From positions 62,001 to 126,000 of the forward strand of contig NZ_JANGEY010000005.1 of the NCBI RefSeq assembly GCF_024451105.1: a DNA stretch of 64,000 bases. The letters run 5' to 3'. Shown here piece by piece: positions 1 to 64,000 of the stretch. Both the position numbers and the translations under genes were made by a program. This DNA comes from Stutzerimonas stutzeri. Lineage in GTDB: Bacteria > Pseudomonadota > Gammaproteobacteria > Pseudomonadales > Pseudomonadaceae. Every line of letters starts with the position of its first letter. Position 1 is the first letter of the stretch. Under the pieces are notes generated by a model that was not told the origin of the DNA, ran no database searches, and saw only the letters and a list, made by a program, of their open reading frames with translations.

Positions 1-1092
<1,092 letters not shown>

Positions 1093-1113
1093 GCCTCGGG
1101 GTTCTATCGGATC

Positions 1114-1137
1114 GAGCGGCGCCTGCGGGCGCCGCTC
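1114..1137. terminator. Bidirectional hairpin between clpB and DUF1631 gene
   Basis: A perfect 10-bp GC stem (GAGCGGCGCC / GGCGCCGCTC) with a TGCG loop lies between two converging stop codons. It has no clear T tract, so termination on either strand is inferred. Confidence 0.55.
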
Positions 1138-1142
1138 TGCCG

Positions 1143-3464
1143 TCAGCCGTCCGGCTGAGCCTCCTCGAGACGCTGCAGTACCCGATAGATCGCCTTCAGC
1201 GCACGCTCCATCAGCGGGGTATCGCTCGGCTCGCCGATCAGGCGCACGCTGCCGTCCTGCAGCGCCCTGGCCAGTCGCGCAGCCGGCCAACTGCGGCTGT
1301 GCTCGCCGATCGGGTCGATGAACAGGTAGTGCTGGGTGGCCGGGCTGAACCACGACAGGCGTAGGCGACGCTCCTGCCCCTCCTCGTCGAAGGCGAACAG
1401 GCTGCCGAACGGCAGGCTCTGCAGGCGCTGCAGCTGGGCCTGCCGTTCGTCGTCCGGCGGGGCGTCGCCGCTTTCCTCGGCTGCCGCCGGCTCGCGCTCG
1501 GCGCCGTGCAGCAGAGCGCCCAGCGGGCTGTCCGGCAGTTGCGCCTGCAAGTCGGCGACCAGTTCGGGCTGGCGGGTCTGCACGGCGTGCTGGCAGGCGA
1601 TCACGTCCTGCAGCAGGCGGCGGATGTCGGCGTCGGCCAGGCAGCCCAGGCGCTGCAGGCCTTCGCGCAGGCGCTCCAGCAGGTCGAGGCGCTCGCGCTG
1701 CATGCGCTCGCGCTCGTCCGGGAGCAGGGGGGTGCAGCTCCAGGCCAGTTGTTCGGCGGTGCGGCAGGCGCACCGCCATTCCTCGCTGTCTTCGCCGTGG
1801 CGCAGGTGGACCAGTGCCAGCACGTCGTGCCAGCCGCTTTCCAGCAGCTCGCGGATCAGCTCCGGCAGCGCGCGGCCGGCGAGCACCCCGCGCAACTGAT
1901 CGGCTGCGCGCAGGCGGGCCGCCTGCAGGCGGTCGCGCCCGCGGGCCGAATCCAGGGTCCGTCGCGCGCGGCGCTCGACCCGCTGCTGCAGGCGCTGCAG
2001 GTGCGTCTCGAACTCCTCCTGCAGGCGGGCGAAGCCGCTGCGCTCCATGGCGAGGTCGCCGATGATGCGTTCGACGATGTCCTGCATCAGCTCGAGCAGG
2101 CCGGAGGCATCGCAGTCCTCGACGAAGCGGGCGCCGGCCCGGGCCATGCTGTCGAGCAGCCGGCGTGCCGGGTGGTCCTCGTGGGTGAACAGCTGGCGGT
2201 CGCGCAGGGCCAGCTTCAGGTACGGGGTGTGCAGGTGCGAGAGCACCGTCTTGCAGCGATCCGGCAGGCCGGGGTCGTCGAGGATGAAGGCGAAGAGCAT
2301 GCCGACCAGGTCGATGATGTCGGCATCCTCGCGGCTCAGTTGCTGCTGGCCGGGCAGGGTGCAGGCGGCCTCCAGTTCGGCTTGCAGGCGGACCTTGAGC
2401 TGGGCGACGTCCTGTGGCTGCTGCAGGCGCAGCTCGGCCTGCCTGGCGCTGAGTTGCTGCAGGCGGTTGAGGGCGGCGATCAGCTCGGCCTCGCTGTAGG
2501 TGCCGGCGGGCGGCGGCTGCGATGCTGCTGTCGGAGCTGTCGGAGCTGTCGGAGCTGTCGGAGCTGTCGGAGCTGTCGGAGCTGCGGCGGCGGGCTCGGT
2601 GCCGCGGGCTCTCGGCGGGAGGCGGCCGAGCAGTTGGGTCACGCCCAGGAACAGCTGGGCGCTCTCGCCGACGGCCGGCTCGGCTGCCGGCCCCGCCGTG
2701 CGCCGGGGGCCGCGCTCGCGGCGAGGCGGAGCGTCCGTCGGGCGTTCGGGGTTGCGCCGGGCAGTCGGCTGCTCGCTCGGCGGCGGCTGGATACCGTCCT
2801 CGGCGAGGCGCTGGTCGAGCGCCGCGTACAGCTCGGCCAGCGAGTCCATGGTCTGCTGCTCGAACAGTGCGTAGAGGATGCGGCGGATCGCCAGCGGCAA
2901 TCCCTCGCCCGGCAGGGCCAGGCGGAAGGCGCCGGCGACGGCTTCGGGAGCGAAGGGGCTGTCGCCGCGCAGGGCGGCCTGGGGATCCGGGGTCAGCTGG
3001 GCCAGCCGCTCCTCCAGGGGGGCGAGCAGCCCCTGGCAGCGATGGCGACAGCGCTTGACCATGTTGCCGAGCAGCAGGTTCTCCTCGTGTTCTTCGTGCG
3101 CCAGCAGCGACAGCGGCTCGCGCTCGTCGTCCGAGGGGTTGGCGCTGTTCGGGCTGAGACCTTCGAGATAGGCGGCGAAGCCGGCGGCGAGCTGCTGGTG
3201 GAAGCGGCGCACGATCAGCGTGCGCTGCTGGCGAACGGCGCGCATGCCGTCGAAGTAGAGCGCCTGCTCGAGGTTGCTGCCGGCCTTGTCGGCCTGGGCG
3301 AACAGGGCGTCGTCGACCTGCTCGAAGGTGCGCGCCAGTTGCTGGTCGAGGTGATTCATCACCAACTGGCGGCAGCCCTGTTCCAGTTGGCCGAAGCGGG
3401 GGCGAATGCTGCGCCCGGCGAGTTTGACGGGGGTGGGAGACTCTGGCGGTGGCGTGTGGCTCAT
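1143..3464 (-). CDS. DUF1631 family protein
   Basis: Protein of about 773 residues, helical and rich in Leu, Arg, Gln and Glu, with no signal peptide or membrane segment. It looks like the DUF1631 family of Pseudomonas, sometimes misannotated as thymidine phosphorylase; the biochemical role is unknown. The C-terminal about 90 residues (RLRLSWFSPATQHYLFIDPIG) form a short beta-rich module preceded by long helical stretches. The start at MSHTPPPE (3464) is preferred; a second in-frame ATG at 3521 is possible, and neither has a strong ribosome-binding site. A 9-bp microsatellite (2527-2580) encodes a run of Ala-Pro-Thr repeats in a low-complexity linker. The gene stands alone, converging on clpB and divergent from the tRNA operon. 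Confidence 0.75.
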   Translation of the reverse strand: MSHTPPPESPTPVKLAGRSIRPRFGQLEQGCRQLVMNHLDQQLARTFEQVDDALFAQADKAGSNLEQALYFDGMRAVRQQRTLIVRRFHQQLAAGFAAYLEGLSPNSANPSDDEREPLSLLAHEEHEENLLLGNMVKRCRHRCQGLLAPLEERLAQLTPDPQAALRGDSPFAPEAVAGAFRLALPGEGLPLAIRRILYALFEQQTMDSLAELYAALDQRLAEDGIQPPPSEQPTARRNPERPTDAPPRRERGPRRTAGPAAEPAVGESAQLFLGVTQLLGRLPPRARGTEPAAAAPTAPTAPTAPTAPTAPTAASQPPPAGTYSEAELIAALNRLQQLSARQAELRLQQPQDVAQLKVRLQAELEAACTLPGQQQLSREDADIIDLVGMLFAFILDDPGLPDRCKTVLSHLHTPYLKLALRDRQLFTHEDHPARRLLDSMARAGARFVEDCDASGLLELMQDIVERIIGDLAMERSGFARLQEEFETHLQRLQQRVERRARRTLDSARGRDRLQAARLRAADQLRGVLAGRALPELIRELLESGWHDVLALVHLRHGEDSEEWRCACRTAEQLAWSCTPLLPDERERMQRERLDLLERLREGLQRLGCLADADIRRLLQDVIACQHAVQTRQPELVADLQAQLPDSPLGALLHGAEREPAAAEESGDAPPDDERQAQLQRLQSLPFGSLFAFDEEGQERRLRLSWFSPATQHYLFIDPIGEHSRSWPAARLARALQDGSVRLIGEPSDTPLMERALKAIYRVLQRLEEAQPDG
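2527..2580. repeat. 9-bp tandem repeat, six perfect copies, inside DUF1631 gene
   Basis: Six identical copies of GCTGTCGGA. Because the unit is 9 bp, gain or loss of copies keeps the frame; on the minus strand it encodes Ala-Pro-Thr repeats. Confidence 0.97.
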
Positions 3465-3566
3465 TGACTGATCTGGCGGGCCCGCGCCCTGCGCTCTCGA
3501 AAGGAATGCACATATAAGCAAGAGCGGAAGATTCTGCCAAGCATGGAAAAAAAATGCAGCAGGGGG

Positions 3567-3594
3567 TTGACGAACTGTCCTGGATCCGTAAAAT
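3567..3594 (+). promoter_or_regulatory. Sigma-70 promoter of the tRNA operon
   Basis: TTGACG, a 16-bp spacer, then TAAAAT, followed by a GC-rich discriminator (GCCGCGCC) typical of stable-RNA promoters under stringent control. It lies 64 bases before the first tRNA. Confidence 0.75.
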
Positions 3595-3658
3595 GCCGCG
3601 CCACTGACACGGGAAATCGGCAGCGCCGATCGCCGTAGAGGGTTGGAAGTATCGACGT

Positions 3659-3734
<76 letters not shown>

Positions 3735-3743
3735 ACTTCCAGG

Positions 3744-3820
3744 CGGGGTATAGCGCAGTCCGGTAGCGCGCCTGCTTTGGGAGCAGGATGTCGGGAGTTC
3801 GAATCTCTCTACCCCGACCA
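3744..3820 (+). tRNA. tRNA-Pro (TGG)
   Basis: 77 nt; acceptor CGGGGTA pairs with TACCCCG, anticodon TGG in loop TTTGGGA, encoded CCA. Nine bases after tRNA-Asn. Confidence 0.95.
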
Positions 3821-3825
3821 GTTCA

Positions 3826-3900
3826 GGGTCGTTAGCTCAGTGGTAGAGCAGTTGGCTTTTAACCAATTGGTCGTAGGTTCGACCCCTACACGACCCACCA
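3826..3900 (+). tRNA. tRNA-Lys (TTT)
   Basis: 75 nt; acceptor GGGTCGT pairs with ACGACCC, anticodon TTT in loop CTTTTAA, encoded CCA. Five bases after tRNA-Pro, so the three are almost certainly cut from one transcript. Confidence 0.96.
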
Positions 3901-3921
3901 TATTTCCTTCCTCGGAAGGTC

Positions 3922-3956
3922 GAAAAGCTGGAAGTGCCGCAAGGTCTTCCGGTTTT
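3922..3956 (+). terminator. Terminator of the tRNA operon
   Basis: Imperfect stem GAAAAGCTGGAAG against CTTCCGGTTTTC, followed by CTCGTTT. It sits 21 bases after tRNA-Lys. Confidence 0.6.
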
Positions 3957-3994
3957 CTCGTTTGCGCGCGTTTTTCGTCTACGTCCCGGGGGAG

Positions 3995-4021
3995 CCGACC
4001 GGCGAAGGTGCCGCCGGTCGG
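3995..4021 (-). terminator. Hairpin downstream of ndh
   Basis: Perfect 9-bp stem CCGACCGGC / GCCGGTCGG just past the ndh stop on the minus strand; no clear T run. Confidence 0.5.
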
Positions 4022-4030
4022 TCGTCGTCG

Positions 4031-5329
4031 TCAGTGCAGCTTGAGGCGCGGCTCGGTGCTGCGGCCCAGGCGGTCGCTGAGCATCAGCAGCAGGGTACGG
4101 AACTTGCCGTACAGCGCCATCTGGTGCAGGCGATACAGCGAGATGTAGAACCAGCGTGCCAGGCGTCCTTCCAGCATCACGTCGCCGGTCAGGTTGCCCA
4201 TCAGGTTGCCTACCGCGCTGAAGCTCGACAGCGAGATCAGCGAGCCGTAGTCGCGGTAACGGTACTCCAGCAGCGGCTCGCCGCGCAGGCGACGGGCCAG
4301 CGACTTGGCCAGCAGGGCGGCCTGCTGGTGGGCGGCCTGGGCGCGCGGCGGAACGTTCCTGCCGTCCTCCATCGCGCAGGCGGCGCAGTCGCCGAGAGCG
4401 AAGATGGCGTCGTCGCGGGTGGTCTGCAGGGTCGGGCGCACCACCAGCTGGTCGATGCGGTTGGTTTCCAGTCCGTCCAGTTCACGCAGGAAGCCCGGCG
4501 CGCGGATGCCGGCAGCCCAGACCTTGAGGCTGGCCGGCACGAACTTGCCGTCGGCGGTGTGCAGGCCGTCGGCGGTGACTTCCTTGACCGGCGAGTCGAC
4601 CAGCACCTTGATGCCCAGCTTCTCCAGGGTGGCGTGGACGATGCCGCTGAGGCGTTCGGGCAGGGCGGGGACTACCCGCGGGCCGGCCTCGATCAGGGTC
4701 AGGTTGAGGTTTTCCGGGCGGATGCCGTCCAGCCCGTAGTCGGCCAGCAGCAGGGCAGCGTGATGCAGTTCGGCGGCCAGCTCGACGCCGGTGGCGCCGG
4801 CGCCGACGATCGCCAGGTTGATCTGCGCGCTGCCGTGCTGCTGGGCCTGGGCGTGGGCGCACAGGTACTGGTTGAGCAGCAGGTTGTGGAAGCGCTCGGC
4901 CTGGTCGCGCGAATCGAGGAACAGGCAGTGCTCGGCGGCGCCCTGGGTGCCGAAGTCGTTGGTCTTGCTGCCGACCGCCAGCACCAGGGTGTCGTAGGCG
5001 ATTTCGCGCTGCGGCACCAGCTCGACGCCGTTCTCGTCGTGCTTGGCCGCCAGCAGGATGGCCTTGCGCGTGCGGTCGAGGCCGCACATGCGCCCGGGCT
5101 GGAACTTGAAGTGGTTCCACTTGGCCTGAGCCACGTAGTTCAGCTCGTCCTCCGAGGAGTTCAGCGAGCCGGCGGCCACCTCGTGCAGCAGCGGCTTCCA
5201 GATGTGGGTGAGGTTGGCGTCAACCAGGGTGATGCGCGCCTGGCCGCGTTTGCCGAGGCTGCGGCCCAGGCGGGTGGCGAGTTCGATCCCGCCGGCGCCG
5301 CCGCCGACTATCACGATGTGATGGGGCAT
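4031..5329 (-). CDS. ndh: NADH:quinone oxidoreductase, type II (NDH-2)
   Basis: Single-subunit, non-proton-pumping enzyme that passes electrons from NADH to ubiquinone at the inner face of the cytoplasmic membrane. 432 residues, the usual length. The N-terminal FAD-binding motif GGGAGG is at residues about 9-14, a second dinucleotide-binding motif GAGATG (NADH) is near residue 173, and the late FAD motif ALGDCA is near residue 316. The C-terminal region carries the amphipathic membrane-anchoring segment (FYISLYRLHQMALYGKF). It is followed upstream on the same strand by a small DUF3094 membrane gene 60 bases away, so the two may be co-transcribed. Confidence 0.93.
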   Translation of the reverse strand: MPHHIVIVGGGAGGIELATRLGRSLGKRGQARITLVDANLTHIWKPLLHEVAAGSLNSSEDELNYVAQAKWNHFKFQPGRMCGLDRTRKAILLAAKHDENGVELVPQREIAYDTLVLAVGSKTNDFGTQGAAEHCLFLDSRDQAERFHNLLLNQYLCAHAQAQQHGSAQINLAIVGAGATGVELAAELHHAALLLADYGLDGIRPENLNLTLIEAGPRVVPALPERLSGIVHATLEKLGIKVLVDSPVKEVTADGLHTADGKFVPASLKVWAAGIRAPGFLRELDGLETNRIDQLVVRPTLQTTRDDAIFALGDCAACAMEDGRNVPPRAQAAHQQAALLAKSLARRLRGEPLLEYRYRDYGSLISLSSFSAVGNLMGNLTGDVMLEGRLARWFYISLYRLHQMALYGKFRTLLLMLSDRLGRSTEPRLKLH

Positions 5330-5389
5330 GAGGATGTCTCACAAGGCTTGGAAAATCCGGTGGAGACTGGCGGCGCGGGGGCGAGAGGA

Positions 5390-5563
5390 TCATCTGACCA
5401 GCGAACTCAGCAGGCGGCTCAGCAGGCCCAGGCCGACGACCGTGGCCAGCAGGACGAGCATCAGCAGCCAGGGCCGGAACGGCTGGCGTTTCACCTGATG
5501 CTGCGGGGAGCTGAGGTAGTGCTCGACCCGGCGCTGGTCTTCGGGGTTCAGACGGCTGGACAT
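5390..5563 (-). CDS. DUF3094 small membrane protein
   Basis: 57-residue protein beginning MSSRLNPEDQ, with a charged N-terminal half and one hydrophobic segment (residues about 31-52) followed by a short basic tail. It resembles the DUF3094 family found next to ndh in Pseudomonas; the function is unknown. Single-pass inner-membrane protein by inspection. It precedes ndh on the same strand with a 60-base gap, suggesting a shared transcript. Confidence 0.8.
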   Translation of the reverse strand: MSSRLNPEDQRRVEHYLSSPQHQVKRQPFRPWLLMLVLLATVVGLGLLSRLLSSLVR

Positions 5564-5651
5564 GGCAGTCTCGAAAAATCAATGCGACATTGTATGTCTT
5601 GCGCTGCCTGCGACTCAATGCCGCATTGGGAGGAGATACTCAAGGAGGAGT

Positions 5652-6281
5652 TCACAGCGCCATCTCCACGTCGAACAGCAGGGTGCGCGCCTGGTTGTGG
5701 CGCAGGAAGGCCGGGGCGTCGCTGTGGGCGAACAGCACCCGGGCGTAGTTGGGACCGACGATCGACAGCGAGCGCCAGCCCTGGCGCAGGTATTCGCTGG
5801 GCGGCGGAAAGCGGCTGTTGAAGTCGGGGATCTCGCGCTTGAAGCTGACGTAGGCCACGAGGTCCAGTTCGCCGAGATCGATGCCGCGTTCGTCGTAGTT
5901 GTGGGCCTTCTTGCGCAGGGTCGGGCCGAGCCGCTGCTGCACCTCGGCCAAGGGGATGCGGCGCGGGCGCGGCTCGCGGCGCTGCAGCTGGGCGAGGCTG
6001 CGTGCGGCGCGGCGGCGTTCGAGCTCCTCGCGCCACTCGTCGTTGAGCCGGCGGCCCTCGTCGAAGACGAAGAACACCTCGAAGCAGGCGTCGCGATAGA
6101 GCACGTCCGGCGGCTGCTGCTGCGGTGCGGCGAAGTCCTCCTCGCGGTGGGCGATGTTCAGCGCCTGCAGCAGGCGCTGGCAGACCCAGCGCTCGCGTTC
6201 CCACTTGCGGCCGTTGGAGAGGAAGTCGGTGGCCGCCTCGGCCTCGCGCACCAGGTGGTGCAGATAGTCGTGCTCGTCCAT
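5652..6281 (-). CDS. DUF1780 family protein
   Basis: Soluble protein of about 209 residues rich in Arg, Glu and aromatic residues, with conserved-looking blocks [19 protein letters not shown] near the start and [17 protein letters not shown] near the end. It matches what I know of the Pseudomonas DUF1780 family, whose role is unproven (a nuclease-like fold has been suggested). The start at MDEHDYL (6281) is chosen by similarity of the N-terminus; an upstream in-frame ATG at 6305 is possible. Neither has a good ribosome-binding site. Divergent from the GNAT gene, with about 110 bases between them. Confidence 0.75.
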
Positions 6282-6391
6282 GCTGGAAGTGTAGTCGGCG
6301 GCCATGCCGAGGTGGTCCCGGCAGGTTGTCGCAGCCGCTTCGAGCGGCGTGTCGGCGGTGTAAACTCCATGCAGCGACCTCCGGAGTAGCC

Positions 6392-6817
6392 ATGCAGCTG
6401 CGCGAAGCCACCCCCGCCGACCACCCCGTCCTCCATGCCCTGTGGGCGCGTACGCCGGGCATCCGGTTGCGCGCCGAGGATGCCCTTGCCCCCTACTGCG
6501 CCTACCTGGCGCGCAATCCGGGCCTCAGTCTGGTCGCCGAGGCGGGGGGAGGCGTGGTCGGCAGCCTGCTGGCCGGGCACGACGGCCGGCGCGGCTACCT
6601 GCAGCATCTGGCGGTCGATCCCGCCTGGCGACGCCGTGGCGTCGCCTCGGCGCTGATCGCCGCGGTGCTGGCGCGTCTGGCGGCGCAGGGCATCGCCAAG
6701 AGCCACGTGTTTGTCCTCGACGCCGAGCCAGCCGCCCTGGCCTTTTGGCGCGCCCGCGACGGCTGGGGCGAGCGTCGCGACATCCGAGTCTTTTCCACCC
6801 TGGAGCAGAAAGCATGA
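6392..6817 (+). CDS. GNAT family N-acetyltransferase
   Basis: 141-residue protein consisting of a single acetyltransferase domain. The acetyl-CoA pyrophosphate-binding motif is RRRGVAS (residues about 80-86), preceded by the beta-strand LQHLAVDP, and the C-terminal motif [15 protein letters not shown] is the usual substrate-side region. The substrate is not predictable from sequence. ATG at 6392 is set by the ribosome-binding site CTCCGGAG eight bases upstream. The stop overlaps the next ATG (ATGA), so translation is probably coupled to the secreted protein downstream. Confidence 0.85.
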
Positions 6818-7281
6818 AACCCTGGATCTGTCTTGCCCTGGCCCTGCTGGCCGGCGCCGCCCATGCGCTGGAGAGCGGCGAGCGCCTGGCGCCCTGGACC
6901 CTGAACGACCAGTTCGATGCGCCCTACACCCTGGACGATGAGCTGCGCGTCTTGCTGGTGGCGCGCAGCATGGACGGCGCCAAGCTGCTCGACGCCGCGC
7001 TGGCCGGGCAGCCCAAGGGCTACCTGGAGGCGCGTCGCGCGCTGTTCGTCGCCGACATCAGCCGCATGCCCAGCCTGATCGGCAAGCTGTTCGCCATCCC
7101 CGCCATGCGCGACTACAACTACCGCGTGCTGCTCGACCGCGAGGCGCAGGTGGTGCCGCAGTACGCGGCGCCCGAGCAGGGCGTGCTCTGGCTGCAGCTG
7201 GAGCAGGGCGTGCTGCGCGAGCGACGCACCTTCGACGACGCGGGCGCGCTGCGTGCGGCGCTGGAGCAGGTCGCGCCGTGA
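6814..7281 (+). CDS. Secreted protein of unknown function, possibly thioredoxin-like
   Basis: 155 residues with a clear signal peptide ([18 protein letters not shown], cleavage near residue 18), so it should be periplasmic. The mature part ([27 protein letters not shown]) resembles the start of thioredoxin-fold proteins that carry no CXXC, because no cysteine pair is present. Overlaps the GNAT gene by four bases and the next membrane gene by four bases, giving a three-gene operon. Function unknown. Confidence 0.7.
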
Positions 7282-7988
7282 TCGCCGTCGAGCTGCTCAG
7301 CGAATCCAGCCTGTGGCTGGGCGCCTTGCTGTTCCTGCCGCTGCTGCTCGCCGCGTTGTGGCACGCGCCCTGGGTCGAGCTGTTCAGCGACTTCCGCCGC
7401 CAGCATCTGCTGTTCGGCACCGTGCTGGCGCTGTTCCTGCTCTGGCTGGTGCGCCGCGATTTCGCCTCCGGGCTATCCTTCCACTTCATCGGCATGACCG
7501 CGGTGACCCTGCTGCTCGACTGGCCGCTGGCGGTGCTCTCGGCCTTCGCCGCACAGCTGGCGCTGGTCGGCCTGGGGCGCCAGGATCTGCTGGCGCTGGG
7601 GGTCAACGGCGTGCTGCTGATCCTCATCCCGGTACTGGTCACCGAGGCCTGCGCGCGCGCGGTCGAGCGCCTGCAGCCGCGCAACCTGTTCGTCTACATC
7701 TTCTTCAGCGGCTTCTTCCCGGCGGCGCTGGTGGCCGTGCTGGTGCTGCTGGCCGGACTCGGCGTGCTGCTCAACGACGGGATCTACCAGATGCCGCCCT
7801 GGCTGGACGACTTCGCCGGTTTCCTCTGGCTGATCATGTTCCCCGAGGCGTTCATCAACGGCACGGTAGTCACCGCGCTGGTGGTCTACTACCCGGAGTG
7901 GCTGGAGACCTTCAACCGGACCCGCTATCTGCAGGCGCCGTGGAAGGAGGAGGGCAAGGAAGGGGGGAGGGGGAGCGACGGGGACTGA
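7278..7988 (+). CDS. CbiM-like energy-coupling transporter S component / integral membrane protein
   Basis: 236 residues starting with GTG (overlap GTGA with the upstream stop). Six or seven hydrophobic segments are visible, with loops such as SFHFIGMTAVTLLLDWPLA and the motif NLFVYIFFSGFFPAAL. The pattern fits the CbiM/ECF permease-like family (cobalt or other metal uptake), but the N-terminal His cluster of true CbiM is not seen, so metal transport is only a suggestion. The hydrophilic C-terminus is short, charged and glycine-rich. Confidence 0.65.
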   Translation: MIAVELLSESSLWLGALLFLPLLLAALWHAPWVELFSDFRRQHLLFGTVLALFLLWLVRRDFASGLSFHFIGMTAVTLLLDWPLAVLSAFAAQLALVGLGRQDLLALGVNGVLLILIPVLVTEACARAVERLQPRNLFVYIFFSGFFPAALVAVLVLLAGLGVLLNDGIYQMPPWLDDFAGFLWLIMFPEAFINGTVVTALVVYYPEWLETFNRTRYLQAPWKEEGKEGGRGSDGD

Positions 7989-7991
7989 GGT

Positions 7992-8168
7992 TCAGGCTGC
8001 GCGTCTTTCCGGGGCCGGAAAGCAAGAAGCCTCCCGGTCGGTGAACCGGAAGGCTTCGCGGCGGTAGCTGCCCTTGCCCTTGGCGGGCGTTTCCCGGCGG
8101 CAGCGGAACAGTGGTTGGGCGACCAGGGACTTGGCCTTGTTCGGGCCGGGCTTGCGTTTCTTGGCCAT
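7992..8168 (-). CDS. arfA: Alternative ribosome-rescue factor A
   Basis: 58-residue basic protein beginning MAKKRKPGPNK and carrying the ArfA signature QPLFRCRRETPAKGKGSYRR. ArfA frees ribosomes stalled on broken mRNAs by recruiting release factor 2 when trans-translation (tmRNA) is overloaded. ATG at 8168 has a good ribosome-binding site (GAGGAAAG). A long hairpin lies within the last third of the coding region, directly after the conserved block. In E. coli such a hairpin makes a truncated, stop-less mRNA, so ArfA is made only when tmRNA fails. The same control is inferred here. Confidence 0.85.
   Translation of the reverse strand: MAKKRKPGPNKAKSLVAQPLFRCRRETPAKGKGSYRREAFRFTDREASCFPAPERRAA
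8026..8057 (-). terminator. Hairpin inside the arfA coding region (terminator or RNase III site)
   Basis: A 13-bp stem with one mismatch (GAAGCCTCCCGGT / ACCGGAAGGCTTC) and a 6-base loop; on the minus strand it is followed by TTGCTTT. A second smaller palindrome (TTTCCGG / CCGGAAA) follows at about 8006-8021. It lies before the arfA stop codon. Confidence 0.75.
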
Positions 8169-8265
8169 GCTGCTTTCCTCGTGGGTGAGCCCGCCCAGTG
8201 CAGGCGCGCGCATCATCGGACGCTGTGCGAAAAATGTCCAGTGCCTCAGGACAGGAGATCCCCGG

Positions 8266-9303
8266 CTACGCGTCGGGGAGGCGCAGGCGGACGCCGGCGA
8301 CGGCCAGGGTCAGTTGGCGCAGACCGTTCCACGGGTCGCCTTCCGCCTGGCCCTTGATCTGTTCGTCGATGCGCTGGGCGTCGACCAGCAGTTGCTGCCA
8401 GCGGCTCGCCGGCTGGCGTTGCACGGCGCGGCCGACCAGGCCCTGGCGCTTGCCGAAGATCGGCGGTCTGGTCTGGGCGATCAGCCGCTCCAGCGGCAGG
8501 CCTTGGGCGTGCTGCTGGGCCAGACCGGCGAGCAGGCGCAGTTCGCGGGCCAGTCCCCAGAGGACCACCGGCGCTTCCACGCCTTCGCCGCGCAACCCCT
8601 CGAGCATGCGCAGGGCGTGCGCCGCCTCGCCGGCCAGCGCCGCGTCGAGCAGGCCGAACAGGTCGAAGCGCGCGCTGTCGGCGACGCTGGCCTGCACGGT
8701 GGCGGCATCCAGCTGGTTGCCCTCGACCAGCAGCCGGAGCTTCTCGATCTCTTGTACGGCAGCCAGCAGATTGCCCTCGATGCGCGCCACCAGCAGCTCG
8801 ACGGCATCGGGCGTGGCGGCGAGACCGGCCTGGGCCAGGCGCTGGCGCAGCCACTGCGGTAGCTGGGCGGCGTCCAGCGGCCAGATCTGCAGGCACTGGC
8901 AGTGCTCGCCGTCGAGCAACGCCTTGCCCCACTTGCTCTTCTGGGTCTTGCCGTCGAGCCTCGGCAGGCTGAGCAGCAGCACGGTGTCCTCGGCCGGGCG
9001 GGCGAGGTAGTCGAGCAGCACCGCGACGCCCTCGTCGTTCGGCCTGGCGGACGACAGGCGCAGCTCGAGCAGGCGCTTATCGGCGAACAGCGACAGGCTG
9101 GCGCCGGCCTCGCGCAGCAGGTTCCAGTCGAAGCCGGCGTCGGCGTGGAACACCTGACGCTCGTCGAAGCCCCGGGCGCGGCAGGCGGCGCGGATGGCGT
9201 CGCAGGCTTCCTGGCAGAGCAGCGGATCGTCGCCGCTGACGGCGTAGACGGGCGCCAGCGGGCCCTGCAGGTGCTTGGCCAGTTGCGCGGGGGAGAGCTT
9301 CAT
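8266..9303 (-). CDS. holA: DNA polymerase III delta subunit
   Basis: Clamp-loader subunit that opens the beta sliding clamp. 345 residues, the family's normal length, with the N-terminal beta-binding start MKLSPAQLAKHLQGPLAPVYAV, the AAA+-like domain without a functional P-loop (DPLLCQEACDAIR), and the C-terminal collar domain (WRQLLVDAQRIDEQIKG-like region). Lies 36 bases after lptE in a leuS-lptE-holA operon, the usual arrangement in Pseudomonas and Escherichia. Confidence 0.95.
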   Translation of the reverse strand: MKLSPAQLAKHLQGPLAPVYAVSGDDPLLCQEACDAIRAACRARGFDERQVFHADAGFDWNLLREAGASLSLFADKRLLELRLSSARPNDEGVAVLLDYLARPAEDTVLLLSLPRLDGKTQKSKWGKALLDGEHCQCLQIWPLDAAQLPQWLRQRLAQAGLAATPDAVELLVARIEGNLLAAVQEIEKLRLLVEGNQLDAATVQASVADSARFDLFGLLDAALAGEAAHALRMLEGLRGEGVEAPVVLWGLARELRLLAGLAQQHAQGLPLERLIAQTRPPIFGKRQGLVGRAVQRQPASRWQQLLVDAQRIDEQIKGQAEGDPWNGLRQLTLAVAGVRLRLPDA

Positions 9304-9339
9304 GGGCGCGGGAGCGGGGCCGGCAGGCCCCGCGGGGGA

Positions 9340-9924
9340 TCAGCGGGCCGGGCTCGCCGGGCCGCCCTGGGCGCCGACGTCGGCGGCGCGCGCCTCGGTC
9401 TCGGCGCGCGCCTGGGCCTGTTCGCGCAGCTGCTCCAGACGGGCCGGGCTCAGCTGGCGCAGACGCAGGGCCAGCTGCCGGACCAGCTCGTGGCGCATCT
9501 CCGCACGCAGCCGCGCGGCCTCCTGCTGGGAGCCGATCAGGTTGTTGGCGTCGTGCACATAGACCTTCTGCACTTCGACGCGCTCGGCGAGCAGCTGCAG
9601 GTTGCCGCTGCGCACCTGGTAGTCGAGGCTGGCGGTCAGTTCGTTCTCGGCGCTGCGCGCCGCGCTGGTATAGCTGGCGGTGCGCTGGCTCTGCTGCTCG
9701 CGTCCGAGCACCAGCTGATAGGGGGCGCCGCCGTGCACGCGCACACCGCTGTTCTCCAGCACCTCGCGCACTTCCTTGACCGTGTCGCCGTAGGCGTCGC
9801 GGGCGCGCAGGTCGAGCTCGTGCACGGCGAAGTCGTCGCCGGCGGTGCCGCGCAGCTGGAAGCCGCAGGCCGTCAGCAGGGTGGTCAGGGTCAGCAGCAA
9901 CAGGGCGGACAGGCCAGGTTTCAT
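9340..9924 (-). CDS. lptE: LPS-assembly lipoprotein LptE
   Basis: Outer-membrane lipoprotein that plugs and assembles the LptD barrel, the final step of lipopolysaccharide export. 194 residues with a lipoprotein signal peptide ending in the lipobox LTAC (Cys about residue 20). The motif GFQLRGT directly after the cysteine is typical of LptE. The C-terminal tail is Ala/Gly-rich. Placed between leuS and holA on one strand, 58 bases after leuS. Confidence 0.94.
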   Translation of the reverse strand: MKPGLSALLLLTLTTLLTACGFQLRGTAGDDFAVHELDLRARDAYGDTVKEVREVLENSGVRVHGGAPYQLVLGREQQSQRTASYTSAARSAENELTASLDYQVRSGNLQLLAERVEVQKVYVHDANNLIGSQQEAARLRAEMRHELVRQLALRLRQLSPARLEQLREQAQARAETEARAADVGAQGGPASPAR

Positions 9925-9982
9925 CGAACATCCCTCGTTGTGGAACGACGCCCGCGGGGCGGGCGCCGGTTGGCGTCGTCGG

Positions 9983-14012
<4,030 letters not shown>

Positions 14013-15077
14013 TCAGCGCGCGCCGTGGCGGGCTAGCGCCCATTCGACGTGCTCGCGGACCAGTGCGCTGGGATCGTCGCGGCGCAGGCGCAGTGCCTCG
14101 AGCACCGGGATGCTGGTCGGCGCGTTGCCCAGGCCGACCGCCAGGTTGCGCAGGAAACGCTGGTAGCCGGCGCGGCGCAGCGGCGAGCCTTCGGTGCGGG
14201 CGAGGAACTCCTCTTCGCTCCAGCGGAACAGCTCGGCCAGTTCGATATTGTCGAGGTTGTGGCGCGGGCGGAAGTCGCGCTCGCCGCTGGGGCGGGCGAA
14301 GCGGTTCCACGGGCAGACCAGCTGGCAGTCGTCGCAGCCGAACACCCGGTTGCCGATCGGCGCACGCAGCTCCTCGGGGATGCTGCCCTTCAGCTCGATG
14401 GTCAGGTAGGAGATGCAGCGCCGCGCATCCAGCTGCTGCGGGCCGACGAAGGCGGCGGTCGGGCAGACGTCCAGGCAGGCCCGGCAGCGTCCGCAGTGCT
14501 CGCTGCCGGGCGCTGGGTCGACCGGCAGCGGCAGGTCGACGAACAGCTCGCCGAGGAAGAACCAGCTGCCGGCCCGGCGGTTGATCAGCAGGGTGTTCTT
14601 GCCGATCCAGCCGAGCCCGGCCCGTTCGGCGAGGGCCTTCTCCAGCACCGGCGCGCTGTCGACGAAGGCGCGGTAGCCGAACGGGCCGATCGCCGCCTGG
14701 ATGCGCTCGGCCAGTTGCTGCAGGCGCTTGCGCACCAGCTTGTGGTAGTCGCGGCCCAGCGCGTAGCGCGAGACGTAGGCCTTGCGCGGGTCGGCGAGCA
14801 CCTCGGCCATGCGCGTGTCGCCGGGCAGGTAGTCCATGCGCAGCGAGACCACCCGCAGGGTTCCGGGGACCAGCTCGGCCGGCCGCGAGCGCTTGTGGCC
14901 GTGGGCGGCCATGTAGTCCATTTCGCCGTGGTGGCCGGCGGCCAGCCAGCGCGCGAGGTGCGCCTCGTGCTCGTCCAGCGCGACGCCGGCGATGCCGACC
15001 TGCTGGAAGCCCAGTTCGCGGCCCCAGGACTTGATCGCCTCGGCGAGGGCGGCGGGATCGGGAGCGTTGATCGACAT
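14013..15077 (-). CDS. queG: Epoxyqueuosine reductase
   Basis: Last step of queuosine synthesis: a cobalamin- and iron-sulfur-dependent enzyme that reduces epoxyqueuosine to queuosine in the wobble base of tRNAs. 354 residues. Two 4Fe-4S cluster motifs are visible (CGRCRACLDVCP and FGCDDCQLVCPWN), plus the conserved GLGWIGKNTLLI region and a C-terminal HEAT-like stretch. Divergent from nnr, the usual Pseudomonas layout. Confidence 0.95.
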   Translation of the reverse strand: MSINAPDPAALAEAIKSWGRELGFQQVGIAGVALDEHEAHLARWLAAGHHGEMDYMAAHGHKRSRPAELVPGTLRVVSLRMDYLPGDTRMAEVLADPRKAYVSRYALGRDYHKLVRKRLQQLAERIQAAIGPFGYRAFVDSAPVLEKALAERAGLGWIGKNTLLINRRAGSWFFLGELFVDLPLPVDPAPGSEHCGRCRACLDVCPTAAFVGPQQLDARRCISYLTIELKGSIPEELRAPIGNRVFGCDDCQLVCPWNRFARPSGERDFRPRHNLDNIELAELFRWSEEEFLARTEGSPLRRAGYQRFLRNLAVGLGNAPTSIPVLEALRLRRDDPSALVREHVEWALARHGAR

Positions 15078-15105
15078 GGCTGGCGGTGGTCCGGGGCAGG
15101 GTGGG

Positions 15106-15111
15106 TATAAT
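15106..15111 (+). promoter_or_regulatory. Probable -10 box for the nnr-tsaE-amiB-mutL-miaA operon
   Basis: A perfect TATAAT 29 bases before the nnr ATG in the queG-nnr divergent gap. No convincing -35 hexamer is seen, so the promoter is tentative. Confidence 0.4.
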
Positions 15112-15139
15112 TGTGCCAGATGCCCGAGTCGATTGGTCC

Positions 15140-16642
15140 ATGCCGCAGACTGCCCTCGCCTTGCCCCTTGCCCTGTATCGCGCCGCCCAGGTCCGCGAGC
15201 TGGACGCGCGCCTGATCGCCACCGGCACCCCCGGAGGCGAGCTGATGCAGCGTGCCGCCTATGCCGTCTGGCGTGCGTTGCGCCGCCGCTGGCCACAGGT
15301 CGGCGAGCTCTGCGTGCTGGCCGGGCGCGGCAACAACGCCGGCGACGGCTACCTGGTCGCCATGCTGGCGCGGCGCGCCGGCTGGCGCGTGCGGGTGCTG
15401 GCGGTCGGCGAGCCGACGCAACTGGCTGGCGATGCCGCCAGCGCCTGCGCCGCGGCACAGGCCGCCGGGGTGCCAGTCGAGCCGTGGAGCGAGTGCGCGC
15501 CGCTTTCCGGCGTGCTGGTCGATGCCCTGCTCGGTACCGGTCTGGTCGGCGCGGTGCGCGAGCCCTACGCCCAGGCCATCCGCCTGGCCAACGCCAGCGG
15601 CCTGCCGATCCTGGCGGTCGACCTGCCCTCGGGGCTGTGCGGCGACAGCGGGCGGATGCTCGGCGTGGCGATCCGCGCCGAGCTGACGGTGACCCTGCTG
15701 GCGCTCAAGCTCGGCCTGTTCTGCCTGGACGGCCCCGACCGCTGTGGCGAGCTGGTCTTCGACGACCTGCGTGCCGACCCGGCGCCGCTCGGCGAGCTGC
15801 CGCCGGCGGCGCTGCGCCTGACCGCGGACAGTGCGCCGCGCCTGCCACCGCGGCCGCGCAACGCCCACAAGGGCCAGTTTGGCCACGTCCTGCTGGTCGG
15901 CGGCGACCTCGGCTACGGCGGCGCCGCGCTGCTCGCCGCCGAGAGCTGCCTGCGCGGCGGCGCCGGGCTGGTCAGTCTGGCCACCCGCGCCGAGCACGTG
16001 TCGGCCATGCTGGTCCGTCGCCCCGAGGTGATGGCTCGCGCCGTGCAGTCGTCCTTCGAGCTGCACGCGCTGCTCGCACCGGCCGACGTGCTGGTGCTCG
16101 GCCCGGGCTGCGGTCAGGGCCCCTGGGCGCGTACCCTGCTGGCCGGGCTCGGCGCGCAGGCCAAGCCTCAGGTGTGGGACGCCGATGCCCTCAACCTGCT
16201 GGCCGCCGGGCTGCTGACGGCGCCGGCCGGCGACTGGCTGGTCACCCCGCATCCGGGCGAGGCGGCCCGCCTGCTCGGCTGCAGCGGCGCCGAGGTGCAG
16301 GCCGACCGCCCGGCGGCGGCGCTGGAGCTGGCTCGTCGCCTGAACGCCGTGGTGGTGCTCAAAGGCCTCGGCAGCCTGGTGGCGACGCCGGGCGGGGAAC
16401 TCTACCTGTGCGACCGCGGTCATCCGGCGATGGCCGGGGCGGGCCTCGGCGACGTGCTCGCCGGCCTGCTCGGCGCACTGCTGGCGCAGGGGCTGGATGT
16501 GACCGCCGCAGCGCGTCTGGGCGTCTGGCTGCATGCCAGCGCCGGCGAGCGCCTGGGCCGCGGCGGCCGCGGCCTGGCCGCCGCCGATCTGATCGCCGAA
16601 ATTCGTGAACTGCTGGAGGAGCACAGTCCGTGCCTGAACTGA
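15140..16642 (+). CDS. nnr: Bifunctional NAD(P)H-hydrate epimerase / ADP-dependent dehydratase
   Basis: Repairs hydrated NADH and NADPH, which form by chemistry or enzyme side reactions. 500 residues, two domains: an N-terminal epimerase (YjeF-N) with [14 protein letters not shown] (residues about 58-71), and a C-terminal ribokinase-like dehydratase with [21 protein letters not shown] and the catalytic [10 protein letters not shown]. Start ATG at 15140. Followed by tsaE with a 13-base overlap, so the two are translationally coupled. Confidence 0.94.
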
Positions 16643-17103
16643 CCCTGTACGCTGCCGACGAGGCCGCCATGCTGGCCCTGGGCGCGCGCCTGGCCGAAGC
16701 GACCGGCGGTCGCGGGGTGATCTGCCTGCACGGCGATCTGGGCATGGGCAAGACCACCCTGTCGCGCGGTATCCTGCGCGGGCTGGGCCATGCGGGGCCG
16801 GTGAAGAGTCCGACCTTCACCCTGGTCGAGCCCTACGAACTGGGCGAAAAGCGGGTCTACCACTTCGACCTGTACCGCCTGGCCGACCCGGAGGAACTGG
16901 AATTCTTCGGCATTCGCGACTATTTCGAAGGTGACGCGCTGTGCCTGATCGAGTGGCCCGAGCGCGGCGCCGGTATCCTGCCGCCGGCGGACCTGGATAT
17001 CCGCATCGACGTGCACGGCGAGGGCCGGGCGTTGCGCCTGCAGCCCCACGGCGCGCGGGGCGAGTCCTGGTGCGCCGCCCTGACCACTGTGGGAGTCCGA
17101 TGA
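16630..17103 (+). CDS. tsaE: tRNA threonylcarbamoyladenosine biosynthesis ATPase TsaE
   Basis: ATPase that works with TsaB and TsaD to make the t6A37 modification of ANN-decoding tRNAs. 157 residues with Walker [10 protein letters not shown] and the conserved [10 protein letters not shown] and HFDLYRL motifs. The GTG start lies inside the end of nnr (13-base overlap), and the stop overlaps amiB as ATGA. Confidence 0.95.
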
Positions 17104-18587
17104 ACATGGGATGGGCCTTTCGCCCCCGGGCGCTGCTTGCCGTACTCGGCGCCACGCTGGCCATGCTGGCCGTCGAGCTGGCGCAGGCGGCCAGCGAGAT
17201 TCGCGGCGTGCGTCTGTGGCGCGCGCCGGACAATACCCGCCTGGTGTTCGATCTGAGCGGGCCGGTGCAGCACAAGGTGTTCACCCTGAGTGCGCCGGAC
17301 CGCATCGTCATCGACGTCGAGGGCGCACAACTGCGCACGCGGCTCGAGCAACTGGCCACGGGCACGACGCCGATCACCGGGCTGCGCGCCGCCGAGCACG
17401 CGCCGGGGCAGCTGCGCATCGTCATCGAGACGGCGGCGCCGGTCGAGCCGAAGAGCTTCAGTCTGGCGCCCAACCAGCAGTACGGCCACCGTCTGGTGGT
17501 CGACCTGTTCGATCAGTCGGCGGGCGGGCCGGCCAGGGTGCCTTCCGCGCCGCCGCCGGTGGCGCAGGGCGCGAGGCCCGCGCCGTCCGGCCCGCCGCCG
17601 GCCGCGCCGCAGGCTCCGGCCAAGGCCGTGGTGCGCGAGGCCGCCGCCAGCCGTCCGGCGCCGCTGCCCGGCGGCCAGCGCAGCATCGTCATCGCCATCG
17701 ATGCCGGCCATGGTGGCGAGGACCCGGGGGCCATCGGCCCGCGCGGGCTGCGCGAGAAGGACGTGGTGCTGGAGATTTCCCGCGAGCTGCAGCGACTGAT
17801 CAACCAGGAGAAGGGCTTCCGCGCCGAGCTGGTGCGCACCGGCGACTACTTCATCCCGTTGCGCAAGCGTACCGAGATCGCCCGCAAGAAGGGCGCCGAC
17901 CTGTTCGTCTCCATCCATGCCGATGCCGCGCCGCGCGCGGCGGCCTTCGGCGCCTCGGTGTTCGCCCTTTCCGACCGCGGCGCCACCTCGGAGACCGCCC
18001 GCTGGCTGGCCGACAGCGAGAACCGTTCGGACCTGGTCGGCGGCGTCGGCAGCGTCAGCCTCGACGACAAGGACCGCATGCTCGCCGGCGTGCTGCTCGA
18101 CCTGTCGATGACCGCCACCCTGTCCTCCAGCCTGGACGTCGGGCAGAAGGTGCTGACCAACATGGGGCGCATCACCCCGTTGCACAAGCGCCGGGTCGAG
18201 CAGGCCGGCTTCATGGTGCTGAAGTCGCCGGACATTCCGTCGATCCTGGTGGAGACCGGGTTCATCTCCAACCCGCAGGAGTCGCAGAAGCTGGCCACCA
18301 AGAGCCACCAGCAGGCGCTGGCGCGCTCGATCCACAGCGGCGTCCGCCAGTTCTTCCACGAGAACCCGCCGCCCGGCACCTACATCGCCTGGCTGCGCGA
18401 GCAGGGCAAGATCAAGCTCGGCGAGCGCGAGCACCGCGTGGCGCCGGGCGAGAGCCTGGCACTGATCGCCCAGCGCTACCAGGTCAGCCAGGCCGCGCTG
18501 CGTAGCGCCAATCGTCTGAGCGGCGACGGTCTCAAGGCCGGCCAGTTGCTGGTCATTCCGGCGCCGACCCTGGCGGTACAGCCGTGA
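17100..18587 (+). CDS. amiB: N-acetylmuramoyl-L-alanine amidase AmiB-type
   Basis: Periplasmic zinc amidase that splits septal peptidoglycan during cell division. 495 residues: signal peptide (cleaved near ALA of LAQAA), AMIN domain (residues about 30-130), a Pro/Ala-rich linker (about 140-190), an amidase_3 domain with the zinc ligands [18 protein letters not shown] and SIHADA and the catalytic VETGF, and one C-terminal LysM domain that binds glycan. Overlaps tsaE by ATGA and mutL by GTGA. Confidence 0.94.
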
Positions 18588-20488
18588 GCGCGCCGGCGCG
18601 CATCCAGCTGCTGACGCCGCGGCTGGCCAACCAGATCGCCGCCGGCGAGGTGGTCGAGCGACCGGCCTCGGTGGCCAAGGAGCTGCTGGAGAACAGCCTC
18701 GACGCCGGCGCCACGCGTATCGACGTCGAGGTCGAGCAGGGCGGCATCAAGCTGCTGCGGGTGCGCGACGACGGCGCCGGCATCGAGCCGGACGACCTGC
18801 CGCTGGCGCTGGCGCGCCACGCGACCAGCAAGATCCGCGAGCTGGAGGACCTCGAGCGGGTGCTCAGCCTCGGTTTTCGCGGCGAGGCGCTGGCCTCGAT
18901 CAGCTCGGTGGCGCGCCTGACCCTGACCTCGCGGCGGCGCGGTACGGCGCAGGCCTGGCAGGTCGAGGTGGAGGGCAGCGACATGGCGCCGCGCGTGCAG
19001 CCGGCGGCGCATCCCGACGGCACCAGCGTCGAGGTGCGCGACCTGTTCTTCAACACTCCGGCGCGGCGCAAGTTCCTGCGTGCCGAGAAGACCGAGTTCG
19101 ACCACTTGCAGGAGGTGGTCAAGCGCCTGGCGTTGACCCACTTCGAGGTCGGTTTCCACCTGCGCCACAACGGCAAGGGCGTGCTCGCCCTGCATCCGGC
19201 GCAGGATGAGGGTGGTCGCGCGCGGCGGGTGGCCAGCGTCTGTGGCCCGGCCTTCCTCGAGCAGGCGCTGCCCATCGACATCGAGCGCGGCGGCCTGCGT
19301 CTGTGGGGCTGGGTCGGTCTGCCGACCTTCTCGCGCAGCCAGGCCGACCTGCAGTATTTCTACGTCAACGGCCGCATGGTGCGCGACAAGCTGGTCGCCC
19401 ACGCGGTGCGCCAGGCCTACCGCGACGTGCTGTACAACGGCCGCCATCCGGCCTTCGTGCTGTTCCTCGAGATCGACCCGGCGGTGGTCGACGTCAACGT
19501 GCACCCGACCAAGCACGAGGTGCGTTTCCGCGACAGCCGCATGGTCCACGACTTCCTCTACGGCACCCTGCACCGGGCGCTGGCCGACGTGCGTCCGGAG
19601 GACCAGCTGGCGGTCCCGGCCGCCGTGCAGCGCAGCGAGCCGCAGGTTTCCGGGCTGGCGGCCGGCGAATTCGCCGGGCAGAACGAAATGGCGCTGACCG
19701 AGCATGTGCCGGCGGCCGCGCCGGCGGAGCCGGCCTGGCAGCCGCCGCTCGGCGGGCAGAGCCGTCCGAGCAGTGGCGGCGGCTATCGGCCGGCTCCTGC
19801 GCCGTCGCCGGCCGGTCAGCCGCAAGCCGAGCTGCAGGGCGCCTACCGCGAGTTCTTCGCCCCGCTGGCCGCGTCGTCGCCGCTGCCCGAGGGGCAGGGC
19901 GACGTGCCGCCGCTGGGCTACGCGCTGGCCCAGCTCAAGGGCGTCTACATCCTCGCCGAGAACGCCCACGGCCTGGTGCTGGTGGACATGCACGCCGCCC
20001 ACGAGCGGATCACCTACGAGCGCCTGAAGAGCGCCATGGCCAGCGAGGGCCTGCGCGGCCAGCCGCTGCTGGTGCCCGAATCCATCGCCCTGAGCCAGCG
20101 CGAGGCCGACTGCGCCGAGGAGCACGCCGCCTGGTTCGCCCGCCTCGGCTTCGAGCTGCAGCGTCTGGGACCGGAAAGCCTGGCGATCCGCCAGACCCCC
20201 GCGCTGCTCAAGCAAGCCCAGGCCGGCCAGCTGGTCCGCGACGTGCTGAGCGATCTGCTCGAGTACGGTTCCAGCGACCGCATCCAGGCCCATCTCAACG
20301 AGCTGCTGGCGACCATGGCCTGCCACGGTGCGGTGCGCGCCAACCGCCGGCTGAGCCTGCCGGAGATGAACGCCCTGCTGCGCGACATGGAGCACACCGA
20401 GCGCAGCGGCCAGTGCAACCACGGTCGGCCGACCTGGACCCAGCTGGGCATGGACGAGCTGGACAGGCTGTTCCTGCGCGGGCGCTGA
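18584..20488 (+). CDS. mutL: DNA mismatch repair protein MutL
   Basis: Links MutS recognition to strand removal. 634 residues, GTG start overlapping the amiB stop. The N-terminal GHKL ATPase has ENSLDAG, DDGAGI and [11 protein letters not shown] Pro/Gly-rich linker (residues about 375-425) leads to the C-terminal dimer domain, which contains [12 protein letters not shown] near residue 468, the DQHA-type endonuclease motif found in MutL proteins that nick DNA (as in organisms without MutH), and CNHGRPTW near the end. Confidence 0.96.
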
Positions 20489-20523
20489 ACGCCGCCTTCC
20501 CATCACTCTCAGCGAGCCTTGCG

Positions 20524-21498
20524 ATGTCCGCGTTGCCCCCCGCCATCTTCCTCATGGGTCCGACCGCCTCGGGCAAGACCGACCTGGCCATCGAGCTGGC
20601 GCGAGTGTTGCCGTGCGAGATCGTCAGCGTCGATTCGGCACTGGTCTACCGCGGCATGGACATCGGTACCGCCAAGCCGTCGCGCGAGCTGCTCGCCGAG
20701 TTCCCGCACCGGCTGATCGACATCCGCGATCCGGCCGAGTGCTACTCGGCCGCCGAGTTCCGCGCCGACGCCCTGGCGGCGATGGCCGAGATCAGCGCGG
20801 CCGGGCGCATCCCGCTGCTGGTCGGCGGCACCATGCTGTACTACAAGGCGCTGCTCGAGGGGCTGGCCGACATGCCTTCGGCGGACCCCGCGGTGCGCGC
20901 GCAGCTGGAGGCGCAGGCCGCCGCCGAGGGGCTGGCCGCGCTGCACGCCGAGCTGATGCTAGTCGACCCGGAGTCGGCGGCGCGCATCCATCCCAACGAC
21001 CCGCAGCGTCTGGTGCGCGCCCTCGAGGTTTACCGGGTCAGCGGCTTGGCGATGAGCGAGCATCGCCGCCGCCAGCAGGTGTTGCAAAATCTGCACGGGG
21101 ACGCGCCGCAGGTCGGGGCTTTGCCGTATACTGTCGCGCAACTGGCCATCGCCCCCGCACAGCGTTCGCTGCTGCACGAGCGCATCGCCCGACGTTTTCA
21201 CCTGATGCTGGAACAGGGCTTCGTGGCCGAGGTCGAAGCGCTGTACGCGCGCGGCGATCTGCACCCGGGATTGCCGTCGATTCGCGCGGTGGGTTACCGG
21301 CAGGTATGGGAATATATCGAGGGGCGTCTGACCCGGGAGGAGATGGCCGAGCGCGGCATCGTCGCCACCCGTCAACTGGCCAAGCGACAATTCACCTGGC
21401 TGCGCAGCTGGTCGTCGCTGCACTGGCTCGACAGTCTGGCCGGCGACAATCTGGCGCATGCCTTGAAATATCTGCAGGCGGTCTCCATTAATGGCTGA
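20524..21498 (+). CDS. miaA: tRNA dimethylallyltransferase
   Basis: Adds the dimethylallyl group to A37 of tRNAs that read codons starting with U. 324 residues with P-loop GPTASGKT (residues about 12-19), the [16 protein letters not shown] motif and the [11 protein letters not shown] region. Start ATG 20524, 35 bases after mutL. The 3' end lies about 110 bases before hfq, as in other Pseudomonas. Confidence 0.96.
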
Positions 21499-21610
21499 GT
21501 TTCGGCCCGCAGCCGGCTATCCTGTGGGGAAAGCGCAGCAGCAAGCCATGACTTCGTCGATTTCGACCTCAACTAAATACAATTACTTATCCCCTGAAGG
21601 AGTGTGGAAA

Positions 21611-21859
21611 ATGTCAAAAGGGCATTCGCTACAAGCCCCTTACCTGAATACCCTGCGTAAGGAACGCGTCCCGGTTTCCATCTATCTGGTCAACGGCATC
21701 AAGCTGCAGGGCCAGATCGAGTCGTTCGACCAGTTCGTCATCCTGCTGAAGAACACCGTCAGCCAGATGGTCTACAAGCACGCGATCTCCACCGTGGTTC
21801 CCAGCCGTCCGGTCCGTCTGCCCAGCAGCGAGCAGGGCGAGCCGGGCAACGCCGAATAA
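21611..21859 (+). CDS. hfq: RNA chaperone Hfq
   Basis: Hexameric Sm-like protein that pairs small RNAs with mRNAs and, in Pseudomonas, works with Crc in catabolite repression. 82 residues, start at [10 protein letters not shown] with the strong ribosome-binding site AAGGAG eight bases upstream. Sm1 ([19 protein letters not shown]) and Sm2 ([10 protein letters not shown]) are intact, and the short C-tail is acidic. The 112-base leader after miaA is unusually AT-rich and contains TACAAT (21578-21583), a possible -10 box. Confidence 0.97.
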
Positions 21860-21874
21860 GCGGAGTCGTCCACC

Positions 21875-23176
21875 TTGTTCTTTGAGCGCCACGAGGGTGG
21901 CGAGCGGGCCATTCTGGTCCATCTGGAAGGGCAGGCGCCCGAGGCGCGTGAAGATCCCGACGAGTTTCTCGAACTGGCTCGGTCGGCCGGTGCCGAGGTG
22001 GCTGGCTTCGTCAGCGTGCCCCGGCATCAGCCGACCGCGCGCTTCCTGATCGGCAGCGGCAAGGTCGACGAGATCCGCGAACAGGTCAGGGCCGAGCAGG
22101 CCGAGCTGGTGATCTTCAACCACACCCTCACGCCCAGTCAGGAGCGCAATCTCGAGCGCGAGTTCGAGTGCCGGGTGCTCGACCGTACCGGGCTGATCCT
22201 CGACATCTTCGCCCAGCGTGCGCGGACCCACGAGGGCAAGCTGCAGGTCGAGCTGGCCCAGCTCGAGCACATGAGCACTCGCCTGGTGCGCGGCTGGACC
22301 CACCTGGAGCGCCAGAAGGGTGGCATCGGCCTGCGTGGGCCGGGCGAGACCCAGCTGGAGACCGACCGCCGCCTGCTGCGCGTGCGCATCGGGCAGATCA
22401 AGCAACGCCTGGAAAAGGTGCGCAGCCAGCGCGAGCTGGCCCGGCGCGGCCGCAAGCGCGCCGAAGTGCCGGTGGTGTCGCTGGTCGGCTACACCAACGC
22501 CGGCAAGTCGACCCTGTTCAACAGCCTGACCGCGGCGGACGTCTATGCCGCCAACCAGCTGTTCGCTACCCTCGATCCGACCCTGCGGCGTCTCGACTTT
22601 CCCGACGTCGGCCCGGTGGTGCTCGCCGACACCGTGGGCTTCATCCGCCACCTGCCGCACAAGCTGGTCGAGGCGTTCCGCGCCACCCTCGAGGAGTCGA
22701 GCAACGCCGATCTGCTGCTGCACGTGATCGACGCCCACGAGCCCGAGCGCGACCTGCAGATCGAGCAGGTCTACGCTGTGCTCAAGGAAATCGGCGCCGA
22801 CCGGCTGCCGACCCTCGAGGTCTACAACAAGCTCGACCTGCTGCCCGGCGTGGCGCCGCAGATCCAGCGCGACGACAGCGGCAAGCCGGTGCGCGTCTGG
22901 CTGTCGGCGCGCGAGGGGCTGGGGCTGGACCTGCTGCGCCAGGCGGTCGCCGAGCTGCTCGGCGAGGACCTGTTCGTCGGCACCCTGTGCCTGCCGCAGC
23001 GACTCGCCCGCCTGCGCGCGCAGCTGTTCGCCGCCGGCGCGGTGCAGGAGGAGGAGCACGACGAGCAGGGGGCTATCCTTCTGAAGGTGCGCCTGCAGCG
23101 CGCCGAGCTCAATCGCCTGGTCAGTCGCGAGGGATGGCGCCCGGACGACTTCCTCGCGCAACACACTTTGCAATAA
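21875..23176 (+). CDS. hflX: Ribosome-associated GTPase HflX
   Basis: GTPase that splits stalled 70S ribosomes under stress. 433 residues from a TTG start (FFERHEGGERAIL follows), 15 bases after hfq. The HflX N-terminal domain is followed by a coiled coil (GQIKQRLEKVRSQRELARRGR), then the G domain with G1 GYTNAGKST, DTVGFI and NKLDLL. A hairpin overlaps its stop codon and separates it from hflK. Confidence 0.93.
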   Translation: MFFERHEGGERAILVHLEGQAPEAREDPDEFLELARSAGAEVAGFVSVPRHQPTARFLIGSGKVDEIREQVRAEQAELVIFNHTLTPSQERNLEREFECRVLDRTGLILDIFAQRARTHEGKLQVELAQLEHMSTRLVRGWTHLERQKGGIGLRGPGETQLETDRRLLRVRIGQIKQRLEKVRSQRELARRGRKRAEVPVVSLVGYTNAGKSTLFNSLTAADVYAANQLFATLDPTLRRLDFPDVGPVVLADTVGFIRHLPHKLVEAFRATLEESSNADLLLHVIDAHEPERDLQIEQVYAVLKEIGADRLPTLEVYNKLDLLPGVAPQIQRDDSGKPVRVWLSAREGLGLDLLRQAVAELLGEDLFVGTLCLPQRLARLRAQLFAAGAVQEEEHDEQGAILLKVRLQRAELNRLVSREGWRPDDFLAQHTLQ

Positions 23177-23214
23177 AGCCTGCAAGGCCGGCTTTGCCGC
23201 CGGTCCGAGGCTTT
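23175..23214 (+). terminator. Hairpin after hflX
   Basis: Outer stem AAAGCCT / AGGCTTT enclosing GGCCGGC / GCCGGTC. The T run is weak, so partial read-through to hflK is likely. Confidence 0.5.
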
Positions 23215-23275
23215 CGGTAGCATGGACGGATGGGCGCGATGCGCGCGTCCACGCGTTATCAGTGGGGAGAACGCT

Positions 23276-24430
23276 ATGGCCTGGAACGAGCCGGGTGGCA
23301 ACTCGAACGACAACGATCCCTGGGGCGGTCGCCGTGGCGGCGGTCGCCAGGGGCCACCGGACCTGGATGAAGCCTTGCGCAAGCTGCAGGACAACCTGAA
23401 CGGCATCTTCGGCGGCCGCAAGCGCGGCAGCGACGGTGGGGCCGGCGGCAAGGGCGGCGGCCTCGGTCTGCTGCTCGTCGGCTTCGGCGTGATCGCCGCG
23501 CTCTGGCTGTACAGCGCCGTCTACGTGGTCGACGAACAGGAGCAGGCGGTGATCCTGCGCTTCGGCAAGTACCACGAGACCGTCGGTCCCGGCCTGAACC
23601 TCTACCTGCCGCCGATTGATCGCAAGTTCCAGGAGAACGTGACCCGCGAGCGCGCCTACAGCAAGCAGGGGCAGATGCTCACCGAGGACGAGAACATCAT
23701 CGAGGTGCCGCTGACCGTGCAGTATCGGATCAGCAACCTGCAGGAGTTCGTGCTCAACGTCGACCAGCCGGAAGTCAGCCTGCAGCACGCCACCGACAGC
23801 GCCCTGCGCCACGTGGTCGGCTCGACCTCGATGGACCGGGTGCTGACCGAGGGCCGCGAGCAGATGGCCATCGACGTCCGCGAGCGTCTGCAGCGCTTCC
23901 TCGACACCTACAAGACCGGCATCACCGTCACCCAGGTGAACATCCAGAGCGCCGCCGCCCCGCGCGAGGTGCAGGAGGCCTTCGACGACGTGATCCGTGC
24001 CCGCGAGGACGAGCAGCGCGAGAAGAACCAGGCCGAGGCCTACGCCAACGGCGTGATCCCCGAGGCCCGCGGTCAGGCGCAGCGCATCATCGAGGAGGCC
24101 AACGGCTACCGCGACGAGGTGATTGCCCGCGCCCAGGGTGAATCCGAGCGCTTCAGCAAGCTGCTCGCCGAATACCGCAAGGCGCCCGAGGTGACCCGCC
24201 AGCGCCTGTATCTGGAAACCATGCAGGAGCTGCTGGGCAACACCAGCAAGGTGCTGATGAGCGGTGACAAGGGGCAGAACAGCCTGCTCTACCTGCCGCT
24301 GGACAAGATGATGGAGGGGCGCGCGCCACTGTCGTCTCCGGCCATGCCGGGCATGTCGTCCGGTGCGGCGGAGCCGGCGCCGCGGATCGTCGATCCGCAG
24401 CGTGACCTGCGTTCGAGGGAGAGTCGCTGA
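23276..24430 (+). CDS. hflK: FtsH protease modulator HflK
   Basis: Inner-membrane SPFH/band-7 protein that forms a cage with HflC around the FtsH protease. 384 residues from MAWNEPGG. Gly/Asp-rich N-terminus, one transmembrane helix (residues about 62-80, GLGLLLVGFGVIAALWLYSAVY), then the SPFH domain (VVDEQEQAVILRFGKY) and a long alpha-helical part (AREDEQREKNQAEAYANGV). Stop and the hflC start overlap as TGATG. Confidence 0.95.
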   Translation: MAWNEPGGNSNDNDPWGGRRGGGRQGPPDLDEALRKLQDNLNGIFGGRKRGSDGGAGGKGGGLGLLLVGFGVIAALWLYSAVYVVDEQEQAVILRFGKYHETVGPGLNLYLPPIDRKFQENVTRERAYSKQGQMLTEDENIIEVPLTVQYRISNLQEFVLNVDQPEVSLQHATDSALRHVVGSTSMDRVLTEGREQMAIDVRERLQRFLDTYKTGITVTQVNIQSAAAPREVQEAFDDVIRAREDEQREKNQAEAYANGVIPEARGQAQRIIEEANGYRDEVIARAQGESERFSKLLAEYRKAPEVTRQRLYLETMQELLGNTSKVLMSGDKGQNSLLYLPLDKMMEGRAPLSSPAMPGMSSGAAEPAPRIVDPQRDLRSRESR

Positions 24431-25299
24431 TGAGCAACAAGTCGCTGATCGCCCTGATCGCCGCTGCGGTACTGGCGCTGGTGGGCTGGAACTGCTTCTA
24501 CATCGTCCTGCAGACCGAGAAGGCGGTGCTGCTGCAGTTCGGCCGGATCGTCAAGGCCGACGTGCCGCCGGGTCTGCATGTGAAGATCCCCTACGTCAAT
24601 CAGGTGCGCAAGTTCGACGCCCGCCTGCTGACTCTGGATACCCCGACCCAGCGCTTCCTCACCCTGGAGAAGAAGGCGGTGATGGTCGACTCCTACGCCA
24701 AGTGGCGGGTCGCCGACGCCGAGCGCTTCTACACCGCCACCTCGGGCATGAAGCAGATCGCCGACGAGCGCCTGTCGCGGCGCCTCGAGGCGGGCCTGCG
24801 CGACCAGTTCGGCAAGCGCACCCTGCACGAGGTGGTGTCCGGCGAGCGCGATGCGCTGATGGCCGACATCACCCAGTCGCTGGATCGCATGGCGCGTCGC
24901 GAGCTGGGCATCGAGGTGCTCGACGTGCGGGTCAAGGCCATCGACCTGCCGCGCGAGGTCAATCGCAGCGTGTTCGAGCGGATGAGCACCGAGCGCGAGC
25001 GCGAGGCTCGCGAGCACCGTGCCAAGGGGCGCGAGCTGGCCGAAGGCATCCGCGCCGACGCCGACCGCCAGCGCCGCGTGCTGCTCGCCGAAGCCTACCG
25101 CGAGGCCGAGGAGTTGCGCGGTGTCGGCGACGCCGAGGCAGCGGCGATCTACGCCAGGGCCTACAGCCAGGATCCGGAGTTCTATGCCTTCCACCGCAGT
25201 CTGCAGGCCTACCGCGAGAGCTTCGCCGGCAAGCGCGACGTGATGGTGCTGGATCCGAACAGCGAGTTCTTCCGCTATCTGGAGCGGACCAGGCCCTGA
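24430..25299 (+). CDS. hflC: FtsH protease modulator HflC
   Basis: Partner of HflK. 289 residues with one N-terminal membrane helix (residues about 5-24) and an SPFH domain beginning FYIVLQTEKAVLLQFGRI, followed by the helical stretch STEREREAREHRAKGRELAE. Translationally coupled to hflK by a one-base overlap. The transcript ends at the terminator at 25369. Confidence 0.95.
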   Translation: MSNKSLIALIAAAVLALVGWNCFYIVLQTEKAVLLQFGRIVKADVPPGLHVKIPYVNQVRKFDARLLTLDTPTQRFLTLEKKAVMVDSYAKWRVADAERFYTATSGMKQIADERLSRRLEAGLRDQFGKRTLHEVVSGERDALMADITQSLDRMARRELGIEVLDVRVKAIDLPREVNRSVFERMSTEREREAREHRAKGRELAEGIRADADRQRRVLLAEAYREAEELRGVGDAEAAAIYARAYSQDPEFYAFHRSLQAYRESFAGKRDVMVLDPNSEFFRYLERTRP

Positions 25300-25310
25300 C
25301 CGGTCCACCC

Positions 25311-25332
25311 GGCGGCTGCCCGTGCAGCCGCC
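25311..25332. terminator. Palindromic hairpin after hflC
   Basis: Perfect 9-bp stem GGCGGCTGC / GCAGCCGCC with a CCGT loop; no T tract of its own, but it precedes the strong terminator at 25369. Confidence 0.45.
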
Positions 25333-25368
25333 GGGGTGATCGCGGGGAAAACGTGTTATCATGGGTCA

Positions 25369-25390
25369 GCCGGGATTTCCCGGCTTTTTT
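25369..25390 (+). terminator. Rho-independent terminator of hflKC
   Basis: GCCGGG / CCCGGC stem with an ATTT loop, followed by six T residues (25385-25390). It lies just upstream of the small DUF2065 gene. Confidence 0.85.
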
Positions 25391-25405
25391 GCGTCTGCGG
25401 GAACC

Positions 25406-25591
25406 ATGTGGCAAGAACTCGGCATCGCTCTCTGTCTGCTGCTGGTGCTGGAAGGCATCCTGCCCTTCCTCAGTCCGCGGCGCTGGCGCGAGGCTGTCGT
25501 CAGTCTGGCGCAGCTGGAGGATCGCCAGCTGCGGCTGATCGGACTGGGCAGCATGCTGCTCGGGACGGGGCTGCTCTACTGGCTCCGTTGA
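25406..25591 (+). CDS. DUF2065 (YjeT-like) small membrane protein
   Basis: 61-residue protein with two hydrophobic segments (residues about 4-22 and 43-60) separated by a charged loop ([21 protein letters not shown]). It matches the DUF2065/YjeT family conserved between hflC and hisZ/purA in gammaproteobacteria; function unknown. Start ATG 25406 ([17 protein letters not shown]) directly after the hflKC terminator, 32 bases before hisZ. Confidence 0.85.
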
Positions 25592-25623
25592 ACACCACGC
25601 CCGGCCGAAAGGGGAGAGGCAAT

Positions 25624-28157
<2,534 letters not shown>

Positions 28158-28174
28158 GTGTCGCGCTGCCGGGA

Positions 28175-28198
28175 AAAAGGCCGCTGATGCGGCCTTTT
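28175..28198 (+). terminator. Terminator after purA
   Basis: AAAAGGCCGC / GCGGCCTTTT with a TGAT loop, followed by CCTTTTT. Confidence 0.85.
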
Positions 28199-28270
28199 CC
28201 TTTTTCCGGCTGGCGGGGTTGCGGGGCGTGCCGGCGGGGCGGGGTATGGCTTTTCGGCAGGCGAAAAAAA

Positions 28271-28292
28271 AACCGGATCTTGCGATCCGGTT
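28271..28292. terminator. Bidirectional terminator of the tRNA-Leu cluster
   Basis: AACCGGATC / GATCCGGTT stem; minus-strand transcripts reach a long U run (A residues at 28264-28270 on the plus strand), and plus-strand transcripts reach TTTTTT (28291-28296). It stops the tRNA-Leu transcript and backs up the purA terminator. Confidence 0.88.
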
Positions 28293-28301
28293 TTTTCGAA
28301 T

Positions 28302-28388
28302 TGGTGCCCAGGAGAAGACTCGAACTTCCACGATATTGCTATCACTGATACCTGAAACCAGCGCGTCTACCAATTCCGCCACCTGGGC
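28302..28388 (-). tRNA. tRNA-Leu (CAG), copy 1
   Basis: 87 nt with a long variable arm and encoded CCA. Acceptor GCCCAGG pairs with CCTGGGC; anticodon CAG in TTTCAGG. Variable stem GATA-GCAA-TATC. Confidence 0.95.
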
Positions 28389-28462
28389 GTGCCATGTCTG
28401 CCGTTGCCGGCGAAGCCTGACTGCTTCTTTCTTCGGCATCCGCTTGCGCGTCTGCTTGGAAT

Positions 28463-28549
28463 TGGTGCCCAGGAGAAGACTCGAACTTCCACGGTATTGC
28501 TACCACTGATACCTGAAACCAGCGCGTCTACCAATTCCGCCACCTGGGC
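28463..28549 (-). tRNA. tRNA-Leu (CAG), copy 2
   Basis: 87 nt, same cloverleaf as copy 1. The variable stem differs by a paired change (GGTA-GCAA-TACC), so the stem stays intact. Starts exactly 161 bases from copy 1. Confidence 0.95.
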
Positions 28550-28623
28550 GTGCCATGTCTGCCGTTGCCGGCGAAGCCTGACTGCTTCTTTCGCTGACAT
28601 CCGCTTGCGCGTCTGTCTTGAAT

Positions 28624-28710
28624 TGGTGCCCAGGAGAAGACTCGAACTTCCACGGTATTTCTACCACTGATACCTGAAACCAGCGCGTCTACCAATTCCG
28701 CCACCTGGGC
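28624..28710 (-). tRNA. tRNA-Leu (CAG), copy 3
   Basis: 87 nt, promoter-proximal copy. Variable stem as in copy 2 but with loop GAAA in place of GCAA. Starts exactly 161 bases from copy 2. Confidence 0.95.
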
Positions 28711-28779
28711 CAATAGTGCGATGATCGCTCATCTGCTCTATCGTTACAGCCTGCAGGGTTGCTGCTGCTGTGGGCGCGC

Positions 28780-28809
28780 ATCATACGGTCGCCCTCGTCG
28801 GCTTGTAAA
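28780..28809 (-). promoter_or_regulatory. Promoter of the tRNA-Leu cluster
   Basis: On the minus strand, TTTACA, an 18-bp spacer, TATGAT, then a GC-rich discriminator GCGCGCCC, about 70 bases before the first tRNA-Leu. Confidence 0.6.
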
Positions 28810-28920
28810 CCCCTGATGCGAAAAAATTTTATTGTGCCGACGAGGCTGCCCTGCGGGGCGCTTTCGCGCTTCAATATAGGCATGACCAAGCGCAAGACAA
28901 CCAAGGGTGAAAACCGACAC

Positions 28921-31602
28921 ATGGCCGATTGGCAAAGCCTCGATCCCGAGGCCGCCCGCGAGGCGGAAAAGTACGACAACCCCATTCCCAGCCGCGAGCT
29001 GATCCTCGCCCACCTGGCCGAGCGCGGTGCGCCGGCCAGCCGCGCCCAGCTGTTCGAGGAGCTGGGGCTGGCCGGCGAGGAGGCCGAGGAGGCCCTGCGC
29101 CGCCGCCTGCGCGCCATGGAGCGCGACGGCCAACTGATCTATACCCGCCGCGGCGCCTATGCCCCGGTGGACAAGCTCGACCTGATTCGCGGGCGCATCA
29201 GCGGCCACCGCGACGGCTTCGGCTTCTTGATTCCCGACGATGGCAGCGACGACCTGTTCCTCAGTCCGGCGCAGATGCGCCTGGTGTTCGACGGCGACAC
29301 CGCCCTGGCGCGGGTCTCCGGCGTCGACCGCCGCGGCCGCCGCGAGGGGGCGTTGGTCGAGGTGCTCGACCGCGCCCACGAAACCCTGGTCGGCCGCTTC
29401 TTCGAGGAAAGCGGCGTGTCGGTGGTGGTGGCCGACAATCCGAAGATCCAGCAGCAGGTGCTGGTGCTGCCCGGCAAGCAGGGTGCGGCGCGCCACGGCC
29501 AGTTTGTCCAGGTGCGCATCGACGTCTGGCCGACGGCATTCCGCCAGGCCCAGGGCGAGGTGGTCGAGGTGCTCGGCGACTACATGGCGCCGGGCATGGA
29601 GATCGAGGTGGCGCTGCGCAGCTACGACCTGCCGCACGTCTGGCCCGAGGGCGTGCTCGCCGAGGCGAAGAAGCTCAAGCCCGAGGTGGACGAGAAGGAC
29701 AAGGAGAAGCGCGTCGACCTGCGCCAGCTGCCGTTCGTCACCATCGACGGCGAGGACGCCCGCGACTTCGACGACGCGGTCTACGCCGAGGGCGTGAAGG
29801 GCGGCGGCTGGCGGCTGTTCGTCGCCATCGCCGACGTCTCCCACTATGTGAAGGTCGACTCGGCGCTGGATGCCGAGGCCGTCGAACGCGGCAACTCGGT
29901 GTATTTCCCCGAGCGGGTGATTCCGATGCTGCCGGAGGAGCTGTCCAACGGTCTGTGCTCGCTGAATCCGCTGGTCGACCGTCTGGCGATGGTCTGCGAC
30001 ATGACCGTGTCGAAGCGCGGCGAGCTGACCGGCTACCAGTTCTACGAGGCGGTGATCCATTCCCATGCGCGCCTGACCTACACCAAGGTCAGCCAGTTGC
30101 TGGAGAAGCCCAATTCCAGCGAGGCCAAGTTCCTCCGCCAGCAGATGCCGCACCTGGTGCCGCACCTGCGCCAGCTGTATGCACTGTACAAGGCGCTGCT
30201 GGCCGCCCGCCAGCAGCGCGGCGCCATCGACTTCGAGACCCAGGAGACGCGCATCGTCTTCGGTGCCGACCGCAAGATCACCGAGATCCGGCCGACCCAG
30301 CGCAACGACGCGCACCGGCTGATCGAGGAATGCATGCTGTGCGCCAACGTTGCCACCGCGCGCTTCCTCGAGGAGCACGACATCCCGGCGCTGTACCGGG
30401 TGCACGACACGCCGCCGGCCGAGAAGCTGGAGAAGCTGCGCGGCTTCCTCGCCGAGCTGGGCCTGAGCCTGCATCGCGGCAAGGGCGAGCCGACGCCCAA
30501 GGACTACCTCAACCTGCTCGAAGCGGTGCGCGAACGTCCGGATTTCCACCTGATCCAGACGGTGATGCTGCGCTCGCTGAGTCAGGCGGTGTACAGCCCG
30601 GAGAACGCCGGCCACTTCGGCCTCAACTACGAGGCCTACGCCCACTTCACCTCGCCGATCCGTCGCTATCCGGACCTGCTGGTGCACCGGGCGATCCGCA
30701 GCGTGATTCGCTCCAAGCGGCAGACCGACAAGGTGGTGCGGGTCGGCGCGGCGAGCCTGCCCAAGGCGCGCATCTACCCCTACGACGAGGAGCGCCTGGC
30801 CTGGTTCGGCGAGCAGTGCTCGATGACCGAGCGGCGCGCCGACGAGGCGACCCGCGACGTGGTCAACTGGCTGAAGTGCGAGTACATGCGCGACCGGGTC
30901 GGCGAGACCTTCCCCGGGGTGGTCACCGCAGTGACCGGCTTCGGCCTGTTCGTCGAGCTGACCGACATCTACGTCGAGGGCCTGGTGCACGTCACCGCGC
31001 TGCCGGCCGACTACTACCACTTCGACCCGATGCATCATCGTCTGTCCGGCGAGCGCTCCGGGCGCAGTTTCCGGCTCGGCGACAGCGTCGAGGTGCTGGT
31101 GGCGCGCGTCGATCTCGACGAGCGCAAGATCGACTTCGAGCTCAGCGACAACCCGCTCACCGTGATGCCGACGCGCAAGCGGCAGGCGAAGACCGGCAAG
31201 GCCGCGGAGCGCAAGCGCGGCGCGCCGCGCGAGCTGGAGACGCCCGGCGCGCCCGCGCCCTCGCGCCGCGAGGCAGGCAGGACCGGTCGGGTGCAGGCGC
31301 TGCCCGAGGTGGCCCCGGAGCTGCTCGAGCAGGCCGATCTGCTGCTCGGCAACGTCGACGTGCAGAAGAGCCGGGCGGTGAAGAAGAGGCTGCTCGATGA
31401 GGCTAAGGCGCCGCAGTCGAGCAAGACCGACAAGGGCAAGGTCAAGGCCAAGACTGCCGGCAAGGCCGCGGACAAGAAGAAGGCCATTCCCCGGCCGCTT
31501 CGGGTTTCCGGGGTGGCCAAGGGCAAGAGCAAGGCCAGCAAGAAGCCCGCGAGCCAAGCGCCGGGCGGGCAAGCCATACGCAAACGCAAGGTCGAAGAAT
31601 GA
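28921..31602 (+). CDS. rnr: Ribonuclease R
   Basis: 3'-to-5' exoribonuclease that can digest structured RNA and works with tmRNA on faulty mRNAs. 893 residues from [10 protein letters not shown] (the likely start; in-frame codons exist upstream). Winged-helix N-terminus (residues about 20-85), two cold-shock domains, the RNB catalytic domain with [10 protein letters not shown] (near residue 280), an S1 domain ([25 protein letters not shown]) and a long Lys/Ala-rich C-terminal tail (from about residue 755). Overlaps rlmB by ATGA. Confidence 0.96.
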
Positions 31603-32351
31603 GTCAGTGGGAACGGGTTTACGGCGTGCATGCCGTGGAGGCATTGCTGCGCCATCATCCCAGGCGGGTCAAGCAGCTGTGGCTGGCCGAGGGGCGCCAG
31701 GATCCGCGCGTGCAGGCGCTGCTGCAACTGGCCGGCGATGCGCGTGTGCCGGTCGGACAGCGCGAACGTCGCGAGCTGGACGAGTGGGCCGAAGGCGTGC
31801 ACCAGGGGGTGGTCGCCGAGGTCAGCCCCAGCCAGGTGTGGGGCGAGAACTACCTCGAGGAGCTGTTGGCGCGTGGCGACTCGGTGCCGCTGCTGCTGGT
31901 GCTCGACGGCGTCACCGATCCGCACAACCTCGGTGCCTGCCTGCGCACCGCCGACGCTGCCGGGGTGCAGGCGGTGATCGTGCCCAGGGACAAGTCGGCG
32001 ACCCTCAACGCCACGGTGCGCAAGGTCGCCTGCGGCGCCGCCGAGGTGGTGCCGCTGGTGGCGGTGACCAACCTGGCGCGCACCCTGGAGAAGCTGCAGC
32101 AGCAGGGCCTGTGGGTGGTCGGCACCGCCGGCGAGGCGACCCAGGAGATCTACGATCTCGACCTGAGCGGGCCGACCGTGCTGGTGATGGGCGCCGAGGG
32201 CAAGGGCATGCGCCGGCTGACCCGCGAGCGCTGCGACTACCTGGCCAGGCTGCCGATGGGCGGCAGTGTCAGCAGCCTCAACGTCTCGGTGGCCACCGGC
32301 GTCTGTCTGTTCGAGGCGGTGCGCCAGCGGCGCCCGGCTCCGGGCATCTGA
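31599..32351 (+). CDS. rlmB: 23S rRNA (guanosine-2'-O-)-methyltransferase RlmB
   Basis: SpoU/TrmH-type enzyme that methylates G2251 of 23S rRNA. 250 residues. An N-terminal substrate-binding domain ([26 protein letters not shown]) is followed by the SPOUT knot with [33 protein letters not shown] and [22 protein letters not shown]. Translationally coupled to rnr by a four-base overlap. Confidence 0.95.
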
Positions 32352-32367
32352 ATCGCCGTTCCGGCGG

Positions 32368-32396
32368 TTGCGGGGCGCGGCCGCCCTCCGTACAAT
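32368..32396 (+). promoter_or_regulatory. Promoter of the rpsF operon
   Basis: TTGCGG, 17-bp spacer, TACAAT, about 120 bases before rpsF. Confidence 0.6.
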
Positions 32397-32468
32397 GTTG
32401 CCCCTTGTCGTCCCGGCAGGCGCCTGTGCGTCCGCCGCCGACAAGCACACACGAAACATTCACTCCTT

Positions 32469-32492
32469 GCCTGACCGCTTTCCGCGGCAGGC
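32469..32492 (+). promoter_or_regulatory. Hairpin in the rpsF leader, candidate S6:S18 binding element
   Basis: Stem GCCTG-CCGC / GCGG-CAGGC with a bulged A and a TTTCC loop, 25 bases before the rpsF ATG. Autoregulatory S6:S18 sites are known in rpsF leaders; that this hairpin is one is inference. Confidence 0.4.
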
Positions 32493-32516
32493 TGTCCAAC
32501 CCGTAAGGAGCATTAC

Positions 32517-32927
32517 ATGCGTCATTACGAAATCGTCTTCCTGGTTCACCCGGATCAGAGTGAGCAGGTCGGCGGCATGGTCGAGCGCTACACCAAGACC
32601 ATCGAAGAAGACGGTGGCAAGGTCCACCGCCTGGAAGACTGGGGTCGTCGTCAGCTGGCCTACGCCATCGACAACGTCCACAAGGCCCACTACGTGCTGA
32701 TGAACGTCGAGTGCAGCGCCGCTGCCCTGGCCGAGCTGGAAGACAACTTCCGCTACAACGACGCCGTCATCCGCAACCTGGTGATCCGTCGCGATGCCGC
32801 CGTGACCGAGCAGTCCGAGATGCTCAAGGCCGAAGAGAGCCGCAGCGAGCGTCGTGAGCGTCGCGAGCGCAGCGAAAGCGCCGAAGGCGCCGCCGAGGGC
32901 AGCGACGGCGAAGGCGCCGACGAGTAA
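32517..32927 (+). CDS. rpsF: 30S ribosomal protein S6
   Basis: 136 residues beginning [18 protein letters not shown]. Binds 16S rRNA together with S18. The C-terminal tail ([31 protein letters not shown] region) is long, charged and ends acidic, typical of gammaproteobacterial S6. Strong ribosome-binding site TAAGGAG. First gene of rpsF-rpsR-DUF2232-rplI. Confidence 0.97.
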
Positions 32928-32957
32928 TCTTCGTAACCAGTATTGAGGAGCCACTTC

Positions 32958-33188
32958 ATGGCACGTTTCTTCCGTCGTCGCAAGTTCTGCCGTTTCACCG
33001 CTGAAGGCGTTGTCGAGATCGACTACAAGGATCTCAACACCCTGAAGGCCTACGTCTCCGAAACCGGCAAGATCGTTCCGAGCCGTATCACTGGCACCAA
33101 AGCCAAGTATCAGCGTCAGCTGGCCACCGCCATCAAGCGCGCCCGCTACCTGGCCCTGCTGCCCTACACCGACAGCCACGGCCGCTAA
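32958..33188 (+). CDS. rpsR: 30S ribosomal protein S18
   Basis: 76 residues beginning [13 protein letters not shown]. Basic rRNA-binding protein partnered with S6; the motif [28 protein letters not shown] is intact. RBS TTGAGGAG ahead of the ATG at 32958. Confidence 0.97.
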
Positions 33189-33222
33189 GGCCCGGCCCGT
33201 CGACAGGTCAACGGACTAACCC

Positions 33223-34116
33223 ATGCGGGCACTGGCCGATTTCGTCATGCGTGGCCGTCTGCAGGCCGCCGTGACGGTGGTCGTCGCGACGGCCCTGCCC
33301 ATGCTGTTCTGGGTCGGCGCGGCAGCCGGTGCACTGGTGCTGCTGCGTCGCGGCCTGAACGACGCCCTCGGCGTCGTGGCCTGGGCACTGCTGCCGACCC
33401 TGCTGTGGTGGCACTACGGCGAGCCGCGGCCGCTGCTGGTGTTCGCCGGCACCCTGGCCTTGGCTGCGGTGCTGCGCGCCAGCGTCTCGTGGACGCGGGT
33501 GCTGCTGGCCAGCCTGGTGCTCGGCGTGCTGTACGGCGTGCTGATCGACGCCCTGTTCGGCGCCAATGTCGAGCAGAACGCGGCCGAGCTGCTCGGGCTG
33601 ATGCCGCAGATGCTCGGCGAGGCCTACCAGCAGATGGGCGCGGACGAGAAGGCCCGCGTCGCCGCGCTGCTCACGCCGGTGCTCACCGGGCTGATGGCCG
33701 CGCTGCTGCAGGTGCTCTGTCTGGTCTGCCTGCTGCTGGCGCGCTACTGGCAGGCGCTGCTCTACAACCCGGGCGGGTTCGGTAGCGAGTTCCGTACCAT
33801 CCGTCTGCCGGCGCCGCTCGCCGTGGCCCTGCTGGTGGGAGTCTTCCTGCTGCCGGGGCTGGAGACCGGGCTGGCCATGCTGACGCCGCTGTGCAGCGTA
33901 CCGCTGGCCTTTGCCGGCGTGGCGCTGGTGCACGGCCTGGTGGCCCGGCAGAGCCTGGGGCGCTTCTGGCTGGTGGGCATGTACGTGTCGCTGCTGTTGT
34001 TCATGCAGCTGGTGTATCCGTTGTTGGTCGTGTTGGCCGTGGTCGACAGTCTGTTCGATTTCCGTGGGCGCGCCGGGCGCGATAGCGCGCAGGGCCCCAC
34101 GGACGGTGAAGGTTAA
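33223..34116 (+). CDS. DUF2232 (YybS-like) membrane protein
   Basis: 297 residues with about eight hydrophobic segments, starting MRALADFVMRGRLQAAVTVVVA. Matches the DUF2232/YybS family often found between rpsR and rplI; role unknown. It is likely co-transcribed with the ribosomal genes, because both gaps are short (34 and 22 bases) and no terminator is seen. Confidence 0.82.
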   Translation: MRALADFVMRGRLQAAVTVVVATALPMLFWVGAAAGALVLLRRGLNDALGVVAWALLPTLLWWHYGEPRPLLVFAGTLALAAVLRASVSWTRVLLASLVLGVLYGVLIDALFGANVEQNAAELLGLMPQMLGEAYQQMGADEKARVAALLTPVLTGLMAALLQVLCLVCLLLARYWQALLYNPGGFGSEFRTIRLPAPLAVALLVGVFLLPGLETGLAMLTPLCSVPLAFAGVALVHGLVARQSLGRFWLVGMYVSLLLFMQLVYPLLVVLAVVDSLFDFRGRAGRDSAQGPTDGEG

Positions 34117-34138
34117 AAGTCAAGAGGTTTAGAGCCAA

Positions 34139-34585
34139 ATGGAAATCATCCTGCTGGAAAAAATCACCAACCTGGGCAACCTGGGCGACAAGGTGAATGT
34201 CAAGGGCGGTTACGCCCGCAACTTCCTGCTGCCGCAGGGCAAGGCCACCATGGCCACCGCCGAGAACGTCGCCGCGTTCGAAGCCCGCCGCGCCGAGCTG
34301 GAGCAACAGGCTGCCGAGAAGAAGGCCTACGCCGAATCCCGTGCCGCCCAACTGGCCGAGCTGGAAATCACCATCACCGCCACCGCTGGCGATGAAGGCA
34401 AGCTGTTCGGCTCCATCGGCACCCACGACATCGCCGACGCCCTGACCGCCTCCGGCGTGGAAGTGGCCAAGAGCGAAGTCCGCCTGCCCAACGGTACCAT
34501 CCGTCAGGTCGGCGAATACGACGTGGCCGTGCACCTGCACACCGACGTCGAAGCCACCGTCCGCGTGGTGGTGGTGGCCGCCTAA
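34139..34585 (+). CDS. rplI: 50S ribosomal protein L9
   Basis: 148 residues: N-terminal rRNA-binding domain [32 protein letters not shown], long connecting helix, C-terminal domain. Last gene of the rpsF operon; a strong hairpin follows. Confidence 0.97.
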
Positions 34586-34632
34586 GGTCGCCGCCTGCGC
34601 CCGTGCATCCCTGGTGCCGGGCCGCTAACATC

Positions 34633-34661
34633 GGGCACGCCCTGCGTTCGCAGGCGTGCCC
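34633..34661 (+). terminator. Terminator after rplI
   Basis: GGGCACGC...GCGTGCCC stem extended by CTGCG/CGCAG with a one-base bulge, followed by CTTTGTCTTT. Confidence 0.75.
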
Positions 34662-34700
34662 TTTGTCTTTCTGCAGTACGGTGAACATGGTAGCGAAGCG

Positions 34701-36095
34701 ATGAACGAGATCAGCGTCCCCGCGCAGTACGACCTGGAGACCGCCGCCCTCAAGGTGCCGCCGCACTCGATCGAGGCCGAACAGGCGGTGATCGGCGGCC
34801 TGATGCTGGACAACAACGCCTGGGAGCGGGTGCTGGATCTGGTGTCGGACAACGACTTCTACCGCCACGACCACCGGCTGATCTTCCGCGCCATCCACAA
34901 GCTGGCCGAGCGCAACCAGCCGTTCGACGTGGTCACCCTGTCCGAGCAGCTCGACAAGGAAGGCCAGCTGAGTCAGGTCGGCGGCCTGGCCTATCTCGGC
35001 GAGCTGGCCAAGAACACCCCGTCGGTGGCCAACATCAAGGCCTACGCGCAGATCATTCGCGAACGCGCTACCCTGCGCAAGCTGATCGGTATCAGCAACG
35101 AGATCGGCGACAGCGCCTACAACCCGCAGGGCCGCGGCGCCGACGAGATTCTCGACGAGGCCGAGCGCAAGATCTTCGAGATCGCCGAGTCGCGCCCCAA
35201 GAGCGGTGGCCCGCAGGGGCTCAACGAGCTGCTGACCAAGGCCATCGACCGCATCGATACCCTGTTCAACACCCACGAGGCGATCACCGGGCTGTCTACC
35301 GGCTTCACCGACCTGGACGAGAAGACCAGCGGCCTGCAGCCGGCCGACCTGATCATCGTCGCCGGCCGCCCGTCGATGGGCAAGACCACCTTCGCCATGA
35401 ACCTGGTGGAGAACGCCGTGCTGCGCAGCGACAAGGCGGTGCTGGTCTACTCGCTGGAGATGCCCGCCGAATCGCTGGTGATGCGTATGCTCTCCTCGCT
35501 GGGGCGCATCGACCAGACCAAGGTGCGCTCCGGTCGCCTCGACGACGACGACTGGCCGCGGCTGACCTCGGCGGTCAACCTGCTCAACGAGCGCAAGCTG
35601 TTCATCGACGACACCGCCGGCATCAGCCCCTCGGAAATGCGCGCGCGCACCCGCCGACTGGTCCGCGAGCATGGCGAGCTGGCGCTGATCATGGTCGACT
35701 ACCTGCAGCTGATGCAGCTCGGCGGCAGCGGCGGCGAGAACCGTACCAACGAGATCTCCGAGATCTCCCGCTCGCTGAAGGCGCTGGCCAAGGAATTCAA
35801 CTGCCCGGTGATCGCCCTGTCGCAGCTCAACCGCTCGCTGGAGCAGCGTCCCAACAAGCGTCCGGTCAACTCCGACCTGCGCGAGTCGGGCGCCATCGAG
35901 CAGGACGCCGATGTGATCATGTTCGTCTACCGCGACGAGGTCTACCACCCGGAGACCGAGCACAAGGGCGTCGCCGAGATCATCATCGGCAAGCAGCGGA
36001 ACGGTCCGATCGGCACCGTGCGGCTGGCTTTCCTCGGCAAGTACACGCGTTTCGAGAACCTCGCGCCGGGGATGTACAACTTCGAGGATGAGTGA
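34701..36095 (+). CDS. dnaB: Replicative DNA helicase
   Basis: Hexameric helicase that unwinds DNA at the replication fork. 464 residues from MNEISVPAQYD. N-terminal DnaG-interacting domain, then the RecA-like motor with Walker A GRPSMGKTTF (near residue 220) and Walker B LIMVDYLQLM. No intein is present. Ends in a strong terminator before alr. Confidence 0.96.
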   Translation: MNEISVPAQYDLETAALKVPPHSIEAEQAVIGGLMLDNNAWERVLDLVSDNDFYRHDHRLIFRAIHKLAERNQPFDVVTLSEQLDKEGQLSQVGGLAYLGELAKNTPSVANIKAYAQIIRERATLRKLIGISNEIGDSAYNPQGRGADEILDEAERKIFEIAESRPKSGGPQGLNELLTKAIDRIDTLFNTHEAITGLSTGFTDLDEKTSGLQPADLIIVAGRPSMGKTTFAMNLVENAVLRSDKAVLVYSLEMPAESLVMRMLSSLGRIDQTKVRSGRLDDDDWPRLTSAVNLLNERKLFIDDTAGISPSEMRARTRRLVREHGELALIMVDYLQLMQLGGSGGENRTNEISEISRSLKALAKEFNCPVIALSQLNRSLEQRPNKRPVNSDLRESGAIEQDADVIMFVYRDEVYHPETEHKGVAEIIIGKQRNGPIGTVRLAFLGKYTRFENLAPGMYNFEDE

Positions 36096-36119
36096 TCCGC
36101 AGGCCTGAACAGATCAAGG

Positions 36120-36157
36120 AAAACGGGCGCCCAGCGAGTAAGATGGGCGCCCGTTTT
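36120..36157 (+). terminator. Terminator between dnaB and alr
   Basis: Perfect 14-bp stem (AAAACGGGCGCCCA and its complement) with a 10-base loop, ending in TTTT. Confidence 0.88.
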
Positions 36158-36176
36158 CCGTTTCGAGGCCCTCGCC

Positions 36177-37250
36177 ATGCGCCCCCTGGTTGCCACCGTC
36201 GATCTGTCCGCCATCCGCCACAACTACGCGCGGGCCAGGGCCTGCGCGCCGGGCCGGCGGGTGTTCGCGGTGGTCAAGGCCAATGCCTACGGTCACGGCG
36301 TGCGCGAGGTGGTCAGCGCGCTGCCGGAGGCCGACGGCTTCGTGGTCGCCTGTCTGGAGGAGGCCGGCGAGGTGCGCGGCCTGCACGGCAAGGCGCGGGT
36401 GCTGCTGCTGCAGGGCTGCTTCGAGCCGCGCGAGTATCAGATGGCTGCGCAACTGGGCCTGGACGTGGTGGTGCAGAGCCGCGAGCAGGCCGAGATGCTG
36501 CTCGGCGTCCAGCCGAGCAGGCCGCTCAGCGTGTGGCTGAAGCTGGACTCCGGCATGCACCGGCTGGGCTTTTCCGCCGTCGAGCTGCGCGAGTGGCATG
36601 CGCGCCTGGGGGCTGCCGAGCAGGTCGGCGAGCTCAACCTGCTCAGCCACTTCGCCTGCGCCGACCTGCCCGGGCATCCGCTCAACCGGGCGCAACTGGA
36701 CAGCTTTCGCGGCCTCGACGACCTGCCCTTCGCCAGCCGCTCGCTGGCCAACTCGGCGGCCATCCTCACCCGTGCCGAGGCGCATTTCGACTGGCTGCGC
36801 CCGGGGATCATGCTCTACGGCGCCAGTCCGTTCGCCGAGCGGCCGGCCGCCGAGTTCGACCTGCGTCCGGCGATGACCCTGAGCGGCGCGCTGATCGCCG
36901 TGCGCGAGGTGGCGGCGGGGGAGAGCGTCGGCTACGGTGCGAGCTGGGTGGCCGAGCGTCCGGCGCGCATCGGCACCCTCAGCTGCGGCTACGCCGACGG
37001 CTACCCGCGCTGTGCCCCGGCCGGCACCCCGGTGCTGGTCGGCGGCCGGCGCGTGCCGCTGGTCGGTCGAGTGTCGATGGACCTGCTGACCGTGGACCTG
37101 TCCGCCGTGCCCGAAGCGCAGGTCGGCACGCCGGTGGAGCTGTGGGGGGCGCAGTTGCCGGTCGACGAGGTGGCCGCGGCCTGCGGCACCATCGGCTACG
37201 AGCTGCTCGGCAAGGTCGCCGCACGGGTGGCGCGCCGGCACCACTACTGA
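36177..37250 (+). CDS. alr: Alanine racemase
   Basis: PLP enzyme that makes D-alanine for peptidoglycan. 357 residues. The PLP lysine is in AVVKANAYGHG (Lys34) and the second catalytic base is Tyr253 in SVGYGASWV. A biosynthetic (Alr/DadX-type) enzyme by sequence; alr after dnaB is the usual Pseudomonas order. It converges on the pentapeptide gene with 22 bases between stops. Confidence 0.95.
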   Translation: MRPLVATVDLSAIRHNYARARACAPGRRVFAVVKANAYGHGVREVVSALPEADGFVVACLEEAGEVRGLHGKARVLLLQGCFEPREYQMAAQLGLDVVVQSREQAEMLLGVQPSRPLSVWLKLDSGMHRLGFSAVELREWHARLGAAEQVGELNLLSHFACADLPGHPLNRAQLDSFRGLDDLPFASRSLANSAAILTRAEAHFDWLRPGIMLYGASPFAERPAAEFDLRPAMTLSGALIAVREVAAGESVGYGASWVAERPARIGTLSCGYADGYPRCAPAGTPVLVGGRRVPLVGRVSMDLLTVDLSAVPEAQVGTPVELWGAQLPVDEVAAACGTIGYELLGKVAARVARRHHY

Positions 37251-37272
37251 GCGGCTGCCGGCGCGCCGCCAG

Positions 37273-37920
37273 TCACTTCTCCCAGTCGTGCGGGCATTCC
37301 CGGCAGCCTTCCATGTTGGTGCCCTGGAAGGTGGCGTAGTGGCGGCGCGCGCCGGCGAGGTCGACGTTCTCCAGGTTGGCGTCGTTGATCTTGGCTTCCT
37401 GCAGGTTGGCGTCGCGCAGGTTGGCGCCCTTGAAATCGGCCTTGCTCAGCCAGGCCATCTCCAGATTGGCCGCGGTGAGGTCGGCGTCGTGCAGGCGCGC
37501 CGCGGAGAGGCGGGCGAATTCCAGGTTGGCGCCGCTCAGGTCGGCGCCATCGAAGCGGGTGGCCTGGCCGTGCAGGGCCCAGCCGTTGATGGCGACCAGC
37601 CGCGCGCCGGACAGGTCGGCCAGGCGCAGGTTGGCCTGCTGCAGGCTGGCGCGGGTCAGGTCGGCCCGATGCAGCTTGGCCTTCTCCAGATTGGCCAGGT
37701 CGAGTCTGGCGTGGCGCAGGTCGGCGCCGGAGAGATCGGCGCCGGACAGGTCGATCTTGCGCAGATCCAGGTGGCGCAGGTCAGCGCCGCGCAGATCGGC
37801 GCCGGGGCAGCGGCTTTCCGCAGCCAGGCGGCAGCCGTCGATCACGGTGGTGCCCGCGTCGTCGGCCGCCTGGGCGAAGGGGGCGATCAGCAGCAGGGCG
37901 AGGGGCAGGTGTCGGTTCAT
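37273..37920 (-). CDS. Secreted pentapeptide-repeat protein of the PQQ-ADH cluster
   Basis: 215 residues with a signal peptide (MNRHLPLALLLIAPFAQA, cleaved before ADDAG), then about 150 residues of A(D/N)LXX repeats (LRGADLRHLDLRKIDLSGADLSGA and onward), predicted to form a right-handed four-sided beta helix. A C-terminal Cys pair lies in GCRECPHDW, and Cys residues in DGCRLAAESRCPG precede the repeats. Periplasmic. It lies downstream of the calcium-type quinoprotein gene on the same strand, past that gene's terminator; a similar gene neighbours the alcohol dehydrogenase of P. putida. Role unknown, perhaps a scaffold or stabiliser. Confidence 0.85.
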   Translation of the reverse strand: MNRHLPLALLLIAPFAQAADDAGTTVIDGCRLAAESRCPGADLRGADLRHLDLRKIDLSGADLSGADLRHARLDLANLEKAKLHRADLTRASLQQANLRLADLSGARLVAINGWALHGQATRFDGADLSGANLEFARLSAARLHDADLTAANLEMAWLSKADFKGANLRDANLQEAKINDANLENVDLAGARRHYATFQGTNMEGCRECPHDWEK

Positions 37921-37931
37921 GGCGGCATTCC

Positions 37932-37953
37932 TGTAGGGTGCGCCGTGCGCACC
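37932..37953. repeat. Single REP-like palindrome
   Basis: GTAGGGTG followed by GCGC-CGT-GCGC and ACC; half of the GTAGGGTGG repeat family seen elsewhere in the window, just upstream of the pentapeptide gene. Confidence 0.55.
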
Positions 37954-37977
37954 GTGGCGGGACTAACGGGAGGGCGG

Positions 37978-38007
37978 AAAAAGGCGGAGGCGCGCCGGGC
38001 GCCTCCG
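37978..38007 (-). terminator. Rho-independent terminator of exaA
   Basis: CGGAGGCGC / GCGCCTCCG stem (37985-38007); on the minus strand it is followed by a run of five U (A residues at 37978-37982). Confidence 0.8.
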
Positions 38008-38072
38008 CGAAGCCGACGCAGCGGGTGGCCGGCCGGGAGCCTGGCCCGCCCCGCAGGGCAGGCCGCGGCCGG

Positions 38073-39947
38073 TCAGCGCTTGGCGGTCTTGCCGTCCCAG
38101 CTCGGCAGCTTGAACACCCAGAACGAACCGCCCTGGGCGACCGGCTTGGTCAGCTCGGCCATGTCGCCGCCCCACAGCGGCACCGCGCCGCCGTAGCCGG
38201 CGGTCACGCCGATGTACTGCTCGCCGTCCATCTCCCAGGTAATCGGCGGGGAGATGATTCCGGTGCCGACGTTGAATTTCCACAGCTCCTTGCCGGTCCT
38301 GGCGTCGAAGGCCTTGAAATAGCCGTCGCCGGTGCCGGTGAACACCAGGTTGCCCTTGGTCGCCAGCACGCCGGCCCACAGCGGCAGCGGCTCCTTGTGC
38401 TCCCAGGCGACCTTGCCGGTGGTCGGGTTCATCGCGCGCAGGATGCCGACGTGGTCGTCGTACATGCGCTTGATGCGGAAGCCCTGGCCGAGATAGGCGG
38501 AGCCCTTCTTGTAGGCGACCTCCTCGGTCCAGTAGTCCTCCTTCCAGTGGTTGGCCGGTACGTAGAACAGTCCGGTGTCCTGGCTGTAGGCCATCGGGTT
38601 CCAGTTCTTGCCGCCGAGGAACGGCGGCGAGACCTCGATGGACTTGCCGTGCTTCTCGCCCGGCTCGGGCTTGGGCGGGCGCTGCCCCTCGACCTCCACC
38701 GGGCGGCCGGTCTTCAGGTCGATATGGGTCGCCCAGGTGATGCCGTCGACGAACGGGAAGGCGTTCTTGAGCTTGCCGTCCTTGCGGTCGACCACGTAGA
38801 AGAAGCCGTTGCGGTCGGCGTGGGCGGTGGCCTTGACGGTCTTACCGTGCTTGTCCTTGTAATCGAACAGCACCAGCTCGTTGTTGCCGGAGAAGTCCCA
38901 GGCGTCGTTCGGGGTGTGCTGGTAGAACCACTTCACCTCGCCGGTGGTCGGGTCGACGCCGACCTGGCCGGAGGTGTACAGGCTGTCGTAGTCCTTCGGA
39001 TCGCCGCCGTCGGCGGTGCGCGCCCAGCCGTTCCACGGCGCCGGGTTGCCGGCGCCGACGATGATGGTGTTGGTTTCCGGGTCGAAGCTGGCGCTCTGCC
39101 AGGGCGCGCCGCCGCCGTGGCTCCAGGCTTCCTTCTTGCCGGTCGGGTGGTTGGGGTCATCCGGCCAGGACGGCGCCTTGATGTCGCCGGTGGGGGTGCT
39201 CTCCTTGCCGTTCAGGCGGCCCATGTGGCCCTCGACGAACGGGCGCATCCAGACTTCCTCGCCGGTCTCCGGGTCGCGGGCGAACAGCTGGCCGACCACG
39301 CCGAACTCGTCGCCGGAGCTGCCGTGGATCAGCAGCACCTTGCCGCTCTTGCCGTCCTTCACCAGGGTCGGCGCGCCGGTCATGGTATAGCCGGCGGCGT
39401 GGTCGCCGAACTTCTTGTTCCAGACCACCTTGCCGGTATCCTTGTTCAGCGCCACGATGCGCGCGTCGAGGGTGCCGAAGTAGATCTTGTCGCCGTAGAT
39501 GGCGGCGCCGCGGTTGACCACGTCGCAGCACGGGCGGATGTCGTCGGGCAGGCGGTGGCTGTAGCTCCACAGGCGCTTGCCGGTCCTCGCGTCGAGGGCG
39601 AACACCCGCGAGTAGGAGCCGGTGACGTAGATCACCCCGTCGTGGACGATGGCCTGGGATTCCTGGCCGCGCTGCTTCTCGTCGCCGAAGGAGAAGGACC
39701 AGGCCGGGGTCAGCTTGAACACGTTGCCCGAGTTGACCTGGGCCAGCGGGCTGTAGCGCTGGGCGTGGGTGCCCATGCCGTACTGCAGCACGTTGCTGGT
39801 GGTGAGGTGATCGTTGGCGATGTCTTCCCAGCTGACCGGCTTGGCCATCGCCGGCAGGCCCAGCCCCAGGCCGGCGGCCAGCACCAGGCAGTGGATGGCG
39901 CGGCCCAGCGGGCGCGGAGCGGAAGGCAGGATCTCTCTTGTTGTCAT
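38073..39947 (-). CDS. exaA: PQQ-dependent alcohol dehydrogenase, calcium type (ExaA/PedE-like)
   Basis: Periplasmic quinoprotein that oxidises ethanol and other alcohols to aldehydes and passes electrons to a cytochrome c. 624 residues from MTTREILP; signal peptide ends AMA (residue 35). Eight-bladed propeller repeats with W-motifs ([21 protein letters not shown]). If 35 residues are removed, the key residues fall on the positions known for ExaA of P. aeruginosa: Cys105-Cys106 (PCCDVVNRG), Glu179 (SGDEFGV), Asn266 (GAGNPAPW) and catalytic Asp316 (AWDFSGN). The residue two after that Asp is Ser, the mark of calcium-type enzymes. Divergent from the cytochrome gene, with a 322-base regulatory region between them. 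Confidence 0.93.
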
Positions 39948-40033
39948 GGGGGGCGGTATCCCTGGTCGGTGGTGGAAGGCTGCGTGCGGCAGCCGCTCAC
40001 CCCGATAGTGGCCCCGCGAGGGGGCGCCGGATA

Positions 40034-40046
40034 GGGAAGGCTTCCC
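40034..40046. promoter_or_regulatory. GGGAA-N3-TTCCC palindrome
   Basis: GGGAAGGCTTCCC, a perfect 5-bp inverted repeat about 90 bases upstream of the exaA ATG; same layout as the site in the pedH leader. Confidence 0.45.
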
Positions 40047-40055
40047 GCCGTCATA

Positions 40056-40068
40056 GGGAAAAAATCCC
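40056..40068. promoter_or_regulatory. GGGAA-N3-TTCCC-like palindrome
   Basis: GGGAAAAAATCCC, one mismatch from the symmetrical form; ten bases after the site at 40034. Confidence 0.35.
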
Positions 40069-40092
40069 TTTTTAAACAATGACTTATTCTGA

Positions 40093-40100
40093 TACCAAGG
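40093..40100 (+). promoter_or_regulatory. TACCAAGG motif, site 1
   Basis: First of two copies in the exaA/cytochrome gap, in the context GATACCAAGGGTC. Confidence 0.5.
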
Positions 40101-40141
40101 GTCTGCTTCGAAGGGCCCGAGGTACTGCTTCCAAGGTCTCA

Positions 40142-40149
40142 TACCAAGG
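40142..40149 (+). promoter_or_regulatory. TACCAAGG motif, site 2
   Basis: Context CATACCAAGGGAG; starts 49 bases after site 1 in the same orientation, 121 bases before the cytochrome ATG. Confidence 0.5.
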
Positions 40150-40269
40150 GAGTAGGGCGCGGGCACCAAAGCAGAATACAGCCCCTGGCCGCCGTCTCCC
40201 TAAGATGCGATCAACGCATTCCCGTCCCGGAATGCATCGCCTTGCACCGCATCGAAACGAGGTACCGCC

Positions 40270-40710
40270 ATGAACAACAAGAAACTGCTGCCGGCCCTGC
40301 TGGCTTCCCTGGCCATCGGCGCCGCCACCCAGGTCCTGGCCCATGGCGACGTCACGCCCCAGGTGGTGAATACCGCCGGGATCGAGCAGCTGGGCGAGGA
40401 GTGGCGCGATGAGAACCCCTATCGCAAGCCGCATCCGGATCACGACAAGGCGGTGGAGATCGGCGCTTCCGCCTACAACCAGAACTGTGCGCGCTGCCAT
40501 GGCCTGGAGGCCATCTCCGGAGGCATCGCTCCCGACCTGCGCGAGCTGGAGGCCGGCCTGGACGGCGACGAGTGGTACAAGGAGCGGGTGATCAACGGCG
40601 CGGTGCGCGACGGCGCCGTGTACATGCCGCGCATGGCCGATCACCTCAGCCAGGAGGCGCTGTGGGCGATCCGTACCTACATCGAGAGCCGCGCCGAAGC
40701 GGCGGAGTAA
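40270..40710 (+). CDS. pedF: Cytochrome c-550, PedF type
   Basis: Periplasmic electron carrier expected to accept electrons from the quinoproteins. 146 residues: signal peptide (cleaved after QVLA near residue 24), one haem-binding CARCH at residues 73-77 and a likely axial Met at 119 or 122 (YMPRMADH). The His-rich stretch YRKPHPDHDKAVEIG precedes the haem site. Closest in form to the PedF-type cytochromes of quinoprotein clusters rather than the longer ExaB. RBS CGAGGTACC. The next gene begins seven bases after its stop. Confidence 0.88.
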   Translation: MNNKKLLPALLASLAIGAATQVLAHGDVTPQVVNTAGIEQLGEEWRDENPYRKPHPDHDKAVEIGASAYNQNCARCHGLEAISGGIAPDLRELEAGLDGDEWYKERVINGAVRDGAVYMPRMADHLSQEALWAIRTYIESRAEAAE

Positions 40711-40716
40711 GCCGAC

Positions 40717-41613
40717 ATGGCGCGCCTGCTGGTGGTTCTGTCGCTGTGCCTGGGGCTGTTCGCCGCGGCCCAGGCGCAGGTGCGCCCCTTCGACGACATC
40801 GTCGCCTCCGGGGTGCTCAAGGTCGCAGTCTACGAGAACTTCCCGCCCTACAGCTTCCAGCGGGACGGTCAGGCGCGCGGCGTTGACGTCGAGCTGGCGC
40901 AGAAGCTGGCCGACAGTCAGGGCCTGCGTCTGGAGCTGATGTGGATGACGCCGGGCGAGAAGCTCGACGACGACCTGCGCAACTTCGTCTGGAAGGGCCA
41001 CTACCTGCGGCCGAACGAGCTGGCCGACGTGATGCTGCGGGTACCCTACGACCGCGAGTTCTCCTACAAGCGCAACGAACTGGGCGAACTGGTCAACGAG
41101 TTGGTGGTGATGTTCGCTCCCTACCAGCGCGAGCGCTGGCAGGTGGCCCACGACAGCCGACGGCTCGAGGAGGTACCCAGCGTCGCGGTGTTCGCCTACC
41201 ACCCGATCGGCGTCGAGGTGGACAGCGTGCCGTCGTTCTACATGAGCTCGGTGTTCGGCGGGCGGATGAGCCGCAACACTCGTCACTACGGCAGTCCGCC
41301 CGAGGCCTTCGCCGCCATGCGCGAGGGCAAGGTGGACGCGGTGATGGCGATGCGCGGCGAGATCGACTGGCTGCTCCGCGAGGCCGCCGATCCGCGGCTC
41401 AAGACCGCCGACAACGCCTATCCGGAGATGGGCCGCCAGCAGTGGGACATCGGCATGGCGGTGCACGAGAGCAACCGCCAGTTGGCCTACGCCCTGGAGG
41501 GCGGCCTGGTCGAGCTGATCGGCTCCGGCGAGCTGGCGCAGATCTACGCCCGCTACGGCCTGCGCTACGAGGTGCCGGAGCTGTATGCGGGCGAGGTGCA
41601 GGCGCAGCAGTGA
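40717..41613 (+). CDS. Quinoprotein-associated periplasmic binding protein (MxaJ/XoxJ-like)
   Basis: 298 residues with a signal peptide ending AQAQ and a solute-binding (SBP_bac_3) fold: VLKVAVYENFPPYSFQRDGQARGVDVELAQKLAD near the start and GSGELAQIYARYGL near the end. Members of this family sit next to PQQ dehydrogenases; XoxJ has been proposed to help activate or mature the dehydrogenase rather than import a solute. No permease or ATPase gene is nearby, which supports that view. Second gene of a four-gene operon. Confidence 0.82.
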   Translation: MARLLVVLSLCLGLFAAAQAQVRPFDDIVASGVLKVAVYENFPPYSFQRDGQARGVDVELAQKLADSQGLRLELMWMTPGEKLDDDLRNFVWKGHYLRPNELADVMLRVPYDREFSYKRNELGELVNELVVMFAPYQRERWQVAHDSRRLEEVPSVAVFAYHPIGVEVDSVPSFYMSSVFGGRMSRNTRHYGSPPEAFAAMREGKVDAVMAMRGEIDWLLREAADPRLKTADNAYPEMGRQQWDIGMAVHESNRQLAYALEGGLVELIGSGELAQIYARYGLRYEVPELYAGEVQAQQ

Positions 41614-41713
41614 GCGGATCTTTCCCGCGCGCCTGCGCGGGAGTCGCGGGCAGGATCGGTGCCCACGCTGGAGCGCGGCACCATCGGTTGATGCAGACGG
41701 TAGGAGGCAGGGA

Positions 41714-42469
41714 ATGACGATCCGAAGCATGGGCCTGGCACTGGGCTGGCTGCTGCTGAGCAATCCGCTGTGGGCGGCGGGGTCCGATCCGCTGCAGTCG
41801 CCGATGTGGAGCTTCCACCAGACCCGCTTCCTCGGCGAGGCCGCCTACGAGTTCGACGAGCGGGTGGTGCTTGGCGCCCCGCCGTTCGCCGAAGACTCGC
41901 GCCAGGTGCCGATCAGTATCGACGCCACCGCGCTCGGCCAGGAGGTGGTGCGCATCGTCGCCTGGGCCGAGCTCAATCCCATCGCGCACATCTTCACCTT
42001 CTTCCCCAGCGGTCCGGTGGCGCCGCGCATCGCCCTGAACATCCGCGTCGAGCAGGCCACGCCGATCCGCGCCGCGGTGCTGACCCGCGACGGCACCTGG
42101 CACGTCGGCTCGGCGCGTGTCGACGCCGCCGGCGGCGGCTGCACCGCGCCCAGCGCGGTGCGCGCCGAGGCCGGCTGGGAGGACCGGCTGGGCGAAATCT
42201 TCGGCGCGCGCTTCGCGCAGGGCGAGGGCAGCCGCCTGCGCCTGCGCGTCTCGCATCCGATGGACAACGGGCTGTCCGGCGGCATCCCCGAGTTCTTCAT
42301 CGAGCGCGCCGAGCTGCGCGGCACGGCCGGCGAGGTGCTGGCCAGCCTGGAGCTGCACCCCTCGGTCAGCGAGAACCCGACCCTGACCCTGCAGCTCGGC
42401 GAGCGCGAGGCCGGCCAGCGCCTGTGGCTGCGCGACAACAACGGCAACGAGTTCGAGGCGGCGTTCTGA
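41714..42469 (+). CDS. Quinoprotein-associated SoxYZ-like carrier protein
   Basis: 251 residues with a signal peptide (MTIRSMGLALGWLLLSNPLWA, cleaved near residue 21). The N-terminal half resembles SoxY and ends in AAGGGCTAPS, with Cys143 in the place of the sulfur-carrying cysteine of SoxY; the C-terminal half resembles SoxZ. In the thiosulfate-oxidising system this cysteine carries substrate; here the cargo is unknown. RBS TAGGAGGC. Third gene of the cytochrome-led operon. Confidence 0.8.
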   Translation: MTIRSMGLALGWLLLSNPLWAAGSDPLQSPMWSFHQTRFLGEAAYEFDERVVLGAPPFAEDSRQVPISIDATALGQEVVRIVAWAELNPIAHIFTFFPSGPVAPRIALNIRVEQATPIRAAVLTRDGTWHVGSARVDAAGGGCTAPSAVRAEAGWEDRLGEIFGARFAQGEGSRLRLRVSHPMDNGLSGGIPEFFIERAELRGTAGEVLASLELHPSVSENPTLTLQLGEREAGQRLWLRDNNGNEFEAAF

Positions 42470-42552
42470 GCGTCCGCCCAGCGCGGTGCGGGATCGCGGT
42501 TCGGGGCGCAGCCGAGGGCGCTGCGCCTCCATCACACCGGAAAGGAGGCAGC

Positions 42553-43491
42553 ATGCGTTTGTTCACCCTGTTCGTGGCGATCTTCCTCGGCCTGCCGCCG
42601 GCCTCGGCCGAGCTTGCCTACCGGCTGGAACCCCGGCAGATCGCCGAGAACAGCTGGCTGGTGGAGGGCAGCACGGAGAACTTCGCGGCGAGCAACGGCG
42701 GCGACATCGTCAACGTGGCGTTCATCGTCACCGACGCCGGCGTGGTGCTGATCGACACCGGCATTTCCCGACGCTACGGCGAGGCGCTGCGCGCGGCCAT
42801 CGGCCGAGTCACCGACAAGCCGGTCGTCCTGGTGATCAATACCCACCATCACCCCGACCACGTGTTCGGCAACCAGGCCTTCGCCGACGTGCCGATCGCG
42901 GCGCTGGCGCGCACCCGCGAGCTGCTCGCCGAGCAGGGCGCGGCCTTCGCCGACAACATGTACCGCCTGCTCGGCGACTGGATGCGCGGCACCGAGGTGT
43001 TCCTGCCGAGCGAGACGCTGGAGCCCGGCGTGCGCGAGATCGGCGGCCACCGCCTGCGTCTGCTGGCCTTCAGCGGGCACACCGGCGCCGACCTGGCGAT
43101 CTTCGACGAGACCACCGGCGTGCTGTTCGCCGGCGACCTGGTGTTCTACCAGCGCGCCCTGACCACCCCGCAGACCCCGGGGCTGGACGTCTGGCTGGAC
43201 GAACTGGCCGAGCTGGAGAAGCTGCCGTACCGGTTGCTGGTGCCCGGCCACGGCCCGCTCGCCACGGGCCCCGAACCTTTCGCACAGATGCGCGACTACC
43301 TCGGTTGGCTGGACGGCCTGCTGCGCGAGTCGGTCGGCCGGGGGCTGGACATGAACGAGGCGATGCGCGCGCCGATCCCCGAGCGCTTCGCCGCGATCAG
43401 TCTGACCCGCTTCGAGCTGATCCGCACGGTCAGCCACCTCTATCCGAAGTACGAGGCGCAGGTGTTCGAGCGGGTGGACCGGACGCCGTAA
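42553..43491 (+). CDS. Quinoprotein relay system zinc metallohydrolase
   Basis: 312 residues with a signal peptide (MRLFTLFVAIFLGLPPASA). Metallo-beta-lactamase fold: zinc motif HHHPDH (residues about 98-103), FSGHTGADLAIF and the later ligands FAGDLVF and PGHGPL. Periplasmic. It looks like the metallohydrolase 1 family that accompanies the SoxYZ-like carrier in quinoprotein clusters; a hydrolase acting on a carrier-bound product fits the context but is not shown. RBS AAAGGAGG. Last gene of the operon, followed by a hairpin. Confidence 0.82.
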   Translation: MRLFTLFVAIFLGLPPASAELAYRLEPRQIAENSWLVEGSTENFAASNGGDIVNVAFIVTDAGVVLIDTGISRRYGEALRAAIGRVTDKPVVLVINTHHHPDHVFGNQAFADVPIAALARTRELLAEQGAAFADNMYRLLGDWMRGTEVFLPSETLEPGVREIGGHRLRLLAFSGHTGADLAIFDETTGVLFAGDLVFYQRALTTPQTPGLDVWLDELAELEKLPYRLLVPGHGPLATGPEPFAQMRDYLGWLDGLLRESVGRGLDMNEAMRAPIPERFAAISLTRFELIRTVSHLYPKYEAQVFERVDRTP

Positions 43492-43508
43492 CCCGCGCCG
43501 GCGCCCGA

Positions 43509-43532
43509 CCCTGGTCGGCAATGACACCAGGG
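43509..43532 (+). terminator. Hairpin after the metallohydrolase gene
   Basis: CCCTGGT / ACCAGGG stem with a 10-base loop, followed by CTTGCTCT. Confidence 0.55.
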
Positions 43533-43533
43533 C

Positions 43534-43547
43534 TTGCTCTGGATCAA
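43534..43547. promoter_or_regulatory. Anr/Fnr-like box upstream of the Cys-rich protein
   Basis: TTGCT-CTGG-ATCAA, nine of ten bases matching the consensus TTGAT-N4-ATCAA. A possible -10 (TGTTAA, 43575-43580) lies about 35 bases downstream. Confidence 0.45.
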
Positions 43548-43666
43548 CGTCCGGCGCCCGGGGGCTTTCACAAATGTTAAACAGATCCGCCGCACGGGCC
43601 GCAGGGCAGGGGAAACTGTCGGGGCGAGAGCGCTCGACGGCGAGCGATGTGCGGAGAGGGACTTTG

Positions 43667-43969
43667 ATGAACTGCAAGACCGATGGAAACCTTGACGACC
43701 TGCACGAGTGCTGCGGTCAGTGCGACGGCGAACGGCCCCCGATCACGGCCGACCGGGCGCTGCAGATGGAGTTGGAGTGGCGTGCCCAGGAGCGCATCGC
43801 CATCGCCGAGCTGGTGGACCAGGCACATCACCTGATCGGCGAGGTCATCCGCGGCGAGCACGGGCCCGAGGTGCTGGCGGCGGCCAGCAGCCAGCTGGCC
43901 AAGGCGAGCCAGTTGCTCAACTGGCCGACGCCGTTCGATCCGGCCCTCTACGAGCGGAGCGCCGACTGA
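43667..43969 (+). CDS. Small Cys-rich hypothetical protein
   Basis: 100 residues from MNCKTDGN, with GGAGAGGG as ribosome-binding site; an in-frame upstream ATG at 43574 is less likely. The N-terminus has Cys3, His13, Cys15, Cys16 and Cys19 in 17 residues, enough for a zinc or iron-sulfur site. The rest is helical (ADRALQMELEWRAQERIAIA). No signal peptide, so cytoplasmic. I do not recognise the family. An Anr-like box lies about 120 bases upstream. Confidence 0.7.
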   Translation: MNCKTDGNLDDLHECCGQCDGERPPITADRALQMELEWRAQERIAIAELVDQAHHLIGEVIRGEHGPEVLAAASSQLAKASQLLNWPTPFDPALYERSAD

Positions 43970-43997
43970 CTGGCCGGCCCCCGCCCTTGGCGTCCAG

Positions 43998-44022
43998 CAA
44001 GCCCCGCCGTGTGCGGGGCTTG
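43998..44022 (+). terminator. Hairpin after the Cys-rich gene
   Basis: Perfect 10-bp stem CAAGCCCCGC / GCGGGGCTTG with a CGTGT loop; only TCG follows. Confidence 0.6.
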
Positions 44023-44095
44023 TCGATTCCGGGGCGCGGCCTTGTCGCTCCGCCGGGCACTGACTAGGGTTCTCTCAGTCGGTCCGGGCGAGGCG

Positions 44096-45985
44096 ATGGG
44101 CATGACGGGCTCTCAGCTGGCGATTGTCGCGGTGCTGCTGGTCACCCTGGGATTGTTCCTCTGGGGGCGCTGGCGGCACGACCTGGTGGCGCTGGCCGCC
44201 CTGCTGGCCTGCGTGCTGCTCGAGCTGGTGCCGGCCGACGCGGCCTTCGCCGGCTTCGGCCACCCGGCGGTGATCACCGTCGCCTGCGTGCTGGTGCTCG
44301 GCCAGGGCCTGCAGCAGAGCGGCGCGGTGGACGTGCTGGCGCAGCGCCTGCTGCCGAGCGGCGGCGGGCCGACCGCCAGCCGGCTGGCGCTGCTCGCACT
44401 GGCCGCCCTGCTGTCGGGCTTCATGAACAACGTCGGCGCCCTGGCCTTGCTGATGCCGCTGGCCCTGCAACTGGCGGCGCGGCATGAGATGGCCCCGGGG
44501 CGGCTGCTGATGCCGCTGTCCTTCGCCTCGATTCTCGGCGGCATGACCACCCTGATCGGCACGCCGCCCAACCTGATCGTTTCCGGCTACCGGGCGAGCA
44601 CAGGCCTGGGCGACTACGCGATGTTCGACTTCGCCCCGGTGGGCCTGGCCGTGGCGCTGCTCGGCGTGCTGTTCGTCGGCCTGCTCGGCTGGCGCTGGGT
44701 GCCGGCGCAGCGCCCGGCCGGCACCACGCACTTCGAGAGCGACAGCTATCTCAGCGAGGTGCGCATCGCGGAGGGCAGCAAGGCGGCCGACCGGATGCTC
44801 CGCGAGGTCGAGCAACTGCTCGACGACTACGACGCGCAGATCGTCGGGCTGGTCCGCCATGACCTGCGCATCGCCTCGCCGGCGCCGCGCCGCCGTCTGC
44901 GGGCCGGCGACATCCTGATCATCGAGGTCGAGCCGGAGTCGCTGGGCCAGGTGCTGTCCAGCCTCGGCGCCAAGCTGGAAGAGGACGTGCAGCAGCCGGC
45001 TGCGGCGCAGGTGGCCGGCCCGGAGGGCGACCGGGCATCCGTCCCGGTCGCGGACGCGGCGCAGGGCGCGACGTCGGCGGCGAACGCGGAGCCCGCGGAG
45101 GCGGCGCCGAAGAACCGGGTCGGCAGCGAGGAGGTGGTGATCCGCGAGCTGGTGGTGATGCCGGGCTCCAGTCTGATCCGCCGCTCGGCCCGGGACCTGG
45201 AGCTGCGCAGCCGCCATGGCATCAGCCTGCTGGCGATCTCGCGGCAGGGCCTGCGGGTGATCCGCCGTCTGCGCTCGACCCCACTGCGCGCCGGCGACAT
45301 GCTGCTGCTGCAGGGCGGCGAGGAGGCGCTGGCCGGCTTTGCCGCGCTGTTCGGCTGCCTGCCGCTGGCGCCGCGGGACATCCGCGTGCCGAAGCAGGGC
45401 CAGGCGCTGCTCGCCGGCGGGCTGATGCTGGTGGCGGTGGCGCTCGCCGCCTTCGGCGTGCTACCGCCGGCGCTGGCCTTCGCCGGCGGCGCGCTGGCCT
45501 TCGCGGTGACCAACGTGGTACCGCCGCGCGCCCTGTACACGGCGATCGACTGGCCGGTGATCGTGCTGCTCGGCGCCATGCTGCCGGTGGCCGACGCCAT
45601 GCTGACCAGCGGCGCGGCCGACGTCATCGCCCGCTTCCTGCTCGAGCGGCTGGCCGGCGGCGAGGCGGTGCTGGCGCTGGTGCTGCTGCTGGTGGTGACC
45701 ATGTTCCTCTCCGACCTGATGAACAACGCCGCCACCGCCGCGGTGATGAGTCCGATCGCCCTGAGCAGCGCGGCGCAGCTGGCGGTCAACGCCGACGCCT
45801 TCCTGATGGCCATCGCGGTCGGCGCCTCCTGCGCCTTCCTCACCCCCATCGGCCACCAGAACAACACCCTGATCCTCGGCCCCGGCGGGCTGCGCTTCGG
45901 CGACTTCTGGCGCCTGGGACTGGCGCTGGAGATGCTGGTGGTGGCGGTGGGAGTGCCGCTGCTGCTATGGGTCTGGCCGCTCTGA
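44096..45985 (+). CDS. SLC13/DASS-type transporter with two RCK_C domains
   Basis: 629 residues (start [15 protein letters not shown] six bases later is equally possible). About ten membrane segments in two halves, with a cytoplasmic insert (residues about 210-450) that holds two TrkA-C (RCK_C) domains separated by an Ala/Pro-rich linker. The substrate/sodium motifs are duplicated: [13 protein letters not shown] with [13 protein letters not shown] in the first half, and [12 protein letters not shown] with [16 protein letters not shown] in the second. The family moves sulfate, dicarboxylates or other anions with sodium. Its place in the alcohol island suggests an acid product or substrate, but that is inference. 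Confidence 0.82.
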
Positions 45986-46034
45986 GCGCGCCCTCCGAGC
46001 CCGCGCCGGATGCGGCCTGGCGGCTGGGTATTGC

Positions 46035-46042
46035 TACCAAGG
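46035..46042 (+). promoter_or_regulatory. TACCAAGG motif upstream of pedH
   Basis: Context GCTACCAAGGAAGC, 116 bases before the pedH ATG. Confidence 0.5.
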
Positions 46043-46110
46043 AAGCATGTCTTTGCTCCCCGCGATCAATTGTTGCACTACCCCCTGCGGCGAAGAATTC
46101 ACTGCAGACC

Positions 46111-46123
46111 GGGAAAAATTCCC
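46111..46123. promoter_or_regulatory. GGGAA-N3-TTCCC palindrome upstream of pedH
   Basis: GGGAAAAATTCCC, a perfect inverted repeat (extended to CCGGGAA/TTCCCGG at 46109-46125), 35 bases before the ATG and 69 bases after the TACCAAGG motif. Confidence 0.45.
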
Positions 46124-46157
46124 GGCACATAACAATGAACCCGCAGAGGTAGCCGCA

Positions 46158-47942
46158 ATGAAGCACTCCGGTCTCACCCATTCCTTTGCCAGGACCACGC
46201 TGGGCCTTGCGCTGGCGCTGGCCGGCGCGTCGGCCTGGGCCGTCAGCGACGAGGAGATCCTCAAGGACGCCCAGACCACCGACAGGATCGTCACCAACGG
46301 CCTGGGCCTGCAGGGCCAGCGCTACAGCACCCTGGATACCCTCAACACCGGCAACGTCAAGGAGCTGCGTCCGGTCTGGGCCTTCTCCTTCGGCGGCGAG
46401 AAGCAGCGCGGCCAGCAGGCCCAGCCGCTGGTCAAGGACGGCGTGATGTACATGACCGCCTCCTATTCGCGGGTGTTCGCTGTCGATGCGCGTACCGGCA
46501 AGGAGCTCTGGCAGTACGACGCGCGCCTGCCCGACGGCATCATGCCATGTTGCGACGTGATCAACCGCGGCGTCGCCCTGTACGACGATCTGGTGATCTT
46601 CGGCACCCTCGACGCCAAGCTGGTCGCCCTCAACAAGGACACCGGCAAGGTGGTCTGGCGCAAGACCGTGGCCGACTACAAGGCCGGCTACTCGATCACC
46701 GCGGCGCCGCTGATCGTCAACGGCAAGCTGATCACCGGGGTGTCCGGCGGCGAGTTCGGCGTGGTCGGCAAGATCGAAGCCTACAATCCGAAGAACGGCG
46801 AGCTGCTGTGGACCCGGCCGACCGTCGAAGGCCACATGGGCTACGTCTGGAAGGACGGCAAGAAGGTCGAGAACGGCATTACCGGCGGCCAGGCCGGCAA
46901 GACCTGGCCGGGCGACCTGTGGCAGACCGGCGGCGCGGCGCCGTGGCTGGGCGGCTACTACGATCCGGAGACCAACCAGCTGCTGTTCGGCACCGGCAAC
47001 CCGGCGCCGTGGAACTCGCACCTGCGCCCCGGCGACAACCTCTACTCGTCCTCGCGTCTGGCGCTGAACCCCGACGACGGCACCATCAAGTGGCACTTCC
47101 AGACCACTCCGCACGACGGCTGGGACTTCGACGGCGTCAACGAGCTGATCTCCTTCAACTATCAGGACGGCGGCAAGACCGTGAAGGCGGCGGCCACCGC
47201 CGACCGCAACGGCTTCTTCTACGTGCTCGACCGCACCAACGGCAAGTTCATCCGCGGCTTCCCGTTCGTCGACAAGATCACCTGGGCCAAGGGGCTGGAC
47301 AAGAACGGCCGGCCGATCTACGACGACGCCAACCGTCCGGGCTCGCCGAACGAGGCCGGCGCGCAGGGCAAGACCGTCACCGTGGCGCCGTCGTTCCTCG
47401 GCGGCAAGAACTGGATGCCGATGGCCTACAGCCAGGACACCGGGCTGTTCTACGTGCCCTCCAACGAGTGGAGCATGGACATCTGGAACGAGGGCACCGC
47501 CTACAAGAAGGGCGCGGCCTACCTGGGCGCCGGCTTCACCATCCACCCGCTCAACGACGACTACATCGGCGTGCTGCGCGCCATCGACCCGAAGACCGGC
47601 AAGGAGGTCTGGCGCTACAAGAACTACGCGCCGCTGTGGGGCGGTGTGCTGGCCACCAAGGGCAACCTGGTGTTCACCGGCAACCCGGAAGGCTACCTGA
47701 TGGCCTTCGACGCCAAGACCGGCCAGAAGCTCTACGAGTTCAACACCGGCTCGGGCGTGATCGGCTCGCCGATCACCTGGGAGATGGACGGCGAGCAGTA
47801 CGTCTCGGTACTGTCCGGCTGGGGCGGCGCCGTGCCGCTGTGGGGCGGCGAGGTGGCCAAGCGGGTCAAGGACTTCAACCAGGGCGGCATGGTCTGGACC
47901 TTCAAGCTGCCGAAGGAGGTCGCGGCGGTGGCCAAGCGCTGA
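46158..47942 (+). CDS. pedH: PQQ-dependent alcohol dehydrogenase, lanthanide type (PedH/XoxF-like)
   Basis: Second periplasmic quinoprotein, 594 residues from MKHSGLTH; signal peptide ends AWA (residue 28). Propeller W-motifs such as [11 protein letters not shown] are present, and the vicinal disulfide is Cys131-Cys132 (PCCDVINRG). Metal ligands Glu199 (SGGEFGV) and Asn281 (GTGNPAPW) and catalytic Asp323 are in place, but here the sequence is GWDFDGVNE. Asp325, two residues after the catalytic Asp, is the extra lanthanide ligand of XoxF and PedH. It is clearly related to exaA (38073) but not a recent copy. Its own promoter region carries the TACCAAGG and GGGAA-N3-TTCCC motifs. Followed by a strong terminator. 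Confidence 0.92.
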
Positions 47943-47960
47943 TCCGTCCAGACGCGTCGC

Positions 47961-47987
47961 ACGAGGCCGGCAGATTGCCGGCCTCGT
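47961..47987 (+). terminator. Terminator of pedH
   Basis: Perfect 11-bp stem ACGAGGCCGGC / GCCGGCCTCGT, AGATT loop, then CGTTCGT. Confidence 0.7.
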
Positions 47988-48003
47988 CGTTCGTGGCGGT
48001 CGC

Positions 48004-48030
48004 TCAAGTTCGCCGCAAGACGGCCGATAG
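48004..48030 (+). promoter_or_regulatory. Sigma-28 (FliA) promoter of the chemoreceptor gene
   Basis: TCAAGTTC, an 11-base spacer, GCCGATAG: one base off the flagellar sigma-28 consensus in each element as I know it. It lies about 160 bases before the chemoreceptor ATG. Confidence 0.75.
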
Positions 48031-48188
48031 CTAGGCGATGGCCCATGCAGGGCAGTCGCCGGCGCATTCCCCCCGACGGTCTGCCGTGCTTCTAAAAAGA
48101 ACAATGTCGGCATGCCCGGCGGCAGCTGCGGACGACCGGTCGGTCGGCCCGCCGCGCCGGAGCTGGCCGCTTCCATCGAGGAGCCCCC

Positions 48189-49790
48189 ATGTCATCCATC
48201 CTTACCCGCGCTCTCGCCGAGCGCCTGGCCACGGTCGGCGGCGCGGCGCTGCTGTTGCTGGCCCAGGCCCAGGGCTGGCTGCCGTTCTGGCTGTGCCTGG
48301 TCCTGCTGCCGCTGCCCTGGCTGCTGGCGGCGCTGTGGCGCCGGCGCGGCGCCGAGCAGGGGCGGGGGGGCGGCGTCGACGTCGGCCGGCTGGCCCGCGG
48401 CCTGTCCCTCTCGGTCAGCCACAATGCCCTGTCGGCCGCCGGCGTCGCCTACTCGGTGCAGCAGCTGGCGGCGCGCGGCGAGTCGCAGGTCGACGCCGCG
48501 GGGCGCATCGTCGGCAGCGCCGAGGTGATGATCGCCACCGAGGCGCAGACCTCGGCGCTCAGCAAGCAGGCCGCGGAGTCGGCGATCGAGGCGCGGCAGA
48601 GCAGCGAGGACGGTCGCCGCGTGCTGGTCGACACCATCGGCCGGATGCAGCAGCTGCGCCAGCAGGCCGGCGCCAGCCGGGCGCTGATCGAGGAGCTGAA
48701 CCGGCGCAGCGAGGAGATCCAGCGGGTCACCGGGGTGATCCAGGAGATCGCCAGCCAGACCAACCTGCTGGCGCTCAACGCGGCCATCGAGGCGGCGCGC
48801 GCCGGCGAACACGGTCGCGGCTTCGCCGTGGTGGCCGGCGAAGTGCGCAGCCTGGCCGGGCGTACCGCCGCGGCGACCGCCGAGGTGGGGCAGATGATCG
48901 GCGAGATCCAGCGCCAGACCGGTGAGGTGGTCGAGCAGATCCGCCGGCTGTCCGCCGAGCTGGTCACCGGGGTGGCCGAGGTGGAGCGCGCCGGCCAGCA
49001 TCTGGAGAGCATCGCTGCGCTGTCGGTGGACGTCGAGCGGCAGATCAGCGAGATCGCCGCCGGCTCCGACAACAACCGTCGCCAGCTCGGCAGCCTGTTC
49101 GAGGCGGTCGAGCAGATGCGCAGCGACCTGGCGGTGAGCGAGGAGCAGACCCGCCGCCTGGAGGACGAGGCGATGAAGCTGGAGGAGCTGACCGAGACGA
49201 TCAGCGAGCAGCTCGCCGAGGTGGCCCTGGACGACTACCACCAGCGCGTCTACGACCTGGCCCGCGAGGGTGCCCAGGCGATCAGCCGGCAGTTCGAGGC
49301 GGCGATCAAGGCCGGCCGGATCGGTCTCGACGACCTGTTCGACCGCCATTATCAGGCGATCCCCGGCACCCGGCCGCAGAAGTACGCCAGCCGCTTCGAC
49401 CGCTTCACGGACGAGGTGCTGCCGGCCATCCAGGAGCCGCTGCTCAAGCGCCACGAAGGCGTGGTGTTCGCCATCGCCTGCACGCCGGACGGCTACGTGC
49501 CGACCCACAACCTGGCGTTCAGTCAGCCGCTCAGCGGCGACCTGCAGGCGGACATGGCGCACAGTCGCAGCAAGCGCATCTTCACCGACCGCACCGGCAT
49601 CCGCTGCGGCAGCCACCAGCAGCCGCTGCTGATGCAGACCTACACCCGCGATACCGGCGAGCTGATGCACGACCTGTCGGTGCCGATCTTCGTCCAGGGC
49701 CGTCACTGGGGCGGCCTGCGTCTGGGCTATCGGCCGGAGAGCGCGCCGCTGGCCGCCGAGCCAGCGCGCCGCGACCACGCGGCGGCCTGA
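48189..49790 (+). CDS. Methyl-accepting chemotaxis protein with C-terminal cytoplasmic sensor domain
   Basis: 533 residues. Two close N-terminal membrane segments (residues about 13-30 and 33-50) with almost no periplasmic loop, then a signalling domain with the conserved hairpin tip [38 protein letters not shown] (as pieces, residues about 187-225). The C-terminal about 170 residues ([27 protein letters not shown] to the end) form an extra alpha/beta domain with [12 protein letters not shown] and [21 protein letters not shown], similar to a Cache/PAS-like sensor on the cytoplasmic side. It should report an internal or energy-state signal to the flagellar motor. Lies between pedH and exaC. 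Confidence 0.88.
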
Positions 49791-49864
49791 GCCCCGCAAC
49801 CGGGCGCCCCGGCGGCGCCTTGCGCTTTGCGGCCGTGCGTGCAACCTTTCCTGCGGCCGTTACT

Positions 49865-49872
49865 ACCAAATA
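49865..49872 (+). promoter_or_regulatory. TACCAA motif upstream of exaC (weaker copy)
   Basis: ACTACCAAATAACG, matching TACCAA but with AT in place of the last GG; 122 bases before the exaC ATG. Confidence 0.35.
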
Positions 49873-49986
49873 ACGAGCTTCTGCCTTCCATCGGCGCATA
49901 CCGACGCCGGGCGTGGACTGCCACCATCAACCCACAGTCCGCGCAGAACCGGATCGGACCGCAACAATAAAAGAGAGGCCATGAGC

Positions 49987-51507
<1,521 letters not shown>

Positions 51508-51515
51508 CCGGCGGC

Positions 51516-51542
51516 GGCGGACGGGACGGCAGCCCGTCCGCC
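51516..51542 (+). terminator. Hairpin after exaC
   Basis: GGCGGACGGG / CCCGTCCGCC with a 7-base loop, eight bases after the stop codon. Confidence 0.6.
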
Positions 51543-51667
51543 GGCTCTCCCTGTTCTCCACCGGTGCGTACTCCCGGCGTACCGTCCCTTGCTGTGTTGC
51601 TTGTCGATGCGCTCCCCCGGGCGCGGTTGCCGAGGGGTTACCCATGGCTCCAGGCGACCTTGTATCG

Positions 51668-51693
51668 AACGCGGCTCTGGCCGCGTTTTTTTT
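51668..51693 (+). terminator. Rho-independent terminator upstream of pqqA
   Basis: AACGCGGC / GCCGCGTT with a TCTG loop, followed by a run of eight T (51686-51693). Confidence 0.88.
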
Positions 51694-51721
51694 CGTCCGC
51701 CGGTCGCTCCGCCGGCAGGAC

Positions 51722-51729
51722 TACCAAGG
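51722..51729 (+). promoter_or_regulatory. TACCAAGG motif upstream of pqqA
   Basis: Context ACTACCAAGGATCG; AAGGA is mirrored by TCCTT 11 bases later (51741-51745). Lies 29 bases before the proposed -35 box. Confidence 0.5.
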
Positions 51730-51757
51730 ATCGCCGAAACTCCTTCCAAAGTACCAT

Positions 51758-51785
51758 TTGGCGCTCCGGCGTTAGGGCGCATAAC
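51758..51785 (+). promoter_or_regulatory. Candidate pqqA promoter
   Basis: TTGGCG, 16-bp spacer, CATAAC. The -35 overlaps the CCAAA-N6-TTTGG repeat, and the TACCAAGG motif sits directly upstream, as expected for an activated promoter. Confidence 0.4.
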
Positions 51786-51830
51786 TGTCTTGCCGGAATT
51801 CGCCGGTTTCGACAACAAGAGGACTGCGCC

Positions 51831-51902
51831 ATGTGGACCAAGCCCGCCTTCACCGATCTGCGTATTGGCTTCGAAGTGACCATGTACTTCGCCAACCGTT
51901 GA
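51831..51902 (+). CDS. pqqA: PQQ precursor peptide PqqA
   Basis: 23-residue peptide starting [10 protein letters not shown]. Glu15 and Tyr19 (E-V-T-M-Y) are the residues joined by PqqE and built into PQQ. RBS AGAGGA. Only one pqqA copy is present. A hairpin follows before pqqB, which would let pqqA be made in excess. Confidence 0.97.
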
Positions 51903-51910
51903 TCCACTAC

Positions 51911-51931
51911 AGCCCCGGTTCTTCCGGGGCT
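51911..51931 (+). terminator. Attenuating hairpin between pqqA and pqqB
   Basis: AGCCCCGG / CCGGGGCT with a TTCTT loop, then TCCC; likely a partial terminator or an RNA-stabilising stem. Confidence 0.6.
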
Positions 51932-51951
51932 TCCCGTCAGGGGATTCCCCC

Positions 51952-52863
51952 ATGCACATCCGCATTCTCGGTTCCGCCGCCGGCGGCGGCTTTCCCCAGT
52001 GGAACTGCAACTGCCGCAACTGCCGCGGCCTGCGCGAAGGCACCCTGAGCGCCACGCCACGCACCCAGTCTTCCATCGCCCTGTCCGACGACGGCGCGAA
52101 CTGGATCGTCTGCAACGCATCTCCCGACATTCGCGCGCAGATCGAATCCTTCCCGGCCCTGCAGCCGGCCCGCGCGGTGCGCGACACGGCGATCCGCGCG
52201 CTGATCCTGCTCGACAGCCAGATAGACCACACCACCGGCCTGCTCACCCTGCGCGAGGGCTGCCCGCACGAGGTCTGGTGTACCGACATGGTCCACCAGG
52301 ACCTGACCAGCGGCTTTCCGCTGTTCAACATGCTCGGCCACTGGAACGGCGGCCTGCAGCGCCAGCGCATCGAGCTGGACCGCGCCTTCACGGTCGCCGC
52401 CTGTCCGGCGCTGCGCTTCACGCCGATCCCACTGCGCAGCGCCGCGCCGCCCTATTCGCCGCACCGCAACGACCCGCATCCGGGCGACAACATCGGCCTG
52501 CTGGTCGAGGATGCCAACACCGGCGGCAAGCTGTTCTACGCCCCCGGCCTCGGCCAGGTGGACGGCGCGCTGCTGGAGTGGATGGACCGTGCCGACTGCC
52601 TGCTGGTCGACGGCACCCTGTGGCGCGACGACGAGATGATCCACGCCGGCTGCGGCAGCAAGCTGGGCAGCGAGATGGGCCACCTGCCGCAGAGCGGCGC
52701 CGGCGGCATGCTCGAGGTGCTCGAGCGCCTGCCCCGGCCGCGCAAGGTGCTCATCCACATCAACAACACCAACCCGATCCTCGACGAGGACTCGGCCGAG
52801 CGCGCCGAGCTGAAGGCGCGCGGCGTCGAGGTCGCCTGGGACGGCATGAGCATCGTGCTGTAA
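51952..52863 (+). CDS. pqqB: PQQ biosynthesis protein PqqB
   Basis: 303 residues, metallo-beta-lactamase fold with [32 protein letters not shown] and [10 protein letters not shown]. It is reported to hydroxylate the Glu-Tyr intermediate in PQQ synthesis. The zinc site of this family is partly degenerate, as here. Starts 49 bases after pqqA. Confidence 0.95.
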
Positions 52864-52877
52864 GGCAGATCGCAGAA

Positions 52878-52993
52878 CGTAGGGTGGGTTAGCCGCGCAG
52901 CGGCGTAACCCGCCAACGATGCCGTCAGGCATCGCGCTTGCCGGCCTTGCGGCCGGGTGGTGGGTCACGGCCTGCGGCCTGATCCACCCTACG
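52878..52993. repeat. BIME-like pair of inverted REP units between pqqB and pqqC
   Basis: Starts CGTAGGGTGG and ends CCACCCTACG; each half is itself a palindrome (GGGTTAGCCGC / GCGGCGTAACCC and GGTCACGGCC / GGCCTGATCC). Confidence 0.8.
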
Positions 52994-53058
52994 CCAGGTG
53001 CCAGGCACCAGCAGAACAACAACGAGCCGCGCCGGTCGCGGCCACCCGAGGAGCCGTG

Positions 53059-53811
53059 ATGACCCAGACTGCCATGAGCCCCGCCGAGTTCGAGCAGGCG
53101 CTGCGCGCCAAGGGCGCCTACTACCACATCCACCACCCGTTCCACGTCGCCATGTACGAGGGGCGTTCGACCCGCGAGCAGATCCAGGGCTGGGTGGCCA
53201 ACCGCTTCTACTACCAGGTGTGCATCCCGGTGAAGGACGCGGCGATCATGGCCAACTGCCCGGACCGCGACACCCGCCGCGAGTGGATCCAGCGCATCGT
53301 CGACCACGACGGCGCACCGGGCGAGGAAGGCGGCATCGAGGCCTGGCTGCGCCTCGGCGAGGCGGTCGGCCTGGATCGCCAGCAACTGCTGTCCCAGGAA
53401 CTGGTGCTGCCCGGGGTGCGCTTCGCGGTGGACGCCTACGTCAACTTCGCCCGCCGCGCCTCCTGGCAGGAGGCGGCCAGCAGCTCGCTGACCGAACTGT
53501 TCGCCCCGACCATCCACCAGTCGCGGCTGGACAGCTGGCCGGCGCACTACCCGTGGATCGACGCCGGCGGTTACGACTACTTCCGCAAGCGCCTCAAGGA
53601 AGCGCGTCGCGACGTCGAGCACGGCCTGCGCATCACCCTGGCGCACTACACCACCTGGCAGGCCCAGCAGCGCATGCTGGAGATCCTGCAGTTCAAGCTC
53701 GACGTGCTGTGGAGCATGCTCGACGCCATGAGCATGGCCTACGAGCTGGAGCGCCCGCCGTACCACACGGTGACCGCCGAGCGGGTCTGGCACCGGGGGA
53801 TCGCCCTGTAA
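53059..53811 (+). CDS. pqqC: PQQ synthase PqqC
   Basis: Cofactor-free oxidase that makes the final ring closure and eight-electron oxidation to PQQ. 250 residues from [11 protein letters not shown], with the active-site block [15 protein letters not shown] and the helix [28 protein letters not shown]. The 195-base gap to pqqB is filled by a BIME-like repeat. Confidence 0.96.
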
Positions 53812-53833
53812 GTGCCGACGACGGATCGGCGTG

Positions 53834-53930
53834 CGTAGGGTGGATGGCCACCCCGTGGAAAATGACCGCAGGTCTTTTCCAGCATCGAAGCCTGCGGTGG
53901 GAACGCGCTGGGTGCGCTTCCCACCCTACG
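53834..53930. repeat. BIME-like pair between pqqC and pqqD
   Basis: Starts CGTAGGGTGG and ends CCACCCTACG, the same termini as the repeat between pqqB and pqqC. Confidence 0.78.
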
Positions 53931-53941
53931 GAGAATGACCG

Positions 53942-54220
53942 ATGAGCGAAGACATCCAGCTCAAGATTCCGGCGCTGCGCCGCGGTTTCCGCTTCCAGTG
54001 GGAGCCGGCGCAGGGCTGCCACGTGCTGCTCTATCCCGAGGGCATGATCAAGCTCAACGACAGTGCCGGGGCGATCCTCGCCGAGGTCGACGGCGTGCGC
54101 AGCGTCGCTGCCATCATCGATGACCTCTGCGCGCGCTTCCCGGACGTGCCGGGCATCGACGAGGACATCCTGGCATTCCTGGAGGTGGCCCGTGAACGGT
54201 TCTGGATCGAGCTTCGCTAA
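53942..54220 (+). CDS. pqqD: PqqA-binding chaperone PqqD
   Basis: 92 residues. Binds PqqA and presents it to PqqE. Family blocks [26 protein letters not shown] and LNDSAGAIL are present. The pqqE start lies inside its 3' end, so the two are translationally coupled. Confidence 0.95.
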
Positions 54221-55346
54221 GCCGGGGCACGTGCCCGGCCCGCCGCTGTGGCTGCTCGCCGAGCTGACCTACCGCTGCCCGCTGCAGTGCCCGTACTGCT
54301 CCAATCCGCTGGACTTCGTCCGGCACCAGGAGGAGCTGACCACCGAACAGTGGATCGAGGTGTTCCGCCAGGCCAGAGAGCTGGGCGCCGCCCAGCTCGG
54401 CTTCTCCGGCGGCGAGCCCTTGGTGCGCCAGGACCTCGCCGAGCTGATCGCCGCGGCGCGCGGGCTGGGCTACTACACCAACCTGATCACCTCGGGCATC
54501 GGCCTGACCGAGGCGCGCATCGCCGAGTTCGCCGAGGCCGGCCTCGACCACATCCAGATCAGCTTCCAGGCCGCCGACGAGGAGGTGAACAACCTGCTGG
54601 CCGGATCAAAGAAGGCCTTCGCCCACAAGCTGGAAATGGCCCGCGCGGTGAAGAAGCACGGCTACCCGATGGTGCTCAACTTCGTCACCCACCGGCACAA
54701 CATCGACAACATCGAGCGGATCATCGAGCTGTGCATCGAGCTGGAGGCCGACTTCGTCGAGCTGGCCACCTGCCAGTTCTACGGCTGGGCCGAGCTCAAC
54801 CGCGCGGGACTGCTGCCGACCCGCGCGCAACTGGAGCGCGCGGAACGGATCACCAACCAGTGGCGCGACCGGCTGGCCGCCGAAGGCCACCCGTGCAAGC
54901 TGATCTTCGTCACCCCGGACTACTACGAGGAGCGTCCCAAGGCCTGCATGAACGGCTGGGGCAGCCTGTTCCTCGACATCACCCCGGACGGCACCGCGCT
55001 GCCCTGCCACAGCGCGCGGATGCTGCCGGTGCAGTTCCCCAAGGTCACCGAGCACAGCCTGAAACACATCTGGTACGACTCCTTCGGCTTCAACCGCTAC
55101 CGCGGCGACGACTGGATGCCCGAGCCGTGCCGCTCCTGCGACGAGAAGGACCGCGACTTCGGCGGCTGTCGCTGCCAGGCGTTCCTGCTCACCGGCGATG
55201 CCGACAACGCCGACCCGGTGTGCAGCAAGTCGCAGCACCACGGCCTGATCCTCGACGCCCGCCGCCAGGCCGAGGAGGCGCCGAAGGGGCTGGACGAGCT
55301 GACCCACCGCAACGTGCATGCCTCGCAGCTGATCTGCAAGGGCTGA
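54192..55346 (+). CDS. pqqE: PqqA peptide cyclase PqqE (radical SAM)
   Basis: Joins Glu15 and Tyr19 of PqqA by a carbon-carbon bond. 384 residues from GTG at 54192, chosen because GGAGGT lies six bases upstream; it overlaps pqqD by 29 bases. The radical SAM cluster motif is CPLQCPYC (near residues 27-34), SGGEPL follows, and the SPASM-type Cys residues near the C-terminus ([17 protein letters not shown]) hold auxiliary clusters. Confidence 0.95.
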
Positions 55347-55353
55347 GGGAGCG

Positions 55354-57336
55354 ATGCTGGAGCTGCCCTGCGGTGATTGGCCCAGCGCCTGGAGCGCCGA
55401 ACGGGCTGCCGCGGCCAGCCGCGACTTCGCCGAGCTGCGCGCCGGCCTCGGCGGCCTGTTGTGGCTGCAGTTCGATCCGGCCGAGGCGGCCTGCAGGCTG
55501 TGGCTGTGGCGCGCGGGGCGGGCGCGGCGGCTGACCCCGCCGGGCTTCTCGGTGCGCAGCCGGGTCTACGAGTACGGCGGCGGCGCCTTCTGCGTGCTGG
55601 AGGACGGCGTGGCGCTGGTCAGCGAGGCCGACCAGCAGGTCTGGCATCTGCCCGTGGCCGCCGACGGCACGCCGGGCGAGCTGCGTGCGCTGAGCGCCCA
55701 TGCCGAGCGCCGCTACGGCGACCTGCACTGCGCTCCAGCCTGGCAGGCCGTGCTGGCGGTGGAGGAAAGCCGCGAGTCTGGTGCGGTGTTGCACCGCCTG
55801 GTCAGCCTGGATCTGGCCGCCGGCGCGCGCCGGGTGCTGGTCGAGGGCGCCGACTTCTACAGTGCGCCGCGCGTGTCCCCGGATGGCCGCTGGCTGGTGT
55901 GGATCGAATGGGATCGTCCCGAGCTGCCGTGGACCGCCACCCGCCTGTGCCGGATGGCGCTGCACGCCGACGGCTCGCTCGGCGCGCGCGAGGTGCTGGC
56001 CGGCGGCGCGGGCGATCAGTCGCTGCAGCAACCGTGCTTCGCCGCCGACGGCCGCCTGACCTGCCTGAGCGACCGCGACGGCTGGTGGCGGCCGTGGATC
56101 GAGTGCGAGGGGCGCTGGCGGCCGGTCGACTGGCCTGTGGTGGACAAGGCTGCGCCGTTGTCCACCCTACGCTTGAACTCGGCCGTAGGGTGGGCAACCG
56201 CGCCTGCGTTGCCCACCACTTGGAGCGAGCCCCGGCCCATGGCGGAGGCTGACCACGCCCCCGCGCCCTGGCAGCTGGGCACGGTCAGCTACCTGCCGCT
56301 GGCCGGCGGCGGCTGGCTGCTGGCGCGCTTGGAGGAGGGCTGGGGCCTGCTGGTCGAGCGCGACGCGGCCGGCCGCGAGCGCCGCCTGGCAGCGGAGTTC
56401 AGCCGCTTCCGCCAGCTGGCGGCCGATGCGCGGCACTTTTACTGCATCGCCGCCGCGCCGGACCGGCTGCCGGCGCTGCTGGCCATCGCCCGTGACTCGG
56501 GCGCGGTCGAGATCCTCGCCGGCGGCGAGCGGCCGCTGGCCGAGGCCGAGCTTTCCCGCCCGCAGGCGATCCGCTTCGCCACGGGCGCGGGGGAGAGCGC
56601 CCAGGCGTTCTTCTATCCGCCGCGCAACGCCGCCTGCGCGGTAGCGGCCGACGAGCGGCCGCCGCTGGTGCTGTTCCTGCACGGCGGGCCGACCTCGGCC
56701 TGCTATCCGGTATTCGATCCGCGCATCCAGTTCTGGACCCAGCGCGGCTTCGCCGTGGCCGATCTCAACTACCGCGGCTCCAGCGGCTTCGGCCGCGCCT
56801 GCCGGCTGCGCCTCGCGGGGGCTTGGGGCGACATCGAGGTGGCGGACGCCGTGGCGCTGGTCCGCCACCTCGGCGAACAGGGACTGATCGACCCCGCGCG
56901 CGCCTTCATCCGCGGCGCCAGCGCCGGCGGCTACACGGCGCTGTGTGCGCTGGCCTTCCACGACTGCTTCCGCGGCGGCGCCAGCCTCTACGGGGTCAGC
57001 GACCCGCTGGCCCTGCGCCGCGCCACCCACAAGTTCGAGGGCGACTACCTGGGCTGGCTGATCGGCGATCCCGTGCGCGATGCTGAACGCTACGCGGCGC
57101 GCACCCCGCTCGCGCACGCCGGGCGCATCCGTGCGCCGCTGATCTTCTTCCAGGGCGGCCTGGACGCCGTGGTGGTGCCGCAGCAGACCGAGGCGATGGT
57201 CGCCGCGCTGCAGGCCGGCGGCGTGGCGGTGGAGTACCGCCTGTATCCGGACGAGCGCCACGGTTTCCGCCGGGCCGCCCACCTGGCCGACGCGCTCGAG
57301 CGCGAATGGGCCTTCTACCGGCGCCTGCTGGAGTGA
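55354..57336 (+). CDS. S9 family prolyl-oligopeptidase-like protein of the pqq operon
   Basis: 660 residues: N-terminal beta-propeller followed by an alpha/beta hydrolase domain. Catalytic Ser is in RGASAGGYTAL (near residue 530), Asp in QGGLDAVVVP and His in DERHGF. The counterpart in P. aeruginosa lies at the same place after pqqE. It may trim PQQ precursors, but this is not shown. Odd feature: a 79-bp REP-like repeat (56139-56217) is inserted in the propeller-coding region and is read through in frame, adding about 26 residues (near 262-288). Seven bases after pqqE. Confidence 0.85.
   Translation: MLELPCGDWPSAWSAERAAAASRDFAELRAGLGGLLWLQFDPAEAACRLWLWRAGRARRLTPPGFSVRSRVYEYGGGAFCVLEDGVALVSEADQQVWHLPVAADGTPGELRALSAHAERRYGDLHCAPAWQAVLAVEESRESGAVLHRLVSLDLAAGARRVLVEGADFYSAPRVSPDGRWLVWIEWDRPELPWTATRLCRMALHADGSLGAREVLAGGAGDQSLQQPCFAADGRLTCLSDRDGWWRPWIECEGRWRPVDWPVVDKAAPLSTLRLNSAVGWATAPALPTTWSEPRPMAEADHAPAPWQLGTVSYLPLAGGGWLLARLEEGWGLLVERDAAGRERRLAAEFSRFRQLAADARHFYCIAAAPDRLPALLAIARDSGAVEILAGGERPLAEAELSRPQAIRFATGAGESAQAFFYPPRNAACAVAADERPPLVLFLHGGPTSACYPVFDPRIQFWTQRGFAVADLNYRGSSGFGRACRLRLAGAWGDIEVADAVALVRHLGEQGLIDPARAFIRGASAGGYTALCALAFHDCFRGGASLYGVSDPLALRRATHKFEGDYLGWLIGDPVRDAERYAARTPLAHAGRIRAPLIFFQGGLDAVVVPQQTEAMVAALQAGGVAVEYRLYPDERHGFRRAAHLADALEREWAFYRRLLE
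56139..56217. repeat. BIME-like repeat inside the S9 peptidase coding region
   Basis: Two palindromic units head to head: GGTGGACAA / TTGTCCACC with CCACCCTACG, then CGTAGGGTGG with GGTGGGCAAC / GTTGCCCACC. Same termini as the repeats in the pqq gaps; the reading frame stays open. Confidence 0.82.
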
Positions 57337-57442
57337 CGCCCGTCGGCACGGACCACCTTCGATGGATTGCAAAGACCGAGCAATGCAGTAGGCTGTCGCC
57401 GTGTAACACTCCATAACAACAACGATGCCGTCAGGTTACTGC

Positions 57443-58600
57443 ATGTCTCTTTCGCCGCTCCGCAAGTTCGTCAGCCCGGAAATCATCTTCGGCGCCGGTT
57501 CCCGCCATTCGGTGGGCAACTACGCCGCGACCTTCGGCGCGCGCAAGGTGCTGGTGGTCTCCGACCCCGGCGTGCAGGCGGCCGGCTGGGTCGCCGACGT
57601 GCTGGCCAGCCTCGACGCCCAGGGCATCGCCCATGTGCTGTTCACCGGCGTGTCGCCCAATCCGCGGGTCGAGGAGGTGATGGCCGGTGCCGAGCTGTAC
57701 CGCGCCAGCGGCTGCGACGTGATCGTCGCGGTGGGCGGCGGCAGCCCGATGGACTGTGCCAAGGCCATCGGCATCGTCGCCGCGCACGGACGCAGCATCC
57801 TCGAGTTCGAGGGCGTCGACACCATCCGCGTGCCCAGCCCGCCGCTGATCCTGATCCCCACCACCGCCGGCACCTCGGCGGACGTCTCGCAGTTCGTGAT
57901 CATCTCCAACCAGGCCGAGCGGATGAAGTTCTCCATCGTCAGCAAGGCGGTGGTGCCGGACGTGTCGTTGATCGACCCGGAGACCACGGTGAGCATGGAC
58001 CCGTTCCTCTCCGCCTGCACCGGCATCGACGCGCTGGTGCACGCCATCGAGGCGTTCGTCTCCACCGGCAGCGGCCCGCTCACCGACCCGCACGCGCTGG
58101 AGGCCATGCGCCTGATCGGCGGCAACCTGGTGCAGATGATCGCCACACCGGACGACATCGCCCTGCGCGAGAAGATCATGCTCGGCAGCATGCAGGCCGG
58201 GCTGGCCTTCTCCAACGCCATCCTCGGCGCGGTGCACGCCATGAGCCACAGCCTCGGCGGCTTCCTCGACCTGCCGCACGGGCTGTGCAACGCGGTGCTG
58301 GTCGAGCACGTGGTGGCGTTCAACTTCGACGCCGCGCCGGAGCGCTTCCGCCTGGTCGCCGAGACCCTCGGCATCGACTGCCGCGGACTGACTCCGCCGC
58401 AGGTGCGCGCGCGGCTGGTCGAGCACCTGATCGCCTTCAAGCAGGCGGTCGGCTTCGAGGAAAGCCTGCGCCGCCACGGCGTCGGCAGCTCGGACATTCC
58501 CTTCCTGTCGCAGCACGCCATGCGCGACCCGTGCATCCTGACCAATCCGCGGCAGTCGACCCAGCGCGACGTCGAGGTGGTGTATGGCGAAGCCCTCTGA
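57443..58600 (+). CDS. ercA: Iron-containing alcohol dehydrogenase ErcA
   Basis: 385 residues from MSLSPLRKF. Group III Fe-ADH with VGGGSPMDCAKA, PTTAGTSAD and the metal-binding region DALVHAIEAF, HAMSHSLGG and HGLCN. In P. aeruginosa ErcA is described as part of the regulatory chain for ethanol oxidation rather than as a main catabolic enzyme. The stop overlaps the start of ercS by 17 bases. Confidence 0.9.
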   Translation: MSLSPLRKFVSPEIIFGAGSRHSVGNYAATFGARKVLVVSDPGVQAAGWVADVLASLDAQGIAHVLFTGVSPNPRVEEVMAGAELYRASGCDVIVAVGGGSPMDCAKAIGIVAAHGRSILEFEGVDTIRVPSPPLILIPTTAGTSADVSQFVIISNQAERMKFSIVSKAVVPDVSLIDPETTVSMDPFLSACTGIDALVHAIEAFVSTGSGPLTDPHALEAMRLIGGNLVQMIATPDDIALREKIMLGSMQAGLAFSNAILGAVHAMSHSLGGFLDLPHGLCNAVLVEHVVAFNFDAAPERFRLVAETLGIDCRGLTPPQVRARLVEHLIAFKQAVGFEESLRRHGVGSSDIPFLSQHAMRDPCILTNPRQSTQRDVEVVYGEAL

Positions 58601-60265
58601 GGCGCGTCCGGAGCTCGCCGGCCTGCTGGGCCTGGGCAGCCACTCGGCGCGCAAGAGCTACTATCCCGAGCTGGCCGCGCGCCTGGACGAACTCGAGCGC
58701 GAGCGCAACCGCTACAAGTGGCTGTTCGAGCACGCCGTGCACGGCATCTTCCAAGGCAACCTCAACCACGGCATCCTCGCCGCCAACCCGGCGCTGGCGC
58801 ACATGCTCGGCTACGAGGATCCCCGGCAGGTGCTCTGGTCGCGGACCGACCTGGCCGAGCGGCTGTTCGTCGGCGGCGCCGCCGAGCTGGCCCGCATCGA
58901 GGCCGCGCTGCTCGAGCGGAGCGGCCTGTTCGGCTACGAGACGCGGCTGCGCCGGCGCGACGGCAGTTGCATCGACGTGCTGATGAACCTGTTGCTCAAA
59001 CCGGACGAGGAGGGGGTGGTCGAAGGCTTCGTCGCCAGCTCAACGTCGAGCTGGAGCAGCGGGTCGCCGTGCGCACCGCCGAGCTGCTCGAGGCCAACCG
59101 CAACCTGCAGCAGGATATCCGCGAACGCGAGCGCATCCAGTGTGAGCTGCGCGAGGCGCGCGACGCCGCCGAGGCGGCCAATCGCAGCAAGGACAAGTAC
59201 CTGGCGGCGGCCAGCCATGACCTGCTGCAGCCGCTCAACGCCGCGCGCCTCTTGATCGCCACGCTGCGCGAGCGCGCCCTGCCGGACAGCGAGGCCAACC
59301 TGGTGGAGCGCACCCACCAGGCGCTGGAGGGCGCCGAGGACCTGCTCGCCGACCTGCTCGACATCGCCCGCCTGGACAGCCGGGCGATCCGCCCGGATCT
59401 CGCCGTCTACCGACTCGACGAGCTGCTCGCACCATTGGCCTCGGAGTTCCAGCCGGTGGCCGCGGCCGCAGGGCTGGAGCTGCGCGTGCGCATCCCGCGC
59501 CTGGCGGTACGCACCGACTTCCGCCTGCTCACCCGCATCCTGCGCAACTTCCTCAGCAACGCCTGCCGCTACACCGACGCCGGGCGCGTGCTGCTCGGCT
59601 GCCGGCGGCGCGGCGACTGCCTGGAGATCCTGGTCGCCGACAGCGGGCGCGGCATCCCGGCCGACAAGCTGGAGGAGATCTTCCTCGAGTTCAACCAGCT
59701 CGACGCCGGCCGCGCCGCCGAGCGCAAGGGCGTCGGCCTCGGCCTGGCGATCGTCGAGCGCATCGCGCGGATGCTCGACTATCGCATCGCCGTGCGTTCG
59801 CAACCGGGCCGCGGCTCGCTGTTCGGCATCCTGGTGCCGCTGGCCGAGTACGTGGCGCCGCTGCCGGTCGCGCGTCCCCAGGAGAGCGTCGGCGACCCGC
59901 TGCCGGGGCGCCGCGTGCTGGTGGTCGACAACGAGCCGGACATCCAGCAGAGCATGCAGGCGCTGCTCGCCCAGTGGGGCTGCGAGGTGCGGGTGGCCGG
60001 CGGCCTGGAGGAGGCCCGCGGACAGCTGGCCGGCTGGGACGCGGAGCTGCTGCTGGTCGACTACCACCTCGACCAGGGGGCCAACGGCTGCGATCTGATC
60101 CGCAGCCTGCGCCGCGAGTCGGGGCTGGCGCTGCCGGCGGTGATGATCACCGCCGAGCGCAGCGAGCAGTGCCGGCGACGCCTGCACGAGCACGGCATTC
60201 CGCTGCTCAACAAGCCGGTCAAGCCGGGCAAGCTGCGCGCGGTGCTCAGCCAGTTCCTCGGCTGA
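58584..60265 (+). pseudogene. ercS: Hybrid sensor kinase ErcS, frameshifted
   Basis: Cytoplasmic PAS/histidine kinase/receiver protein that controls PQQ-dependent ethanol oxidation in P. aeruginosa. The first part (58584 to about 59040) encodes the N-terminus and PAS-like domain (RYKWLFEHAVHGIFQ, LGYEDP, GFVA). The rest is in another frame from about 59040 to 60265: a coiled coil (LNVELEQRVAVRTAELLEANRNL), HisKA with AASHDLLQPLNAARLL, an ATPase domain with FLSNACRYTDAG and GVGLGLAIVERIA, and a receiver with LLVDYHLDQGANG. Related kinases have a DITER-type stretch at the end of PAS that is missing here, so a deletion of 3n+1 bases fits better than a single-base error. As sequenced the kinase cannot be made as one chain. 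Confidence 0.85.
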
Positions 60266-60268
60266 ACT

Positions 60269-60282
60269 GTGATGCGCATCAA
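60269..60282. promoter_or_regulatory. Anr/Fnr-like box upstream of the polyamine-binding protein gene
   Basis: GTGAT-GCGC-ATCAA, nine of ten bases of the consensus TTGAT-N4-ATCAA; 113 bases before the ATG. The spacing to a promoter is not clear. Confidence 0.35.
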
Positions 60283-60394
60283 CTTTGTGCGTGCGCCCGG
60301 CGACAAAGGTCGTATGGCTCGCTTAAATCCCCCATTCGCGCGAGGCCGCTGCCATGGTGGTGCGGTCCGCGGATAACCATAAGGAGTTTCGGGG

Positions 60395-61450
60395 ATGTTG
60401 AAGCGGACGCTGTTGGCCGCAAGCCTCTGCCTGGGGGCTGGCCTTGCTCAAGCCGAGGAACTGCTGCGGGTCTATGGGTGGGAGGGGCGCCTGTCGCCTG
60501 CGGTGATCGAGGGCTTCGAGAAGCAGAGCGGGATCAGGGTGGAGTACACCACCTACACGTCGGCCGAGGACATGCTGCGCGAGGTCGGCGCCGGCAGTCG
60601 CTACGACGTGGTGTTTCCCTCGCACTTCCAGTTGCCGGCGCTGGTCGCCGATCAGCGCCTGCAGCCGCTGGATCCGGGCAGACTGCCCAACCTGAGCCAG
60701 GTCGACCCCGACCTGCTGGCCATGCTCAGCGGCTTCGACGGCAAGCGCCGCCACGCCGTGCCCTACCTGTGGGGCACCGTCGGCCTGGCGCTGAACGTCT
60801 CCCAGGTGGTCGACACCCTCGGCGAGATGCCGGAGGACAGCTGGGGGCTGATGTTCGATGCGCAGAACAGTGCGCGCCTGGCCGCCTGCGGCATCGGCCT
60901 GCTCGATGCCCGCGAGGAGGCCCTGTCGCTGCTGCTCAATTACAAGGGCCGCGCCCTGGAGCGCAGCGCGCCGCGGGCGATCCGCAAGGCCGGCGAGGAG
61001 CTGGGCATGCTGCGCGAGCGTGCGCGCAGCTTCGACAACGGCGCCTACACCCAGCAGCTCGCCGACGGCAAGCTGTGCATGGCCATGGCCTGGAGCGGCC
61101 ACGTGCTCAAGGCCGCCGATGCCGGCGCGCCGCTGCGCTTCGTGATGCCGCGCGAGGGCGCGCTGATGTTCATCGATACCATGGCGATCCCGCGTTCGGC
61201 GCAGAACGTCGCCGGCGCGCACCGCTTCATCGATTACCTGGCCAGCGCCGAGGCTAACACCCGCAACTCGCGCGATACCCTGTTCTACCCGGTCGCCCGC
61301 CCCGATGCGCCGGCGATGACCCGCCTGGCCAGCGAGCGCCTGGAGCTGGTGCTCACCGGCGACCAGCGGCGCAGTTTCTTCTTCCTCGAGGCGCTCAGCG
61401 CGCGCACCAAGAGCGCGGTGGACGACGCCTGGGCACAGGTCAAGCGTTGA
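60395..61450 (+). CDS. Periplasmic polyamine-type solute-binding protein (PotD/PotF-like)
   Basis: 351 residues with a signal peptide (ending LAQA). SBP_bac_8/PotF-like fold: ELLRVYGWEGRLSPAVIEGFEKQSGIRVEY, SRYDVVFPSHFQLPALV and YLWGTVGLALN. Polyamine ABC binding proteins share this pattern, but no permease or ATPase gene is beside it, so the ligand is uncertain. RBS AAGGAG. The 3' end overlaps the converging acyltransferase by 11 bases. Confidence 0.83.
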   Translation: MLKRTLLAASLCLGAGLAQAEELLRVYGWEGRLSPAVIEGFEKQSGIRVEYTTYTSAEDMLREVGAGSRYDVVFPSHFQLPALVADQRLQPLDPGRLPNLSQVDPDLLAMLSGFDGKRRHAVPYLWGTVGLALNVSQVVDTLGEMPEDSWGLMFDAQNSARLAACGIGLLDAREEALSLLLNYKGRALERSAPRAIRKAGEELGMLRERARSFDNGAYTQQLADGKLCMAMAWSGHVLKAADAGAPLRFVMPREGALMFIDTMAIPRSAQNVAGAHRFIDYLASAEANTRNSRDTLFYPVARPDAPAMTRLASERLELVLTGDQRRSFFFLEALSARTKSAVDDAWAQVKR

Positions 61451-62372
61451 CCCCGGCGCCGCGCGCCGCCTGGGCGGCGCGCGGCGGCCACTGGCGGTGC
61501 AGGCGCTCGAGCAGGGCGTCCTTCTCGCTCCACAGCCGGTTGACCCACTGCTGGAACTCCAGGCGATAGGCCTCGTCCTCGGCGTAGCTGTGGCCGAGGA
61601 ACTGCGCCGGGATCGGCCGCGCTTCGAAGTGCACCACGACCCGCCGCAGGCGACCGCAGAGCAGGTCGCGAAAGCGCGGCCGACCGTCCGGGTAGTGAAT
61701 GGTCGCGTCGACCAGCGTGGCGAACTGCTCGCCCATGGCATCGATGGCCAGGGCGATGCCGCCGGCGCGCGGCCGCAGCAGGTGGCGGTAGGGCGACTGC
61801 TGGTCCTGGTGCTTGGCTGCGCTGAAGCGGGTGCCCTCGAGGAAGTTGAACAGCGCCACCGGCACTCCGCGCAAGCGCGCGCAGGCGCGCCGGGTGGTGG
61901 CCAGGTCGGCGCCGCGCTGCTCGGGGTGGCGCGCCAGGTAGGTCTTCGAGTGGCGCTTCATGAACGGGAAGTCGAGCGCCCAGCAGCACAGACCGAACAG
62001 CGGGATCCAGATCAGCTCCTGTTTGATGAAGAAGCGCAGCAGCGGCAGGCGGCGGTTGAGGTAGCGCTGGAGGACGAAGATGTCCACCCAGCTCTGGTGG
62101 TTGCAGGTCACCAGGCAGGAAGTGCGGTCGGGCAGCCGCTCGAGGCCTTCGACCTGCCAGTCGATGCGCCCCACCAGGCCGATCCAGGCCCTGTTGCCGT
62201 CGGCCCAGTACTCGGCGACATGGCCCATCTGCCGTCGGCTCCAGCGCCGGCAGGTAGGCAGCAGCTTGAGCAGTGCCAGGGCCAGCAGCGGGCCGCTCCA
62301 CAGCAGGGTGTTGAGGGTCAGCAGCAGAGCGGCGGCGAGGCCGCGCAGCGGCGCGGGCAGGTGTCGGAACAT
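61440..62372 (-). CDS. Acyltransferase of the PlsC/LPLAT family (YihG-like)
   Basis: 310 residues with N-terminal hydrophobic helices (residues about 10-37). Catalytic motif NHQSWVD (HX4D) near residue 93 and NFLEGTR in place of the usual FPEGTR. Probably transfers acyl chains to lysophospholipids in the inner membrane. Converges on the binding-protein gene with an 11-base overlap. Confidence 0.86.
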   Translation of the reverse strand: MFRHLPAPLRGLAAALLLTLNTLLWSGPLLALALLKLLPTCRRWSRRQMGHVAEYWADGNRAWIGLVGRIDWQVEGLERLPDRTSCLVTCNHQSWVDIFVLQRYLNRRLPLLRFFIKQELIWIPLFGLCCWALDFPFMKRHSKTYLARHPEQRGADLATTRRACARLRGVPVALFNFLEGTRFSAAKHQDQQSPYRHLLRPRAGGIALAIDAMGEQFATLVDATIHYPDGRPRFRDLLCGRLRRVVVHFEARPIPAQFLGHSYAEDEAYRLEFQQWVNRLWSEKDALLERLHRQWPPRAAQAARGAGVNA

Positions 62373-62518
62373 GGTCGGGATCCGCAGCGGAGGCAGGCCG
62401 GCGATGATAGCCCAGTCCCGCCGCCGCGGCGCCGGCCCATCCGTCCCGCCGTGGGTCGCTTTCGCGTCATCGGCGACGTAGAATCAGGGGCCATACTCCA
62501 TTCGCAAAGGTTCACCCC

Positions 62519-63004
62519 ATGCAGATCGCGGCCAACAAGGCGGTATCCATCGACTACACCCTGACCAACGAGAGCGGCGAAGTCATCGACAGCTCCGTGG
62601 GCAGCGCCCCGCTGGTCTACCTGCATGGTGCCGGCAACATCATCGTCGGCCTGGAGAAGGCCCTCGAAGGCAAGCAGGCCGGCGACGAACTGGAGGTCAG
62701 CATCGAGCCGGAAGAGGCCTACGGCGACTACAGCGTCGAACTGGTGGCGGTGCTCGATCGCTCCATGTTCGAGGGCGTCGACCAACTGGAGGTCGGCATG
62801 CAGTTCCACGCCTCCGCACCGAACGGCGGCATGCAGATCGTCACCATCCGCGACATCGAAGGCGACGACGTCACCGTGGACGGCAACCATCCGCTGGCCG
62901 GTCAGCGCCTGAACTTCAAGGTCAAGGTGGTCAACGTGCGCGACGCCCAGCCCGAAGAGATCGCCCACGGTCACATCCACGGCGAAGGCGGCCACCACCA
63001 CTGA
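62519..63004 (+). CDS. slyD: FKBP-type peptidyl-prolyl isomerase SlyD
   Basis: 161 residues. FKBP core (VSIDYTLTNESGEVIDSS, AGNIIVGLEKALEGKQAGD) with the inserted flap domain, and a His-rich C-terminus (HGHIHGEGGHHH) that binds nickel and other metals. Folding helper and metallochaperone in the cytoplasm. A weak terminator follows. Confidence 0.93.
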   Translation: MQIAANKAVSIDYTLTNESGEVIDSSVGSAPLVYLHGAGNIIVGLEKALEGKQAGDELEVSIEPEEAYGDYSVELVAVLDRSMFEGVDQLEVGMQFHASAPNGGMQIVTIRDIEGDDVTVDGNHPLAGQRLNFKVKVVNVRDAQPEEIAHGHIHGEGGHHH

Positions 63005-63047
63005 GTGGCGGTCGGCGGCGTTCGATCTGCTGCTAAGCTGTAGACGC

Positions 63048-63080
63048 AAGGCGCTGTTGCCGCAGGCAGGAGCGCCTTTT
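63048..63080 (+). terminator. Terminator after slyD
   Basis: AAGGCGCT / AGCGCCTT with a 15-base loop, ending in TTTT. Confidence 0.6.
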
Positions 63081-63116
63081 CGTCGGTGGGCCCCGAGACT
63101 GGCATGGAGCTGAGCG

Positions 63117-63608
63117 ATGAGCCTATTTCACGATCTGACCCTCAAGGCCCTGGACGGCGGCGAACTGCCGCTGGCTCCCTTCAAGGGCAAGGTGGTGCTG
63201 GTGATCAACGTCGCCTCGAAGTGCGGCCTGACCCCGCAGTATGCCGGCCTGGAGCATCTCTACCAGCAGTACCGCGAGCGCGGCTTCAGCGTGCTCGGCC
63301 TGCCGTGCAACCAGTTCGCCGGCCAGGAGCCGGGCAGCGAGGCCGAGATCGGCGCGTTCTGCGCGCTCAACTATGGGGTGAGCTTCCCGATGAGCGCCAA
63401 GCTCGAGGTCAACGGCCCGAATCGCCATCCGCTGTACCTGCTGCTGGCCGGCGAGGGCGCGGAGTTCCCCGGCGACATCACCTGGAACTTCGAGAAGTTC
63501 CTGGTCGGCCCCGACGGCCGCGTGCTGGAGCGTTTCGCGCCGCGCATCTCGCCCGAGGACCCGCAGGTGATCCAGGCGATCGAGAAGGCGCTGGCGGCCC
63601 TGGCCTGA
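63117..63608 (+). CDS. Glutathione peroxidase (thiol-type)
   Basis: 163 residues. Thioredoxin-fold peroxidase with Cys36 (NVASKCGLTP) in place of selenocysteine, Gln in LPCNQFAGQEPG and Trp in TWNFEKFLV. Reduces peroxides with glutathione or thioredoxin. Lies between slyD and cysZ, as in other Pseudomonas. Confidence 0.92.
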   Translation: MSLFHDLTLKALDGGELPLAPFKGKVVLVINVASKCGLTPQYAGLEHLYQQYRERGFSVLGLPCNQFAGQEPGSEAEIGAFCALNYGVSFPMSAKLEVNGPNRHPLYLLLAGEGAEFPGDITWNFEKFLVGPDGRVLERFAPRISPEDPQVIQAIEKALAALA

Positions 63609-63630
63609 GCCGCCCGCGCGACGCCATGTC

Positions 63631-64000
63631 TCAACCGGCCCGACGCTCCAGTCGCGCCGCCCCGTCCTCGCGCACCCAGAACACCGTCGCACCGGCCACC
63701 GCCGCCGGCATCAGCAGGATGTTCAGCCCCGGCACCAGCAGCGCGGCGTAGGTCGTCGCGCCGAACCCCAGGCTCTGCCAGCGCTTCTCGCGCAACCAGG
63801 CGAGCATGTCGTCCCAGCCCATCTTGTGGTTGTCGGCCGGATAGTCGATGTACTGCACCGCCATCATCCAGATCCCGAACAGCAGCCACAGTGGTGCAGC
63901 CAGCAGGTTCAGCCCCGGAATCAGCGACAGCACCAAGAGCCCCAGTGCGCGCGGCAGGAAGTAGGCCAGCTTGCGCAGCTCGCGGCCGAGGGTGCGCGGG
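63631..64000 (-). CDS. cysZ: Sulfate transporter CysZ, C-terminal part
   Basis: About 123 codons visible; the 5' end lies beyond base 64000 (the frame is open to the edge). Blocks [45 protein letters not shown] and the following hydrophobic segments match CysZ/EI24, the inner-membrane sulfate-uptake protein. Convergent with the glutathione peroxidase gene, 22 bases apart. Confidence 0.88.

Follow-up and report, generated by a model that had tools for sequence, protein, structure and literature searches.

Gene content of the locus

In the 64,000-nucleotide stretch of Stutzerimonas stutzeri DNA analysed here (the window; NCBI RefSeq assembly GCF_024451105.1, contig NZ_JANGEY010000005.1, positions 62,001 to 126,000 of the forward strand), a fused SoxYZ-like carrier and a zinc hydrolase are encoded one directly after the other, within a cluster of genes for PQQ-dependent alcohol dehydrogenases and their accessory proteins (Table 1). 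The cluster opens with a pedD-like gene and a Ca-type PQQ alcohol dehydrogenase gene, both on the reverse strand, continues with pedF, pedG, the carrier and the hydrolase, and proceeds downstream of the hydrolase with a small cysteine-containing frame, a transporter-like gene, an Ln-type PQQ dehydrogenase gene, a chemoreceptor-like gene, exaC and pqqB. The two dehydrogenases match TIGR03075 with 777.6 and 799.1 bits. Since pedF, pedG, the carrier and the hydrolase lie on the same strand, separated by only 6, 100 and 83 bases, respectively, and no terminator-like site was found on the coding strand between pedF and the hydrolase, the single operon claimed for these genes in an earlier note on this DNA is plausible, although not proven. 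The same note described the product of pedG as MxaJ-like, a likeness to MxaJ/XoxJ that has been drawn from structure (PMC12997753) but is not carried by the MoxJ model, against which this SBP_bac_3 protein scores only 16.8 of the 212 bits of the cut-off.

Table 1. Features of the cluster, with positions in the window.
Feature	Position	Strand	Evidence
PedD pentapeptide-repeat protein	37273..37920	-	profile scan
Ca-type PQQ alcohol dehydrogenase (PedE/ExaA-like)	38073..40067 (frame open to about 40067; true start further in)	-	motif PNDAWDFS
Cytochrome c550 PedF	40270..40710	+	TIGR04494, 210.7 bits, cut-off 122
PedG, MxaJ/XoxJ-like periplasmic binding protein	40717..41613	+	profile scans; PMC12997753
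SoxYZ-like fused carrier (TIGR04557; PP_2677-type), 251 aa	41714..42469	+	profile matches, structure model
Codon of Cys143, end of the SoxY-like domain	42140..42142	+	GGGC motif
Secreted MBL-fold zinc hydrolase (TIGR04558; PP_2678-type), 312 aa	42553..43491	+	profile match
Small cysteine-containing frame, 100 aa	43667..43969	+	
Transporter-like gene	44009..45985	+	SLC13-like with TrkA-C-like parts, by eye
Ln-type PQQ alcohol dehydrogenase (PedH-like)	46047..47942 (46047 is the frame start; true start may be further in)	+	motif PHDGWDFD

The small frame right behind the hydrolase, which starts MNCKTDGNLDDLHECCGQCDG, matches no family of NCBIfam or Pfam, and the other carrier and dehydrogenase loci that were fetched hold no relative of it; likewise, no relative of the transporter-like gene was found in the other fetched loci.

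The set is not new to the databases: NCBIfam already names both families, TIGR04557 as 'quinoprotein dehydrogenase-associated SoxYZ-like carrier' and TIGR04558 as 'quinoprotein relay system zinc metallohydrolase 1', and the pair is the standard one that corresponds to PP_2677 and PP_2678 of P. putida. In P. putida the two genes likewise follow pedF and pedG and occupy the same place between the pedE- and pedH-type genes, whereas here a long transporter-like gene intervenes between hydrolase and Ln-type dehydrogenase. A 2026 review treats PP_2677 and PP_2678, reports that RB-TnSeq on alcohols, with no rare earths added, gave minimal phenotypes for these P. putida genes, and records as proposed roles a function under lanthanide conditions, disulfide formation, cofactor stabilisation and the shielding of PQQ from sulfur nucleophiles (PMC12997753). 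A 2024 study of SoxY families described fused SoxYZ proteins encoded beside soxH and PQQ dehydrogenases and suggested protection from thiosulfate (PMC11237559). The claim that the biochemical step itself is undescribed holds for the literature consulted, in which no description of the biochemistry of the pair was found.

The carrier and the hydrolase

The carrier gene starts with an ATG behind a good AGGAGG site, and encodes an N-terminal signal-like segment followed by a SoxY-like domain (PF13501, 87 bits, residues 38-143) and a SoxZ-like domain (PF08770, 35 bits, residues 168-249). With 197.4 bits over profile positions 1-226 of 226, above the cut-off of 140, the protein is a member of TIGR04557, and its nearest named relatives, from P. 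linyingensis, P. sagittaria and Pseudomonas sp. A-1, are 90% identical to it. Against the model of true SoxY proteins, TIGR04488, it reaches 42.8 bits, below the cut-off of 125, and the C-terminal GGCGG is absent. The SoxY-like GGGC carrier with Cys143 of the earlier reading was confirmed to the exact base, and this residue, in the context AAGGGCTAPS, is the sole cysteine of the precursor. A single cysteine in the mature part was found in 40 of 41 carriers, G141, G142, C143, H181, P182 and G186 are invariant across the 41 carrier loci, which come from many families, and GGC is kept in every one of the 109 carriers examined (41/41 loci and 68/68 further carriers). Because of its single cysteine the carrier cannot form an internal disulfide, which suits a covalent carrier role.

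In the structure model of the carrier (mean pLDDT 83.7) the closest matches of the SoxY-like domain are true SoxY structures, with Z 10.3-11.1 over 107-114 aligned residues. The SoxY chain of the SoxYZ complex is among them, at a Z of about 11 and 2.3 A over 107 residues, and unrelated structures follow at Z 5.6. Foldseek matches to antibody domains were set aside as a common beta-sandwich likeness. The fold of the SoxZ-like half was barely probed, no SoxZ structure appearing among the structure matches listed. The SoxYZ of thiosulfate oxidation (PDB 2ox5, 2oxg, 4uwq) shares the SoxY-like fold and has its GGC cysteine at the matching place, but there SoxZ is a separate protein and the cysteine sits on a free C-terminal GGCGG tail, whereas here a single fused chain carries it on an internal linker loop tethered at both ends, with TAPS and the SoxZ-like domain coming after it. 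Residues 125-129 of the model, just past the cysteine (model residue 123), have a pLDDT below 50, as would be expected of a flexible linker. A partner of the carrier would have to accept a loop, and an open MBL-type site could do so.

The hydrolase gene, which also starts with an ATG, encodes a cysteine-free protein with a signal-like N-terminus, a TIGR04558 match of 418.9 bits (cut-off 300) and all seven ligands of a di-zinc site (H98, H100, D102, H103, H176, D195 and H233; motif HHHPDH), in agreement with the secreted zinc hydrolase proposed beforehand. Its fold and di-zinc motif are shared with SoxH and glyoxalase II-type MBL-fold hydrolases, and its structural likenesses include 2xf4 and the thioesterase PqsE. 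Nevertheless, it scores 30.7 bits against the glyoxalase II model TIGR03413, far below the cut-off of 200.8, is no closer to GloB than to lactamases, a dehalogenase and alkylsulfatases, and belongs to a secreted subfamily of its own. The MBL fold is common to many activities and does not identify the bond that this enzyme cuts. In the Pseudomonas group, the hydrolase lies in the same locus as the carrier in 80/80 carrier loci, so the pairing is not due to chance, and its zinc site is intact in 80/80.

Co-distribution with a rhodanese-like protein

The distribution of the carrier was followed in a phylum sample of 349 genomes, 39 of them with the carrier, and in a sample of 138 Pseudomonadaceae genomes; lower-scoring matches with internal stop codons, most likely ordinary unfused soxYZ, were left out. 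Among 41 carrier loci, that of the window included, the hydrolase occurs in 36 and a rhodanese-like protein of family TIGR03865 (CXXCW) in 28, all 28 of these proteins having a CX3CW loop with both cysteines. Genome-wide, TIGR03865 scores above its cut-off in 35/39 carrier genomes of the phylum sample and in 0/14 comparison genomes without the carrier, one of which, G039, is without a real type-I enzyme (best TIGR03075 match 34 bits); Fisher's test gives p of about 1e-9 when kinship among the genomes is ignored. Likewise, within the Pseudomonadaceae it was found in 12/13 carrier genomes tested, the sole exception being 83% complete, and in 0/19 dehydrogenase-positive genomes without the carrier. 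The host genome has a match of 216.2 bits (G000:C1:431804-432274) on a contig other than that of the carrier, as the last gene of the pedA1-A2-B-C operon, with a LuxR-type regulator next; in P. putida, by contrast, the corresponding gene PP_2666 lies in the same gene cluster as the pair.

Eighteen loci fetched around dehydrogenase motif matches without the carrier contain neither the hydrolase nor TIGR03865, and many of them retain genes of the PedG/MoxJ type, pedF and pedABC. At seven loci carrier, hydrolase and rhodanese-like protein are encoded together in a compact operon, and no dehydrogenase lies within some 10 kb of it; for this reason the trio looks like one functional unit. What is new here, judging from gene distribution, is that the named pair appears to be two-thirds of a three-protein module completed by TIGR03865.

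Another recurrent neighbour of the carrier, seen at more than eight loci and usually on the opposite strand, is family F14, a short protein of about 128 aa that contains cysteine, looks secreted and has no NCBIfam match. Near the carrier of four loci lie SsuA/SsuC-like genes of an aliphatic-sulfonate or taurine-type ABC transporter, which may be another hint of sulfur chemistry.

Link to quinoproteins and metal preference

A link of the pair to quinoprotein alcohol oxidation had been proposed from gene neighbourhood, and the wider comparison upholds it. With dehydrogenases typed by motif pattern, so that counts are approximate (the Ln pattern gave at least one chance match, in G039, and missed the variant PEDAWDYD of G191), the carrier occurs in 58/78 Pseudomonadaceae genomes with a type-I enzyme pattern, the other 20 being without it, and in 1/60 genomes without such a pattern; that single genome is 85% complete and holds a truncated piece of a dehydrogenase. 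In the phylum sample the Ln pattern is present in 37/39 carrier genomes, or 38/39 with G191, an apparent lanthanide link to be read in view of the rarity of Ca-only genomes there. The Pseudomonadaceae sample allows the two types to be compared, and the carrier is found in 12/19 Ca-only, 15/18 Ln-only and 31/41 dual genomes, Ca-only and Ln-only genomes showing no difference at these small numbers (p = 0.27). In the 12 Ca-only carrier genomes, profile searches turned up no enzyme of the Ln type; the motif of the type-I enzyme is WDFS in 12/12, three genomes have an additional WD[FY]T enzyme, and TIGR03865 accompanies the carrier in 11/12. Contrary to the suggestion in PMC12997753, the module thus appears from its distribution not to be lanthanide-specific and probably serves Ca- and Ln-type enzymes alike. 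Seven genomes of one genus (g189) have both Ca- and Ln-type patterns but neither the carrier nor TIGR03865.

Loss of zinc ligands in one branch

In the phylum sample, TIGR03865 is absent from four carrier genomes, and these are the ones in which the neighbouring hydrolase has lost zinc ligands, reading N-H-D-Y-H-G-H or H-R-E-F-S-G-H instead of H-H-D-H-H-D-H. A wider sample was taken of the family that is home to three of the four (f11; 240 genomes, 50 of them with the carrier), and TIGR03865 was above its cut-off in none of the 50. A hydrolase could be scored at the fetched loci of 45 f11 genomes: in 34 of them every scored copy is degenerate, 11 have an intact one, in nine cases beside a degenerate copy, and the carriers retain GGC in 68/68. 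A strict rule that the zinc site is lost wherever the rhodanese is absent was rejected on the strength of those 11 rhodanese-less genomes with an intact hydrolase; loss of the site is seen only where the rhodanese is absent, and its absence does not force the loss. Hydrolases without the full site group mainly into two well-supported f11 clades of the tree (L231-L290), and since essentially one host family is concerned, the loss amounts to one or a few evolutionary events. The zinc sites of these two clades are degenerate and yet conserved, which makes their hydrolases candidate non-catalytic partners.

This pattern suggests that the rhodanese and the hydrolase chemistry belong to one pathway, and that the carrier cysteine has a use able to outlive both. 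Because f11 keeps GGC without the rhodanese and mostly with degenerate hydrolases, the complete relay is not needed everywhere, and the release of a cysteine-bound group by the hydrolase, which the earlier note implied, cannot be universal.

Discussion

We tentatively propose that the three proteins constitute a periplasmic module accessory to type-I PQQ alcohol dehydrogenases and act, most likely, as a sulfur-handling relay. We hypothesize that the rhodanese-like protein would move a sulfur species (sulfane sulfur, or a sulfite or thiosulfate adduct) to or from Cys143, and that the di-zinc hydrolase would cleave the group bound to this cysteine and restore the thiol. Reactive sulfur would thereby be kept off both PQQ and the disulfide between adjacent cysteines of the quinoprotein, in Ca and lanthanide enzymes alike. 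This reading is the best supported because it draws together a carrier domain of the sulfur type with one cysteine, a rhodanese-like partner and a reported sensitivity to sulfur of growth that depends on quinoproteins: in Hyphomicrobium denitrificans, as cited in PMC12997753, thiosulfate inhibits growth on methanol but not on formate, and PQQ-sulfur adducts are suspected. A protective role has also been suggested in PMC11237559. The SoxYZ-S2 and SoxYZ-S4 fusions of sulfur-oxidising symbionts described there likewise have soxH and the gene of a PQQ alcohol or methanol dehydrogenase as neighbours, with a rhodanese gene in the legend of the gene map, although their hosts also oxidise sulfur compounds.

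Next in support comes a role in maturation, a maturation group having been the second option of the earlier note. In this reading the module would make or repair the adjacent-cysteine disulfide, or seat PQQ or the metal, with Cys143 forming mixed disulfides with the rhodanese-like CX3C protein. The adjacent genes for PedF and the PedG/MxaJ-type protein, the two invariant cysteines of the rhodanese-like partner and the disulfide or cofactor roles put forward in PMC12997753 make this possible, if on the unlikely side, but a carrier with one cysteine is unable to pass on a disulfide by itself, a type-I dehydrogenase pattern without the carrier is present in at least 20 Pseudomonadaceae genomes, the PedG/MoxJ-type genes persist in carrier-less dehydrogenase loci, and the di-zinc hydrolase is left unexplained. 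The cargo suggested in the earlier note, a product of alcohol oxidation, is possible as well but less favoured: an aldehyde made by the quinoprotein would be bound to Cys143 as a thiohemiacetal, be oxidised to a thioester and be hydrolysed by the MBL-fold enzyme as by glyoxalase II. The genomic link to alcohol oxidation and the distant likeness of the hydrolase to hydroxyacylglutathione hydrolase and PqsE agree with such a scheme, which nevertheless looks distinctly improbable, because some carrier loci lie apart from any alcohol dehydrogenase and Ca- and Ln-type enzymes are served alike; moreover, other MBL activities are at least as close, many f11 hydrolases have no zinc ligands while the cysteine stays, and the scheme has no role for the rhodanese-like partner. 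It is this third protein, missed in the earlier note, that favours a sulfur cargo over an alcohol-oxidation product. A broader alternative, in which a three-protein relay dedicated to quinoproteins would handle something other than inorganic sulfur, either a thiohemiacetal or thioester formed from an aldehyde or an adduct of PQQ origin, and in which the hydrolase of the rhodanese-less branch would be a non-catalytic binding partner, is in our view unlikely; if true, it would mean a carrier chemistry not yet described.

That the module serves only Ln-dependent enzymes (PedH, XoxF, ExaF), as put forward in PMC12997753, is very doubtful. The Ln-type enzyme of nearly all carrier genomes in the phylum sample is in its favour, as is the position of the host CXXCW gene at the end of the pedA1-A2-B-C operon, the P. 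putida counterpart of which is described as a lanthanide transporter (PMC12997753), but the Ca-only Pseudomonadaceae that keep the carrier and, with one exception, the CXXCW protein, with no Ln-type enzyme among them, weigh against it, as does the similar carrier frequency in the two groups, small as these are. Descent from, or a branch of, the energy-yielding Sox oxidation of thiosulfate is hardly credible. The carrier has Sox family domains, and SoxH could replace SoxB in work known to us as cited in PMC11237559; however, the carrier falls well short of the true SoxY model, a genome-wide search of the host returned the single TIGR04557 match and no unfused SoxYZ, and the cluster in the window showed neither SoxAX, SoxB, SoxCD nor any further sox gene.

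The sulfur relay therefore remains our preferred reading, ahead of maturation. PQQ alcohol dehydrogenases drive the use of methanol and other alcohols in many bacteria and underlie lanthanide biology, and the accessory proteins considered here are widespread around them, with no chemistry assigned so far. The comparative results sharpen this open question and weaken the published lanthanide suggestion, and experiments under lanthanide-only conditions may miss the phenotype of the module. The g189 genomes provide natural comparison strains for its contribution. Carrier, hydrolase and rhodanese-like protein are mostly gained and lost together, whatever the metal of the dehydrogenase, which leaves three genes and one cysteine as the targets.
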